Assembly (NCBI RefSeq): GCF_014174155.1
Contig: NZ_JABEQM010000006.1
Span: 62,001-126,000, forward strand
Direction of reading: 5' to 3'
DNA: 64,000 nt
Source of the DNA: Gluconacetobacter tumulisoli
GTDB taxonomy: Bacteria > Pseudomonadota > Alphaproteobacteria > Acetobacterales > Acetobacteraceae
Within the stretch, counting starts at the first letter, position 1, and each line of letters opens with the position of its first letter. The position numbers and the translations under genes were made by a program. Below are positions 1-64,000 of this stretch, piece after piece. The notes beneath the pieces were generated by a model. That model worked only from the letters and a program-made list of their open reading frames with translations, was not told where the DNA came from and searched no databases.

Positions 1-50
1 GGTTTCCTCGCGGTCGGGCGGGATCGGACGGGACGAATCGGAAAGGAAGG

Positions 51-1982
51 TCACCTGACACCGCCTTCCGCGCCATCGGCACCGGTCACGGAGGACAGGA
101 CCGACTGGATCGCGGTCATGTTGGTCTTGGGCTTTACGTCGTTCTGCAGGGCCATGGCGTAGGACATCTCGATATCGTCCGCCATCGACTGGGTCAGGCC
201 CGTGCGGATCCGGCCGACCTGCATCAGTTGCGTGGACGGGTCGGGATGCGTGATGGCGGTCAGGGTCGCGACGTAGAACCCGTCGGCGTCCTCGATCATA
301 ACCGACTGGCCGGTCGAGCCGATCCGGAACGCCAGCTGCGCGAGGCTGTCGGGGATGCCGGCCGTCTGGCGGCCGCGGACCAGTGGGGCGCTATGCACCA
401 CGGTCTGGCCGGTCGAAGCCGCCTGCGACACCCCGCCCCTGGTCTTCGCCGCCAGATACAGCGCCGTCGCCTGCACATTCGCCGCATGGCGCCGGGCCTC
501 GTCCTGCCATGCCGCGCCGACCTGGTCCGAAATGGACGAAAGGGGCTGGAGCTGTCCGGGCGTTACGCTGTCGACCGACACCGCGTACCATGTCTGGTCG
601 GGCCCCTGGACCAGGGCGGGGTTCGCCCCTTTCGCCTGGCTGAAGATCCGCGCCACAATCGCCTGGCGGGCCGCGCCGGAGGCGGGAATGGGCGCTTCGT
701 CGCCGGACTGCGTCTGGCCATGGGCATCCAGTGTGCCGGCGGTGGCGCTGGCGCCGAGCGTGTCGGGAATCCGGTCCAGGCCGCCGCCGGCGATGGCGTC
801 CTGCAGCTTCTGGACGCGGGCGCCGATCAACTCGCCGGCATGTGCCTGGGCGATCTGGTCGTGCAATTCCTGCCGGGCGGCGGCGAAATCCGTGTCATGC
901 GGCGGGGTGACCTGCGTCACCTTGAACACGACCCACCCGGTATCGGTCTGCGCGGGACCCTGCAGGGTGTCCACGGGGGCCGCAAAGACCAGCTTGGACA
1001 GGGAAGCCGACGGAATGGATGCCGCCCGGACACCGTCCATCTGCACCGACGCGCTGTCCTTCGCGGCGGCCTGGACCTGCGCCCAGGTCGTGCCTGCCTG
1101 CCATTGGGCAACGATCGCGCGGGCGCGGGCTTCGTCGGAAGCCGTCACGATCTGTACGGTCCGGGTTTCCGGCTGATGGTATTTCGCCTGCTGGGCGTCA
1201 TACAGGCGGTGCAGTTCCTCCTCCGGAACCTCCACTGACCGGGCGATCGTCTCGGGCGACAGGACGACGATCCGGGCATGGCGATATTCCGGCGTCTGGA
1301 ACAGCCATGGATGATTGTCATAGAAGCGACGCAGCTGCGCAGGGTCCGGCGTGGGGGCGGACTGATCGCCGACGGCGACGCGGACCAGGTCGAGCGTGCG
1401 GGTCTGGGCGTCGAACTCGAAAGCCCGGCGCACCATCGTCTCCGGCGCGCGCACGCCGTTGCGAATCGGTTCCATCAGGGCGCGGGATGCGATGTCCATC
1501 CGGACCAGGTCCAGAAGCCGCCCCTCGGTCATGCCGATCTGCCGCAGGCGCGCGTCGAACAGCTTGCGGTCGAAGCGGCCGTCGGCGCCCTTGAAGGCCT
1601 GCAGGCCAAAGACCTCGTCGCGCAGCACGTCGTCGGGAACGATCAGGCCATGCCGTTCGGCCGACAGGGCAATCTCGGCCTGCATGACGAGGCGTTGCAG
1701 GACCTGCTGGGCCGCTTCCCGGCGGGTCGCGGGCGGAAGCTGCGATGCATCGGCAACCCCCATCTGCCGCGCGACCTGGGGCATCTCGTTCTGCACCGCC
1801 GACATGAACGCATCGGTCGTGATCGTGCGGGGCCCCACATGTGCCACGACGTCGGCACGCTCGCTTCCCATGTTCGACAGCACGTCGCCGACCCCCCAGC
1901 CGACGAAGGCAAGAAACAGCAGGCCGGCGATGACACGCCCCACCCAGGAATCGACGAAGGCATGGCGCAGAAAGGAAATCAT
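51..1982 (-). CDS. ppiD: Peptidyl-prolyl cis-trans isomerase D-like periplasmic chaperone
   Basis: PpiD-type folding factor of 643 residues, close to the usual 620-640. A short cytoplasmic N-terminus and one membrane segment (about residues 14-32) are followed by a SurA-like N-domain and a central parvulin domain, so the bulk lies in the periplasm, where it would help outer-membrane and secreted proteins fold at the Sec translocon. The open frame extends 86 codons further upstream, but that part does not look like protein and the ATG at 1982 gives the canonical N-terminus. It diverges from tpiA across 263 bases. Low sequence conservation is normal for this family, so prolyl isomerase activity itself is assumed. 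Confidence 0.88.
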   Translation of the reverse strand: MISFLRHAFVDSWVGRVIAGLLFLAFVGWGVGDVLSNMGSERADVVAHVGPRTITTDAFMSAVQNEMPQVARQMGVADASQLPPATRREAAQQVLQRLVMQAEIALSAERHGLIVPDDVLRDEVFGLQAFKGADGRFDRKLFDARLRQIGMTEGRLLDLVRMDIASRALMEPIRNGVRAPETMVRRAFEFDAQTRTLDLVRVAVGDQSAPTPDPAQLRRFYDNHPWLFQTPEYRHARIVVLSPETIARSVEVPEEELHRLYDAQQAKYHQPETRTVQIVTASDEARARAIVAQWQAGTTWAQVQAAAKDSASVQMDGVRAASIPSASLSKLVFAAPVDTLQGPAQTDTGWVVFKVTQVTPPHDTDFAAARQELHDQIAQAHAGELIGARVQKLQDAIAGGGLDRIPDTLGASATAGTLDAHGQTQSGDEAPIPASGAARQAIVARIFSQAKGANPALVQGPDQTWYAVSVDSVTPGQLQPLSSISDQVGAAWQDEARRHAANVQATALYLAAKTRGGVSQAASTGQTVVHSAPLVRGRQTAGIPDSLAQLAFRIGSTGQSVMIEDADGFYVATLTAITHPDPSTQLMQVGRIRTGLTQSMADDIEMSYAMALQNDVKPKTNMTAIQSVLSSVTGADGAEGGVR

Positions 1983-2245
1983 AAAGTACAGGATCCGAAC
2001 ATAAGCGGCAGAGGCGTCGCGACCGGCAGGCGGCCACCTTTTCGGCCGCGCACCATAAGGACAGGACCGCAGCTTGACCAGAACCCTGTTCGGGTCCGTG
2101 CGGGATTCAGGGACATTGCGGCATTGCCACGGGATGGCGCGCATGGTGTAGGGTACAATATCCGGTCGATACTCCCCCTGGAAAAGATAAAGACCGTCGA
2201 AAGACCGGACAAAACGGCGGCACGCAGGCAGAGGGATCAAGACAT

Positions 2246-2989
2246 ATGAGGCAGATGATCGTCGGCAACTGGAAAATGAACGGGCTGTGCGCCGCGTCGC
2301 GCGACCTGGTCACGGCGGTGGCGGAGGGAGTGGCCGCCATGCCGTCTCCGCCCCAGGTCGTGGTCTGCCCCCCTTTCACGCTGCTCGCGCAGCTGGGGGC
2401 GGCGCTGAAGGGGACGGGCATTTTCCTTGGCGCGCAGGATTGCCATCAAACAGCGTCCGGCGCGCATACCGGCGATATTTCCGCCGCGATGCTGGCGGAT
2501 GTGGGCGTCGAATACGTCATTCTCGGTCATTCCGAGCGTCGCCGCGATCATGGCGAACTGGACGAGACGGTACGTGAAAAGGCGGTCGCCGCGGCGGCGG
2601 CCGGATTGACGCCCATCGTCTGCGTGGGCGAAAGCGAGGACCAGAGGGCATCGGGCGACTGCCGTGATGCGATCGGCTGGCAGATCAAGGGGTCCCTGCC
2701 CGACGGGTTTACCGGGATCGTGGCCTATGAACCGGTCTGGGCGATCGGTTCGGGCGTGCCGGCATCCAGCCAGGATATCGCGGACATGATGGCCTTCATT
2801 CGCGCCGAATTGGTGCGGCAGTTCGGCGCGGCTGGAAAAACGATCCGGATCCTCTATGGTGGGTCGGTCAACGGGCGCGACGCGGCGACCATACTGCCCA
2901 TCGCCGAGGTCGGGGGCGCGCTTGTCGGCGGTGCCAGCCTGCAGGCCGATACATTTCTCCCGATTGTCCGGGCCGCCGTCGAACTGTAG
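2246..2989 (+). CDS. tpiA: Triosephosphate isomerase
   Basis: Interconverts dihydroxyacetone phosphate and glyceraldehyde 3-phosphate in the cytoplasm. The 247-residue protein is standard length and keeps the substrate-binding NWKMN near the N-terminus, the catalytic histidine in ILGHSERR (about residues 92-99), the catalytic glutamate in AYEPVWAIG (about 160-168) and the phosphate-binding GGSV. GAGGGA lies about nine bases before the ATG. It heads the tpiA-secG-pyrG-kdsA run. A TACAAT at 2154-2159 could be its -10 box, but no well-spaced -35 was found. Confidence 0.97.
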   Translation: MRQMIVGNWKMNGLCAASRDLVTAVAEGVAAMPSPPQVVVCPPFTLLAQLGAALKGTGIFLGAQDCHQTASGAHTGDISAAMLADVGVEYVILGHSERRRDHGELDETVREKAVAAAAAGLTPIVCVGESEDQRASGDCRDAIGWQIKGSLPDGFTGIVAYEPVWAIGSGVPASSQDIADMMAFIRAELVRQFGAAGKTIRILYGGSVNGRDAATILPIAEVGGALVGGASLQADTFLPIVRAAVEL

Positions 2990-3025
2990 ACGGTCCGTCA
3001 CGTGGCGTCTCATCTGGAAGCGAGT

Positions 3026-5905
<2,880 letters not shown>

Positions 5906-5923
5906 AGGACCCGGCCCGGCCCC

Positions 5924-6400
5924 TTATATCAGCCGCGCCAGAAAGACGGCCAAAAGGCACGTCAGCACGACGACGGTGATGCACAGCCGCAGGGCGAGAT
6001 AGCCCGACGGCAGCTCTCCCCTGCGCCATGCCGCCCTTTCCATCAGGAAGATGCCCCCAAACGCGGCCAGCAGGACGGCAAGGGCCGCGGCCGTGTGGCC
6101 CAGGAAGGTCAGGTGGATGGCCAGCCAGCCGATCAGGACAGGGAGTCCGCCCAGCAGCAGGCGCCGGTTATCGGTCCGTGCCGTTCCGGGGGCGGACAGG
6201 ATCGCCGGTGCCTCCAGCGCCAGCCCCCAATGAACCGCCCCGGTGAAGGCCAGCAGAAGGGCGGAATATTCCACCAGCGCCATCATGGGGCCGGGTACCG
6301 GACGATCCGCCGGAAAAAAGATCACTCCGACCGAACAGACGATGACTGGAAACAGGCTGACGATCCCCATTATGATCGCCAGAAGGGGCAGGCGCTTCAT
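5924..6400 (-). CDS. DUF3429-type membrane protein
   Basis: Predicted inner-membrane protein of about 158 residues with five hydrophobic segments and the HWGLAL motif typical of DUF3429 proteins, whose function is unknown. It is on the opposite strand to its neighbours, between kdsA and eno. The start is uncertain: the ATG at 6400 has GGAGAAG four bases upstream, while an ATG at 6412 sits too close to a perfect AGGAGG (6415-6420). The assignment rests on the hydrophobic pattern and the HWG motif. Confidence 0.75.
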   Translation of the reverse strand: MKRLPLLAIIMGIVSLFPVIVCSVGVIFFPADRPVPGPMMALVEYSALLLAFTGAVHWGLALEAPAILSAPGTARTDNRRLLLGGLPVLIGWLAIHLTFLGHTAAALAVLLAAFGGIFLMERAAWRRGELPSGYLALRLCITVVVLTCLLAVFLARLI

Positions 6401-6576
6401 GTTCTTCTCCATCACCTCCTGCTAAGGTCCCCACCGCGACGGGTGGCGCCCCATTATGCCGGATCGTGACGGACGATGGGACATCCGCCTCGTCTTGTCC
6501 GGTCTTCAAGGGGGGGGCGAGCCGGTCGCCGTTGCGTCTTCCGGCCGAACCTGCAACGGGCCCAATATCCACATAA

Positions 6577-7872
<1,296 letters not shown>

Positions 7873-7874
7873 TT

Positions 7875-7955
7875 GCCCGAAAATTTTCCCCGATCCGGCG
7901 GAAACTGGAAGAAAAACAGTTCCATGCCCCTGGCGGATCGGGAATACTTTCGGGC
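7875..7955 (+). repeat. Imperfect inverted repeat in the eno-ftsB gap
   Basis: Arms at 7875-7897 and 7934-7955 pair over about 22 positions with two mismatches and one bulged C; the outer eight pairs (GCCCGAAA with TTTCGGGC) are perfect. The loop holds a nested GGAAACTG/CAGTTCC pairing. It starts three bases after the eno stop and ends 51 bases before ftsB, so it is either an elaborate eno terminator or a 3'-UTR stabilising structure. There is no T-run, only CGAAAACCG, after the stem. Confidence 0.55.
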
Positions 7956-8006
7956 GAAAACCGCCCCGACCCCGTGTCCGGGGCCTGGCGGAAGGGAACC
8001 TAGACC

Positions 8007-8336
8007 ATGCAGATCGGCCGGATCATCCGACGGGTAGTCCGCATGGTCGTTCCCCCTGCCCTGTTCATCGGCCTGACCGCCTATTTCGGCTGGAACGTCA
8101 TGCAGGGGGACCATGGGTTGCACAGCTACGCCGCCCAGCTTCACCTGCTGGATGAGGCCAGGGCCGCCCAGCAGGACGCAATATCGGAACAGGCGGCCTG
8201 GAGCCGGCGCGTGCGCGGCCTGAAGGAAAGCGCGCTGGATACCGATACGCTGGACGAGCGGTCGCGGGCGATGCTCAACCTGGGGCGCCCCGACGAACTG
8301 ATCGTTCCCTACGGGCCGCACGACCACCTCTACTGA
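8007..8336 (+). CDS. ftsB: FtsB/DivIC-family septum formation initiator
   Basis: Bitopic division protein of 109 residues: an N-terminal membrane helix (about residues 13-31) followed by a periplasmic coiled-coil (about 40-75) and a short C-terminal domain ending near DELIVPYGP. In the family it joins FtsL and FtsQ at the division site. Downstream of eno is its standard place in alphaproteobacteria, which supports the call because sequence conservation is low. Confidence 0.85.
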   Translation: MQIGRIIRRVVRMVVPPALFIGLTAYFGWNVMQGDHGLHSYAAQLHLLDEARAAQQDAISEQAAWSRRVRGLKESALDTDTLDERSRAMLNLGRPDELIVPYGPHDHLY

Positions 8337-8361
8337 CTGACAGGCGGGACAGCCTCCAGAC

Positions 8362-8404
8362 AAAAAAAAGCCGGGCGGTCCGATGACGGACCGCCCGGCT
8401 TTTT
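8362..8404. terminator. Bidirectional terminator between ftsB and rpmG
   Basis: A perfect 14-bp stem (8369-8382 with 8387-8400, loop ATGA) has an A-run on its left and TTTTT on its right. It therefore works as a rho-independent terminator on both strands and serves the convergent ftsB and rpmG genes. Confidence 0.93.
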
Positions 8405-8452
8405 CATGACACGCGATCCGTAGGGGAAATCCCCTGACGGATCGTCGGCTCG

Positions 8453-8620
8453 TTATTTGATCTTCGCTTCGCGGAAGGCAACATGCTTCCGCGCGACGGG
8501 ATCGTATTTCCGCATCTCGAGCTTGCCGGTCTGGGCACGGGCATTCTTCTTCGTAACGTAGAAATACCCGGTGTCCGCCGTCGAGACGAGCTTGATCTGG
8601 ATGGTGTTGGTCTTGGCCAT
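8453..8620 (-). CDS. rpmG: 50S ribosomal protein L33
   Basis: Ribosomal large-subunit protein of 55 residues, starting [18 protein letters not shown] and containing the typical [10 protein letters not shown] core. The GAGGA motif upstream fixes the start at 8620; an in-frame extension of 12 codons is not used. The CxxC zinc pair found in some L33 forms is absent, so this is the C-minus, zinc-independent type. It is convergent with ftsB and shares its terminator. Confidence 0.97.
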
Positions 8621-8779
8621 GGAATCCTCAGCACTGCTCCGCCGCTGCTGGAACAATCAGGTGCAGCAGTGGTTCAAGTCGGCGGAAAATGCGCATACAC
8701 AGCCTTCAGGTCAAGCGTTAGTCGCACGAATCGGCGAGATATATGTCGATCCCGCCGGGAAACAGGGAGAATCCGATAG

Positions 8780-9988
8780 ATGCTGAGTGTCTCCGAGGCC
8801 CAGAAGCGGATTCTGGCGGACCTTACGCCCACGGGAACCGAACTGGTCTCGCTGGCCGAATCCTGGGGACGGGTCGCGGCGGCCCCTATCTGCGCCCGGC
8901 TGGACAACCCGCCGGCGGATGTGTCGGCCATGGACGGCTATGCCGTACGCGCGGTGGATTGCCGATCGGGCGACACGCTGCGCATTGTCGGCGAAAGTCC
9001 GGCCGGCCACCCCTTCCAGGGCCAGGTGGAGGCCGGAACCTGCGTGCGCCTCTATACCGGCAGCGTCCTGCCGGACGGCGCGGACAGTATCCTGATCCAG
9101 GAGAATGCGCGGACGGAAGCGGGCGATCGCATCGCCGTGCTGTCCGGGGTAGCCACAGGCCAGCATATCCGCAGGCGCGGGCAGGATTTCGCGCTGGGGT
9201 GGCCGGTCGTGCCGGAAGGGCGACACATCCTGGCGCGGGAGGTCGGGCTGATCGCGGCGGCAAACCATGCCTGGGTGCCGGTGTACAGGCGCCCCGTCGT
9301 CGCGATCCTGTCGACCGGGGATGAGGTCAGCCTGCCTGGGGGGGACATTCCCCCGGGCGGGATCGCCAATTCCAACGCGCCGATGCTGGCGGCGCTGGTG
9401 CGGGCCTGCGGCGCGACGCCGCTGATCCTGCCGACCGCCCGCGACGACGCCGCCGAGATCGCGCGCCTCGCCAGCGGCATCGAGGCTGCCGACCTGCTGC
9501 TGACCGCGGGGGGGGCCAGCGTCGGGCGCTATGACCTGGTGCAGGAGGGGCTGGGACGGATCGGGCTGTCGGTCGATTTCTGGAAGATCGCCATGCGCCC
9601 GGGCAAGCCCCTGATGCATGGCCGGATCGGCCGGGTACCGGTCCTGGGGCTGCCCGGCAATCCCGTGGCGGCGCTGGTCTGCGGCATCCTGTTCATCATG
9701 CCGGCGATTCGCGCGATGTCCGGCCGGGCGGACCTGACGGTCGACCATGACCTAGCGCGCCTGGGCAGCGCGTTGCCGGCCAACGACCTTCGGATGGATC
9801 ATTTGCGCGCCAGCCTGGCCCGCGCGGACGACGGTGCGCTGGTCGCGACGGCGTTTTCCCGGCAGGATTCCGCCATGTTGCGCACCCTCGCTGACAGCCA
9901 GGCACTGATTGTCCGCCCGCCGCACGCCCCTGCGGCGGAACGGGGCGAGACGTGCCGGATCATCCGGCTGGACACGCTGTTCATCTAA
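8780..9988 (+). CDS. moeA: Molybdopterin molybdotransferase MoeA
   Basis: Inserts molybdenum into adenylated molybdopterin in the last step of molybdenum cofactor synthesis. The 402-residue protein shows the N-terminal DVSAMDGYAVR region, the MoCF-binding core with STGDEV and TAGGASVG, and the GLPGNPVAA motif (about residues 290-298). GGGAG lies upstream of the ATG. moaA of the same pathway is 21 kb away. lexA follows 132 bases downstream under its own promoter. Confidence 0.96.
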   Translation: MLSVSEAQKRILADLTPTGTELVSLAESWGRVAAAPICARLDNPPADVSAMDGYAVRAVDCRSGDTLRIVGESPAGHPFQGQVEAGTCVRLYTGSVLPDGADSILIQENARTEAGDRIAVLSGVATGQHIRRRGQDFALGWPVVPEGRHILAREVGLIAAANHAWVPVYRRPVVAILSTGDEVSLPGGDIPPGGIANSNAPMLAALVRACGATPLILPTARDDAAEIARLASGIEAADLLLTAGGASVGRYDLVQEGLGRIGLSVDFWKIAMRPGKPLMHGRIGRVPVLGLPGNPVAALVCGILFIMPAIRAMSGRADLTVDHDLARLGSALPANDLRMDHLRASLARADDGALVATAFSRQDSAMLRTLADSQALIVRPPHAPAAERGETCRIIRLDTLFI

Positions 9989-10008
9989 TATCCGGACCGT
10001 CCGGGATG

Positions 10009-10038
10009 TTGACGGAACACCCGGAACCAATATAGAAC
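10009..10038 (+). promoter_or_regulatory. lexA promoter with SOS box
   Basis: TTGACG (10009-10014) and TATAGA (10031-10036) are 16 bases apart and resemble a sigma-70 promoter. GAAC-N7-GAAC at 10024-10038, the alphaproteobacterial LexA site GTTC-N7-GTTC read on the other strand, overlaps the -10 box. The arrangement predicts LexA autorepression released by DNA damage. A third GAAC at 10015-10018 has the wrong spacing (five bases). Confidence 0.78.
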
Positions 10039-10120
10039 ACGCCGGAGAGGTTTCCTGTTTGTTCCAAATTCTGGCAACGGAACGGTCAACCATCGGAATG
10101 GCAAGATCACGGGGGCCCGA

Positions 10121-10840
10121 ATGCTTACGCGCAAGCAACATGAACTCCTGCTGTTCATCGACCGGCACCTGAAGCAGACAGGTTTTTCACCCTCTTTCGA
10201 CGAAATGAAGGATGCGCTGAACCTGCGTTCGAAATCCGGTATCCATCGCCTGATTTCCGCATTGGAGGAGCGCGATTTCCTGAAGCGGCGCCATCACCGT
10301 GCCCGTGCGCTGGAGGTTCTGCGCCTGCCCGAGGTGGCGCTGCCGGCGCAGGAGAAGGATACCCCTGCCCCGCTGCTGGCCGGGGCCTTCGTGCCCAACG
10401 TCATCAAGGGTGATTTTGCCAGCCGCCTGACCGGCGCCCATGTCGCGACCGAGGCCGGGGCCATCAACCTGCCGTTCTATGGGCGGATCGCGGCGGGCCA
10501 GCCCATAGAGGCCATGCGCGACACCGGTGCGCAGATCGAGGTCCCGCTGACCCTGCTGGGCCAGGGCGATCATTATGCGCTGGAGGTCGCGGGCGATTCG
10601 ATGATCGAAGCCGGGATCCTGGACGGCGACACCGTCATCATCCGGCAAAGCGATACTGCCGAGAACGGGCAGATCGTCGTCGCGCTGATCGACGATCTGG
10701 AGGTCACGCTGAAACGGTTGCGCCGGCGCGGCAGCACGATTGCCCTGGAACCGGCCAATGCGCGCTATGAGTCCCGCATCGTTCCGTCGGACCGCGTGCG
10801 GATTCAGGGACGACTGGTGGGCCTGCTGCGGCAATATTAG
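10121..10840 (+). CDS. lexA: LexA repressor, SOS regulon
   Basis: Transcriptional repressor that cleaves itself when RecA is activated. The 239-residue protein has an N-terminal winged-helix DNA-binding domain (about residues 1-65, containing [18 protein letters not shown]), a longer linker than E. coli LexA as usual in alphaproteobacteria, and the S24 peptidase domain. The self-cleavage site is A125-G126 (in RIAAGQP), the catalytic serine S160 (GDSM) and the lysine K198. It controls its own promoter through the site at 10024-10038. Confidence 0.97.
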
Positions 10841-10861
10841 AAACCGCTTTCAACCGGCTTC

Positions 10862-12307
10862 TTATCGGGGCGTCACATCCCCGTCGTCAGGGCGTCCGTG
10901 CCACAGGGCGCCGAAGGGCGGCAGCATTTCGGCCAGATGCCCGACCTGTTCCGGCCCGACCTGGTCCAGGTGCGGAAATTCCGCCAGAACCCTGGCCCCC
11001 CCGAACAATGTAATTGCCCGCCGGGCCTCGAGAGACGGCGGTCCGTTCAGGATCACCCCGGCCACGGCAATTCCCCGCTGCCTCAAGGCAGCCAGGGTCA
11101 TCAGCGTGTGGTTGATCGTGCCTAGCTGGCTGCGTGCGACAAGGACCACCGGCAGCGCGAAGCGGGCGATCAGGTCGATCATCATGCAGTCTGCGGTGAC
11201 AGGAACCATGATTCCCCCCGCCCCCTCGACCACCAGCGGCCTGTGGTCGATCACTGTCGGCAGGGCGAGGGCCGTGGCGTCGATCGAAACCCCCTCCCGC
11301 TCCGCCGCGTCGAAGGGGGACAGGGGGGCCGCCAGGACCGCCGCAGGCGCATGCAGTCTCTCGGCAGTCAAGCCAGCCAGAGCCGTGACCGTGTCGCTGT
11401 CGGCGGTGTCTTCGGCGATGCCGGTTTGCAGCGGCTTCCAGTAGGACGCCTCCCATGCCCGCAGCAGGCAGGCCGACACCAGCGTCTTGCCCACGCCGGT
11501 ATCGGTGCCGGTCACGAAGACTCCCTGCCGCGCCGGCATGCGAAAGAGGCCGTAGCCGATTTCATAGGTCGCAGTGACCGCTCCGTCGCGCTCCAGATGG
11601 TGGAGAAGGCGCCGCAACATTCCGGGAGTGGTGGGGCGTACCCCCTCGCGCGGCAGCGATGCACCGATCTGGCGCAATTCCCGCACGAAATCGAGCGCCG
11701 TGCCCGGACGATCGAGGATGGTCTCGGCGTTCCATCTTCCCTGGACTGGCCAAGGCCTGTCCGCATCCAGCTGGTGCCGGTCCGGATAGGACGGTACGGG
11801 ACAGACCAGACCCTGTTGGGCGTGGACTGCGCGCCATTCCGCGAAGCTGCCGGTGCACAGGGTAGACAGTGCCAGCGTACCCCCCGGCGCCAGCAGGCCG
11901 GCCAACCGGGCGAGCGTCCTTGCGCGGTCCGCAAACCATTGCATCGCCAGGCTGGAACAGATCAGGTCGAAATTTTCCCCCGCCAGGGCGGGGCATTCCG
12001 CGTCCATCGCCAGGAATCGGGTCTCGCCCCCCAGGGGGGCCAGCCGCCGTCGCGCCCGTTCGACCATCTTGGGGGCCAGGTCCGTGACCGTCAGGACGGC
12101 ATCGGGAAACATCCGTCGCAGTATTTCGCTCAGGAATCCGGTGCCGCACCCAACCTCCAGAATGCGGGTGGGCGGGCAGGCAGCGGCGTGAGCCGACGCG
12201 ATGCGATTGGCCAGCCGGTTCGCCACCAGGAACTGGACCCGAGCGGCCGCATCGTACGATTCGGCACCACCGAATCGCGCGGCAATGAGTTGCCTGCGTG
12301 TCGTCAC
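10862..12307 (-). CDS. bioCD: Fused malonyl-ACP methyltransferase / dethiobiotin synthetase (BioC-BioD)
   Basis: One open frame of 481 codons joins two biotin enzymes. Residues 1 to about 258 are a BioC-type class I methyltransferase with the SAM motif LEVGCGTGF (50-58), which caps malonyl-ACP to start pimelate synthesis. From about residue 262 follows BioD, with the P-loop TGTDTGVGKT (266-275) and VEGAGG, which closes the ureido ring using CO2 and ATP. Start chosen: a GTG whose GTGA overlaps the stop of the upstream esterase gene; the longer frame to 12400 lies inside that gene. The two activities act at opposite ends of the pathway, so the fusion is not for channelling. Confidence 0.9.
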   Translation of the reverse strand: MTTRRQLIAARFGGAESYDAAARVQFLVANRLANRIASAHAAACPPTRILEVGCGTGFLSEILRRMFPDAVLTVTDLAPKMVERARRRLAPLGGETRFLAMDAECPALAGENFDLICSSLAMQWFADRARTLARLAGLLAPGGTLALSTLCTGSFAEWRAVHAQQGLVCPVPSYPDRHQLDADRPWPVQGRWNAETILDRPGTALDFVRELRQIGASLPREGVRPTTPGMLRRLLHHLERDGAVTATYEIGYGLFRMPARQGVFVTGTDTGVGKTLVSACLLRAWEASYWKPLQTGIAEDTADSDTVTALAGLTAERLHAPAAVLAAPLSPFDAAEREGVSIDATALALPTVIDHRPLVVEGAGGIMVPVTADCMMIDLIARFALPVVLVARSQLGTINHTLMTLAALRQRGIAVAGVILNGPPSLEARRAITLFGGARVLAEFPHLDQVGPEQVGHLAEMLPPFGALWHGRPDDGDVTPR

Positions 12308-13005
12308 GACACCCTTCCCCGCCGCGTCATGCCGGATATGGCGGCGGCGCAGATGGCCGGATGGGTCAATGGCAGCAGGTGGCCGCCCTCCGCCACCCAC
12401 TCGATCGGCACGCGCGTGCTGAAACAGGCCCGTGTCATTTCGGCCGTCACGATCGGATCGTTCCCCCCTGCGAGAATGGCAAGGGGCGGCATTGTCCTAC
12501 CGATCGCCGCATCAGCCAGGGCGGGACGGGCGTCCTCGTCACGCAGTATCGCAAGTCCCGCCGCCAGTCGTTCCGCCTGCGCCGGACCCGGCAGGTCGGC
12601 GGCGATCCCGGCACGACGGCGGAATGTCAGGACGACATCGTCAGCGTTTTGATCCAGGCCCTGGATCATGCGCCCCACGACGCGCGGGGGGACGCCTGCC
12701 GGAAAGTCCACCGCCGCGCTGAAGCGGGCAAAACCGTTGATCAGCACCATCCCGGCACATCCTTCGGGGCGACGGCGCAACAGCCACAGCGCCCCCAGCG
12801 AATGACCCACGGCGACAAAGGGACGCGACGGGCGAGCGGTCATTCGTTCCGGCCCGAAAAAGCCGAAATCGAGGTCGATTCCATCCGTTCTGTCCAGGGC
12901 GGAGCGGACCGGGGCCCAGAAATCGGGGGTAAATCCCCAGCCATGCACGAACATAAGGCCCGGCACGCCCCCCGTCCCCGCCCGATCTGACAGATCAGGC
13001 GCCAA
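12304..13005 (-). CDS. bioH: BioH-like pimeloyl-ACP methyl ester esterase (alpha/beta hydrolase)
   Basis: Alpha/beta hydrolase of 233 residues between bioF and bioCD, so most likely the esterase that removes the methyl group added by BioC. A full triad is visible: nucleophile serine in VGHSLG, aspartate in GGNDPI, histidine in EGGHLLPL. HGWG near the start forms the oxyanion region. The likely start is a TTG at 13005 with AAGGAT eight bases upstream, overlapping the bioF 3' end by 11 bases. It could belong to another BioC-partner esterase class such as BioG; context supports the role more than sequence does. Confidence 0.78.
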   Translation of the reverse strand: MAPDLSDRAGTGGVPGLMFVHGWGFTPDFWAPVRSALDRTDGIDLDFGFFGPERMTARPSRPFVAVGHSLGALWLLRRRPEGCAGMVLINGFARFSAAVDFPAGVPPRVVGRMIQGLDQNADDVVLTFRRRAGIAADLPGPAQAERLAAGLAILRDEDARPALADAAIGRTMPPLAILAGGNDPIVTAEMTRACFSTRVPIEWVAEGGHLLPLTHPAICAAAISGMTRRGRVS

Positions 13006-14191
13006 GGCCGAAATCCTTCGCGGCGGCGCCCAGTGCGTGCAGCAGGCTGTCGATCATGCCATCCTCATGCGCGGCGCTGAGTGCCAGGCGGATGCGGGCC
13101 CCGCCGGCCGGCACCGTCGGTGGCCGGATTGCCGTACCGACGATGCCCCGTGCCGCCAGAGCCTGCGCAAGGGACAGCGCCGCGCCGGAATCCCCCACCA
13201 TGACCGGGATGATCTGGGTGCTGGACGGCCCCGTGGACAGCCCCAGGGCCGCGACCCCTGCCCTGACCCGCTCGCCTAGGCCGGCCAGGCGGCAACGTTC
13301 GTCGTCCAGCGTCGGCACGAGGTCGAGCGCCGCGTCGATCGCACCCAGGACCCCTGGTGGCAAGGACGTCGTATAGATGAACCCCGAGCAGGTGCTGATC
13401 AGCCAGTCGCACAACGCCCGCGAACCCGCGACATAGGCGCCGAACCCGCCCAGGGCCTTGCTGAACGTTCCCATGGCCAGATCGACGCCGCCGGCCGCGA
13501 CGGACAATCCCCCGCCGTGAGGGCCCAGGACGCCCGTCGCGTGTGCCTCGTCCAGGTAGAGGAATGCATTGTGACGGTCGGCCAGCGCGCGCAGGGCGGC
13601 AATGTCCGCGCGGTCGCCGTCCATGCTGAACACGCTCTCGGTCACGATGAAACGCAGGCCGGCCTCGGCCTCCCGTTGTTCCAGAAGACGTTGCAGATGA
13701 GTGATATCATTATGCGCAAAGCGGATCTGCCGCACGCCGGCGGCCATGCAGCCGTGATGCAGGCTGGCGTGATTCAGCCGATCGGTAAAGACCAGGGCCG
13801 GCGCCCCGGTCTGCTCGACCGACAGGCGGAACAGCGCCGGCAGGACGGCCGCGTTGGCCTGCCAGCCCGAGGCCAGCAGCAGGGCGGCCTCCGCTCCCTT
13901 GAAGCGGGCCAGCTTCTCCTCCACCGACAGATGCAGGTCGCTGGTCCCCGTCACCAGCCGCGACGCGCCGCTGCCCGTCCCGAACCGGTCGGTCCATTCC
14001 GCTGCACGCTGGCGCAGGGCGGGATGCCAGGACAGGCCCAGATAGTCGTTCGACGAAAAATTCAGCAGCCGTGTGCCGTCCCTGTGGACGACCACCGGTC
14101 CCACGCGCTCGACGGCCGACAGGCCGCGACGCACCTGTCGTCGGGACAGTGCGTCCAGGGCGGTCTGGAAAAAAGGATCGAAACGGGTCAT
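12995..14191 (-). CDS. bioF: 8-amino-7-oxononanoate synthase
   Basis: PLP enzyme that condenses pimeloyl-ACP with alanine to give KAPA in biotin synthesis. The 398-residue protein is fold-type I, with LNFSSNDYLGL near the N-terminus, LYLDEAHATGVLG (PLP-binding aspartate and histidine) and the PLP lysine in GTFSKALGGFG. The ATG at 14191 lies 69 bases from the divergent bioA start. It begins a translationally overlapping unit bioF-bioH-bioCD. Frames extending further upstream run into bioA and are ignored. Confidence 0.96.
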   Translation of the reverse strand: MTRFDPFFQTALDALSRRQVRRGLSAVERVGPVVVHRDGTRLLNFSSNDYLGLSWHPALRQRAAEWTDRFGTGSGASRLVTGTSDLHLSVEEKLARFKGAEAALLLASGWQANAAVLPALFRLSVEQTGAPALVFTDRLNHASLHHGCMAAGVRQIRFAHNDITHLQRLLEQREAEAGLRFIVTESVFSMDGDRADIAALRALADRHNAFLYLDEAHATGVLGPHGGGLSVAAGGVDLAMGTFSKALGGFGAYVAGSRALCDWLISTCSGFIYTTSLPPGVLGAIDAALDLVPTLDDERCRLAGLGERVRAGVAALGLSTGPSSTQIIPVMVGDSGAALSLAQALAARGIVGTAIRPPTVPAGGARIRLALSAAHEDGMIDSLLHALGAAAKDFGLGA

Positions 14192-14260
14192 GAAGCGACG
14201 TTTTCTGCCGGACCCCAAGGTGCCGGTCAATTCCCGTCTATTCTGTCGGAGGACGCAGCG

Positions 14261-15526
14261 ATGACCGCACCGGACTGGTTCGAGGCAGGATTGCCCCATA
14301 TCTGGCTGCCCTATACGCAGATGCGGACGGCTCCCCCCCCCCTGGCCGCCGTCGCGACCGACGGATGCCGGATCCGCCTGGCCGACGGCCGGGAACTGAT
14401 CGACGGCATCGCATCGTGGTGGACGGCCTGCCATGGCTATAACCATCCCCATATCCGGCAGGCTGCCGTCGAACAGTTGGCGCGCATGCCGCATGTCATG
14501 TTCGGCGGGCTGATCCATGAACCGGCCCTGCGCCTGGCGCATCGCCTGGCCGGGTTGCTGCCGGGTGACCTGGAACGCGTGTTCTTCACCGATTCCGGTT
14601 CGGTCGCCGTCGAGGTCGCGATCAAGATGGCCGTTCAGTACTGGCTGAACCGGGGTGAAAGCCGGCGCACCCGCCTGGTGGCGTTTCGCGGTGGCTATCA
14701 CGGGGACACTCTGGCGACGATGGCCGTCTGCGATCCCGAGGAGGGGATGCACAGCCTGTTTTCAGGGGTCCTGCCGACGCATTTCATCGCCGATCTGCCC
14801 CGTGATGACGCATCGCGGGGGGCGTTGGATGCCCTGCTCGCCAGCGAAGGGGGCAACGTGGCGGCCATCCTGGTCGAACCGCTGGTCCAAGGCGCGGGCG
14901 GAATGGTCTTCCATGATCCGGCGACCTTGCGCCATCTGCGCAGCCTCGCCGATCGTCATGGGATCCTGCTGATCTTCGATGAAGTCTTCACCGGATTCGG
15001 ACGCACCGGGACATTGTTCGCCTGCCAGCAGGCCGGGGTGGTGCCGGATATCGTCACCCTGTCCAAGGCACTGTCGGGTGGCACCGTCCCCCTGGCTGCG
15101 ACCGTCGCCCGGCGACATGTCTATGAGGCGTTCCTGTCCGACGATCCCATGCATGCGCTGATGCACGGCCCGACCTTCATGGCCAATCCGCTGGCCTGCG
15201 CGTGCGCCAACGCATCGCTGGACCTGTTCGAGCGCGAGCCGCGCCTGGAACAGGTCGCGGCGATCAGTGCGCAGATGCGCATGGAACTGGAATCGTGTCG
15301 CGGCCTGCCCGGTGTGCGGGATGTGCGGGTCATGGGGGCCATCGGCGTCGTGGAACTGGACCGGATCGAGGACATGAATCGCCTGAAGGCCAGTCTTGTC
15401 GCGCAGGGCGTCTGGATCCGTCCGTTCCGGACGATCGTCTATCTGACGCCCTCCTTCACCATCGCCCCGGCAGAACTGACGCATCTGACCCGCGCCATCC
15501 GGACCGTATTGTCCGATCCCGCCTGA
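14261..15526 (+). CDS. bioA: Adenosylmethionine-8-amino-7-oxononanoate aminotransferase
   Basis: Transfers an amino group to KAPA to give DAPA, the step between BioF and BioD. It is a 421-residue class III PLP aminotransferase with IWLPYTQM near the start, GGYHGDTLATM in the PLP site, IFDEVFTGFGRTG and the PLP lysine in LSKALSGG. GGAGG lies eight bases before the ATG. It diverges from bioF; the 69-base gap must hold both promoters, and no known BirA or BioR box was recognised there. bioB is not in this window. Confidence 0.96.
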   Translation: MTAPDWFEAGLPHIWLPYTQMRTAPPPLAAVATDGCRIRLADGRELIDGIASWWTACHGYNHPHIRQAAVEQLARMPHVMFGGLIHEPALRLAHRLAGLLPGDLERVFFTDSGSVAVEVAIKMAVQYWLNRGESRRTRLVAFRGGYHGDTLATMAVCDPEEGMHSLFSGVLPTHFIADLPRDDASRGALDALLASEGGNVAAILVEPLVQGAGGMVFHDPATLRHLRSLADRHGILLIFDEVFTGFGRTGTLFACQQAGVVPDIVTLSKALSGGTVPLAATVARRHVYEAFLSDDPMHALMHGPTFMANPLACACANASLDLFEREPRLEQVAAISAQMRMELESCRGLPGVRDVRVMGAIGVVELDRIEDMNRLKASLVAQGVWIRPFRTIVYLTPSFTIAPAELTHLTRAIRTVLSDPA

Positions 15527-15536
15527 TCCGCGATCG

Positions 15537-15569
15537 GGCCTGTCCGGGACAGCGCGTCCCGGGCAGGCC
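15537..15569. terminator. Hairpin between convergent bioA and the DUF4167 gene
   Basis: A 14-bp GC-rich stem with one G-T wobble (15537-15550 with 15556-15569, loop AGCGC) lies 10 bases after bioA and 12 bases before the opposing stop codon. No T-run follows, so it may be rho-independent only weakly or may stabilise 3' ends. Confidence 0.5.
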
Positions 15570-15580
15570 TTCGGAGAAGA

Positions 15581-16066
15581 TCAGACCTCGGCCGAGGCCA
15601 GTTCGACGTCGGCTTGCGGCTTGCCCTTGTCGTTCGACAGTTCTTCCGCCGGCCCGGTCTCGTCACCCTCGCCGTCATCGCTTTCCGTTGCGGCGGCGGC
15701 GGGACGCTGACGGGCCTGCCGTTCCTGCTGGTTCTGTTGCGCCGCCTGGGTCATGGCATTGAGGATGCGGAAATAATGCTCGGCATGCTGGAAGTAGGCT
15801 TCCGCCATGACGCGGTCGCCCGAACCGCTGGCATCGCGGCCCAACTGCAGATATTTTTCAAATAATTGCTGGGCCGTTCCGCGAATACGCAGGTCAGGCC
15901 CATTGCTGTCGAACACATGGTTCCGGTTCAGCGGGATCTGGCCGTTCTGCTGGCGTACACTTCCGCCGCCACCGCCGCCACTGCTGCCGCCCGAACGATG
16001 GTGACGGCCTCGCATGCGTTTCATGTTCATAAGCTGTCGCAGCACTTTCCTGTTAACGGTCACCAT
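15581..16066 (-). CDS. DUF4167 domain protein
   Basis: Protein of up to 161 residues with a basic, glycine-rich N-terminus (MKRMRGRHHRSGG), the compact DUF4167 core (about residues 47-108, with YLQLGRDASGSGDRVMAEAYFQHAEHYFR) and an acidic, Gln-rich tail. The family is alphaproteobacterial and of unknown function; the basic start suggests nucleic-acid or ribosome binding. Its place after prmC is the conserved one. An ATG at 16030, 12 codons in, gives an N-terminus more like homologues; neither start has a good ribosome-binding site. Confidence 0.85.
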   Translation of the reverse strand: MVTVNRKVLRQLMNMKRMRGRHHRSGGSSGGGGGGSVRQQNGQIPLNRNHVFDSNGPDLRIRGTAQQLFEKYLQLGRDASGSGDRVMAEAYFQHAEHYFRILNAMTQAAQQNQQERQARQRPAAAATESDDGEGDETGPAEELSNDKGKPQADVELASAEV

Positions 16067-16303
16067 AGGGAGTCGACCGTCGGGACCACCTGTCCCCTAT
16101 TGTCATTTTGGGTGCCCGGCATACCACCAGGCATGTGATCCCATCGCCCTACGCAACGATTGCAGTTTTCTGCCGCGCCTGCGGTCAGATACGTTGTCAT
16201 GCGTTCAGGATCGGGACGCGGCAGTTATAAGGGTCATATGCCCCTGCCAGCATTCCGCAGCCAAGTTATTCCCTTATACACGGTCTGCCAAATGGTTTTT
16301 TGT

Positions 16304-17161
16304 TCAACGCCTGCCGTGCTGCATCAGGACCGCCCGTGGAATACCGCCCAGATCGGCGCGGATTTCCAGGATTTCCAGCCCCGCCTGCCGGGCCAGTCGC
16401 GGCATGTCGCGTTCCTGGCCGATCCCGATTTCGAAAATCGCAATACCGTCATGCGCCAGAAGCGACGGTAGAGCCTCCGTCAGGACACGATAGGCGTCCA
16501 GCCCGTCGACCCCGCCATCCAAGGCCCTTGCCGGCTCGTGGTCGCGGACGTCGGGCATCAGGCCGGCCAGGTCGCCATGCGGGATATAAGGCGGGTTGCT
16601 GAAGATGACGTCGAACCTGCCCTGGATCGCCGACGTCCAATTGGCGTTCATCACGGCGCAACGTGTCGCAAGACCCGTGCGGCGGGCGTTACGGGCAGCC
16701 AGGCGGGCGGCGCCGGGCGCGATATCGACCCCTACCCCCCATGCATCGCCATATTCGGACAAGGCGGCCAGCAACAGGCAGCCCGTGCCCGTTCCCAGGT
16801 CCAGCACGCTGCGGACCGACGCGCGATCCCGGCGGTGGTGCAGCAGGGCCTCGATCAGCGTCTCGCTGTCGGGCCGCGGGATAAGGGTCGTCGACGAGGT
16901 CTCGAGGTCCAGGGACCAGAAACCGGCATGACCGGTAATATAGGCGATCGGTTCATGGGCCGCCCGGCGGTCGATCGCGTCAAAGAACGCCCGGCTGGCG
17001 GACATGTCCACATTCTGCCGCGCCAGCAGACCGGCAAGATCGGTCTGTAGGACATGGGCCATCAGCAGCCGTGCCTCGCGCCGCGGGTTGTCCAGGCCGG
17101 CCGCCCGCAGGCGCTCGGTTCCTTCGGCCAGGACGGGTCCCGGAGCCTGCTGGCCTGCCAT
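16304..17161 (-). CDS. prmC: Peptide chain release factor N5-glutamine methyltransferase
   Basis: Methylates the GGQ glutamine of release factors RF1 and RF2. The 285-residue protein has an N-terminal helical domain, the SAM motif LDLGTGTGCLLLA and the diagnostic catalytic NPPY (in SNPPYIPHG). AAGGGG six bases upstream supports the ATG at 17161; an ATG at 17176 would add five residues. prfA, its substrate gene, is upstream on the same strand, but a plus-strand exported-protein gene lies between them. Confidence 0.95.
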   Translation of the reverse strand: MAGQQAPGPVLAEGTERLRAAGLDNPRREARLLMAHVLQTDLAGLLARQNVDMSASRAFFDAIDRRAAHEPIAYITGHAGFWSLDLETSSTTLIPRPDSETLIEALLHHRRDRASVRSVLDLGTGTGCLLLAALSEYGDAWGVGVDIAPGAARLAARNARRTGLATRCAVMNANWTSAIQGRFDVIFSNPPYIPHGDLAGLMPDVRDHEPARALDGGVDGLDAYRVLTEALPSLLAHDGIAIFEIGIGQERDMPRLARQAGLEILEIRADLGGIPRAVLMQHGRR

Positions 17162-17207
17162 GTCCAGCCCCTTCATTTCAACGATGATCCATCCTATTCT
17201 TGCCCCC

Positions 17208-17672
17208 ATGAACGTTCCTGTCCGCCCACGGATATGCGTTTGCGTCCTGTGGGCCTGCCTGGCCCTGGCGGTATCGCTGCGACAGGCCCGCGCCGGGTCG
17301 TTCGTCGTGGCCGACATGCGGGCCCAGGCCGAGATATCGGAAATATCCCGACTTTATGTCGATGACCAGCTTGCGGCCACGTTCCGCCTGGACGCCGGCA
17401 CCCCGCAGCAAACCGTCACGATCGAGACACCGGCCGGCCGCCTGAACCACAGCTATGTCCTGTGTGGCGAGATTACCCTGCGCCTGGCCGACGGGCGCAC
17501 GGAAATTCATGCGGTCAATGGCGAAGGCGTCCTGCATCATCCCGACGGGCACACGCTGGACGCCCTGGGCACACGGAATTTCACCGAATTCTATCTGTCC
17601 GATCCTGACGATCCGACCGTGGTCGAACGCCATGCCGGCCGGTCCAGCCTGTGCGCGGCGCCATCCTCGTGA
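17208..17672 (+). CDS. Exported protein of unknown function between prmC and prfA
   Basis: Unrecognised 154-residue protein with a signal peptide (about residues 1-30, hydrophobic core VCVLWACLALAVSL, cleavage after ARA). The mature part is mostly predicted strand with two cysteines (in YVLCGE and near the C-terminus) that could form a disulphide. It runs opposite to prfA and prmC, starting 32-47 bases from the prmC start and ending 25 bases before the prfA stop. An ATG at 17184 in the same frame is an alternative start but gives a poorer signal peptide. Confidence 0.65.
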   Translation: MNVPVRPRICVCVLWACLALAVSLRQARAGSFVVADMRAQAEISEISRLYVDDQLAATFRLDAGTPQQTVTIETPAGRLNHSYVLCGEITLRLADGRTEIHAVNGEGVLHHPDGHTLDALGTRNFTEFYLSDPDDPTVVERHAGRSSLCAAPSS

Positions 17673-17696
17673 CCGGTGCGGCCGTTTCCGCTTGTC

Positions 17697-18755
17697 CTAT
17701 AGCCCTTCCGCCGCCAGCAGGGTCGCCTGTTCGTCCTGGCTCAGCGCATCGACGAATTCGTCGAATTCGCCTGCCATGACCCGATCGATCTTGTAGGCGG
17801 TCAGGTTGATGCGGTGGTCGGTCACCCGGCCCTGCGGAAAATTGTAGGTCCGGATTCGTTCCGACCGGTCGCCGGTTCCCACCTGCGACTTGCGGTCGGC
17901 GGCACGGGTGGCGTGGGCAGCGGCGCGTTCGCGTTCGTATAGCCGGGCCATCAGGATCTTCATCGCCTTGGCGCGGTTCTTGTGCTGGCTCTTTTCCTCC
18001 TGCATCGCCACGACCAGCCCCGTGGGCAGATGGGTGATGCGCACGGCGCTTTCGGTCTTGTTGACATGCTGCCCGCCCGCGCCCGACGCGCGATAGACAT
18101 CGATCCGCAGTTCGCCGTCATTGATCTGGACGTCGACGTCACCGGCCTCCGGCAGGACGGCCACGGTCACGGTCGAGGTATGGATGCGTCCCTGGCTTTC
18201 GGTCGCCGGCACGCGCTGCACCCGGTGCACGCCGGATTCGTATTTCAGCCGCGCGAAGACGCCACGCCCGGTGATGTTTGCAATGCCTTCGCGCAGTCCG
18301 CCCAGTTCGGATTCGTCGAATTCCATCACCTCGAAGCGCCAGCCGCGCAACGCAGCATAGCGGCGATAGGCGTCGAACAGGGCCGCAGCGAACAAGGCGG
18401 CCTCATCTCCGCCGGCCGCCGGGCGGATTTCCAGGATCGCGCTGCGTTCGTCGGCCTCGTCGCGCGGCAGCATGGCGATGCGAATCGCCTGCCGGATATC
18501 GGGAATGCGGGCACGCAGCGCGTCCAGTTCCATCTCCGCCAGATCCCGCATCTCGGGATCGGACAGAAGGGTCTGGGACTGGTGTTCTTCCCGCTCGGCC
18601 TGGCGCAATTCGCCGATCTTCGCCACGATCGGTTCCAGCTCGGCATATTCGCGCGACGCCTTGCTGAAGGCTTCGCCGTCCAGCCCCTGGGACAGCATCG
18701 CCTGCAATTCCTCGGATCGTGCGACGATCCTGTCCAGCCTGTCGTCGAGCCCCAT
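17697..18755 (-). CDS. prfA: Peptide chain release factor 1
   Basis: RF1, 352 residues, terminates translation at UAA and UAG. The catalytic GGQ is in [15 protein letters not shown], flanked by RIDVYRASG; the N-terminal helical domain and the codon-recognition domain precede it. Its ATG is only six bases from the hisS stop codon, so it is co-transcribed with hisS and ispG. Confidence 0.98.
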
Positions 18756-18760
18756 GATTC

Positions 18761-20029
18761 TTACCCGCGCACGGCCCCGGCGAGGTACTCTGCCACCGCG
18801 TCCAGCGCGATTTCGCCCTGGCTTCCTTCGTCCAGCGACTTGACCTGCGCCACGGCGCGCGCGACCTCGTCCTCGCCGATCAGGATGGCGTGTGTCGCCC
18901 CGATCCGGTTCGCCCGTTCCAGCCGGCGCTTGGCGTTGCCGCGATAGGCGATCTCGGCCCGGATGCCGCTGGCGCGCAGAGCCTGCAACAGCGTGACGGA
19001 AACACCGGTGGCCGCATCACCCAGCGGCACGACCGCCACGGGACGCGGTGCGGGCGGCGTCGCCTCCAGCAGCATCGACAGCCGCTCGATCCCGCCGGCC
19101 CAGCCGATGGCCGGCGTGCGCGGCCCGCCCATCTCGGCCACCAGCCCGTCATAGCGGCCGCCCGCCAGGACCGTGCCCTGTGCGCCCAGCCGCTCGGTCA
19201 CGAATTCGAAGGCCGTATGTCCGTAATAATCCAGGCCGCGCACGATACCCGGATTTTCGCGGAACGGCACGCCCAGCAGGTCCAGCGCCGTCCGCAAGCC
19301 GTCCCAGAAGCTGCGTGCGTCGTCCGTCAGGAAGGCGCCGATCATCGGCGCATCGGCGACCAGCGCCCGGTCCTGTGGCGCCTTGCTGTCCAGGATGCGC
19401 AACGGATTGCGTTCCAGGCGGTTGCGGCTGTCCTCGGACAGCTGATCCTTGACCTCGGTGAAATAGGCGACCAGCGCCGCGCGCCATGCGACCCGGCTTT
19501 CGGTATCGCCCAGCGTATTCAGGTCCAGAACCGTCTCGTCCGCGATGCCCAGCGCCTGGAGGATGTCACGGCCCATCGCGATGGCCTCGGCGTCGGCCAG
19601 GGGCTCGGCGGCACCGATCAGTTCGGCCCCGATCTGATGGAACTGCCGGTAACGTCCCTTCTGCGGACGTTCGTAGCGGAACATCGGTCCCGCATAGAAT
19701 ATTTTCTGCGGCAGCGACTGCGTCAGGCCGTTGGTAACCAGGGCCCGGCACACGCCCGCCGTGCCCTCGGGCCGCAGGGTCAGGGATTCGCCGCCGCGAT
19801 CCTCGAACGAATACATCTCCTTGGATACGACGTCCGAGGTATCGCCCAGGGACCGGGCGAACACGCGGGTATCCTCGAAGATCGGGGTCGCCCATTCGTC
19901 GAATCCGTACAGGCCCGCGATCCGCCGCGCGGTCTCGACCACATGGGCATGACGCCGCTGCGTCTCGCCGATCAGGTCATGGGTGCCACGGACGGGCTGC
20001 AAGCTGCTCACGAATGGAATTCCTGACAT
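18761..20029 (-). CDS. hisS: Histidyl-tRNA synthetase
   Basis: Class II aminoacyl-tRNA synthetase of 422 residues charging tRNA-His. Motif 2 ([16 protein letters not shown]), the histidine-binding [13 protein letters not shown] and motif 3 (GWAGGIERL) are present, followed by the anticodon-binding domain. The ATG at 20029 has AGGA nine bases upstream, but that AGGA sits in the 3' arm of a strong hairpin (20036-20081), suggesting structural control of translation. A 12-codon in-frame extension to 20065 lacks a ribosome-binding site. Confidence 0.96.
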
Positions 20030-20035
20030 GGACCA

Positions 20036-20081
20036 ATGTCCTGTCTCTGAAATTCGCAAACGCATTTCAGAGGCAGGACAT
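20036..20081 (-). promoter_or_regulatory. Hairpin covering the hisS ribosome-binding site
   Basis: Inverted repeat with 18-bp arms (20036-20053 and 20064-20081) differing at one position, which is a G-T wobble, around a 10-base loop. In the hisS transcript the 3' arm contains the AGGA Shine-Dalgarno and ends six bases before the ATG, so folding would block ribosome loading. It could instead be a protein-binding operator, a processing site in the ispG-hisS transcript, or a trace of a mobile element. Confidence 0.7.
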
Positions 20082-20156
20082 CAAGATAGTGTTTTATCGG
20101 GTGTCCCGAACCTGAACTGGCCGGCCGCCGGGGTCATTCCCGGACGGTCCGGGTCC

Positions 20157-21317
20157 TTAGACCGCCGTGGACAGGACGGCCTGGGCAGCTGCCTCGGCTT
20201 CCGCCTTGCGGGCGGCTTCCTCGGCCTGCATGAGGTCGACCTTCTTTTCGACCAGGTCGACGATGTGCTCGATCATGTCTGCGGCCGGGATGGTGTGGTC
20301 CTGGCGACCGGCCGCATAGACCATATGACGGCCGGAGCCGCCGCCGGTCAGGCCGATATCGGTCATCAGCGCCTCGCCGGGGCCATTGACGACGCAGCCG
20401 ATGATCGACAGCGTCAGCGGCGTCTGGATGTGTGCCAGCCGGTCTTCCAGCGTCTGCACAGTCTGGATGACGTTGAAGCCCTGACGCGCGCAGGACGGGC
20501 AGGAAATGATCTTCACCCCGCGATGGCGCAGGCCAAGGGATTTGAGGATGTCCCACCCGACCAGGACTTCTTCCTCCGGTTCGGCCGACAGGGACACGCG
20601 CATCGTGTCGCCGACGCCCGCCCACAGCAGATTGCCCAGACCGATCGAGGACTTGACCGTGCCGGCGCGTCGGCTGCCCGCCTCGGTAATGCCGATATGC
20701 AGCGGATGGTCGCACACTTCGGCCAACTGCTGGTAGGCGGCAACCGCCAGGAAGACGTCGGACGCCTTCACGCTGATCTTGAATTCGTGGAAATCGTGGT
20801 CCTGCAGGATCTTGGCATGTTCCAGCGCGCTTTCCACCAGCGCATCGGGATTCGGCTCGCCGTATTTTTCAAGCAGGTGCTTTTCCAGCGATCCGGCATT
20901 CACGCCGATCCGGATCGAACAATTATGATCCTTCGCCGCCTTCACGACCTCGCGCACGCGCTCGGCGCTGCCGATATTGCCCGGGTTGATCCGCAGGCAG
21001 GCGGCGCCGGCCTGGGCGGCCTCGATCGCGCGCTTGTAGTGGAAATGGATGTCGGCGACGATCGGCACGTTCACCTCGCGCACGATCTCGGCCAGTGCGG
21101 CGGTGCTTTCCTCGTCGGGGCAGGACACGCGCACGATATCTACGCCCGCCAGTTCGGCCCGGCGGATCTGGGCGATCGTCGCCTCGGCATCCGTTGTAAG
21201 GGTGTTCGTCATCGTCTGCACCGAAACCGGTGCGTCGCCGCCGACGGGGACCTTGCCGACATGGATCTGACGCGACTTGCGGCGTTCGATATGCTGATAC
21301 GGACGATAGCTGCTCAT
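20157..21317 (-). CDS. ispG: 4-hydroxy-3-methylbut-2-enyl diphosphate synthase
   Basis: Iron-sulphur enzyme of the MEP isoprenoid pathway (GcpE), 386 residues. An N-terminal TIM barrel carries [10 protein letters not shown] and [10 protein letters not shown]; the C-terminal [4Fe-4S] domain has the cysteines in CPSCARQGF and GCVVNGPGE. An Ala/Glu-rich tail of about 25 residues follows. The ATG at 21317 is the only reasonable start. It is upstream of hisS on the same strand. Confidence 0.97.
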
Positions 21318-21441
21318 GGTCTGCCCTCCGGATGAGGCGATGATAACACGGTTCTATCCGACGGCCTGACGGCCAGGTGCGTTCCCGTCGGTGCTTCCTG
21401 CCAAAAAGCGCCCCTCTTGACCAGCCCGCAGCGGAACAAGA

Positions 21442-22644
21442 TCAGTGACCGCCCCCAGGAGGCACGGCCGGGAGAGGCACTGGCGAAACGGTCGACGGCG
21501 CGATCGCGCGGGCGGCCCCTGCCCCATCGATCGGGAGCTGCGGATTCGCGACGGGGTGCGGCGCGGCAGGCGCGGACGGGACGGCGACTATGGTACCGCT
21601 GCGGATCGTATCAGGCGTCAGCGGCAGGTTCCGGCGCACGGAGCCGTTCCGGCCCAGCGGCGGGGTGGTCACGCCTCCGGCGCTCAACGTCAACCCGCCG
21701 GCGTTACCCACCGTCAACAGAAGATCACCCTTGTCCGGCGGCGGGGACCAGCTCTCGCCGGCTTGCAGGATATGGTCGTAAATGACCGGACCGCCTGCAA
21801 CCCTGACCTGCACCCAGGTCTGGGCAGATGCGCGGAGCGTCATCTGGCCCGGAACGGATGCTGGGCCAGCCGGCACGGTATCGGCGGTTTCGGGGGACGG
21901 AACGGTGGAAAGCGGTGCGCCGGTTACGCCGGGGGACGGAAGCGGCGCGCCTGTCGGTTCTGGGACCTGGACGGGTGCCTGGGCTGGGACAGGGGTCGGC
22001 GCGGCTGGTTGTGTCGGCGTGAGCGATAGGGGCGCCGATGGAGTATTATCCCCGGTAAGGGCCGATTTTTCGGCGCTGGACAAGGGCTGGGGCAGACGAA
22101 CCGGTGTCTGGCCCGGCGGCGGCAGGACGGACGCTACCTGCGGCGAGGTTGCGGCCTGGTGCGCCATGCCCGGGATCGCTGATGAAACGGATGGCACCTG
22201 CTGCGGCGGCGTGGTCTGGAATCCCGTCATCCGATACCAGCCGATATACGCCCCGACGAGGATCAGGCCCCCCAGCAATGAAATAACGCCCGCCGGCACG
22301 CTGCGGTCGGGTACAGGGGCTGGAAACGACAGTTCCGGCTTGTAGTCGATGCTGCCCCGCGCCTCTGTCTTGAACCGATGGACCATCCCTTCGCCGTCCA
22401 GTCCCAGCGCCGTGGCATAGGTGCGCAGGAAGCCCACGGTATAGACGTTCCCCGGCAGGTCGTTCAGGCGACCGTCTTCCAGAGCCTCGAGATAGGACAG
22501 GCGAATGCGCAGCCAGGTGGCCACGTCGGGCAACGCCCAACCCAGCTGTTCCCGACGCGCACGCAGGGTCGGTCCCACCCCTTGCGGGCTGTCGGCCCCC
22601 TTGGTCCCGGCAGCTGGTTCGGTCGTGCCGCCGCCTTCGGTCAC
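21442..22644 (-). CDS. rodZ: RodZ-like helix-turn-helix membrane protein
   Basis: 400 residues: a cytoplasmic Cro/RodZ-type helix-turn-helix (about 25-95, with YLEALEDGRLNDLPGNVYTVGFLR), one membrane helix (about 118-137), a long Pro-rich periplasmic linker (about 140-265) and a C-terminal DUF4115 domain (about 270-340, TWVQVRVAGG). RodZ links MreB filaments to the cell-wall machinery for rod shape. The GTG start forms GTGA with the stop of the upstream monooxygenase gene. Position upstream of ispG is common for rodZ. Confidence 0.85.
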   Translation of the reverse strand: MTEGGGTTEPAAGTKGADSPQGVGPTLRARREQLGWALPDVATWLRIRLSYLEALEDGRLNDLPGNVYTVGFLRTYATALGLDGEGMVHRFKTEARGSIDYKPELSFPAPVPDRSVPAGVISLLGGLILVGAYIGWYRMTGFQTTPPQQVPSVSSAIPGMAHQAATSPQVASVLPPPGQTPVRLPQPLSSAEKSALTGDNTPSAPLSLTPTQPAAPTPVPAQAPVQVPEPTGAPLPSPGVTGAPLSTVPSPETADTVPAGPASVPGQMTLRASAQTWVQVRVAGGPVIYDHILQAGESWSPPPDKGDLLLTVGNAGGLTLSAGGVTTPPLGRNGSVRRNLPLTPDTIRSGTIVAVPSAPAAPHPVANPQLPIDGAGAARAIAPSTVSPVPLPAVPPGGGH

Positions 22645-23723
22645 GACCCCTCCGTCGGCGCCTCGCGCCGGACCAGCGCATCGACGGCCTGGTCGATCAG
22701 TTCGGCAATGATGGAAGCGACCGGTTGTACGCCGGAAATCATGCCCACCGACTGCCCGGCCATGACGGATCCGTTTTCCACATCCCCTTCGATCACTGCC
22801 CGGCGCAGCGAGCCCGCCCAGAAATGCTCGATATCCAGCTGGGCCTGTTCCCGCGTCAGCTCGCCGTTCAGGAACCGCTGGATCGTTTCCGCCTGATGCT
22901 GCAGGAAGCGCCGGCCGCCGGCATTCGACAGGCCCCGCACCGGGATGACGGGGAATCGTTCGTCCAGCTGGACCGAGGTCACCGCGTCACGTGCATGCGC
23001 ACGCACGAACGCGGCCTTGAAGCGTTCGTGCGCGATGCTTTCCTCGGAAGCCGCGAAGCGGGTTCCGAGCTGTGCGCCGGCGGCCCCCTGCTCCAGGTAG
23101 GACAGGATGGCCTCGCCCCGCCCCAGGCCGCCGGCCACGAAGACCGGGACCGTGCGGATGAACGGCAGGACTTCCTGTGCCAGGACCGTCAGCGACACCG
23201 GGCCGACATGCCCGCCGGCCTCCGCCCCTTCGATGACCAGGGCGTCGACGCCCATCCGGACCAGGCGCTTGGCCAGGACCAGGGCGGGCGCGAATGCGAT
23301 CACCTTCGCCCCGCCATCCTTGAGGGCGCGGATCGCCGGCCCCGGCGGGATGCCGCCGGCCAGCACGACATGCGTCACCCCGGCCTCGATGCAGACACGG
23401 ACCAGGTCGTCAAGGCGCGGATGCATCGTGATCAGATTGACACCGAACGGGCGGCTGGTCAGGGCCTTCGTGGCGGCGATTTCCTCAGCCAGCCGGTCGG
23501 GTTCCATCGCTCCGCACGCCAGCACCCCGAATCCCCCGGCGTTGGAAATCGCCGATACCAGATTCCGTTCGCTGACCCACGACATCGCCCCGGCCAGGAT
23601 GGCGAACTCGGTGCCCAGGAAGGACGTGCCGGCGGCCCACAGCTGATCCAGCCGCGCGCGGGCGGCGGTCCGCAATGCAGTTTCATCCATCGGCGGTCGT
23701 GCGACGAAATTGTCCATCACCAT
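22641..23723 (-). CDS. Nitronate monooxygenase family flavoprotein
   Basis: FMN-dependent TIM-barrel protein of about 360 residues related to 2-nitropropane dioxygenase and FabK. The family signature is IEGAEAGGHVGPVS, with FMN-binding glycines in FVAGGLGRGEA. Members oxidise alkyl nitronates such as propionate 3-nitronate, but many have unknown substrates. It lies between lysC, whose TGA is one base from this ATG, and rodZ, which it overlaps by four bases. An enoyl-ACP reductase role cannot be excluded from sequence alone. Confidence 0.85.
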   Translation of the reverse strand: MVMDNFVARPPMDETALRTAARARLDQLWAAGTSFLGTEFAILAGAMSWVSERNLVSAISNAGGFGVLACGAMEPDRLAEEIAATKALTSRPFGVNLITMHPRLDDLVRVCIEAGVTHVVLAGGIPPGPAIRALKDGGAKVIAFAPALVLAKRLVRMGVDALVIEGAEAGGHVGPVSLTVLAQEVLPFIRTVPVFVAGGLGRGEAILSYLEQGAAGAQLGTRFAASEESIAHERFKAAFVRAHARDAVTSVQLDERFPVIPVRGLSNAGGRRFLQHQAETIQRFLNGELTREQAQLDIEHFWAGSLRRAVIEGDVENGSVMAGQSVGMISGVQPVASIIAELIDQAVDALVRREAPTEGS

Positions 23724-23724
23724 C

Positions 23725-24978
23725 TCAGGCAGCATCAAGGCCATAGGCGGTGTGCAGGGCACGAACCGCCAGTTCGGTGTACTCCGCTGCGATCAGCACC
23801 GAAACCTTGATCTCGCTGGTGGAGATGACCTGGATATTGATATTGCGGTCCGACAGGGTTCGGAACATCGTGTTGGCCACCCCCGCATGCGACCGCATGC
23901 CGACGCCGACGACGCTGATCTTCACCACGTCGTCGTCCGTGACCAGCTCGCCGTACTGGATGATATCGCGGGCCTGCTCCAGTGACTGGATGGCGCGGGC
24001 GAGGTCCGATTTGCTGGTAGTGAACGTCATGTTCGTCAGACCGTCGGCGCCCGTGCTTTGCACGATCATGTCGACATTGACGTTCGCGGCCGTCAGCGGT
24101 CCGAAAATCGCGGCCGCGATTCCCGGTCGATCAGGCACCCGCCTGACGGAAATCTTGGCTTCGTCGCGGGAATAGGCGATGCCGGCGACCAGTTCCTTTT
24201 CCACTATTTCATCCTCATCCACCACTAATGAACCGGGCAGGTTGCCTTCGGAAGGTGCTGGGCCGTCGGCGAAGCTCGACAGCACCTGTACGCGTACCCG
24301 TTCCTTCATCGCCAGCTCGACACTGCGGGTCTGGAGCACCTTGGCGCCGACCGATGCCAGCTCAAGCATTTCCTCATACGTAATCTTATTCAGCTTCCGC
24401 GCCCTCGCAACAATGCGGGGGTCCGTGGTGTAGATTCCGTCCACGTCCGTATAGATGTCGCAGCGGTCGGCCTTCAGCGCCGCAGCCAGCGCGACCGCCG
24501 ATGTGTCCGACCCGCCCCGACCCAACGTCGTGATCCGGCCATCAGGACCAACCCCCTGGAAGCCGGCAATGACGGGCACCTGACCGGCCCGCATCCGTTC
24601 GATCAGCGCCGCGCCATTGATCGACCCGATCCGGGCCTTGCCATGCGCGTCGTCCGTGTTCAGCGGAATCTGCCATCCCTGCCAGGATCGCGCGTCCACT
24701 CCGATCGCCTGCAGGGCGATGGCCAGCAGGCCGCTGGTAACCTGTTCGCCCGTCGCGACGACGGCATCATATTCGCGCGCGTCGTGCAATGCCGACAGCG
24801 ACTGGCAATAGCCGACCAGCCGGTTCGTTACGCCGGACATCGCCGAAACGACGACCGCGACTTCGCATCCCGACATGACCTGCTTGCGCACTTTTTCCGC
24901 AACGGCACGAATGCGATCGATATCGGCCACCGAGGTGCCACCGAATTTCATCACGATCCGTGGTACGGTAGGAAACAT
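23725..24978 (-). CDS. lysC: Aspartate kinase
   Basis: First enzyme of the aspartate pathway to lysine, threonine and methionine, 417 residues. The kinase domain begins VMKFGGTSVAD and includes GRGGSDTSAVALA; two C-terminal ACT domains (from about residue 265) would bind lysine or threonine for feedback control. An alternative internal start for a separate beta subunit was not evaluated. It heads the long minus-strand run to prfA; its partner dapA is at 56 kb. Confidence 0.97.
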   Translation of the reverse strand: MFPTVPRIVMKFGGTSVADIDRIRAVAEKVRKQVMSGCEVAVVVSAMSGVTNRLVGYCQSLSALHDAREYDAVVATGEQVTSGLLAIALQAIGVDARSWQGWQIPLNTDDAHGKARIGSINGAALIERMRAGQVPVIAGFQGVGPDGRITTLGRGGSDTSAVALAAALKADRCDIYTDVDGIYTTDPRIVARARKLNKITYEEMLELASVGAKVLQTRSVELAMKERVRVQVLSSFADGPAPSEGNLPGSLVVDEDEIVEKELVAGIAYSRDEAKISVRRVPDRPGIAAAIFGPLTAANVNVDMIVQSTGADGLTNMTFTTSKSDLARAIQSLEQARDIIQYGELVTDDDVVKISVVGVGMRSHAGVANTMFRTLSDRNINIQVISTSEIKVSVLIAAEYTELAVRALHTAYGLDAA

Positions 24979-25136
24979 GGACGAGGCTCTCCAGCTCAGC
25001 GCGACGGCCGATCCAGCCCGACGGGTGCCGCCTGGGCGGCAGCCGGGGCATTGCGGTTATATGCAAGGCGCGTCACATAGCCTTCCCCCGCTGCGCCGTC
25101 CAGCGGGAGATGGCAAAGTGGAAAGGTAGTGGCGTC

Positions 25137-25886
25137 ATGCAGGACAACGATTCGTCCCTTCCGGCAGGATTGTCCGTCGCACCGGACGAAATCGCGCGCT
25201 TCAGCGCCCTGGCCGACCGGTGGTGGGATCCGTCCGGTCCGATGCGCCCGCTGCACGCCATGAACGGCCTGCGGATCGACTGGGCGCGTCGCCACCTGCC
25301 CGCGCCGCGTGACGGCGACGGACGACTGCGGCAGGTTCTGGACATCGGATGCGGGGCCGGCCTGGCCAGCGAGGGGCTGGCCAGGCTGGGATATGACGTG
25401 CTGGGCCTGGATGCGGCGGCCGCGGCGATTGCCGCCGGGCGGATGCACCTGGACCGCAATCCCCTGCCCCCCGGCAGCGGCCCCCTGTCCTATCGGGTCG
25501 GCAGCGCCGAGGATCTTCAGGCCGAAGGGGCGCGCTTCGACGCCATCACGGCGCTGGAGGTGATCGAGCATGTGACCGACCCTGCCGCCTTCCTGCGCCT
25601 GCTGTCCGGCATGCTGCGCCCTGGCGGCACTATCATCCTGTCGACGCTGAACCGTTCGCTGCGCGCGCTGGCGACGGCCAAGATCGGGGCGGAATACATT
25701 CTGCGCCTGCTGCCGCCAGGGACCCATGAATGGCGGAAATTCATTACGCCGGCCGAACTGGGCGGCTTTGCCAGTCAGGCCGGCCTGCGGGTATCGGACA
25801 TCGCCGGCATGGTGCCCGCCATTGGCGGCTGGCGCGAAAGCCATGATCTGGGCGTGAATTACATCGCATGCATGGTGGCTGACTGA
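25137..25886 (+). CDS. ubiG: Ubiquinone biosynthesis O-methyltransferase
   Basis: SAM-dependent methyltransferase of 249 residues that carries out both O-methylations in ubiquinone synthesis. It shows the UbiG N-terminus ARFSALADRWWDP, motif I LDIGCGAGLASEGLARLGY and the C-terminal GGWRESHDLGVNYIA. The ATG at 25137 has GGAAAGG ten bases upstream; the ATG at 25110 would add nine residues without a properly spaced site. It diverges from lysC. Confidence 0.95.
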   Translation: MQDNDSSLPAGLSVAPDEIARFSALADRWWDPSGPMRPLHAMNGLRIDWARRHLPAPRDGDGRLRQVLDIGCGAGLASEGLARLGYDVLGLDAAAAAIAAGRMHLDRNPLPPGSGPLSYRVGSAEDLQAEGARFDAITALEVIEHVTDPAAFLRLLSGMLRPGGTIILSTLNRSLRALATAKIGAEYILRLLPPGTHEWRKFITPAELGGFASQAGLRVSDIAGMVPAIGGWRESHDLGVNYIACMVAD

Positions 25887-25939
25887 GAGTCCGTCTGAAA
25901 ACGCGCGCCGAGGGTATCCGACACGCGTTTGGGGGCGGC

Positions 25940-27175
25940 TCAGGCCGTCTGCATGAAGGCGAAGGTCGTCGGGCTGCCGACCGGGGTGAAATGCCAGGTG
26001 AAATCTAGGGCGCCGGTTGTCGGGTCGACCTTGAAGGACGTCACCGAATCGCTGCGCTGATTGGCGCAGAACAGGAATTTTCCGCTGGGGTCGAACATCA
26101 TCGCGCGCCCGTAATCGGCATGCATCCAGACTTCGTCAATCAGGGTCAGCGAGCCGTCGGGACTGACCCGAAAGATCGCGAGCGAATCGCCCAGCCGATT
26201 GGAGGCATAGACAAAGCGACCATTCGGCGACAGGAGGATTTCGGCCGCGAGCGTGCTTCCCTGGAAATAGGGGGTCACGGTGCTGACCTTCTGCTGCGGG
26301 ACCAGCGCACCGGTCCGGGAATCGAAGGTCGCCACGATTACCTTCGAATCCTGCTCGCACAGGATATAGACCATCCGCCCGTCAGGGCCGAAGGCGAAGT
26401 GGCGGGGGGCCGATCCCGGCATCAGACTGACGAAAGGTGTCGCGGCCGGTCGCAATTTTCCCGTCGCGAGGTCGAGCGTCCAGACATATACCCGATCCAG
26501 CCCGGCGTCGCAGGCCAGCACGTACCGGCCGGACGGGTCGCAGGCCACCATATGCGGATGGGGTCCGGAATGGTCGCTGACGGCGTAATTTCCCGGCGGA
26601 TTGTCCTCGGCGCGTTCCGGCATCCTGGGGCCGATATTGTGCACGACGTCCGTCGGATCCCCAAGGCTGCCGTCCGGCCGCACGGGCAGGACGCCAATGC
26701 TGCCGCCGACATAGTTGGCGACGAGGACGTAGCGTCCGGAATGATGCAGGCTGAGATGTGCCGGGATGGAACCGCCCGAGGTCTTCTGGTTCAGCATGTT
26801 CAGTTCGCCGGACGTGCGGTCGACCGAGAATGCCGTGACGCACCCGTCATGAGCGGCATTGAAATCGTCAATCTCGCTCAGGGCGTAGAGGAAACGCGTA
26901 TCGGCCGACATCGTGATGAATGACGGGCTGGCGATGTCGACATAGGTGGTGACCGGGGTCAGGACACCCGTCTCCTGGTTCATCTCGAAGACCGAGATGC
27001 CCTGCCCGTTGCCGGCGCCGCCCGGCGGGGCATGCTTGTTATAGCCGCCGATATAACAGATCGTGCGAGACCCGGCCGGTATGGCGGCCCGGGCCGGCGC
27101 GAACCGGAACAGCGGCGATGCGCCGGACGCGGCAAGCGAGAGGAGAAGGGCACGTCGCGAAAGGGGCAGATTCAT
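25940..27175 (-). CDS. Exported lactonase, 7-bladed beta-propeller family
   Basis: 411-residue protein with an N-terminal export signal that looks Tat-like (SRRALLLSL at residues 6-14, then a hydrophobic stretch ending ARA about residue 30). The body is a seven-bladed propeller of the 6-phosphogluconolactonase (YbhE/Pgl) family, with repeats such as SPSFITMSADTRFLYALSE and HLSLHHSGRYVLVANY and the active-site-like SGPHPHMV. Export argues against a pentose-phosphate role; gluconolactone hydrolysis in the periplasm would suit a sugar-oxidising bacterium, but that is inference. Confidence 0.82.
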   Translation of the reverse strand: MNLPLSRRALLLSLAASGASPLFRFAPARAAIPAGSRTICYIGGYNKHAPPGGAGNGQGISVFEMNQETGVLTPVTTYVDIASPSFITMSADTRFLYALSEIDDFNAAHDGCVTAFSVDRTSGELNMLNQKTSGGSIPAHLSLHHSGRYVLVANYVGGSIGVLPVRPDGSLGDPTDVVHNIGPRMPERAEDNPPGNYAVSDHSGPHPHMVACDPSGRYVLACDAGLDRVYVWTLDLATGKLRPAATPFVSLMPGSAPRHFAFGPDGRMVYILCEQDSKVIVATFDSRTGALVPQQKVSTVTPYFQGSTLAAEILLSPNGRFVYASNRLGDSLAIFRVSPDGSLTLIDEVWMHADYGRAMMFDPSGKFLFCANQRSDSVTSFKVDPTTGALDFTWHFTPVGSPTTFAFMQTA

Positions 27176-27208
27176 GGATCGGCGGTCTCGGCTAACAGGA
27201 TGGACAGG

Positions 27209-27748
27209 TCAAGGCATCTGGCAGCGCGGTCCGATCGTTCCGGTATAGCGCGTCCATGTATGGGTCTCGCCGAACAGGGGAATACCGATATAACCGCGCA
27301 ATTTCAGCACGCCTTCCCGAGGGGACCAGATCTGCGCGTGATAGACCCGTCCCGTATCCGGATCCAGAATATGTCCATTCAACCGCCCGGCCTCCTCGGA
27401 ATCGGGCGTAAAACCGGTCAGCATCAGCAAACCGCATTCCGATCCGCCATCCTTGGCCTTCGGAACCTCGCCAGTGTAGCGCATACCCACCAGCCGGCCG
27501 CAGATTTGCCCGCCCCCACAGGATCTTACGTCGAATACACCATCGTGTTCCTGGGTTTCCCACAACCCCAGGGTGGATAATATTCCCGTGTCATTCGCGG
27601 GGGCCGCCCATGCGGCCATGGCCGGAAGACCGCCCAGGGCGATGATCCCGGCCGCCACGGCTAGACGCGGCAGTCCTCCTCGCATCACCCGGTTCCAGGC
27701 AGGGAAAGCCGCGTCCGGCCTGTCTTTTCTGTCCTGCATACGTCCCAT
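27209..27748 (-). CDS. DUF2147 exported protein
   Basis: About 179 residues with an N-terminal signal segment (hydrophobic core LAVAAGIIALGGLPAMAAWA) and a DUF2147 domain with GLWETQEHDGVFDVR, CGRLVGMRY and a C-terminal TWTRY. The family is a lipocalin-like secreted beta barrel of unknown role. Four cysteines in the mature part could form two disulphides. The start at 27748 has AGGA nine bases upstream; ATGs at 27739 and 27685 are alternatives that shorten the signal region. It lies 33 bases before the lactonase gene on the same strand. Confidence 0.82.
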   Translation of the reverse strand: MGRMQDRKDRPDAAFPAWNRVMRGGLPRLAVAAGIIALGGLPAMAAWAAPANDTGILSTLGLWETQEHDGVFDVRSCGGGQICGRLVGMRYTGEVPKAKDGGSECGLLMLTGFTPDSEEAGRLNGHILDPDTGRVYHAQIWSPREGVLKLRGYIGIPLFGETHTWTRYTGTIGPRCQMP

Positions 27749-27798
27749 TTTCCCCGGTCCTGCCTCAGGCCGTGCCGCCACATCCATCCCGACGATTC

Positions 27799-28245
27799 TC
27801 AGCTGTCGGCGCGCCTGACCCAGGGCACCGATATGATGTCCACGCCTTCATCGGCCAGGCGTTCCCTCTCCTCTTCGGTGGCGTTACCGTAAATGCCGTG
27901 CTCTTCCGTCTCGCCACGATGAATCTTCAGTGCTTCTTCCGCGAAACGGTCGCCGACATCCTCGCATCTCCGTTCGATTTCCTGTCGCAATCGCTGCAAT
28001 GCCGCCAGCATCGCGGCCGGCATCGTCATGTCGCGTTCGGCGGGTAATGCCGGAATCTCAACTGGTGTCGGACGCGCCGCCCCGGTACGGACCGCCGGGG
28101 CCATCAGCGCACGGGTCACGTCGGCGGCGCCGCATTGCGGACAGGATAGCAATCCCTGCCCGGCCTGGTCATCGAATGCATCGCTGCTGGGAAACCAGCC
28201 GTCGAACGCGTGCCCGTCTCCGCAACGCAACTGATAGCGGATCAC
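27799..28245 (-). CDS. DUF1178 protein
   Basis: 148-residue cytoplasmic protein starting MIRYQLRCGDGHAFDGWF, with a zinc-ribbon-like pair of CxxC motifs (Cys8 region and CPQC) and the conserved C-terminal GIYGNATEEERERLADEG. DUF1178 proteins are common in alphaproteobacteria and their role is unknown. It lies 16 bases after grxC in the usual grxC-DUF1178 order, which suggests a shared transcript. Confidence 0.9.
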   Translation of the reverse strand: MIRYQLRCGDGHAFDGWFPSSDAFDDQAGQGLLSCPQCGAADVTRALMAPAVRTGAARPTPVEIPALPAERDMTMPAAMLAALQRLRQEIERRCEDVGDRFAEEALKIHRGETEEHGIYGNATEEERERLADEGVDIISVPWVRRADS

Positions 28246-28261
28246 ATGCTCCCCCTGGCTG

Positions 28262-28522
28262 TCAGGCGGCGGCGAGAAGCGGGTCGAGCTTGCCGTCGCG
28301 TTCCAGCGCCATCAGGTCGTCGCATCCCCCAATATGCCTTCCGCCGATGAAGATCTGCGGCACCGTCGTGCGACCGCCCGAACGCTCCCGGGCTTCCATA
28401 CGTTCGGCTGTGCCGTGCAGGGCGCGGATCTCGGTAAATTTCATGCCCTTCTGGTCGAACAGGCGGAGAGCGCGGACACAATAGGGGCAACCCGGCTGGG
28501 TGTAGATCTCGATTTTGGGCAT
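28262..28522 (-). CDS. grxC: Glutaredoxin 3
   Basis: 86-residue dithiol glutaredoxin that reduces disulphides with glutathione. The active site is CPYC (residues 12-15) and the glutathione-binding TVPQIFI and GGCDD motifs are present. AGGA six bases before the ATG sets the start. A 94-bp inverted-repeat element lies 31 bases upstream, so the natural promoter may be displaced or replaced. Confidence 0.96.
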   Translation of the reverse strand: MPKIEIYTQPGCPYCVRALRLFDQKGMKFTEIRALHGTAERMEARERSGGRTTVPQIFIGGRHIGGCDDLMALERDGKLDPLLAAA

Positions 28523-28553
28523 GTTCGTCCTCGGCTTGGCATATGGGATGTCA

Positions 28554-28647
28554 GAGGCTGGTTTGAAATTCGTCCTGTTGACGATCCGATGCGATTTTTC
28601 TGCGCCTCGGCACTTTCGCTCCACAGGACGAATTTCAAACCAGCCTC
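28554..28647. mobile_element. Miniature inverted-repeat element (MITE) upstream of grxC
   Basis: A 94-bp element with perfect 25-bp terminal inverted repeats (28554-28578 and 28623-28647) beginning GAGGCTGGTTTGAAATTCG and ending in its complement. It is flanked on both sides by TCA (28551-28553, 28648-28650), a 3-bp duplication of the TNA kind made by IS5-family transposases. It encodes nothing. The 44-base centre resembles that of the degenerate copy at 55454-55531. The IS5-like parentage is inferred from the ends and the target duplication. Confidence 0.8.
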
Positions 28648-28676
28648 TCAGGCATAGCCCACTAGACATAGCGCAT

Positions 28677-29537
28677 TCATCCCACCACGGCATACCGTTC
28701 CCGCAACACGGCATTTTTCTCGGGACGGCGCGGTTCGCCCGGTGCCGGCGCGCGGGCCGCGACCAGCACGTCGACCGATGCCGCCCCGGCGGCCAGCAGC
28801 ACGTGCGCGCATTCGCCCAGGGTCGCACCTGTCGTCATGACGTCGTCCACCAGAAGGATATGTCGATTCGCGACGGTGTCGCGTCTTGTCGGCCGGATCG
28901 CGATTGCACCCCGCAAGGCATCGCGCCGTGCCGCAGGGCCCATCCGCCCCAGCGGCGCAGTCGACCGGACACGGACCAGCATGTCCGGACTGACGATCGT
29001 ACCGGTCGGCCGGCCCAGGGCCCGCGCCAGCAGGGCCGCCTGGTTGTAGCGACGCCTGAACAGGCGCCCCCGATGCAGCGGGACCGGCACCACGATGTCC
29101 GCATGCTCCAGCAGGGACCGGCCAATCCGGCCCATGTGGGCGGCCAGGACCGGCGCCAGTTCGGTCCGGTCGCCGTATTTCAGCCCCAGGACCAGCGGAC
29201 GCGACCAGTCGTCATAGACCAGCGCAGCCCGCCCGGCGCGCCATGGGGGCGGTGTATCCTCGCACGGCCCGCACATCATCCGGGGGCCGCCGAACGATGC
29301 CGATATGAAGGGCTGCCCGCAACGCGTGCAGCACGGGTCGGCGATGAAGGTCAGTTGCCTGAAACAGGTCGGGCAGAAATGTCCGATACGGTCCACGTCT
29401 CCATGGCAGCAGGGGCAGTCCGGCGGCAGAAGGGTATCGAGCAGCCATGATCCGGCACGGCGTGCCGCGCGCACCGTGCCTGGAATGATCCCCCGGCCCG
29501 TCCCCTTGCCCGGTTCAGCGTCACGATACAGAATCAT
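28677..29537 (-). CDS. comF: ComF family phosphoribosyltransferase-like protein
   Basis: 286-residue protein with an N-terminal zinc-binding region (CPCC, CPTCF, CTRCGQP, CGPC) and a C-terminal type I phosphoribosyltransferase fold with ILLVDDVMTTGATL. ComF takes part in uptake of transforming DNA in competent bacteria; in others its role is unclear. The ATG at 29537 lacks a good ribosome-binding site; longer frames upstream overlap the divergent methyltransferase gene and are rejected. Confidence 0.88.
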   Translation of the reverse strand: MILYRDAEPGKGTGRGIIPGTVRAARRAGSWLLDTLLPPDCPCCHGDVDRIGHFCPTCFRQLTFIADPCCTRCGQPFISASFGGPRMMCGPCEDTPPPWRAGRAALVYDDWSRPLVLGLKYGDRTELAPVLAAHMGRIGRSLLEHADIVVPVPLHRGRLFRRRYNQAALLARALGRPTGTIVSPDMLVRVRSTAPLGRMGPAARRDALRGAIAIRPTRRDTVANRHILLVDDVMTTGATLGECAHVLLAAGAASVDVLVAARAPAPGEPRRPEKNAVLRERYAVVG

Positions 29538-29588
29538 CACGTAAAGGTGCCATTGGCGGCGCCGGGTCGAAAGAGCACATCCTGCCTT

Positions 29589-30452
29589 ATGAACGATTCC
29601 GTGATTTTCGATCGCCGCGCCGTGCGCCGGCACCGTGATCGCGCCGCAGGGCTGGTGGGAAGCGTCGCCGCGGTCCTGGACGAGGTCGCCGAGCGCCTGC
29701 TCGACCGTCTGGACGATACGACATATCGTTTCTCCGCGGCCTTGGATATCGGTGGACGTGGTGTCGTGGCGCCCCGCCTGCGGGGTCGGGGTATCGACAG
29801 CGTCATCTCCTGCGACCTGTCGCCTGCCATGGCCCGGCTGAACGGCACGCCCTGCCTGTGCGCCGACGAGGAATGGCTGCCGTTTGGGGCCGGCGCGTTC
29901 GATCTGGTGGTCGCCAACCTGTCGCTGCACTGGGTCAATGACCTTCCCGGCGCCTTGGCGCAGATTCGTCATGCCTTGAAACCCGACGGGCTGTTCCTGG
30001 CCAGCCTGCCGGTGCTGCCCACCCTATCTGGCTTGCGCAGTGCATTGACCGATGCCGAATGCGCGCTGTTGGGGGGGGCTTCCCCGCGCGTGTCGCCCTT
30101 CCCCGACCTGCGGGACTGCGCTTCACTGCTGCAGCGCGCAGGATTCGCGCTGCCGGTGGCGGACGCGGACACGATCATGCTGGATTATCGCACGCCCTTT
30201 GGCCTGCTGAAGGATTTAAGGGCCGCAGGAGAAACCAACGCCCTGACCCTGCGAAGCCGTCGGTTTGCACCCCCGGGGCTGTTTCCCGTGGCGCTGGCGG
30301 ACCTGGTCTCGTCCGAAGGCGACCGCCACCTGACGGTGCCGCTGCGCCTTGCCATCATGACCGGCTGGGCCCCCGATGCCCGTCAACCGAAGCCGCTGCG
30401 CCCCGGGCAGTTTACGACGCCCTTGGAAGATGCCCTTAAAAACATAAAATAA
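29589..30452 (+). CDS. Class I methyltransferase-fold protein (NDUFAF5/BioC-like)
   Basis: 287-residue SAM-fold protein with a short basic N-terminus (FDRRAVRRHRDRAA), motif I ALDIGGRG, and ADEEWLPFGAGAFDLVVANLSLHWVNDLP. It resembles the alphaproteobacterial and mitochondrial NDUFAF5 group, which hydroxylates an arginine in a complex I subunit, and is more distantly related to BioC. A true BioC is fused to BioD at 12 kb, so this copy probably serves complex I assembly. It diverges from comF, the usual alphaproteobacterial context. Its last codons run into an AT-rich stretch. Confidence 0.78.
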   Translation: MNDSVIFDRRAVRRHRDRAAGLVGSVAAVLDEVAERLLDRLDDTTYRFSAALDIGGRGVVAPRLRGRGIDSVISCDLSPAMARLNGTPCLCADEEWLPFGAGAFDLVVANLSLHWVNDLPGALAQIRHALKPDGLFLASLPVLPTLSGLRSALTDAECALLGGASPRVSPFPDLRDCASLLQRAGFALPVADADTIMLDYRTPFGLLKDLRAAGETNALTLRSRRFAPPGLFPVALADLVSSEGDRHLTVPLRLAIMTGWAPDARQPKPLRPGQFTTPLEDALKNIK

Positions 30453-30474
30453 TCATCTAATAATAAAATAAAAA

Positions 30475-31488
30475 CTATCCGCCTGTGACGCTCATGTGTC
30501 GCTTGATCGCGGCGGGGTCGTCGGGCCGACGGCCGATCACGAAATCATGGCCCTTCGGCTTGCGGCCGATGGCATCCCGGACCAGGTTCAGCAACTCCGC
30601 ATTGCTGGCTCCGTCCCGCACCGGCTGACGTAGGTCGGTCGCCCCTTCATGTCCCAGGCAGGTATAGAATTGTCCGGTGCAGGACAGGCGAACCCGATTG
30701 CAGCTTTCGCAGAAATTGTGGGTCATCGGTGTGATCAGGCCCAGCAATCGACCGGTTTCGGCAACCCGCAGGTAACGGGCCGGGCCGCCCGTTCGAAGGG
30801 ACAGGGGCTCGAGGGTCCAGCGCCGTTCGAGATCGGCGCGGACCGTCGAGAGCGGAAGATAACGATCGGTCCGGTCCTCGCCGGTCTCGCCCATCGGCAT
30901 CGTCTCGATCAGGCACAGATCGGCGCCGATCTCGCCGCACCAGGACAGCAGGCTGTCGAATTCGTCGTTGTTTACGCCAGCCATGGCGACGGTGTTGATC
31001 CGCACCGCCAGGCCGGCCTCTTGCGCAGCGCGGACGCCTTCCAATGTCTGGTCCAGGCGGCCCCGGCGCGTAATGCAGCTGAATCGTTCGGAATCAAGAG
31101 AATCCAAACTGACATTCACGCGCCGTACGCCGGCCCGGCGCAGCATTTCCGCATGAACCGACAGGCGAGAGCCATTGGTCGTAAGGGTCAGTTCTTCCAG
31201 ATGGCCGTCATCACCCGATTTATGAATATATTTCCCTAATGCATTGAAAAAACTATCTATGTCACGGCGAACGAGAGGTTCCCCCCCCGTGATGCGGATC
31301 CGTGTCACGCCATTGCGGATGAACGCCGCGCAGATACGCTCCAGTTCCTCGAAAGACAGAATTTCGTCCTTCGGCAGGAACACCATATTTTCGGACATGC
31401 AGTAGACACAGCGCATGTCGCACCGGTCGGTAACCGACACGCGCAGATATGTCACCGATCGACCGAAGGAATCCTGGAACGGCATCAT
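30475..31488 (-). CDS. moaA: GTP 3',8-cyclase MoaA
   Basis: Radical SAM enzyme that starts molybdopterin synthesis by rearranging GTP. The 337-residue protein has the radical SAM cluster CDMRCVYC (CxxxCxxC) near residue 20, GGEPL, the second C-terminal cluster with CESCNRVRLSC, and the essential C-terminal GG. GAGGA lies 11 bases upstream; GTG at 31491 is an alternative start. A DUF3553 gene ends just upstream, the normal partner in this group. Confidence 0.96.
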   Translation of the reverse strand: MMPFQDSFGRSVTYLRVSVTDRCDMRCVYCMSENMVFLPKDEILSFEELERICAAFIRNGVTRIRITGGEPLVRRDIDSFFNALGKYIHKSGDDGHLEELTLTTNGSRLSVHAEMLRRAGVRRVNVSLDSLDSERFSCITRRGRLDQTLEGVRAAQEAGLAVRINTVAMAGVNNDEFDSLLSWCGEIGADLCLIETMPMGETGEDRTDRYLPLSTVRADLERRWTLEPLSLRTGGPARYLRVAETGRLLGLITPMTHNFCESCNRVRLSCTGQFYTCLGHEGATDLRQPVRDGASNAELLNLVRDAIGRKPKGHDFVIGRRPDDPAAIKRHMSVTGG

Positions 31489-31502
31489 CACGGCATGGAT
31501 CC

Positions 31503-31688
31503 TCAGGACAGGACCGTCAGCACGATCACCGAAGCATCGATGAGCACTTTTCCCTGGTGCTCGAAATTGACCGTTACGCGATGGGCAACCGCCGATTGCA
31601 CCTGTCCCCGCCCCCATTCGGGATGATCGGGATGGATGACGGACTGACCGGGTTCAAGAAACGATCGGAAGGTTGGGAGAGCGGGCAT
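31503..31688 (-). CDS. DUF3553 small protein
   Basis: 61-residue protein with the DUF3553 signature PGQSVIHPDHPEWGRGQVQS and RVTVNFEHQGKVLID. The fold is expected to be a small beta barrel, like RNA- or DNA-binding barrels in helicase tails, but the function is unknown. It lies 14 bases upstream of moaA on the same strand and is probably co-transcribed with it. Confidence 0.88.
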   Translation of the reverse strand: MPALPTFRSFLEPGQSVIHPDHPEWGRGQVQSAVAHRVTVNFEHQGKVLIDASVIVLTVLS

Positions 31689-31765
31689 GAAATCACGGAA
31701 CTCCGGACCGATCGTGCGGCCCTGACGGTAATCGCCATGGGCCGTACGCGTCTACCGGCCATAAC

Positions 31766-31797
31766 GAAAAACGGCTTGGCAGGATACCAAGCCGTTT
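31766..31797 (-). terminator. Rho-independent terminator of the galU-pgm unit
   Basis: An 11-bp stem (31769-31779 with 31787-31797, 7-base loop) is followed on the minus strand by TTTTTCG. It lies 32 bases after the pgm stop and separates that unit from DUF3553-moaA. Confidence 0.85.
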
Positions 31798-31828
31798 CCG
31801 AATATTCAAAGCCTATGAAAGCCGGCGG

Positions 31829-33238
31829 TCAGTGACCGGCGTTTTCTCCGGAGAAATCGGGGGCTGCGAGGCCCGATTTCTCCAGTTGCTCCGTCAATGC
31901 GGTCTTCAAATGCTCCAGGCCGGCTTCGGTGTTACCCTCCGCCCGCGCTACAAGCACGGCCTGGGTGTTGGAGGCTCGAAGCAGCCACCAGCCATCCTTC
32001 GTATTGACCCGGACCCCGTCGATCAGGGACACGTCGGCTCCGCTGTCCTTCAGACGGGCCGCGACTTCCTCGATCACCGCGAACTTGCGGGTGTCGGCAC
32101 AATCGAACCGCAATTCGGGGGTGGAGATCGTCTCCGGCAACGCGTCACGCACCGTCGAAAGCGGCACGTCCAGGCGCGCAACGATACCCAGCAGCCGCAC
32201 TGCGGCGTACAGCGCATCGTCGAATCCGTACCATTTGTCGGCGAAGAAGATATGCCCCGACATCTCACCGGCCAGCGGCGACGCAGTTTCGGCCATCTTC
32301 GACTTGATGAGCGAATGGCCGGTACGCCACATCAGCGGCGTGCCACCGGCCTTGGCGATTTCGTCGAACAGGACCTGGCTGGCCTTCACGTCGGCGATGA
32401 TCGTGGCGCCCGGCCGGTCGCGCAGGACGTCACGTGCCAGGATAACCAGGATCTGGTCGCCCCACAGGATCTGTCCCTTGTCATCGACGACGCCGATACG
32501 ATCGGCGTCGCCGTCGAAGGCGATGCCGATATCGGCATGCGTCTCACCCACCTTGGCGATCAGCTGTTCCAGGTTCTTCGCCACCGTCGGATCGGGATGA
32601 TGGGCCGGGAAGGTTCCGTCGATCTCCCCGTTCAGGATGGTATGTTCGCCCGGGATCTTCTTGACCAGTTCGGCCAGGACCTCGCCCGCGACAGAATTGC
32701 CATTGTCCCAGACGACCTTCAGCTTGCGCGTGCCGCCGTCCCAGTCCTGGACCAGGCGGGCAACGTAATCGTCCTTGATGTCGATGCTGCGAACGGTCCC
32801 CGCGGCTTCTGGCACGACGTCGCCGGCGGCGGAGAGCGCGCCCAGTTCCTTGATCTGCTCGCCGAAGAACGGCTTGCCGGACAGCATCATCTTGAAGCCG
32901 TTGTAATTCGGCGGATTGTGGCTGCCGGTCACCATGATCGCGCCGTCAGCCTTCAAGGTTACGGATGCGAAATAGAGCATCGGCGTCGGACCGCACCCGA
33001 CGCGTACGACCTCGACACCGGAGGCCAGGGCGCCCTTGACCAGCGCCTCTTCCAGCGAGGGGGACGACAGGCGGCCGTCATATCCGATCACGACCGTCCG
33101 GCCACCCTTGCGGGCAACGATGCTGCCGAACGTGCGGCCGATCGCGAAGGCGTCCTCGGGATGCAGGGTCTTGCCCACGATTCCGCGAATGTCGTACTCG
33201 CGAAGGCTGGTCGGATCGAAGCTATGCGTGAAGGACAT
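31829..33238 (-). CDS. Phosphomannomutase/phosphoglucomutase
   Basis: Alpha-D-phosphohexomutase of 469 residues that interconverts hexose 1- and 6-phosphates. The phosphoserine loop is [12 protein letters not shown] (about residues 105-116), the metal site is DGDADRIG and the sugar-binding loop is GEMSGH. It overlaps the galU stop by one base (TAATG), so mannose 1-phosphate or glucose 1-phosphate is made alongside UDP-glucose, the precursor for exopolysaccharide or cellulose. Substrate preference (algC/manB type) cannot be read from sequence alone. Confidence 0.93.
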
Positions 33239-34116
33239 TAAAGTTCACCGGTATAGGTTTTCAGGAACTCGCGCACCGCCTGGCCCAGGTCCGGGCGGTC
33301 GATCGAAAACGCGATCTGGGCTTCCAGGAATCCGATCTTGTTGCCGCAATCGAAGCGACGTCCTTCGTAGCGCAGGCCGTGGAAGGGCACATGGCCGATG
33401 ACCTTGGCCATCGCATCGGTCAGCTGGACCTCGCCGCCCGCGCCGCGCTCCAGCTTCGCCAGGTGGGGCATGACGTCAGCCGTCAGGATATAGCGTCCGA
33501 TGATGGACAGGTTCGACGGCGCCTCCTCCGGCTTCGGCTTCTCGACCAGCCCCGCGACCTCGACCAGCTTGCCGTCGTCCGCACCGGTCTTGAGGATGCC
33601 GTAGCGATTGGTGTGCTCGCGCGGAACCTCGCTCACTGCCACCACGTTGCCGCCGGTCTGGTTGTAGGCATCCACCAGTTGCTTCAGGCAGGGCACATCG
33701 CTCTTGACGATATCGTCGGGCAGCAGGATCGCGAACGGATCGTCCCCGATGAAGCTGCGGGCGCACCAGATGGCGTGGCCCAGGCCCAGGGGCTCCTGCT
33801 GGCGAACGGCGCTTAGCGCTCCGGCTTCGATGCTGGAGGGGGCAAGCGCCTCGAGCGCCTCGATCTTGTTACGTTCTCGAAGCGTCGTTTCCAGTTCGAA
33901 GGCGACGTCGAAATAATCGATCAGCGAATCCTTGCCCCGCCCCGTGATCAGGCAGAACTGATCGATCCCGGCGGCGCGCGCCTCGTCGATCGCATACTGA
34001 ATCAGCGGCTTGTCGACGACAGGCAGCATTTCCTTTGGCATCGCCTTGGTTGCCGGGAGGAATCGCGTGCCAAGGCCCGCCACCGGAAGGACGGCTTTTC
34101 GCAAGGGCTTTATCAC
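33238..34116 (-). CDS. galU: UTP-glucose-1-phosphate uridylyltransferase
   Basis: Makes UDP-glucose from glucose 1-phosphate and UTP. The 292-residue protein starts [23 protein letters not shown], containing the nucleotide-binding GLGTRFLP, and retains [12 protein letters not shown] and [11 protein letters not shown]. The GTG at 34116 has AGAAGG eight bases upstream and is preferred over a GTG at 34125 that overlaps that site. In acetic acid bacteria UDP-glucose feeds cellulose and acetan; the directly coupled mutase supports this. Confidence 0.95.
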
Positions 34117-34555
34117 AAACGTCACCTTCTATCCGCGTTATGAATCCAGAACATTCAACCGCTTCCGCCTGGCGGAAACAACAGCCGTTAACCGGTTGCT
34201 CCTGAAATTCTTCTATCCGCAAAATTCGAAAAAAAAATGACTTATGTGAGGCATCGTCGAACTATCGACCTGGTTTCCAGGTCCTCATCTTCAATTTCAG
34301 GCGCATCCGGTCTGCCTTCTTGCAGGCAGCGAAGTGAACGATAACACGTCCTGGAACGTTGCGGGAAAGTGAAAAAATAGTCCCCCTAGGACGGTCGGCC
34401 CCGGATACACCTGCCATCGGGGCGATTCGGTTTCCCGACGAGGCTCTGCCGGGAGAATGACCGGGCCGGCGGCGGGACCGGTTTGGGACGTGATTAAGTA
34501 GCGAAGACGCCGCCGACGACTGCGACGGCCCAAACTCTTGCATCCCGACCGGGGC
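34117..34555. other. Non-coding gap upstream of galU
   Basis: About 440 bases without a convincing gene. The first 150 are AT-rich for this window and must hold the galU promoter; TTCCGCC-T-GGCGGAA (34163-34177) and GACCTGG-TTT-CCAGGTC (34267-34283) are small perfect hairpins. A 93-codon minus-strand frame (34262-34543) is Arg/Ser-rich, matches nothing I know and is probably spurious. Confidence 0.5.
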
Positions 34556-36010
34556 TCAATGTGTGCCAGAACGCGTCAAAGGCTGTGTGATTTCCGCCTC
34601 CCCGTAGCGCGCGCCGATGCGGCCGTTCCGGGTAAAGTCGGCCATCATCTGGAAATATCCCGGCGCATAGCGCGTCGAGACGCGTTCGCCATTGGCGTTC
34701 AGCTCGTACTCGGTCATCCCGTGTTCGGCGCCGGGGTAGACGGCCAGGGTGTAGGGTTTGCCTGCGGCAATCAGGGATTTGATACGGCGGCCGGTTTCGG
34801 CGCTGGGCGCGTCGAGGTCGTCGCCGCCCAGGACCCAGAGCTGCGGGGTGGTGGAGCGGCTGAGCACCGGCATCGGCTCGTAACGGAACGGCGGCGGTTC
34901 AGCGCCGAACTGTTTGGCGGCCTGTTCGATCTCGGTCTTGTCCAGGGGCAGGATGAAGAAGATGAAATCACCGTGGACGTCCTTGTACCAGGGCTCGGTC
35001 TTGTATTTCTGGCGCAGGGCCTCGAACGCTTCGTAGCCCTCCTTGCCATTGGTCTCGAGGACGTGTTCGCCCGCGCTGGCCAATTCAAGCGCCTTGGGCG
35101 TGTCGGCCTCGTGATGGTGGAAATGCATGTCGAGCGCGACGCTCTCCTGGTCCTCCTGCAGGATGGTGACGGCAAGGCCGAAGCTGACGATGGTGAAATC
35201 GACAGGCGCCTTCTCGGCCGCCAGTGGCGCGACCCAGCCGCCTTCGCTGCCGCCCTGATAACCGATGCGTCCCACGCGGACGCCGCCAAGCCTGCGCGCC
35301 TCGCGCATCGCCAGCACCGCATCGTCGGCGAGAGTCTCGAAGTTCTGGGTATAGGCGCCGCCGGACGCCCCGGTGCCGCGCTTGTCATAGACGAAGGCAC
35401 CGATGCCTTGTGCCGGGAACATGCGCTGCAGGGAATAGAAATCCAGGGCAGAGGTATGCTCCGAGCCATGTACCAGAACCACCACGGGAACCTTGTCGCG
35501 ACTTTTGGGCATGACCAGACGGCCGACTAGTGTAACGCCGTTGCTGAGGAATTTCGTGTCGGTAACGTCGAAGGCGATGCGATGGCCAACGTCGGCATCG
35601 AACCTGACGTCGCCCTTGTCGCAATCGGAAAAGGAAACGATCTTTTCGTCCGGCCGACCGGTCCAGCCTGAAGTGCTCTTCCACGTGCCGTCGGCCTGCT
35701 GAAGCAGTTGTCCGGTCTCGCCGTTGAACAGTCGCCAGCGCAGCGTGTCTCCCTCCGACGGCGCGATATCCAACGCCGCGCCACTCGCCAGCCGATAGGA
35801 GCCGATATGGCAATTGATCGCGGAATCCGCGAACGCCGGGTGAGAAGCCAGCAGTCCGAAACCACAAATCGCGGCATTGAGGATTGCCTGGACAAGAGGT
35901 CTCCAAGGCCTCTTCGCCGAATCCCGCCGTGGCCGACTGGCCAGTTTGGTCGATAGGAATGAAGTTAACACAACACTTTCGGCGAGGGTGCTCAGGTTCG
36001 ACTCAATCAT
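34556..36010 (-). CDS. Secreted alpha/beta hydrolase
   Basis: About 484 residues from an ATG at 36010, with an internal-looking export signal (hydrophobic core LVQAILNAAICGFGLLA, cleavage after AFA), a roughly 100-residue beta-rich N-domain and an alpha/beta hydrolase domain. Triad candidates are serine in GYQGGSEGG, aspartate in GGDDLDAP and histidine in YPGAEHGM; VVVLVHGSEHTS forms the oxyanion region. It resembles dienelactone-hydrolase-like peptidases or esterases; substrate unknown. The start is uncertain: no ribosome-binding site is clear, and GTG codons closer to the signal are possible. It sits in the loosest, most accessory-looking part of the window. Confidence 0.75.
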   Translation of the reverse strand: MIESNLSTLAESVVLTSFLSTKLASRPRRDSAKRPWRPLVQAILNAAICGFGLLASHPAFADSAINCHIGSYRLASGAALDIAPSEGDTLRWRLFNGETGQLLQQADGTWKSTSGWTGRPDEKIVSFSDCDKGDVRFDADVGHRIAFDVTDTKFLSNGVTLVGRLVMPKSRDKVPVVVLVHGSEHTSALDFYSLQRMFPAQGIGAFVYDKRGTGASGGAYTQNFETLADDAVLAMREARRLGGVRVGRIGYQGGSEGGWVAPLAAEKAPVDFTIVSFGLAVTILQEDQESVALDMHFHHHEADTPKALELASAGEHVLETNGKEGYEAFEALRQKYKTEPWYKDVHGDFIFFILPLDKTEIEQAAKQFGAEPPPFRYEPMPVLSRSTTPQLWVLGGDDLDAPSAETGRRIKSLIAAGKPYTLAVYPGAEHGMTEYELNANGERVSTRYAPGYFQMMADFTRNGRIGARYGEAEITQPLTRSGTH

Positions 36011-36476
36011 TAGGTCTAACAACTTTTTTGCCGTAGGCACGATGGTGGATGCTCGCGTCCCGGCGTGTGGCTGTCCCGTTAAACATTCATCATTTTGATT
36101 CGCGCGCAGCAACTGCGCGCTGCGCCGCCGGACGGCTGTAAACGCTAGGCCAAGGGGGCAATCATGGCCGCCGACACTTAGCGAGGATCGTAATACCCGA
36201 TCTTCCAGAACAGCCGCTCACCGGCGAGACCGAATGCCCCGAACCGCTTGGACTCGAGAGCACGTTCATGGGGGCAGAGGGCGGCGGGATTGATCTTGCG
36301 GCTCGAGGTCGAGGCTGTGGGTCTTACCGGTATGTTTGCGGGCTGTTCCGGTTCTGGTCGGGACGCAGCGATACAATGCCGTAAGGTACGGGCGTTATTC
36401 AGCTTTGTTTTTATGAGAGACACAGGATGCCCTGAAACGTCATAAGGCGTCGACGAACCAGCCGTCAAACGTCTTT
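36011..36476. other. Gene-poor stretch on the 3' side of tRNA-Leu
   Basis: 466 bases with no intact gene. It contains a perfect 8-bp hairpin GCGCGCAG-CAA-CTGCGCGC at 36102-36120, a broken DUF3768 fragment at 36178-36300 and no recognisable promoter. No second copy of the tRNA 3' end was found here by eye. Confidence 0.5.
36178..36300 (-). pseudogene. DUF3768-like gene fragment
   Basis: The frame ending at 36178 encodes GAFGLAGERLFWKIGYYDP and then stops. This matches the FGxF...GxRxFWKIDYYD core of DUF3768 proteins, which usually continue for some 40 residues and are typical of plasmids and integrative elements. Upstream sequence in the frame is not recognisable. I read it as a decayed remnant of an element once integrated next to the tRNA gene; the family call rests on this short match. 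Confidence 0.5.
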
Positions 36477-36562
36477 TGGTGCGGTCGAGAAGACTCGAAC
36501 TTCCACGGGGTTTCCCCCACAAGCACCTCAAGCTTGCGCGTCTACCATTCCGCCACGACCGC
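36477..36562 (-). tRNA. tRNA-Leu (anticodon GAG)
   Basis: 86-base class II tRNA including an encoded CCA. The acceptor stem GCGGTCG/CGACCGC, the anticodon stem CAAGC/GCTTG around loop TTGAGGT (anticodon GAG, reading CUC/CUU), a long variable arm GGGG-GAAA-CCCC and the T-loop TTCGAGT are all present. Its 3' end faces the gene-poor region holding the DUF3768 remnant. Confidence 0.95.
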
Positions 36563-36617
36563 ACCGTGACAACGGCCACCGCCTGAGCGATACCGTGTGA
36601 CGGAGGCCGTATAACTG

Positions 36618-37322
36618 ATGCATGACCGACGGGCAATGACCGAAAACACGATTCTCTGGAATTCCAGCAGTGGCCTTGTGCCCTACCCCGACGCCATTGC
36701 GGAGATGGAGCGCCAGGTGGCGGGAATCCGCGACGGAACCGCGTCCGAACGGGTCTGGCTGCTGGAACATCCGCCCACCTTCACTGCTGGAACCTCGGCC
36801 CGGGACGAGGATCTGTTCAATCCCCAGGGCTTTCCGACCTATGCCGCTGGGCGTGGTGGCCAGTGGACCTATCACGGGCCGGGGCAGCGTGTCGCCTATG
36901 TGATGCTGGACCTGACCCGGCCGCATGGCGTCGTGCCCGCGCGTGATTTGCGCGAGTATGTCCATGCATTGGAAGAATGGCTGATTCGGACCCTGCATCG
37001 CTTCGACGTCACGGGGGAGCGGCGCGACGGCCGTATCGGCGTATGGGTCGCCGATCCCCGTACCGGGACGGAAAACAAGATCGCGGCCCTGGGGGTCCGG
37101 GTATCCCGCTGGACGAGCTGGCATGGCGTCGCGCTGAATGTGGCGCCGCGTCTGGACGATTTCGGCGGGATCGTGCCCTGCGGCATTCGCGAACACGGCG
37201 TCACCAGCCTGCATGCGCTGGGACGGACCGTCACGGTGGCAGAGGCCGACGCGGCGCTCCGCGCATGCTGGCAGGAACTGTTCGGCAGTGTCCCCTATTC
37301 CCCTGCGGACAACGAGAAATAG
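36618..37322 (+). CDS. lipB: Octanoyl-[ACP]:protein N-octanoyltransferase
   Basis: Transfers octanoyl from ACP to lipoyl domains of 2-oxoacid dehydrogenases, the first step of lipoate synthesis. The 234-residue protein has [12 protein letters not shown], the catalytic lysine in [14 protein letters not shown] and the catalytic cysteine in [13 protein letters not shown] 11 bases before the ATG at 36618 supports this start; an ATG at 36636 is possible. Its 3' end overlaps the convergent LolA-like gene by 28 bases. Confidence 0.95.
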
Positions 37323-37918
37323 CCGTCGGGGAACACGGTTCCCGTCCGCACGTCCGTCAGGTGCAGGCGCGTGCGGTTCCGCCGCTCGTCCAGGATTTCG
37401 ATGGCGACCAGCGAGAGCTGGCCCGCGAAGTCGGAAAAGCCCAGCGTCAGCAGGCCTTGCGAGGGATTGGAGGTCCGGGCCAGCGAGATCTGCACGACAT
37501 TGCTGCCGTGCTGCACCGATGTCACTGCAATCGCCCCCCCGAGATGTACCGGGGTGGCCAGCAACAGGCCCAGCGGCTGGCGGGACAGGTTCATGCGCGT
37601 CACCGACTGGCGCACTGAATCGCGAAAGACCAGATGGCCGTCCGCCGCCACCAGCTCCATGCGGTGGGGCGTGTCGTAATCCAGGCGCAGATATCCGGGA
37701 TCGTAGGACAATCGTCCCTCACCGATGCTGCCGTCCGGCCAGGTCTGTACCACGTGCGCCGTTAGGCCTCGGGTGGTGTTCAGATAGTGCGCAATCCGTG
37801 TGACGTCATGTCCCCCCGGCGATCCGGGCATGGCCTGGCAGGCCGCAAGCGCCAGCGGGGCGCCCAGGACCAGGCGACGGCGGGTCAGGGGACGACGGAT
37901 CGGAGGGGGCGCACTCAT
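37295..37918 (-). CDS. LolA-like lipoprotein
   Basis: 207-residue protein with a lipoprotein signal: [16 protein letters not shown], cysteine 27 preceded by the lipobox LAA. The mature part resembles LolA outer-membrane lipoprotein carriers ([10 protein letters not shown]-like start, [19 protein letters not shown]). Soluble periplasmic LolA is not lipidated, so this is either an anchored carrier or a LolA-fold protein with another role. Its ATG overlaps the bolA stop (ATGA). Confidence 0.78.
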
Positions 37919-38226
37919 CCGCGGGGTATCCGGCCATGTTCCTCGGGGGTGCGCAGGGTCAGCGACAAGGCATGCAGGCCCGATGTGAATTCCCCGCCCA
38001 GCAGGTCATGCACCAGCCGCGACCGCTGGACCCGGCCCATGCCCTCGAACGCCGTGCTGACGACCAGGACATTGTAATGCGTCTCGCCTCCCGGACCCGC
38101 TCCGCGCATGCCCGCATGGTGGGCGTGACGGGCGCTGTCGTCCACGATATCCAGCGTGGCCGGGGCAAGGCGGTCGCGGATGAGGCGTCCGATCCGGGCC
38201 GCGCGGTCCGGTCCTGTCTGGGTCAC
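37915..38226 (-). CDS. bolA: BolA family protein
   Basis: 103-residue BolA/IbaG-type protein that in the family partners monothiol glutaredoxins in iron-sulphur and stress responses. The KH-like fold shows ARIGRLIRDRL at the start, HYNVLVVSTAFEG and HALSLTLRTPEE at the end. The GTG at 38226 has GGAGGG seven bases upstream; the longer frame overlaps the divergent J-domain gene. It is translationally coupled to the LolA-like gene. Confidence 0.9.
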   Translation of the reverse strand: MTQTGPDRAARIGRLIRDRLAPATLDIVDDSARHAHHAGMRGAGPGGETHYNVLVVSTAFEGMGRVQRSRLVHDLLGGEFTSGLHALSLTLRTPEEHGRIPRG

Positions 38227-38296
38227 TGGTCTGCCCTCCTGTTTGCAAGCGCGCTTCGCTCTTGCACGAATACGGTCCGGACGCACATAACGCCAG

Positions 38297-38902
38297 ATGA
38301 TGAACCGAAGGAACACACGACACAGGGCTTTCGATCCCGATCCGGACGCACCGAGCCGGTGTTGCGACATGGCCGGCTGCGAGGAGGCCGCCGGATACCG
38401 TGCGCCCCGGTCGCGTGAGACGCTGAATGAATATTTCTGGTTCTGCCTGCCGCACGTGCGCGAATATAATGCCCGGTGGGATTATTATAAGGGCATGTCC
38501 CCCGGCCAGATCGAGGCCCACATCCGCGACGACGTGTCCTGGAACCGGCCATCCTGGCGGCTGGGCCAACGCGGAGGCCCGCATTTCTCGGAAGAGGACG
38601 TGCTGGATCCGCTGGACCTGCTGAACGGTGCGCGCCGTCCGGGCGCGCGCGGCACGACTCCGCCCCGACCGGAGGTGCCCGAGGCCCTGCGGCAGCCATT
38701 GAGCGCGCTGGGCCTGGAATGGCCATTGTCGATGGACGAGCTCAAGGTCCGGTACAAGGATTTGGCGCGCCGCCATCATCCCGACGCCAACGGCGGTGAC
38801 CGGCATGCCGAGGAACGGCTGAAAATCATCAACGTGGCCTATACCGCAGTACGGACCCATCTTGCGTCCTCGCGGCAGGCTGATCTGGAAAAGACCGCAT
38901 AG
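38297..38902 (+). CDS. J-domain (DnaJ-like) protein
   Basis: 201-residue protein with an N-terminal region containing cysteines and aromatics (CCDMAGCEEAAGYRAP, YFWFCLPHVREYNARWDYY) and a C-terminal J domain (about residues 137-190) with the HPD motif in RRHHPDANGG. It would stimulate an Hsp70 ATPase. It comes directly before cobS-cobT, as in many alphaproteobacteria, so a role in assembling cobaltochelatase is plausible but unproven. A second ATG three bases downstream is equally possible. Confidence 0.9.
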   Translation: MMNRRNTRHRAFDPDPDAPSRCCDMAGCEEAAGYRAPRSRETLNEYFWFCLPHVREYNARWDYYKGMSPGQIEAHIRDDVSWNRPSWRLGQRGGPHFSEEDVLDPLDLLNGARRPGARGTTPPRPEVPEALRQPLSALGLEWPLSMDELKVRYKDLARRHHPDANGGDRHAEERLKIINVAYTAVRTHLASSRQADLEKTA

Positions 38903-39016
38903 GCATGGTCACGCGGCCGATCCGGTCTATACTCCTTCAAGAAGACGATGCGTCCCGTCGCATTGCTCGCATTGCGGCGCCGCCGGGACGAACCAGCCGT
39001 GACGGATGCCATCCTG

Positions 39017-40048
39017 ATGAATGATTTAGCCACCCTGACCGCCGGATCCCTAGCCGAAAACGGCGATGCCCTTCCGCCGATCTCGGCCCTGACCGCACCT
39101 GACCGCATGGTTTCGGCGCGCGATGTCTTCGGTATCGACAGTGATCTGCAGGTGCCCGCGTTTTCGGTGCGGACCGACCATGTGCCCGATGCCGATCCGA
39201 CCTACCGGTTCGACCACGACACGACCCTGGCCATCCTTGCCGGGTTCGCCTTCAACCGTCGGGTGATGATCCAGGGGTATCACGGTACGGGCAAGTCGTC
39301 ACATGTCGAACAGGTGGCATCGCGCCTCAACTGGCCGTGCGTGCGCATCAACCTCGACAGCCATATCTCGCGCATCGACCTGATCGGGAAAGACGCCATC
39401 GTCCTGCGCGACGGCATGCAGGTAACGGAATTCCGAGAGGGCCTGCTGCCCTGGGGCCTGCAGCATCCCTGTGCGCTGGTCTTCGACGAATACGATGCCG
39501 GCCGGCCCGACGTCATGTTCGTCATCCAGCGCGTGCTGGAAATCGAAGGCCACCTGACCCTTCTGGACCAGAACCGCGTCATTCGGCCCCACCCCTTCTT
39601 TCGGCTGTTCGCCACGGCGAACACGGTGGGCCTGGGGGATACGACGGGCCTGTATCACGGCACCCAGCAGATCAATCAGGGCCAGATGGACCGCTGGAAC
39701 ATCGTCACCACCCTGAATTACCTGCCCCATGCCGAGGAAACCGCGATCATAATGGCCAAGATGGGCGTCGATACCAGCGACGTCCCGGGCCGCAAGCGGA
39801 TCGAAAGCATGGTCGCATTGGCCGATCTGACGCGGTCGGGCTTCATCGCCGGGGATATTTCCACGGTCATGTCCCCCCGTACCGTCATCAGCTGGGCGGA
39901 AAATTATCGGATCTTCCACGATCTGGAATTCGCCTTCCGGGTGTCGTTCCTGAACAAGTGCGACGAGGCGGAACGTCCGACCGTGGCGGAATATTACCAG
40001 CGCTGCTTCAACGTCGATCCGGTCGGCACGGCGTTGCGGGCGCGCTGA
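39017..40048 (+). CDS. cobS: Cobaltochelatase subunit CobS
   Basis: AAA+ ATPase subunit (343 residues) of the aerobic CobN-CobS-CobT complex that inserts cobalt into hydrogenobyrinate diamide. It has the VFGID start motif, Walker [11 protein letters not shown], Walker [10 protein letters not shown] and the sensor region [15 protein letters not shown] at 39017 matches homologue starts; an in-frame GTG at 38999 would add six residues. cobT follows 17 bases downstream; cobN is not in the window. Confidence 0.96.
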
Positions 40049-40065
40049 CCGGGCGGGGTACGCGC

Positions 40066-41967
40066 ATGGCGGACAGGAAAGACAACAGCCGTTCCGGGCG
40101 GTCGAATGCGACGGCGGAGCGGGCCGATGCGTTCAAGCGCGCGACGGTTGGCGCGGTTCGGGCGCTGGGCGGTCGAGCGACGGCCGAAGTCACGTTCCAG
40201 AGCGGGCCGATCCCGCCCGCGGGGGCGCTGACAGGCGAGCACGTCCGCCTGCCCCAGCCGGCCTTGCAACTGCCTGAGGCCGATATCCGCAGGCTGCGGG
40301 GCGCGGCCGATGCCGCGGCGTTGCAATTGCGCCACCATAGCCAGGCGATCCACGATTCCGCCCGCCCCGACCCGGGCGAGGCCCGTGTCGCGTATGACGT
40401 GCTGGAACAGGCGCGGGTGGAAAGCGTCGGCGCGCGCTACATGGCCGGTGTCGCCGCCAATCTGCGCGACCGGCTGGAACAGGATTATCGCGACAGCGGC
40501 CATGACCGGGCGGAGACGGTCGACCAGCTGCCGGTCCAGGTGGCGCTGGGTCTCCTGGCCCGGGAACGCCTGTCGGGCGAACCGGTGCCCGCCTCCATGC
40601 GGGGCATCGCCGACAAGTGGCGGGACCATCTGGGGCCGGCGGCGCGACGCGCCCTGGACGACATGGCTGCGACCCAGGACGACCAGACCGCGTTCGCCCG
40701 CGCCGCGCGACGTCTTCTGGTGGCCTGCGACCTGATCGAGGGCGAGGCCGAAATCGAAGACAGCCCGGAAGGCGACGACACAGCCCCGTCCGATGAAGCC
40801 GACGAGGAACCGGGCGAGGCCCCCGAGAAGCCGCAACAGCAGGACGAGGACGGTACCGGACAGGAGGAGGATGAAACCGGCCTGCAGCCCCAGATGGCGC
40901 AGGGCGCCGGGACAGGCGAGGAGGATTCGGACGAATCTGAAACCGGTACGGCGTCGGGGTCGGACCAGGCCGGTGGTCCACGCTCGGGTGACGACCAGGA
41001 TACCCCTGATCCGGCGCTGACCTATCACGCCTACACGACTGCCTTCGATGAAGAGGTCGGGGCCGAGGATCTGTGCGACGCCGACGAGCTATCGCGCCTG
41101 CGCCAGCAGCTGGACCAGCAACTGGTCAGCCTGCAGGGGGTGGTGGCGCGGCTGGCCAACCGGTTGCAGCGGCGCCTGCTGGCCCAGCAGACGCGGGCAT
41201 GGGAATTCGACCTGGAGGAAGGCATTCTTGACGCCGGCCGGCTGTCGCGGGTTGTGGTCAACCCGACCCTGTCGCTGTCCTACAAGCATGAACGGGACAC
41301 CGATTTCCGGGACACTGTCGTTACGCTGCTGATCGACAATTCGGGTTCGATGCGCGGACGCCCGATTTCGGTCGCTGCGATGTGCGGCGATATCATGGCC
41401 CGGACACTGGAACGCTGCGCCGTGAAGGTCGAAGTCCTGGGCTTCACGACCCGCGCCTGGAAAGGTGGCCAGAGCCGCGAACGCTGGGTTGCGAACGGCA
41501 AACCCCGCAATCCGGGCCGGCTGAACGATCTGCGGCACATCGTCTACAAGGGGGCCGACATGCCCTGGCGGCGGGCCCGGAAGAATCTGGGCCTGATGCT
41601 GCGCGAAGGGCTGCTGAAGGAAAATATCGACGGCGAGGCCCTGCTATGGGCATGGCGGCGGCTTCAGGGACGGCCGGAAAGCCGAAAGATCCTGATGGTC
41701 ATTTCCGACGGCGCGCCGGTGGATGACAGTACGCTGTCGGTCAATCCGGGGTCGTATCTCGAAACCCACCTGCGCGAGGTCATCGCGCAGATCGAGGGAC
41801 GCAGCGCCATCGAACTGGTGGCCATCGGTATCGGCCACGACGTGACCCGCTATTACCGGCGGGCGGTGACGATCACCGACGCCGAGGAACTGGGCGGCAC
41901 GATGATGCAGAAACTCTCCGAACTGTTCGATGAAAAGGCGGCGGCAGGACGGCGGCGCGTCGCCTGA
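40066..41967 (+). CDS. cobT: Cobaltochelatase subunit CobT
   Basis: 633-residue partner of CobS. An N-terminal helical domain is followed by a long acidic Asp/Glu-rich linker (about residues 224-325) and a C-terminal von Willebrand A domain with the metal-ion site DNSGSMRG (about 424) and [10 protein letters not shown]. CobS and CobT form the chaperone-like ring that drives CobN. A long overlapping frame starting inside cobS is an artefact; the ATG at 40066 has a GGGG-type site and the normal N-terminus. Confidence 0.96.
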
Positions 41968-41978
41968 CGCAGCCGTCC

Positions 41979-43412
41979 CTACGCGGCCCCATGCCGCAGC
42001 CGGGTCAGACGCAGCACTTCGTCCACCATCCGGTCGACATCCCCCGCCACGGTCCTGTGGTTGACGATCGCGGCCCGAATCGCCTTCACCCCGTCGACGA
42101 GGGTTGTCGATGGCGCCGCGACCCCCGATTCATGAAGATCCTTGACCAGTTCGCCGTTCAGCGCGTCCAGATCCATCCCCGCCACCCGCACCCGGAAGCA
42201 GACGATGTTCAGGGTGACCGGGGCCAGCAATTCCAGCAGCGGCTCGCGTTCGACCCGGTCGGCAAGATGGCGCGCCACGGCGCAGCATTCCTCGACCATG
42301 CGCCCCATGCGGGCCGTGCCGTAGGTGCCCAGTGTCATCCAGACCTTCAAGGCGCGAAAGCCGCGCGACAGGTCGGGACCCAGGTCGCAGAACCACGGCG
42401 CGTTTCCCGCGAGGCCACGATCCTCGCGCGACAGGTAAGCCAGCGATTGCGCAAAGGCCGCCGCCTGCCGCCCCGGTTCGCGCACCAGGATGCAGCCGGC
42501 GTCGTAGGGAACCTGCGCCCATTTATGGAAATCGAACGCCACGCTGTCCGCACGCTCCAGCCCGCGCAGGGCCGGGCGCATGTCCGGCGACAGCATGGCC
42601 AGCGCGCCGAAGGCGCCGTCGACGTGGAACCACATTCCGTCCTGCCGGGCGATCGCGGCGATCCCGTCCAGATCGTCGATCGCACCGGTATCGACCGTTC
42701 CCGCCGTGCCGATCACGATGAACGGCTCCGCTCCGTCGTCACGGTCGGTCCGAATCGCGGCGCGCAGTGCGGAGAGGTCCATGCGGTGACGGTCGTCCAC
42801 GGGAATGATCCGCAGGGCATCCGTGCCCAGTCCGGCAAGGTCGAACGCGCGGGCGATGCAGCCATGGGCCGTGGCGGCGGCATATCCGACCAACCGACGT
42901 CCGCCGATCCCCGTGCGGCGCAAGGCCTCTCCCTCGGGCACAGACCGGCTGGCGGTGATGACGGCGATCATGTTCGCCATCGACGATCCCGTAACCAGCA
43001 GACCGGAACACTCCCGGGGGAAGCCCAGCATGTCGGCGGCCCAGCGGATCACCTCGCGCTCGACTTCGATCGGTGCATGGTCGCGGCCGCCGCAATTCGC
43101 GTTCAGGCCGCCGGCCAGCAATTCGGCCAGCATGCCGACCGCCGTGCCGCCCCCATGCACCCACCCCATGAAGCCGGGATGGGTGTTGCCGGTGGCGTAG
43201 GGCGCGATCACCTCCCGGAAGCGATCGTACAGCATTTCGGGCGATGTCGGTTCGACCGGCAGGCCGGTTTTCAGCGCCGCACGGGCGGCGTCGGGCATCG
43301 GGCGCCAGACCGGGCCGTCCCGTTGCGTCATCAGCCGATCGATCATGTCGTCCAGCATCCGGTGCCCCAGGCCCCGCAATTCGTCCCAGTTGTCCGGGTC
43401 CAGTCCGGTCAT
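41979..43412 (-). CDS. PLP-dependent group II decarboxylase
   Basis: 477-residue fold-type I PLP enzyme of the aromatic-L-amino-acid decarboxylase family. Signatures are HPGFMGWVHGGGT near the start, SGLLVTGSSMANMIA, FHVDGAFGA with the PLP aspartate, and the PLP lysine in AFDFHKWAQVPYDAG. Its substrate (aromatic amino acid, glutamate or other) cannot be decided. It is convergent with cobT and separated from it by 11 bases. The ATG at 43412 has AGGA upstream; a 24-codon extension is not used. Confidence 0.88.
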   Translation of the reverse strand: MTGLDPDNWDELRGLGHRMLDDMIDRLMTQRDGPVWRPMPDAARAALKTGLPVEPTSPEMLYDRFREVIAPYATGNTHPGFMGWVHGGGTAVGMLAELLAGGLNANCGGRDHAPIEVEREVIRWAADMLGFPRECSGLLVTGSSMANMIAVITASRSVPEGEALRRTGIGGRRLVGYAAATAHGCIARAFDLAGLGTDALRIIPVDDRHRMDLSALRAAIRTDRDDGAEPFIVIGTAGTVDTGAIDDLDGIAAIARQDGMWFHVDGAFGALAMLSPDMRPALRGLERADSVAFDFHKWAQVPYDAGCILVREPGRQAAAFAQSLAYLSREDRGLAGNAPWFCDLGPDLSRGFRALKVWMTLGTYGTARMGRMVEECCAVARHLADRVEREPLLELLAPVTLNIVCFRVRVAGMDLDALNGELVKDLHESGVAAPSTTLVDGVKAIRAAIVNHRTVAGDVDRMVDEVLRLTRLRHGAA

Positions 43413-43532
43413 GCGGTCCTGTCGTCCCTGTACCTGCGTGATAGGCGTGTGCCCGATCCGGGCAATGCACCCGGTTCTGTCCATCCTCGGATAATGCCCT
43501 TATAGTCGGGTCGTGTCTTTTGTGGATCTTCC

Positions 43533-44330
43533 ATGTTTTTCGGCCAACTCAAACTGACGGAACTGGCGTGGGGCGGAACCCGCTGCCGTGCGCGGATCGG
43601 TGGCAGCGGCCCTCTGGTGGTCTTGCTGCACGGACGGGCGCAGAGCCACGTCGCATGGCATGAGGTTGCCCCGATTCTGGCCGCTACACACACGGTGGTC
43701 TGTCCCGACCTTCCCCCGGACAGTGACTTCGCGACGCAGGGACGCGATCTTCTGAACCTGGCCACGGCGCTGGGGCACGAGAGGCTGTCCATCGCAGGCC
43801 ACGGGACCGGGGGGCATGTGGGTGCCTATGCTGCTGCCGCCGCGCCCGATCGGGTCAGCCACCTGGCGGAAGTCGAGTGCATCCCCTCGCCCGGTCATCA
43901 CGGTCGCGCCGATTTGGCATTTGAACTCTCGCGCTACCAGGCTTGCTGGTTCGCGCAGCTTCATCCGAAGCCCGAATCCACGACGGTCGCGATTCCCGAC
44001 GAGTGGACGCAGCCGGACGGCGAGTCGTCGGGTCCGTTCAATCCATCGGCCGTGGCCGACTATCTGGAGGCCGCCCCCGGACAGACCCCAGGAAGCGCGG
44101 GCCATTCCCGTTTTCCGCCCTATCCCGGCACGATGCGGATTTGTTGCCCGGTCCTGGTAGTCTGGTCGCGACACGGCCGGATCGGCGGCTGGTATGACCC
44201 CTGCGACCTGTGGCGCCCCTATGCGCGCGACAGTGTTATGGGCCTGGAACTGGATTGCGGCTATTATGTTCCCGAGGAAGCGCCGGAAGCCCTTGCCGGC
44301 GCGTTGACGCGCTTTTTCGACCCAAACTGA
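43533..44330 (+). CDS. Alpha/beta hydrolase-fold protein lacking the catalytic nucleophile
   Basis: 265-residue protein clearly related to haloacetate/fluoroacetate dehalogenases: HGRAQSHVAWHEVAPILA matches their oxyanion region, and CGYYVPEEAPEALA their C-terminal end. At the nucleophile elbow the expected GHDRGG reads GHGTGG, putting glycine at position 91, and the catalytic histidine of CGH is tyrosine 244. Both changes are in clean frame. It is probably not a hydrolase and may bind a ligand or partner. It diverges from the decarboxylase gene. Confidence 0.8.
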   Translation: MFFGQLKLTELAWGGTRCRARIGGSGPLVVLLHGRAQSHVAWHEVAPILAATHTVVCPDLPPDSDFATQGRDLLNLATALGHERLSIAGHGTGGHVGAYAAAAAPDRVSHLAEVECIPSPGHHGRADLAFELSRYQACWFAQLHPKPESTTVAIPDEWTQPDGESSGPFNPSAVADYLEAAPGQTPGSAGHSRFPPYPGTMRICCPVLVVWSRHGRIGGWYDPCDLWRPYARDSVMGLELDCGYYVPEEAPEALAGALTRFFDPN

Positions 44331-44340
44331 CTGCGGAAAC

Positions 44341-45369
44341 CTATCGCAAGGTCAGAGGGGAAGAAGCGCGATCCACCGGACCTCGGGCCGCGTCCTGTGC
44401 CGCCGCATATCGCCGGGCCAGCATCGCGCAGACAAAGAGCTGGATCTGGTGATAGATCATCAGGGGCAGCACCACCAGACCGACGGTGCTTGGTGCGAAC
44501 AGCACGTTGGCCATCGGCACGCCGGAGGCCAGCGTTTTCTTCGACCCGCAGAAGACGATGGCGATTTCGTCGTCCTTGGGAAATCCCAATACCCGGCTGC
44601 CCAGCGTGGTGGCCAGCAGGACCAGTGCCAGCAGAACGCCATCCACGACCATGACCAGGCCGATCTGCGACAGCGGCAGCGTGTGCCACAGGCCCTGGAC
44701 CACGGCCTCGCTGAACGCGGTGTAGACGACGATCAGGATCGATCCCCGGTCGCTCAGCGACAGCAGCTTCTTGTTGCGGTGCGCCCATTTGCCCAGCCAG
44801 GGCTGGAGTACCTGCCCCAGGATGAAGGGCAGCAGCAATTGCGTCATGATCGCCAGGACGCCGCCATGCCCGGCCGAGGCGCCATGCCGGGCCAGCACCA
44901 GCCCGGTCAGGATCGGGGTAATGAAAATTCCCACGATATTGGATGTCGTGGCCGCGCAGACGGCCGCGGGGACGTTGCCCCGGGCAATGGACGTGAACGC
45001 GATGGACGACTGGACGGTGGATGGCAGGCAGCACAGGAACAGGATGCCCAGCCAGACCGACGGTTCCAGCAGGTTGGGAAACAGGACGTGCAGCGCCAGC
45101 CCCAGCACGGGAAACAGCGCGAATGTGCACAGCAGGATCGCCAGGTGCAGCCGCCAGTTCACGATGCCGCCCAGCACGGCGTCGCGCGACAGGCGGGCGC
45201 CCTGCATGAAGAACATCAGCGCGATAACCGCGATCGCCAGGTCCTGGAACACCGGCACCGCGGCGCCGTGACACGGCAGGACCGTCGCGAGAACGACGGT
45301 GCAGATAAGGCTGAGCAGAAACGGATCCGGCTTGAGCATCGGTGGGCCCTGGGCAGTAGAGGAAGACAT
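44341..45369 (-). CDS. Bile acid:sodium symporter family transporter (YfeH-like)
   Basis: 342-residue membrane protein with about nine to ten hydrophobic segments. The family hallmarks are MFFMQGARLS, CCLPSTVQSS, a conserved SNIVGIFITP crossover region and FCGSKKTLASGVPMA. The SBF-like group transports organic anions with sodium; substrate here is unknown. An ATG at 45339 is an alternative start. It is convergent with the inactive hydrolase gene, with 10 bases between them. Confidence 0.88.
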   Translation of the reverse strand: MSSSTAQGPPMLKPDPFLLSLICTVVLATVLPCHGAAVPVFQDLAIAVIALMFFMQGARLSRDAVLGGIVNWRLHLAILLCTFALFPVLGLALHVLFPNLLEPSVWLGILFLCCLPSTVQSSIAFTSIARGNVPAAVCAATTSNIVGIFITPILTGLVLARHGASAGHGGVLAIMTQLLLPFILGQVLQPWLGKWAHRNKKLLSLSDRGSILIVVYTAFSEAVVQGLWHTLPLSQIGLVMVVDGVLLALVLLATTLGSRVLGFPKDDEIAIVFCGSKKTLASGVPMANVLFAPSTVGLVVLPLMIYHQIQLFVCAMLARRYAAAQDAARGPVDRASSPLTLR

Positions 45370-45464
45370 CGTAGGACCGGCCGAAGGGGGGATATCGCCT
45401 CTCGGCCGTCACACTCTCGTGCCAAATTGCCTTATGGACGCGGTCGCGTCACCCTCTGGCCGAG

Positions 45465-46412
45465 ATGAAGAAAATGCGAATCCTTTCCCCTGCCGTCCTT
45501 ATGGCCATCGTCCTGGGCGGCACCATGGCGATACTCCCGTCCGCCATGGCTGCGCCGCTGCCGGGCGATTGCGCCGTCGCAGGTGCTGACAGCCCGGCTG
45601 GCGGTGGAGGCACCGCTACGGCCCATGGCTATCGCCTGCGCTTTTCCGGCGGCATGGAGCCTCCTTCTCTTCACGCCGCCACCGTCAGTGTCAAGGGGAG
45701 CGGCGGGACCGCGACGCCGGGTCGCGACATCCTGGACGCGGCGTCCGTGGTGCTGCTGGGGGCGCTGACCAACCACCACGTCCCGGGCTGCACGCCCGGC
45801 TACTTTACCGACACCGTCAGTCCCGTCCTGCGTGGGCTGGGGGCGGACGGGTCCTACGATCTGACCTGGTCCCACCCGACGATCGCCAATGGATTGACCC
45901 GGATGTCGTTCAGGACGATCCACCTGCATCTGGCAGGTGCCGGGACGGACATGCCGGTCGTGGCTTCTCTCGAAATCCAGGATGCGGCCACCACTGGTCA
46001 GGGCGGCCTGTCATCCCTGCTGCCGCAGCAGGCACGGTCTGTCTTCTCGATCCCGGCCCGGTCTCTCGGCCCGCTTCTGGCGGCGGTCAGCGGGCGGCCG
46101 ACACAGGGGGTCGCCGTGCCCGTCACCATTCGCAGCCTGACGGCCCAACGTTCGGACATGCGCCTGGACGGCAGCGGCTCGGCGGTCCTGACGGGCAATC
46201 CGGACGCCGCGTCGGCGACCGGGCATATGAGCATGCGCAACCTGCCCGACCTGATCGCCGCCGTCCGCGCCATGGGACAGACCCGGGTCGCCACCGCGCT
46301 GATCCTGGCCAATCTGGTGGGGCATCATGCCGATGCCGACGACACCTCGTGGGACGTGGCGTGGCAGGGAGGAATCCTGACGGTCAACCGGATCCCCCTG
46401 CCCCTCCGTTGA
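45465..46412 (+). CDS. Exported protein, DUF2125-like
   Basis: 315 residues with a classic signal peptide (MKKMRIL..., cleavage after AMA about residue 29). The mature part has strand-rich repeats and ends GGILTVNRIPLPL, the closing motif of DUF2125-type alphaproteobacterial exported proteins. Function unknown. It diverges from the transporter gene across 95 bases. The family call is tentative because the domain is weakly conserved; export is the firm conclusion. Confidence 0.7.
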   Translation: MKKMRILSPAVLMAIVLGGTMAILPSAMAAPLPGDCAVAGADSPAGGGGTATAHGYRLRFSGGMEPPSLHAATVSVKGSGGTATPGRDILDAASVVLLGALTNHHVPGCTPGYFTDTVSPVLRGLGADGSYDLTWSHPTIANGLTRMSFRTIHLHLAGAGTDMPVVASLEIQDAATTGQGGLSSLLPQQARSVFSIPARSLGPLLAAVSGRPTQGVAVPVTIRSLTAQRSDMRLDGSGSAVLTGNPDAASATGHMSMRNLPDLIAAVRAMGQTRVATALILANLVGHHADADDTSWDVAWQGGILTVNRIPLPLR

Positions 46413-46434
46413 TTCCCCCTCCGGCTGTGCTCCC

Positions 46435-47229
46435 TCAGCCCGGGTGGCGCAGCAATCCGCCTTCGACCCGCAGCGTGGCGCCGGTCGTCGCCGATGCCTG
46501 TGGCGAGCAGATATAAGCCACCATGCTGGCGATCTCCTCCGGTTCCGCCAGACGGCGGATCAGGGAGGTCGGACGGTGCGCGGGCACGAATTCGGCCTCG
46601 ATCTCCGCGACCGGACGACCACTCTCCTGGGCAGCGTGCTCGAACATCGCCATCACGCCCTCCGTCCGGGTCGGGCCCGGCAGGACCGAATTGACGGTGA
46701 CGCCTGTGCCGGGAACGCTTTCCGAGATTCCGCGGGCGATCGCGACCTGGGCGGCCTTGCTGAAGCCGTAATGGATCATGTCAGGTGGAATGTTCAGTGC
46801 GGATTCACTGGAGATAAAGACCACCCGTCCCCATTTTTGCTCGACCATTCCCGGCAGATAGTGACGGGTCAGGCGGACGCCGCTCATGACGTTGACGTCG
46901 AAGAATCGCTGCCATGCGGAATCGGGGGTCTGCAGGAAATCCGCCTGTTCGAAGATCCCCAGATTGTTGACCAGGATATCGGCCCGAGGCACCGCGCGGA
47001 CGAAGGCATCGGCCCCCGCCTCGGTACCCAGATCGCCCGCGACCCCGCGCAACCGCGCCGTCGGAACGCGCGCGCGGACATGGGCCAGGGCCTCGTTCAC
47101 CCGGGCCTGGCCGCGTCCGTTCACGATGACCTCCGCCCCGGTTTCAGCCAGGGCCACGACGATGGCCAGCCCGATTCCCGCCGTGGAGCCCGTGACGATG
47201 GCCGTTTTGCCCGTCAGATCGATCTTCAT
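46435..47229 (-). CDS. Short-chain dehydrogenase/reductase
   Basis: 264-residue classical SDR: cofactor motif GSTAGIG (residues 14-20), NNLG in place of the usual NNAG, catalytic serine in VFISSESAL, and YGFSK as the YxxxK pair. The C-terminal TTGATLRVEGG is typical. It is probably an NAD(P)-dependent alcohol or keto reductase; substrate unknown. It lies 28 bases downstream of mfd on the same strand. Confidence 0.9.
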   Translation of the reverse strand: MKIDLTGKTAIVTGSTAGIGLAIVVALAETGAEVIVNGRGQARVNEALAHVRARVPTARLRGVAGDLGTEAGADAFVRAVPRADILVNNLGIFEQADFLQTPDSAWQRFFDVNVMSGVRLTRHYLPGMVEQKWGRVVFISSESALNIPPDMIHYGFSKAAQVAIARGISESVPGTGVTVNSVLPGPTRTEGVMAMFEHAAQESGRPVAEIEAEFVPAHRPTSLIRRLAEPEEIASMVAYICSPQASATTGATLRVEGGLLRHPG

Positions 47230-47257
47230 GTCGCCTGTTCCTTTCGTGCTGTCGCCG

Positions 47258-50727
<3,470 letters not shown>

Positions 50728-50731
<4 letters not shown>

Positions 50732-51039
50732 CGCTCTCCCCGGATCGCGGCCTGGCGGGCGGGGTCGTTCGCGTCGGCCAGGATGGCCTGCATCATCGGG
50801 CTGTCCAACTCGGCCGGGACGGGCCGGCGGCCGCTCAGCCAGTCCGCGAGGTCGGCGTCCGGCAGGTCCATCACCGCCTCCAGCGCATCCAGTTCCGCGT
50901 CGCTCATGCCGGCGAGGCGCGGGGCGACGAAGCCGCCGATCAGAATATCGGTCTCATGCGTGCCGCGATGGGTGGCGCGGTAATAGATCCGGCGGCGGCG
51001 CGGATCGAGGGTCGCGAGATCGGAGGTATCGACAGCCAT
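50728..51039 (-). CDS. sdhE: FAD assembly factor SdhE
   Basis: Small protein (about 103 residues) that promotes covalent FAD attachment to succinate dehydrogenase. The family core reads RRRRIYYRATHRGTHETD with the RGxxE motif intact, followed by DALEAVMDLPDADLADWL. The ATG at 51039 has AGGG four bases upstream; an ATG at 51057 would add six residues. The mfd-sdhE pair diverging from recG is the standard alphaproteobacterial layout. Confidence 0.93.
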
Positions 51040-51162
51040 AGCACCCTGCCCAGACATGGTTTCGTTTTGTTCCTTGGCGTCGCTGTCCTATAGCCCTGCG
51101 ACAGAATCCTGTCAGCCCGGCAAGGGCCCGGCAAGGGATAGTAGAGAGCGGACGAAGAACGC

Positions 51163-53277
51163 GTGTCGGGTATCATCCTTCAGGACGGCCGGGGGAACAA
51201 CCTTGCCCCGCTGCTTGCCCCGCTCGGCACCCTGCCCGGCGTGGGGCCGGCGGTCGCACGGCTGCTGGCACGGGCCGTGCGGGGCGACAGGGTGATGGAC
51301 CTGCTGTTTCACCTGCCCGAGTCGGTCATAGACCGCCGGTATCGTCCCCGCCTGTGCGACGCCATTCCGGGGCGGGTGTGCACGCTGGCGGTCACCGTCC
51401 GCCGCATCGACGCCCCCGCGCGAGGAACGCGGCAGCCCTGGCGGGTACAGGTGGCCGATGACAGCGGCGTCGCGGAACTGGCGTTCTTTTCCCCTTACCA
51501 GGCGCGGCAGATGGTCGTGGGCTCGGCCATTGCCGTGTCGGGCATGCTGGAGAGATTCGGCGACCGGCTGTCGATCGCCCATCCCGACCATATCGTCCCG
51601 CGGGATCGTGCCGATGCGATTCCCGCCTTGGAACCGGTCTGGCCGCTGACCGCGGGCCTGTTTCCCCGCCATGTACGCGGGGCGTTGCATCAGGCGTTCC
51701 TGCGGTTTCCGGCCGTGCCGGAATGGCTGGACCCGGCGCTGGTGGCGCGCCGCCAATGGCCGGATTTCGAAACGGCGCTGCGGCATCTGCATTGCCCGTC
51801 CGCCTTCGCCGACCTGCTGCAGGACGACGTCTATGTCGCTGCCAGCGAACGGGCGCGTCTGCGTCTGGCCTGCGACGAATTGCTGGCGGGGCAGATCGCG
51901 ATGGTCGAGGCGCGGCGGCGCAACCGTAACCGGCCCGGTCGAGCGATTGCTGGGACCGGTGCGTTGCGCGCCATTGCCCTGGCGCGTTTCGGCCACGCCC
52001 CGACCAGCGCGCAGATCCGTGCGCTGCGCGACATCGACCAGGATCTCGCCGCTCCGAATCCGATGATGCGGCTGCTTCAGGGCGATGTCGGGGCGGGCAA
52101 GACACTGGTTGCGCTGATGGCGATGCTGGGCGTGGCGGAGGCCGGGCACCAGGCGGTCCTGATGGCGCCGACCGAGATCCTGGCGCGGCAGCATTATGCA
52201 ACGTTCCAGAAGCTGGCCCCGGTGCCCGTGGCGTTCCTCAGCGGCAGCATCAAGGGACGTGCCCGCAAGACGGTGCTGGAGGAGATCGCCCAGGGCAAGG
52301 CCCCTCTGGTGATCGGCACCCACGCCCTGTTTCAGGACAAGGTGGTGTTCGACGATCTGGCGCTGGCCGTCATCGACGAACAGCATCGCTTCGGCGTCGA
52401 ACAACGCCTGCTGCTGGGCGAAAAGGGGCATCTGACCGACATCCTGGTGATGACCGCCACCCCGATTCCCCGCACCCTGCTGCTGACTCAATGGGGGGAA
52501 ATGCAGGTCAGCCGCCTGGACCAGAAACCCGCCGGCCGGCAGCCGGTGCGGACGTCGCTGCACGGCATGGCATCGATTGCCGGCCTGTTGGACGGAGTCG
52601 GCCGCGCGATCGGGCGCGGTGCGCGGATTTTCTGGGTCTGTCCGCTGGTCACGGAAAGCGAATCGATGGATATCGCGGCGGCCGAGGCGCGTTTCGCCGC
52701 CCTGACCGAACGTTTCGGCCCTGTCGTCGGCCTGGCGCACGGCCAGCAGGACATCACGGTACGCGAGGCCGCGATCGCCGATTTCGCGGCCGGACGGACA
52801 CGAATCCTGGTGGCGACGACGGTCATCGAGGTAGGGGTGGATATCCCGGCCGCGACGGTCATGGTCATCGAACATGCCGAGCGTTTCGGCCTGGCGCAAT
52901 TGCACCAGTTGCGTGGGCGCGTAGGGCGCGGGCACGACGAATCGTTCTGCCTGCTGCTGCATGACGACGCCCTGGGCCAGACCGCACGGCGCCGGCTGGC
53001 CCTGCTGCGCGATACCGACGACGGCTTCCTGATCGCGGACGAGGATTTCCGCCTGCGCGGCGGCGGCGATATGACGGGCCGGCGTCAGTCCGGCCTGCCG
53101 GATCTGCGCCTGGCGACGGGCGCGCGCCTCGACCTGCTGGTCGCGCTGGCGTCGCAGGATGCGGAACGGCTGGTGGCGCCGGACGGCCAGATCACCGGCC
53201 CGCGCCGGGATGCCATCTCCGTGCTGCTGGAACTGTTTGCCCGGGACGATGCGGCCCGCATCCTGCGGTCAGGGTAA
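51163..53277 (+). CDS. recG: ATP-dependent DNA helicase RecG
   Basis: 704-residue branched-DNA helicase that remodels stalled forks and Holliday junctions. It has the N-terminal wedge OB-fold domain (about residues 60-150), Walker A GDVGAGKTLVAL, IDEQHRFGVEQR, TATPIPRTLLL and the C-terminal QLRGRVGRG. The start is a GTG with GAAG upstream. It diverges from sdhE-mfd, so two repair helicases share one intergenic region. Confidence 0.97.
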   Translation: MSGIILQDGRGNNLAPLLAPLGTLPGVGPAVARLLARAVRGDRVMDLLFHLPESVIDRRYRPRLCDAIPGRVCTLAVTVRRIDAPARGTRQPWRVQVADDSGVAELAFFSPYQARQMVVGSAIAVSGMLERFGDRLSIAHPDHIVPRDRADAIPALEPVWPLTAGLFPRHVRGALHQAFLRFPAVPEWLDPALVARRQWPDFETALRHLHCPSAFADLLQDDVYVAASERARLRLACDELLAGQIAMVEARRRNRNRPGRAIAGTGALRAIALARFGHAPTSAQIRALRDIDQDLAAPNPMMRLLQGDVGAGKTLVALMAMLGVAEAGHQAVLMAPTEILARQHYATFQKLAPVPVAFLSGSIKGRARKTVLEEIAQGKAPLVIGTHALFQDKVVFDDLALAVIDEQHRFGVEQRLLLGEKGHLTDILVMTATPIPRTLLLTQWGEMQVSRLDQKPAGRQPVRTSLHGMASIAGLLDGVGRAIGRGARIFWVCPLVTESESMDIAAAEARFAALTERFGPVVGLAHGQQDITVREAAIADFAAGRTRILVATTVIEVGVDIPAATVMVIEHAERFGLAQLHQLRGRVGRGHDESFCLLLHDDALGQTARRRLALLRDTDDGFLIADEDFRLRGGGDMTGRRQSGLPDLRLATGARLDLLVALASQDAERLVAPDGQITGPRRDAISVLLELFARDDAARILRSG

Positions 53278-53301
53278 CGCGCTGCAACGGAAACGAATGC
53301 A

Positions 53302-53327
53302 GCGGGGCGCGTCGCGACGCGCCCCGC
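53302..53327. terminator. Palindromic hairpin between convergent recG and lpxR-like genes
   Basis: A 26-base perfect palindrome (13 + 13 bases, GC only apart from two T-A pairs) lies 24 bases after recG and 7 bases before the opposing stop. No T-run follows, so it may terminate both transcripts inefficiently or protect their ends. Confidence 0.6.
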
Positions 53328-53334
53328 CCTGCGA

Positions 53335-54348
53335 TCAGAATTTCGCCGACAGCGCCAGCGATCCATAGTTGAACAGGCCGCTGCGCTGCCCGCGGAATTC
53401 CTGGGTCTGCCAGACCTGGCTGTAGGTCAGGCGCATGCCGTGCCACATCACTGCGACGCCGGCATGGATCTCGCCGACATCCCAGTTTATCGGCACATGC
53501 ATCGAATTGCTGCGCACCGTGTTGCCCTGCAACGTGGCGTCATAGCCGACGGCACTGCCGGTAACATTGCCGAAGGCGTACCACGCGACCGGGCGCGTCA
53601 GGGCGTAGGCGTCCGTACCGTCGACGCCCGGCCCGATGGTCGGGGTTCCGAAATCGCTGTTCAGCCCCTGCCCGATCCGGAAGGTGTCGGCAACCGACCC
53701 GTAGATCCGGTAATCGCCCGCCGCCGCCGAGGCCGCCGGCAGCATATCCATCGAAATACCGAAAACATCCGCCAACGGCAGGCGCCAGGTCCGGCCCATC
53801 TGCACCTGGAAGATCGGCTGGTTCTGCAACTGGTGGTTCCAGCCCAGGTTCTTGGTGTCGCCGATCGCCCCGTGGAATCCGTTCTGCAGCTGCCGCCCCA
53901 GGCCTGCCGGGCCCATGACGCCGAACTGTATGCCGAACACCGTCCGCGACAGGTCGGTGTCGTTGATCAAATTGACGGTGCCCAGCAGCACGCTGGAGTA
54001 CGGCCGGTCATGCGGCTGGGCCAGCGGGGTCTGGGTGTCGTGCGGCGTGAAGATCAGTTGCTGGACGCCCAGGCTGATGCGGGTGACGCCACGACCCATG
54101 ATGGCATGGTTGATCGTCTCGATCGGCGCGGGCTGGTTGTCGGTGCCCGACGTCCAGTTCAGCCGCAGGCCACTGGTGTAGTACTGGTCCGACGTGCCCT
54201 TGAGGGTGCTGACCGCGTCATTCTCGCCCTGAAGGGTCCAGGTGCCGTACGGATCCTGCAACGGCGTCGCGCCGGCCGGCGCCGCCCATGTCGCAAGGCC
54301 GCCAAGACCGGCCGCCAGCGCACCCACCCGCAGAAGCCAGTCGGTCAT
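53335..54348 (-). CDS. lpxR: LpxR-like outer-membrane lipid A deacylase (DUF2219)
   Basis: 337-residue beta-barrel protein with a signal peptide (cleavage near AGA, residue 27) and a C-terminal phenylalanine typical of outer-membrane proteins. The LpxR/DUF2219 motifs are present: GENDAVS with the catalytic asparagine, DQYYTSGLRLNW with the threonine, GFHGAIGDTKNLGWNHQLQN with the histidine, and VFGIQFG. LpxR removes the 3'-acyloxyacyl chain of lipid A. GAGGA eight bases upstream fixes the ATG at 54348. Activity is inferred from motifs only. Confidence 0.83.
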   Translation of the reverse strand: MTDWLLRVGALAAGLGGLATWAAPAGATPLQDPYGTWTLQGENDAVSTLKGTSDQYYTSGLRLNWTSGTDNQPAPIETINHAIMGRGVTRISLGVQQLIFTPHDTQTPLAQPHDRPYSSVLLGTVNLINDTDLSRTVFGIQFGVMGPAGLGRQLQNGFHGAIGDTKNLGWNHQLQNQPIFQVQMGRTWRLPLADVFGISMDMLPAASAAAGDYRIYGSVADTFRIGQGLNSDFGTPTIGPGVDGTDAYALTRPVAWYAFGNVTGSAVGYDATLQGNTVRSNSMHVPINWDVGEIHAGVAVMWHGMRLTYSQVWQTQEFRGQRSGLFNYGSLALSAKF

Positions 54349-54714
54349 TGTCGATATCCTCGCCTGGCTCATCGGCTCCCCGCTCACTAGAGATCTGTTT
54401 TGACCTCTCTAAATCGTTCGGCCGCTCCGAGAAAGCCCGGAACGGACATCGTGATCGCCGCGCTGACATAATTCTTGTGCTCACGAACCGGTCAGCGACG
54501 TCAAATCATGATGGAACCCCGGCCGAGGGATATGCTTATCTGTATCGGACACCGGCGCATTCGTGCTAGGGTCCGCATGGAACAGGGATGCTTTCTGGCC
54601 CGGTCGTCGTGACGGCGGGAATATTGGGGACAGGGCGCCTTGTTTCGTAAAGAGTTTTCATCCGGTGGTTTCCTGGGACAGGGACCCGCCATCTAGACCT
54701 CGGGATTACGACCG
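54349..54714. other. Long gap between the lpxR-like and cold-shock genes
   Basis: 366 bases holding two divergent promoters and a long leader for the cold-shock gene, as is usual for cold-shock mRNAs. No promoter is clear; TTGACC at 54403-54408 is a possible -35 box. Short frames in it match nothing. AGAGA and TCTCT at about 54391-54415 could pair. Confidence 0.5.
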
Positions 54715-55386
54715 TTGAGAAGTAACAGGACCGACCGCAGCCCCCGCTCCCCGCGCCGCGGCGGATTTGACGACGATTTCATGCCGTCGCCTTCGTTTGG
54801 CGATCGTGGCGGCGCACCTCGTCGTCCGATGGGGAGCAGCCCTTCTCAGGTCCTCGCCTCGGGGCCGGAGATCGGCGCATCCGTCAAATGGTTCAACGGC
54901 GAAAAGGGCTTCGGCTTCGTCGAACTAGCCGATGGTTCGGGCGACGTTTTCCTTCATGCCAACGCGTTGGCGCAGAGCGGGCACGATTCCGTGTCTCCGG
55001 GCGCGACCCTGGTGGTCCGCATCGGCCAGGGCCCCAAGGGCCGCCAGGTCGCGGCCGTGGTGTCGGTGGATGAGAGCACGGCCCAGCCGGAGCGTCCCCG
55101 TGGTTTCGGCGCTCCGCGTGCCCCCGGTGGTTTCGGCGGTGCCCGTCCGTCCCGTCCCGCCCCCGACCTGTCGCATGCGCAGGAGATGCGCGGCGTGGTC
55201 AAGTGGTACAACGCGACCAAGGGCTTCGGTTTCATCACGCCCGAAACTGGCGGCAAGGACATCTTCGTCCATGCTTCCGCGCTGGAGCGTTCGGGCCTGA
55301 CGGGCCTGACCGAAGGCCAGACGGCGAACGTTCAGGTTGTTCAGGGCCAGAAAGGCCCCGAGGCTGCGTCCATCAGCGTCGACTGA
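54715..55386 (+). CDS. Two-domain cold-shock protein
   Basis: 223 residues: an Arg/Ser/Pro/Gly-rich disordered N-terminus (1-50), a cold-shock domain (about 52-120, SVKWFNGEKGFGFVEL and GDVFLHANAL), a Pro/Gly linker, and a second one (about 157-223, VVKWYNATKGFGFITPE and KDIFVHASAL). RNP1 and RNP2 are intact in both, so each should bind single-stranded RNA or DNA. The frame allows only a TTG start at 54715 (GGGA nine bases upstream) or the ATG at 54781, which removes 22 disordered residues. Confidence 0.88.
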   Translation: MRSNRTDRSPRSPRRGGFDDDFMPSPSFGDRGGAPRRPMGSSPSQVLASGPEIGASVKWFNGEKGFGFVELADGSGDVFLHANALAQSGHDSVSPGATLVVRIGQGPKGRQVAAVVSVDESTAQPERPRGFGAPRAPGGFGGARPSRPAPDLSHAQEMRGVVKWYNATKGFGFITPETGGKDIFVHASALERSGLTGLTEGQTANVQVVQGQKGPEAASISVD

Positions 55387-55412
55387 CGAGCGCACTTTAC
55401 CTGCGACTATAG

Positions 55413-55440
55413 GACGGGGCCGCCCTTGGGCGGCCCCGTC
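55413..55440 (+). terminator. Terminator after the cold-shock gene
   Basis: A perfect 12-bp GC stem (55413-55424 with 55429-55440, loop CTTG) lies 26 bases after the stop and is followed by TGCGTTTGCG. The T content is modest but position and stem strength support termination. Confidence 0.75.
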
Positions 55441-55453
55441 TGCGTTTGCGGAA

Positions 55454-55531
55454 GAGGCTGGTCCGACGTGCATCCTGGTGGTGATCCGTCGCGCCTTCCT
55501 GCTCAATAGGCCCACATGCCAGACCAGCCTC
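55454..55531. mobile_element. Decayed copy of the GAGGCTGG inverted-repeat element
   Basis: A 78-base segment begins GAGGCTGGTC and ends GACCAGCCTC. Its left arm matches the left arm of the element at 28554 at 18 of 25 positions, and its centre (GATCCG-..GCG..TT..CTGC) follows the same pattern, mostly with transitions. No target duplication remains (GAA on the left, TAC on the right). It lies between the cold-shock and smpB genes and encodes nothing. Confidence 0.6.
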
Positions 55532-55570
55532 TACGGCTCTGGCCTCTGATCATGGATAACGAATTGGTTT

Positions 55571-55627
55571 CCAAAGGCCGATGGCCTTTGGCGGGTTTCA
55601 GGGCAGTGCCCTGAGGCTTGCCGCCTT
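55571..55627 (+). terminator. Tandem hairpins before the smpB stop
   Basis: CCAAAGGCC-GAT-GGCCTTTGG (55571-55591) is followed by a 16-pair stem (55590-55605 with 55607-55622, single-base loop, four G-U wobbles) and then GCCTTTTA. On the plus strand it looks like a back-up terminator for the cold-shock transcript; on the minus strand the wobbles become mismatches. Similar paired hairpins are common between genes in Acetobacteraceae, so it may belong to a repeat family. Confidence 0.6.
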
Positions 55628-56119
55628 TTAATCGCCCCTGCCCTTGTTGCGCATCAGGCGCGCCTTGTCCCGCTGCCAGTCGCGATCGGCGATCGCCTGG
55701 CGCTTGTCCGCTTTCTTGCGACCCTCGCCGATTCCCAGCGTCACCTTGGCCAGGCCGCGATCGTTGAAATGGATGTCCAGGGGCACCAGCGTGACGCCGT
55801 CACGCGCCACGGCGCCCAGCAACTTGTCCACCTGCTTGCCATGCAGCAGCAATTTGCGCGGCGCGCGCGTTTCGAAACGCGAGAGCACGCCACCCTGGTA
55901 TTCCGGGATATAGCTGTTGAACAGCCAGATCTCCCCATTGCGGTCCCCGGCATAAGCCTCGTTGATCATGGCCCGGCCTAGCCGAAGGCTCTTGACCTCG
56001 GGGCCCTTCAGCACCAGTCCGGCCTCGATCGTCTCCAGGATGGTGTAATTGAAGCGGCCCTTGCGGTTCTGGGCCGCGATCCCCGTGGCAATCATGCCGC
56101 TCTTGCGTTTTTCGGCCAT
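55628..56119 (-). CDS. smpB: SsrA-binding protein SmpB
   Basis: 163-residue partner of tmRNA in ribosome rescue. Family motifs are AAQNRKGRFNYTILETIEAG at the start, ERGIVLKGPEVKSLR-type VLKGPEVKSLRLGRA, and the basic C-terminal tail KKADKRQAIADRDWQRDKARLM. AGGATC sits just before the ATG at 56119, four bases from the dapA stop, so it is co-transcribed with dapA. No ssrA gene was seen in the window. Confidence 0.96.
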   Translation of the reverse strand: MAEKRKSGMIATGIAAQNRKGRFNYTILETIEAGLVLKGPEVKSLRLGRAMINEAYAGDRNGEIWLFNSYIPEYQGGVLSRFETRAPRKLLLHGKQVDKLLGAVARDGVTLVPLDIHFNDRGLAKVTLGIGEGRKKADKRQAIADRDWQRDKARLMRNKGRGD

Positions 56120-56123
56120 GATC

Positions 56124-57005
56124 CTAGTCCAGCAGGCCGGTGACCTGCAGGGCCTCGCGCACACGCGCGCGCGAGGCTTCCGCCAGGGGTGCCAGAGGCA
56201 GGCGGCAGGTCTCGCCGGTCAGTCCCAGAAGGCTTGCGGCATATTTCACAGGGCCGGGGCTGCTTTCGCAAAACAGCGCATCATGCAGCGGCAGCAGCCG
56301 GTCCTGGATCGCCATGGCGTCGGCCACCCGTCCGTCCTGCCATGCCAGCTGCATTTCCGCGCACAGGCGCGGGGCGACGTTCGAAGTGACGCTGATGCAA
56401 CCGTCACCGCCGGCCGCCAGGAAGGACACCGCCGTGCCGTCTTCGCCGGACAATTGGTTGAATGGCTTGTGCCCGATCGCCTGCCGGACCTGGAGCGGGC
56501 GCAGCAGGTTGGCCGTCGCATCCTTGACCCCTACGATATTGGCGTGCCGCGCCAGCCGCGCGATCGTATCGACGGTGATCTCGACCACCGACCGTCCGGG
56601 AATATTGTACAGGATCAACGGCAGGTCCGTCGCATCCGCGACGGCCATGAAATGGCGATACAGCCCTTCCTGGGTCGGCTTGTTGTAATAGGGGGTCACG
56701 ACCAGGACCGCATCCGCCCCGACCCGCTTCGCGTGCCGCGCCATGCCCACGGCCTCGGCGGTACTGTTCGAGCCGGCGCCAGCGATCACGGGGACGCGCC
56801 CGGCCACGGTCTCGATGGTGTATTCGACGACGCGCGCATGTTCCTCATGCGTCAGGGTCGGGCTTTCGCCTGTCGTGCCGACGGGGACCACGCCCGACGA
56901 TCCCTCTTTGACCTGCCAGTCGACAAATCGGCCGAATGCCGGAAGATCCAGCGTTCCGTCGTCATTCATCGGCGTAATCAGGGCGGTGATGGAACCCTTG
57001 AACAT
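56124..57005 (-). CDS. dapA: 4-hydroxy-tetrahydrodipicolinate synthase
   Basis: Condenses pyruvate with aspartate semialdehyde to start lysine and diaminopimelate synthesis. The 293-residue TIM barrel has GTTGESPTLTHEEH, the catalytic tyrosine in LYNIPGRS and the Schiff-base lysine in IVGVKDATANL. ATG at 57005 (GGAAA upstream) gives the usual MFKGSITAL start; ATG at 57017 is four codons longer. Followed directly by smpB, a common pairing. Confidence 0.97.
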   Translation of the reverse strand: MFKGSITALITPMNDDGTLDLPAFGRFVDWQVKEGSSGVVPVGTTGESPTLTHEEHARVVEYTIETVAGRVPVIAGAGSNSTAEAVGMARHAKRVGADAVLVVTPYYNKPTQEGLYRHFMAVADATDLPLILYNIPGRSVVEITVDTIARLARHANIVGVKDATANLLRPLQVRQAIGHKPFNQLSGEDGTAVSFLAAGGDGCISVTSNVAPRLCAEMQLAWQDGRVADAMAIQDRLLPLHDALFCESSPGPVKYAASLLGLTGETCRLPLAPLAEASRARVREALQVTGLLD

Positions 57006-57194
57006 GGTCGTTTCCATTTGATGTCGTGCGTTCTGAAAAAAGCGCCGACCACCCGATGCAGCGGATGGACGGCAATCCTGCCTGTCCTGTTAATGCGGGG
57101 CGACCCGGGAAGACAACCGTCCATCCCTCTTCGCATCATAGGGCCCGCGGTCGCGCGGGCCAACCGCGCCGGTCCATGACCCTGTCGGCACCGC

Positions 57195-58076
57195 CTAGCC
57201 GGCCGCGCCCTGTTCCGCCGTCCGGCGGAAGGGCGATCCCGGATAGACGCCCAGGATTGTCGACACTTCGGAAAAGAACGCCAGTTCGGCCAGTGCGCGG
57301 CCCAGCGCCGGGTCGTCGGGATGGCCTTCGACATCCAGCAGGAACTGGGTCGCGGCGAACGATCCGTCGAGCATGTAGCTTTCCAGTCGCGTCATGTTGA
57401 CGCCGTTAGTCGCGAAGCCACCCAGGACCTTGTAGAGCGCACCCGCCGCGTTGCGGACGCGGAACAGCACGGTCGTGAGTGTGCCGGCCTGCCCCGGCGC
57501 GGGACGCAACGCCTCGCGCGATGCGATGTAGAACCGGGTCGTGTTGTGGGCCGCGTCCTCGACATTGCGGCGCAGGATCGTCAGGCCGTTCAGTTCTGCC
57601 GCCAGGGAAGAGGCCACGGCCGCGTCCTCGGAATTGCCCCATTGCGCCACCAGTTCGGCGGCCCCCGCAGTGTCGAACTCCACGACCGGGGTCAGGTCCA
57701 ATTCGCCGATGATGCCTCTGATCTGGGCCATGGCGACGGGGTGCGTGTGGACGCGCCGGACATCGGACAGGCGGGCGCCCGGCACCCCCATCAGGCAATG
57801 CTCGACCCGCTGGAAGTGCTCGCCGATGATATACAGGCCGGCCTGCGGCAACAGGGCATGGATGTCCGGCACCCGCCCGGCCAGGCTGTTTTCGCAGGCC
57901 AGCATCGCCAGGTCCGCTCGACCATCGTGCACCGCGGCGATCGCATCGGCAAATGTCACGCATGGCAAGGTCGCCCAGCCTGGCCGCGCCTGGCGACAGG
58001 CCAGGTCCGAATAGGCACCGGGCCGCCCTTGGAACGCGATCGTGCCGGCCGGCGGCGTGGATGATTCGACGTTCAT
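57195..58076 (-). CDS. pheA: Prephenate dehydratase
   Basis: Converts prephenate to phenylpyruvate for phenylalanine. The 293-residue protein has no chorismate mutase domain: it starts IAFQGRPGAYSDLA, continues through LACENSLAGRVPDIH and HTHPVAMAQ, carries the catalytic TRFYIAS, and ends in an ACT domain with GGFATNGVNMTRLESY for phenylalanine feedback. The catalytic threonine is in NTTRFYI. Its ATG overlaps the kdsB stop by four bases. Confidence 0.96.
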   Translation of the reverse strand: MNVESSTPPAGTIAFQGRPGAYSDLACRQARPGWATLPCVTFADAIAAVHDGRADLAMLACENSLAGRVPDIHALLPQAGLYIIGEHFQRVEHCLMGVPGARLSDVRRVHTHPVAMAQIRGIIGELDLTPVVEFDTAGAAELVAQWGNSEDAAVASSLAAELNGLTILRRNVEDAAHNTTRFYIASREALRPAPGQAGTLTTVLFRVRNAAGALYKVLGGFATNGVNMTRLESYMLDGSFAATQFLLDVEGHPDDPALGRALAELAFFSEVSTILGVYPGSPFRRTAEQGAAG

Positions 58077-58816
58077 CGTGCACCTGCCAGGAGACGGCGT
58101 GCCCGCTCCAGGTCGTCGGGCGTATCCACCCCGAAGGGCGCCGCGGCGATCCGGCAGCATCCGATCGTCAGTCCGGCCTCCAGGGCCCTGAGCTGTTCCA
58201 GCTTCTCCCTCCTTTCCAGGGCCGATTCCGCCAGACCGACGAAATGGGCCAGCGCCTGTCGGCGATAGGCGTAAATCCCGACATGATGCCACAGCGGCCC
58301 CTGCCCCCAGGGCACGGAAGCACGCGAAAAATACAGCGCCCGGGCAATCGTTTCTGCCGCCTCGTCGGAAAAGGCGCAGGCTGTCTTGACCACCGACTCG
58401 CGCCCCGATTCCTCCGGGTCGGTCATGGGGGCGACCAGGGTTCCGATATCGACTCCCGGATCGGCCAGCGGAAGCAGTGCGGCCGCCAGGTTGCGCGGGT
58501 CCAGCCCCGGCAGGTCGCCCTGCAGATTGACCACGACGTCATGGCGCGCCTGGGGGTCGACATCGCGCAGCGCCTGCCAGACGCGGTCCGATCCGGATGG
58601 AAGTGTCGGATCGGTCATGACGGCCGTGCCGCCCGCCGCCTCGACGACCCGGGCCAGTTCGGCGTCCGCCACCGCCACGATGACGGGGCCGATATCCGCC
58701 GATCGGGCCCGGTCCATTACATGAAGGATCATGGGACGATCGCCGATCATGGCCAGCGGCTTGCCCGGCAGCCGCGTCGAGGCCATGCGGGCGGGGATGA
58801 CAACGATCGGGTTCAT
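58073..58816 (-). CDS. kdsB: 3-deoxy-manno-octulosonate cytidylyltransferase
   Basis: Activates Kdo as CMP-Kdo for LPS core assembly. The 247-residue protein begins IVVIPARMASTRLPGKPL and contains VNLQGDLPGLDP and YFSRASVPW. It completes, with kdsA at 5 kb, the Kdo branch present in this window. kdsB-pheA next to a cytochrome c gene is a conserved alphaproteobacterial neighbourhood. Start ATG at 58816. Confidence 0.96.
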   Translation of the reverse strand: MNPIVVIPARMASTRLPGKPLAMIGDRPMILHVMDRARSADIGPVIVAVADAELARVVEAAGGTAVMTDPTLPSGSDRVWQALRDVDPQARHDVVVNLQGDLPGLDPRNLAAALLPLADPGVDIGTLVAPMTDPEESGRESVVKTACAFSDEAAETIARALYFSRASVPWGQGPLWHHVGIYAYRRQALAHFVGLAESALERREKLEQLRALEAGLTIGCCRIAAAPFGVDTPDDLERARRLLAGAR

Positions 58817-58962
58817 ACGGAAAACGGGGCCTCAGGTCGGAAGCGGCGGAAACGATCCGGACGACGGAAATGCCGGTGCGGACATGGGAATCCCGCCTTT
58901 ACGGGACAATCCGGCAATGCTTCACACAAGGCGGCCGGCAGTCTAGGTAAGGACCCGCCCTC

Positions 58963-59526
58963 ATGCAACCGTACCCCTGGTGGAGCAACGTATTCCGGAT
59001 GGACAGCAAGGACGCCAACCGTATTGGAGCCGCCATCCTGGTGGCCGCCCTGGCCCTGGGCGGCAGTTGGGGCGCCGGATACCTGGCCGTGCCGCCCGCC
59101 GCCCCAGCCCATCCGGCCTTCGTGCTGCCTGCGCCCGCCTCTTCCTCCCCTTCACCAGGGTCGGCGGCCGCCCCGCACTCCATCGCGGAGGTAGTGGCCC
59201 ATGCCGATCCCAAGGCTGGACAGGCGCTGGCGGCGCGCATGTGCGCCATGTGCCACAGCTTCGCCAAGGACGGGCCGGCCCTGATCGGCCCGGCGCTGTA
59301 TGGCGTCGTCGGCACGCAGATCGGCGACATTCCCGGCTATGAATTCTCCCCGGCCCTGGCGGCCCACAAGGCCGAGACCTGGACCGACGACACCCTGTCG
59401 GCGTGGCTGCAAAGCCCGTCGGCCTTCGCCGCCGGAACCAAGATGGCCTTTCCCGGCGTGGCGGACGAAAATGATCGTGCCGCCATTATCGCCTTCCTGC
59501 GCACCTTGTCCGATGGTGGAAAATGA
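58963..59526 (+). CDS. cycM: Membrane-anchored class I cytochrome c (CycM-like)
   Basis: 187 residues: an uncleaved N-terminal membrane anchor (about 22-44), an Ala/Pro-rich linker, and one haem domain with CAMCH (about residue 93) and the axial methionine in GTKMAFPG. It should carry electrons on the periplasmic side to a terminal oxidase. AAGGA nine bases upstream supports the ATG at 58963; the ATG at 58999 is also usable and removes 12 residues. It overlaps hisN by four bases. Confidence 0.88.
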   Translation: MQPYPWWSNVFRMDSKDANRIGAAILVAALALGGSWGAGYLAVPPAAPAHPAFVLPAPASSSPSPGSAAAPHSIAEVVAHADPKAGQALAARMCAMCHSFAKDGPALIGPALYGVVGTQIGDIPGYEFSPALAAHKAETWTDDTLSAWLQSPSAFAAGTKMAFPGVADENDRAAIIAFLRTLSDGGK

Positions 59527-60335
59527 CCATGGATCCGAATGACAGCGACCGACTGGTTGCGGCGGCGACGGCGGCGGCGGATGTCGCGGGCTGCGTGATC
59601 CGTCCCTTCTTCCGGCAGGGCGTCGGCGCCGACGACAAGGACGACCGCAGCCCCGTCACCATCGCCGACCGCACGGCCGAACGCGCCATCCGCGCCGTGC
59701 TGGCCGAGCGCCTGCCGGACCATGGGGTGCTGGGCGAGGAATTCGGGCAGGAACGCGCCGGGGGACGCTATTGCTGGGTCATCGATCCGGTGGATGGAAC
59801 CCGGGCCTTCCTGACCGGCCGACCGACCTTCGGCACCCTGATCGCGTTGCTGGAGGACGGGGTTCCCGTCCTGGGCGTGATCGACCAGCCGGTGACCGGC
59901 GAACGCTGGATCGGCGTGCGCGGGCGCCCCACCCGCTATGAATCCCGTTGGCCGGGCGCGATCGGCACCCGCCCCTGTCCCGATATCGGACAGGCGGAGC
60001 TGTCCTGCACCGCGCCCGAGATGATCGAGGGCGCCCCCACCCCGCATTGGAACACCCTGCGGCGCAGCGCGAAGCGCGTCAGCTGGGGCGGGGATTGCTA
60101 TGCCTACGGATTGCTGGCGCTGGGGCAGATCGATGTCGTCGCCGAATGCACGATGAAGATCTGGGACTGGGCGGCGTTGGTGCCCGTCATCGAGGGCGCT
60201 GGCGGCCGCGTCACGGACTGGAGCGGCCGCCCCCTGCGGGCCGGCGGCGACGGAACGGTGCTGGCGGTCGGCGATCCGGCGTTGCTGGACACGGCCTCGG
60301 CGCTGCTCTGCACGGGGCGTCCGACGCGGACTTGA
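59523..60335 (+). CDS. hisN: Inositol monophosphatase-family histidinol-phosphatase
   Basis: 270-residue metal-dependent phosphatase with GEEFG, the metal-binding WVIDPVDGTRAFLTG and the C-terminal IWDWAALVPVIEGAGG. The sequence is of the HisN group that dephosphorylates histidinol phosphate in organisms without the HAD-type enzyme; inositol or sugar phosphates remain possible substrates. Its ATG overlaps the cytochrome c stop (ATGA), coupling two unrelated functions. Confidence 0.86.
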   Translation: MTMDPNDSDRLVAAATAAADVAGCVIRPFFRQGVGADDKDDRSPVTIADRTAERAIRAVLAERLPDHGVLGEEFGQERAGGRYCWVIDPVDGTRAFLTGRPTFGTLIALLEDGVPVLGVIDQPVTGERWIGVRGRPTRYESRWPGAIGTRPCPDIGQAELSCTAPEMIEGAPTPHWNTLRRSAKRVSWGGDCYAYGLLALGQIDVVAECTMKIWDWAALVPVIEGAGGRVTDWSGRPLRAGGDGTVLAVGDPALLDTASALLCTGRPTRT

Positions 60336-60434
60336 ACGGAGGCGACATACCTCCGATGTCGATGTCGCCCCTATTCATTTATCCGTCGATCGGATAGGAG
60401 CGACATCTTCTTCGAATAGGCGCGAGTATTCGAC

Positions 60435-61700
60435 ATGAGCAGCGAGACCACCAGCCACCTGTCCCTTCCCAAGGACAAGATCCGTATCCTGCTGCTCGAA
60501 GGCGTTCACGACAGCGCGGTATCGCTGCTGAAGAGCAACGGCTACGAGAACGTCACCCGCCTGACCAAGGCGCTGGAAGGCCAGGCATTGCGCGACGCCC
60601 TGGAGGGCGTGCACATCGTCGGCATCCGGTCCCGCACCCAGTTGACGGACGAGATCATCGCCGCCGCCGATCGCCTGATCGCCATCGGCTGCTTCTGCAT
60701 CGGGACCAACCAGGTCAATCTGCAGGCGGCGCGGAACCACGGCATTCCGGTGTTCAACGCGCCGTTCAGCAACACGCGCTCGGTCGCCGAACTGGTGATG
60801 GGCGAAATCGTGATGTTGATGCGCCAGATTTTCCCCAAATCCGTGCAGTGCCATGCCGGGGGGTGGACCAAATCCGCCGCCAACAGCTGGGAAGTGCGCG
60901 GCAAGACGCTGGGCATCGTGGGCTATGGCTCGATCGGTTCCCAGCTCTCGGTGCTTGCCGAGGCATTCGGCATGCGCGTCATCTATTTCGACGTGATCGA
61001 CAAGCTGGTGCATGGCAATGCCGCCCCGGTCGATACGCTGAACGAACTGCTGATGCAGAGCGACGTGGTCAGTCTGCATGTGCCGCAGATGGCCAGCACT
61101 GCCAACCTGATCGGCGAAGAGCAGATCCGGGCGATGAAGCCGGGATCCTTCCTGATCAACAACGCGCGCGGCAATGTCGTGGATCTGGATGCGCTGGCCG
61201 TGGCCCTGCGCGACGGACACTTGCTGGGGGCGGCTGTCGACGTCTTCCCGACCGAGCCGAAGGGTGCGGGGGACCGCTTCACGTCGCCGCTGCAGGATTT
61301 GAGCAACGTCATCCTGACCCCGCATATCGGCGGTTCTACCGCCGAGGCGCAGGAACGCATCGGCGTCGAGGTTGCGCGCAAGCTGATCGAATATTCCGAT
61401 ATCGGATCGACGTTTGGCGCGGTGAATTTTCCGACGGTCCAGCTTCCCGAAAGCCCGCGCGGCACGCGCTTCATGCACGTTCACAGCAACGTTCCCGGCA
61501 TCATGCTGCAGATCAATGAGATCTTCATGTCCGAGAGCAGCAACATCACCGCCCAGTACCTGCAGACCGATGGCGAATTGGGCTATGTGGTTGTCGAGGC
61601 CGATACCGGACGCGACGTCGAAAAGGATAACCGAATCCTGGCGCGCCTGCGTGACCTGAAGGGAACGATCCGGGCGCGACTGCTTTATCAGCAGCCCTGA
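60435..61700 (+). CDS. serA: D-3-phosphoglycerate dehydrogenase
   Basis: First enzyme of serine synthesis, 421 residues, of the shorter E. coli-like type. The NAD-binding domain has LGIVGYGSIGSQ and LINNARGNVVDLDAL; the catalytic Arg and His are in GIRSRTQ and LTPHIGGST. A C-terminal ACT domain (from about residue 345, HVHSNVPGIMLQINEI) suggests serine feedback. It stands alone, 99 bases after hisN. Confidence 0.97.
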   Translation: MSSETTSHLSLPKDKIRILLLEGVHDSAVSLLKSNGYENVTRLTKALEGQALRDALEGVHIVGIRSRTQLTDEIIAAADRLIAIGCFCIGTNQVNLQAARNHGIPVFNAPFSNTRSVAELVMGEIVMLMRQIFPKSVQCHAGGWTKSAANSWEVRGKTLGIVGYGSIGSQLSVLAEAFGMRVIYFDVIDKLVHGNAAPVDTLNELLMQSDVVSLHVPQMASTANLIGEEQIRAMKPGSFLINNARGNVVDLDALAVALRDGHLLGAAVDVFPTEPKGAGDRFTSPLQDLSNVILTPHIGGSTAEAQERIGVEVARKLIEYSDIGSTFGAVNFPTVQLPESPRGTRFMHVHSNVPGIMLQINEIFMSESSNITAQYLQTDGELGYVVVEADTGRDVEKDNRILARLRDLKGTIRARLLYQQP

Positions 61701-61720
61701 TCGGCCCCGCATTTCCCGAT

Positions 61721-61769
61721 GGCGTGTCCCACCGGACTTATGCCGGTCGCGGTGGGACAGGCGCCATTT
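61721..61769 (+). terminator. Likely terminator after serA
   Basis: TGTCCCACC (61725-61733) pairs with GGTGGGACA (61751-61759), with a nested CCGG/CCGG pairing inside and GCGCCATTTT after. It lies 24 bases past serA and overlaps the 3' end of the opposing small gene. Confidence 0.5.
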
Positions 61770-61947
61770 TCCGAAAATGCTGACCAACCTTGCGGCGCAG
61801 TGAATCCAGGTCCGGCAGGATCTGGTCATGCAAGGCGCGGACGCTGTCGTGCACCGCGTAAAACCGCAGCAGACGGCCGCCGGCGAACAGGATCGCTGTG
61901 CCGAGGAAAACGCCGTCGACTTCGATAATCGTGGAATCCAGCAACAT
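61738..61947 (-). CDS. Small protein of unknown function
   Basis: 69 residues with a hydrophobic N-terminal half (STIIEVDGVFLGTAILFAGG) and a basic, helical C-terminal half (LHDQILPDLDSLRRKVGQHF). GAGG seven bases before the ATG is a good ribosome-binding site, which is the main reason to accept it. The VDGVFLGTA core looks like a conserved small-protein family of acetic acid bacteria, but I cannot name it. It is convergent with serA and its 3' end lies in the serA terminator. Confidence 0.62.
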   Translation of the reverse strand: MLLDSTIIEVDGVFLGTAILFAGGRLLRFYAVHDSVRALHDQILPDLDSLRRKVGQHFRKMAPVPPRPA

Positions 61948-62353
61948 CAAAAAACCTCAAGATACCTACTATCGATCTGGGGACGGGTTGTCCCCGACCT
62001 TTTCCAAATCAAACGCTTAGACGAGTTTCCGGTTTCCGGATGTCAGCTTTTCAGGCCGTGTCGCCCGACCATGCCCGACCATGCCCGACCATGCCCGACC
62101 TGCTCGCCCCTGCGGCGCGGGCAGTTCAATGGGATAATGTCGGCAGGAATGTGGCACGGGCCGGGATCATTACGGTCACACGCATGGGACGTTCCGATAC
62201 GAAAACCACCATCCAGGCGGCCGCGCACTCGGCCCTTGACCGGGACCGACGGGAAAGGCAGAAAGGCGCGCAAAGACAACGGATCGCGGACGCGCGCCGG
62301 AACGTTCAGCCAGTTTTTTCTTCCGTGATAAAGTCAGGCTTTATCGCAGAGTT
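61948..62353. other. Non-coding gap before tRNA-Thr
   Basis: About 400 bases without a convincing gene. It holds GGGGAC-GGGTT-GTCCCC (61979-61995), a 10-bp tandem repeat (62061-62100) and a 59-codon basic plus-strand frame (62184-62363) that lacks a ribosome-binding site and runs into the tRNA, so it is rejected. Confidence 0.5.
62061..62100 (+). repeat. Four tandem copies of a decamer
   Basis: ATGCCCGACC is repeated exactly three times at 62071-62100, preceded by a copy with two changes at the first bases (TCGCCCGACC). It is in non-coding DNA and is a candidate for slippage variation between strains. Confidence 0.85.
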
Positions 62354-62428
62354 GCCGGGTTAGCACAGCGGTAGTGCAGCGGTTTTGTAAACCGAAGGCC
62401 GGGGGTTCAAATCCCTCACCCGGCACCA
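62354..62428 (+). tRNA. tRNA-Thr (anticodon UGU)
   Basis: 75 bases including encoded CCA. Acceptor stem GCCGGGT/ACCCGGC, D-loop AGCGGTAGT, anticodon stem CGGTT/AACCG around TTTGTAA (anticodon TGT, reading ACA/ACG) and T-loop TTCAAAT are all intact. Confidence 0.95.
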
Positions 62429-62549
62429 GAACGCCGATGTTCCAAATGGCCCGACATAACGGCCGATTTTCGGTCGACCTGATGGCGCCCCGGTTCTCGG
62501 ACCGCCTGTTTCCTGTTAGGACAAAGGTGGCGCTGGCGGGTCATGGGCA

Positions 62550-64000
62550 ATGACTGACATATCATTCGAAAACAGGAAAATTGCGCACGCGCTGGTCTTC
62601 GTGCTGGCTGCGGCCTGCGCGTTCATCAGCGTCACCTGGACCAAGCATGTGGGCGGGGTTGCCACGATCTGGCCCGCCAATGCCATTATCGTGGTCGCGA
62701 TGCTGCGGTCGCCCCGATCAGACGGTCGTCTTTACGCTCTGGCGCTGTGCGTGATGACGGCCCTGATCAATATCGGGGACAATCGCCCCTGGGGTGTCGT
62801 CCTGGGATTTTCCCTGGCCAATGTGATCGAGGTCGCATTGGCGGCCGGGTTGGTCCGCAGGATCAGTCCGATCGTGAATTTCTTCGAGCAGCCGGGATGG
62901 GCGTTTCGTTTTGCGATCGCGATCTTCGCCGCGGTCGCCTGTTCCGCCGCCATCGCGGGGGGCGCTCTGGCCATCGGCGAAGGCCACGCCTGGCTGGGGG
63001 GCAGCATATTCTGGGGCATGTCGCACCTGCCTGGCCTGCTGATCATCGTGCCTATGCTCCTGGCGCTCTCTCCCGGCCGCGACAGGCTGCGGCTTGCGAC
63101 CGCCGGACCGCATCGGGCGACCACACTGATCCTGATGATCTTCGTCGCCGCGACGTCCGTCGGGGTGTTCGCGCAATCCCGCTACCCTGTCCAGTTTCTG
63201 ATCCTGCCGCCTCTTCTGCTGGCGACGTATCATCTCAATGCCAAAGGGGCTGCGCTGTCGGTGGCCATCGTCGCGGTAATCGGCAGTTTCTTCACCCTGA
63301 CCAAAACCGGGCCGCTGATGCTGGTTCATGGTCCCGCCGCGACGAAGATCTATATTTTCCAGCTCTACCTGGCGACCATCTTCTTCTGCGCGCTGCCACT
63401 GGGCGCCGTGCTGACCCAGCGTGACCAGAAGACAAATCTGGCGGAACAGCGCTTCCAGGATTTCCGGCATCTGGCCGACCGGGTCGGTGACGTGCTGTTC
63501 CGTGCCGATGCTGCGGGCCGGTGGCGTTACCTGAACCCTGCCTATGCGCAGATGTCCGGCTTCGACGTCAGCAGCAGGCTGGGCCAGCCCGTTTTGGACG
63601 ATATCGTGCCCGAAGACCGGCCGGCCCTCGCCCGGGCCCAGGCCGAACTGACCGACGGAACCCGGGACGAGATCAGGCTGGTCGTCAGCATTCACCGCCG
63701 GGACGGTACCATCCGTCATGTCGAAATCCTGGCCTACCGGCTGGACGAAGGGGACGGGTTCGGCGGCCTGATCCGCGACGTGACCGACCAGCTGACGCTC
63801 GATGAGCAGAACCGGCAGATCGCCGCAGCCTATGAAACCGCCGCCAATACCGATGAACTGACGACATTGCCCAATCGTCGCGCGTTCTTTCAGGCGCTTG
63901 GCGTCCATCTGACGGATGGGACTGCGTCCGCCGGCCTGACCGTCGCGCTGTTCGACCTCGACCATTTCAAGCACGTCAATGACCAGTACGGCCATCCGGC
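62550..64000 (+). CDS. MASE1-PAS-GGDEF diguanylate cyclase, cut by the window edge
   Basis: The frame from the ATG at 62550 stays open to the last base, giving 483 residues of an incomplete protein. An N-terminal MASE1 sensor of about eight to nine membrane helices (residues 10-290, with TIWPANAI) is followed by a PAS domain (about 305-425, YLNPAYAQMSGF) and the start of a GGDEF domain (DELTTLPNRRAFF, then FDLDHFKHVNDQYGHP). The signature GGDEF motif and any EAL domain lie beyond the window. It probably makes cyclic di-GMP, the activator of cellulose synthase in acetic acid bacteria. Confidence 0.88.
   Translation, partial: MTDISFENRKIAHALVFVLAAACAFISVTWTKHVGGVATIWPANAIIVVAMLRSPRSDGRLYALALCVMTALINIGDNRPWGVVLGFSLANVIEVALAAGLVRRISPIVNFFEQPGWAFRFAIAIFAAVACSAAIAGGALAIGEGHAWLGGSIFWGMSHLPGLLIIVPMLLALSPGRDRLRLATAGPHRATTLILMIFVAATSVGVFAQSRYPVQFLILPPLLLATYHLNAKGAALSVAIVAVIGSFFTLTKTGPLMLVHGPAATKIYIFQLYLATIFFCALPLGAVLTQRDQKTNLAEQRFQDFRHLADRVGDVLFRADAAGRWRYLNPAYAQMSGFDVSSRLGQPVLDDIVPEDRPALARAQAELTDGTRDEIRLVVSIHRRDGTIRHVEILAYRLDEGDGFGGLIRDVTDQLTLDEQNRQIAAAYETAANTDELTTLPNRRAFFQALGVHLTDGTASAGLTVALFDLDHFKHVNDQYGHP

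Follow-up and report, generated by a model that had tools for sequence, protein, structure and literature searches.

The gap between a comF-like gene and grxC in Gluconacetobacter tumulisoli holds a long perfect inverted repeat, and the locus raises the question of what this sequence is and how it came to lie there. Read without database searches, the window (the whole stretch of DNA analysed, 64,000 nucleotides) had been taken to carry a mobile element at this place, moved by an IS5-family transposase. The analysis below leads to much the same answer: the sequence is very probably a non-autonomous transposable element (MITE) that was moved by an IS5-family, IS1031-type transposase. The terminal repeats (consensus RARNCYGTTTGAAAA) would be the binding sites of this transposase, and its cut at TNA would leave a 3-bp duplication, here TGA/TCA. 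This reading draws on direct observations, namely the sequence itself, the family to which it belongs, the empty site in relatives, the duplications, and the ends shared with IS5 elements of sister genomes; any function of the element, should it have one, is putative.

The element and its empty site

The full unit spans 28554-28647 (94 bp) and is bracketed by TCA at 28551-28553 and 28648-28650, which reads TGA on the grxC strand. Its terminal inverted repeats of 25 bp, at 28554-28578 and 28623-28647 on the plus strand, are exact reverse complements of each other, so that the 94-bp unit, perfect arms and flanking TCA described from the sequence alone all stand; the left arm fits both the end profile of the family described below and its covariance model, R1. 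Between them, 28579-28622 (plus strand) is a remnant of the family core, identified from alignment to longer copies and R1; it lacks the middle part of the 162-bp element. The palindrome reaches 26 pairs once the flanking A and T are counted, and it is the longest perfect inverted repeat in the window (arms ≤300 bp apart), ahead of an 18-bp terminator-like hairpin at 8365-8404 and of anything in 20 block-shuffled windows, in which the longest such repeat was 14 bp. The G+C content is 52%, against 66% in the window, and folding as RNA is predicted to reach about -59 kcal/mol for both strands (z about -11), a value equalled by 0/200 shuffles. There is no transposase gene in these 94 bp, and the open reading frames that cross them are mechanical only.

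The hairpin at 8365-8404 is itself a perfect 18-bp repeat with a run of A before it and a run of T after it, and adjoins the upstream end of a mechanical minus-strand open reading frame (7665-8363). It looks like an ordinary bidirectional terminator.

Both neighbouring genes are on the minus strand, with the element in the gap between them, upstream of grxC. The grxC gene (glutaredoxin 3; 28262-28522) scores above the cut-off of NCBIfam TIGR02181 and passes that of Pfam PF00462. The comF-like gene (28677-29432) matches Pfam DZR_2 and Pribosyltran, and NCBIfam comF TIGR00201 with an E-value of 2.2e-22, which is below the cut-off of that model; its start codon is uncertain, and on its own strand the gene stops, at 28677-28679, 26 nt short of the duplication's outer edge.

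The grxC upstream region could be read in 13 of 14 genomes of the genus, the host included (grxC was not found in the incomplete genome G013), with the grxC loci of relatives checked by their CPYC motif. The element is absent from all 12 of the other Gluconacetobacter comF-grxC gaps recovered. The two genomes that shared pattern hits assign to G. azotocaptans LMG 21311 and G. johannae LMG 21312 read straight through with a single TGA at the exact position where the host has TGA-element-TGA, while the remaining ten gaps have no base-by-base alignment at the insertion point. An empty site with one target triplet, which the sequence-only reading had offered as a check, therefore exists in two relatives. 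Because 12 other gaps are without the element and two relatives show the single TGA, the window element is a real insertion. Most simply, it would have entered the comF-grxC gap in the host lineage once this had diverged from those of G. azotocaptans and G. johannae, an order of events suggested by the compared sequences.

A dispersed family with IS5-type ends

BLAST with the 100-bp stretch gave 21 rows in the host genome and matches in 4 of 60 relatives (host counted), all of them Gluconacetobacter, and pattern searches added further copies of the family. From eight full-length copies, the covariance model R1 was built, with 162 positions and 49 pairs; its Infernal E-values are rough, coming from a short calibration. 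The window element matches R1 at E 9.2e-15 with two shortened stretches in the alignment. It has lost internal sequence relative to its family, which is about 162 bp long and has a branched-hairpin core; the earlier assignment to the MITEs is supported, while its 94-bp unit proves to be a central-deletion derivative and not the full-size form. At E≤1e-3, the host genome has at least 84 rows at no fewer than 79 distinct places (150 candidates scored), five of the 84 rows being the reverse reading of the same place, and the further genomic copies that had been proposed as a check are thus present in number. A second, decayed member of 78 bp lies in the window at 55454-55531 on the plus strand (R1 E 5.1e-5), with ends GAGGCTGGTC... 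and ...GACCAGCCTC.

The family reaches well beyond the host. R1 matches were found at E≤1e-3 in 14/14 genomes of the genus, with 7 to 142 rows each, and at E≤1e-6 in 27 of 150 Acetobacteraceae genomes and 21 of 102 genera (19 candidates scored per genome), three of these 27 genomes belonging to Gluconacetobacter itself. A class-wide search, with 7 candidates scored per genome, gave matches in at least 2 of 385 genomes, one of them the host. The exact arm pattern occurs in 10 stretches across 84,980 species genomes; three of these are in G. azotocaptans and G. johannae, and the seven in unrelated organisms are taken as chance. In Rfam 15, there were no matches at gathering score for 12 family loci; a copy on a Mesorhizobium plasmid (L281) had no match at E≤1, and L250, a Gluconacetobacter copy, had two at E≤1 that were far below the gathering score. 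Going by titles and the starts of abstracts, no description of the family was found in the open-licence literature. In the annotation of Alphaproteobacteria, R1 can serve as a model for a repeat without an Rfam match at gathering score. A further locus, L040 (G011:C1, about 962189), carries tandem copies of a related core with hairpins.

For the ends, 77 of the 79 host places were examined, those at C2:383600 and C4:113487 being set aside. TNA flanks 61 of the 154 ends, and these 61 follow RARNCYGTTTGAAAATGCG. Identical TGA or TCA is found on both sides of 13 of the 77 copies, and four further copies have identical triplets that are not TNA, while about one copy with identical triplets would be expected by chance (estimated as 77/64). 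That an identical TNA pair survives in no more than 13 of 77 copies counts against the MITE/IS5 reading, as do the four copies with other triplets; a second locus that is filled in eight genomes and empty in five, described below, supports it.

IS5-type transposase genes (PF13340) from the genus define 30 loci, of which 8 have identical TNA beside ends that score >4 on the family profile. Both ends score >15, a value reached by 7.8e-5 of background positions, in three of the 30, all in sister genomes: L098 (883 bp, TTA on both sides), L118 (897 bp, TAA on both sides) and L099 (900 bp, TCA on both sides). The transposases of L098 and L118 pass the NCBIfam IS5 model NF033580 as well as Pfam DDE_Tnp_1 (PF01609) and DUF4096 (PF13340); for L099, the evidence is its PF13340 match. 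Plasmid relatives of L098 with the same ends occur in Gluconobacter, Novacetimonas and Komagataeibacter. Among four L098-type plasmid copies that were fetched, L278 and L279 have the same TNA on both sides, L277 has different flanks (TAA and TGA), and L280 has an altered left end. In the passages of PMC12016507 drawn on here, the IS1031 subgroup prefers TNA and makes a 3-bp repeat, and its member ISLrh has a GAACCTGTC... end and inserted into TGA. An IS5-family element with the same ends, the remaining check that had been suggested, thus exists in sister genomes, and the ends and TNA flanks of these elements argue for the proposed IS5-family mobilisation. The two outcomes that would have spoken against mobility, the same sequence at the same place in all relatives with no other copies and the lack of any transposase-bearing relative with these ends, are both contrary to what was found.

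Scanning the four PF13340 places of the host genome revealed none with family-like, TNA-flanked ends. The sole TNA-flanked inverted repeat at these places, L275 (11/14 bases, 2.2 kb apart), was rejected as a host partner, its ends being unlike those of the family. Because no matching IS5 element was found at these four places, the mobilising enzyme is deduced from relatives, whose sequences suggest that the transposase that moved the window element was of the IS5 family and IS1031 type. In G. johannae there is no PF13340 match, yet family copies are present. A MITE does not require an autonomous partner with the same ends in every genome, and for this reason the element is still classed as one. 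The ends of this family are more variable among copies than those of the usual MITE family, a further point against the MITE/IS5 reading.

Family copies are also found on plasmids of other Alphaproteobacteria. The Mesorhizobium copy matches R1 at 1.9e-15; one end reads TTA followed by GAGACTGTTTGGAAATTC, and the other has a near-complement and again TTA. The starts TTA GAGTCAGTTTGGAAAATC and TTA GAGTCCGTTTTGAAATTC are found in IS5 elements of the same strain. Matches on plasmids of Bosea, Allorhizobium and Agrobacterium, Phyllobacterium, Shinella and Sphingobium have E-values of 2.5e-12 to 0.008, the weakest being L289 (E 0.008). These plasmid copies comprise 10 records and 8 distinct loci, with H18, H21, H23 and the second place of H26 left out.

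Stop codons and paired arms

A different account of the family is that it is now mainly a resident 3′-end hairpin at stop codons, which shields or ends messages and whose pairing is under selection, its mobility being mostly past. We regard this as possible, though on balance not the probable account. The placement of the copies speaks for it. By a rule on G+C by codon position, which is not a gene caller and misses some genes, 28 of the 77 host copies have their start exactly at a stop codon, or 29 if overlaps are left unresolved, and 35, exact ones included, start no more than two bases from one. The proportion is 26/48 for copies with a TNA edge and 7/13 for those with both triplets. Among comparison sites in the same loci, stop codons make up 158 of 1499 noncoding TNA (10.5%) and 95 of 463 CTGA (20.5%); against 20.5%, the binomial tails are 2.8e-7 for 26/48 and 0.008 for 7/13, the 26/48 figure being biased upward, since conservation preserves stop codons whereas free triplets decay. 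An annotated stop codon is also touched at four of the eight plasmid loci (Bosea, Allorhizobium/Agrobacterium, Sphingobium, and Shinella, where the arm overlaps TAG by two bases), with no such contact at the Mesorhizobium and three Phyllobacterium loci. However, insertion at TNA together with loss of harmful insertions could yield an excess at stop codons, and the window copy lies in the grxC leader instead of at a stop codon. The TNA target coincides with stop codons, where an insertion spares the protein and puts a hairpin at the end of the message.

The second line of evidence for a resident hairpin is that the arms change together. In alignment A4 (49 host loci and 60 distinct rows, including reverse readings and fragments of the same places), standard pairs occupy 88.2% of pair cells and 395 cells are changed on both sides; its covariation score is 0.360, against 0.155 when shuffled and 0.046-0.076 for slid pairings, the alignment having been fitted to the model structure, which favours such counts. 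Comparison of one orthologous locus is free of that fit. Where a PqiB/MCE-like gene meets a lipoprotein gene, a 162-bp copy stands directly after TGA in eight genomes, and five genomes have an empty site (G013 and a second G011 copy were left out). The left arms of the eight copies are 54-100% identical to each other, while the two arms within a copy match at 24-27 of 28 positions, except in G011 (18/28), whose right arm equals that of G005. Alignment A5 of this locus is gap-free and was not fitted to R1; the structure counted on it is the fold predicted for L250, itself a row of A5. By this count 17 of 63 pairs are changed on both sides, where slid pairings give 2 to 5, and the score of 0.230 compares with 0.113 in shuffles. 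Further pair types in A5 are not above shuffles (405 of 500 reached the count), and this weighs against selected pairing, as do the mismatched arms of the G011 orthologue and the fact that templated repair of palindromes could preserve pairing by itself. Either structural selection or the templated copying of one arm may keep the arms matched, and a third possibility at the lipoprotein locus is that different copies inserted repeatedly at the same TGA. Orthologous palindromes whose arms have changed together offer a natural test between selection on structure and templated copying.

The copies at this locus (L243-L250, from G010, G006, G008, G001, G007, G003, G011 and G005, respectively) follow the ATGA of the PqiB-like gene. 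In 8/8 filled genomes, the frame from the overlapping ATG is open through the element into the lipoprotein gene, giving 250-256 codons, while the lipoprotein gene at the empty site has 202-210 codons (four of the five genomes translated). These reading frames suggest that an N-terminal lipoprotein extension may have been made from a mobile element, with the overlapping ATG as its putative start codon. The G011 copy (L249) is a natural mosaic, with right arm and core as in G005 and a different, poorly paired left arm; recombination can therefore split the arms.

Transcription of such hairpins would also suit a role at message ends. Table 5 of PMC6413936 gives putative miRNAs (5p and 3p) from short-read sequencing at two places in Thalassospira lucentensis, TTCGGTGCTCACGTACTTTTAG and TGCGCTCCGATGCGCGTGAACC, which by eye fit the core hairpin of the plasmid copies. 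This match to the tabulated sequences is a lead that such hairpins are transcribed, and fragments of repeats of this kind may account for some predicted bacterial miRNAs.

Taken furthest, the material would describe an undescribed alphaproteobacterial branched-hairpin family that uses the TGA stop codon as its insertion site and whose copies now stand at 3′ gene ends, with terminal repeats that drift freely but in step while the hairpin stays, and with one copy turned into the N-terminal part of a lipoprotein. As a whole, this picture is rather unlikely.

The grxC leader and known systems

For the window element itself, read as a MITE of IS1031 type, insertion in front of grxC is an ordinary event, and the wider interest lies in the family. 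The grxC ATG is at 28522-28520, and 31 nt (28523-28553) separate it from the element, the distance that had been given before. GAGGAC ahead of the ATG is intact in the host, and GCGCTATG, common to 12 of 13 aligned grxC upstream regions of the genus (G011 has ACGATATG instead), lies upstream of the insertion. A promoter scan found no sigma-70-type promoter. If the element is co-transcribed, a hairpin in the grxC leader is plausible; it would be very stable, would end 31 nt ahead of the start codon and would not include the likely ribosome-binding site. The element might affect grxC expression.

A stable hairpin between two co-directional genes could also serve comF or grxC as an ordinary intrinsic terminator or attenuator. 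This is very unlikely, since the scan found no terminator-like site with a T-run, the hairpin is absent at the same place from 12 other genomes of the genus, and the family has many dispersed copies; a terminator as its origin is ruled out. Weaker still, and scarcely credible, is a REP/REPIN-type palindrome moved by a RAYT (Y1) transposase, which would share high copy number, palindromic form and intergenic position with the family, and whose GTAG REP termini supply stop codons (in the parts of PMC3733652 used here), but which is opposed by the 3-bp duplications and IS5-type ends and by matches to Y1_Tnp (PF01797) in 0/14 genus genomes against 5/14 controls, a diverged RAYT aside.

The described systems differ from the family in distinct ways. 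REP, BIME and REPIN elements (GTAG and CGTC families) are likewise palindromic and intergenic with termini that can supply stop codons, going by the portions of PMC3733652 consulted, which also give CGTC repeats as missing in Acetobacteraceae; in contrast, the family is much longer, makes a 3-bp duplication, and has no Y1 transposase match in the genus. The Rhizobium-specific intergenic mosaic elements (RIME) are, as characterised in part of PMC2573895, alphaproteobacterial intergenic repeats of unknown function. The comparison with RIME is by description only, so that the family may prove identical to a described rhizobial repeat; among the plasmid BLAST matches listed for three family copies as queries, there was no Sinorhizobium record. 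RIME are palindromic and about 100-200 bp long. The IS1031 subgroup, as represented by ISLrh in the relevant part of PMC12016507, is like the family in its TNA target, 3-bp repeat and ends beginning GARNCYGT, and the sister-genome elements L098 and L118 carry the DDE_Tnp_1 and DUF4096 transposase; the window element differs in being 94 bp long and geneless, with no partner bearing its ends found in the host genome. Bacterial MITEs, in the sections of a review drawn on here (PMC2229807), are small and geneless with terminal inverted repeats and a target duplication, and further resemble the family in their many intergenic copies and stable RNA fold. Most MITEs are said to be A+T-rich, whereas the family is not, and it targets TNA in place of TA; set against MITEs in general, its arms vary among copies while changing in step with each other, and its copies often stand at stop codons.
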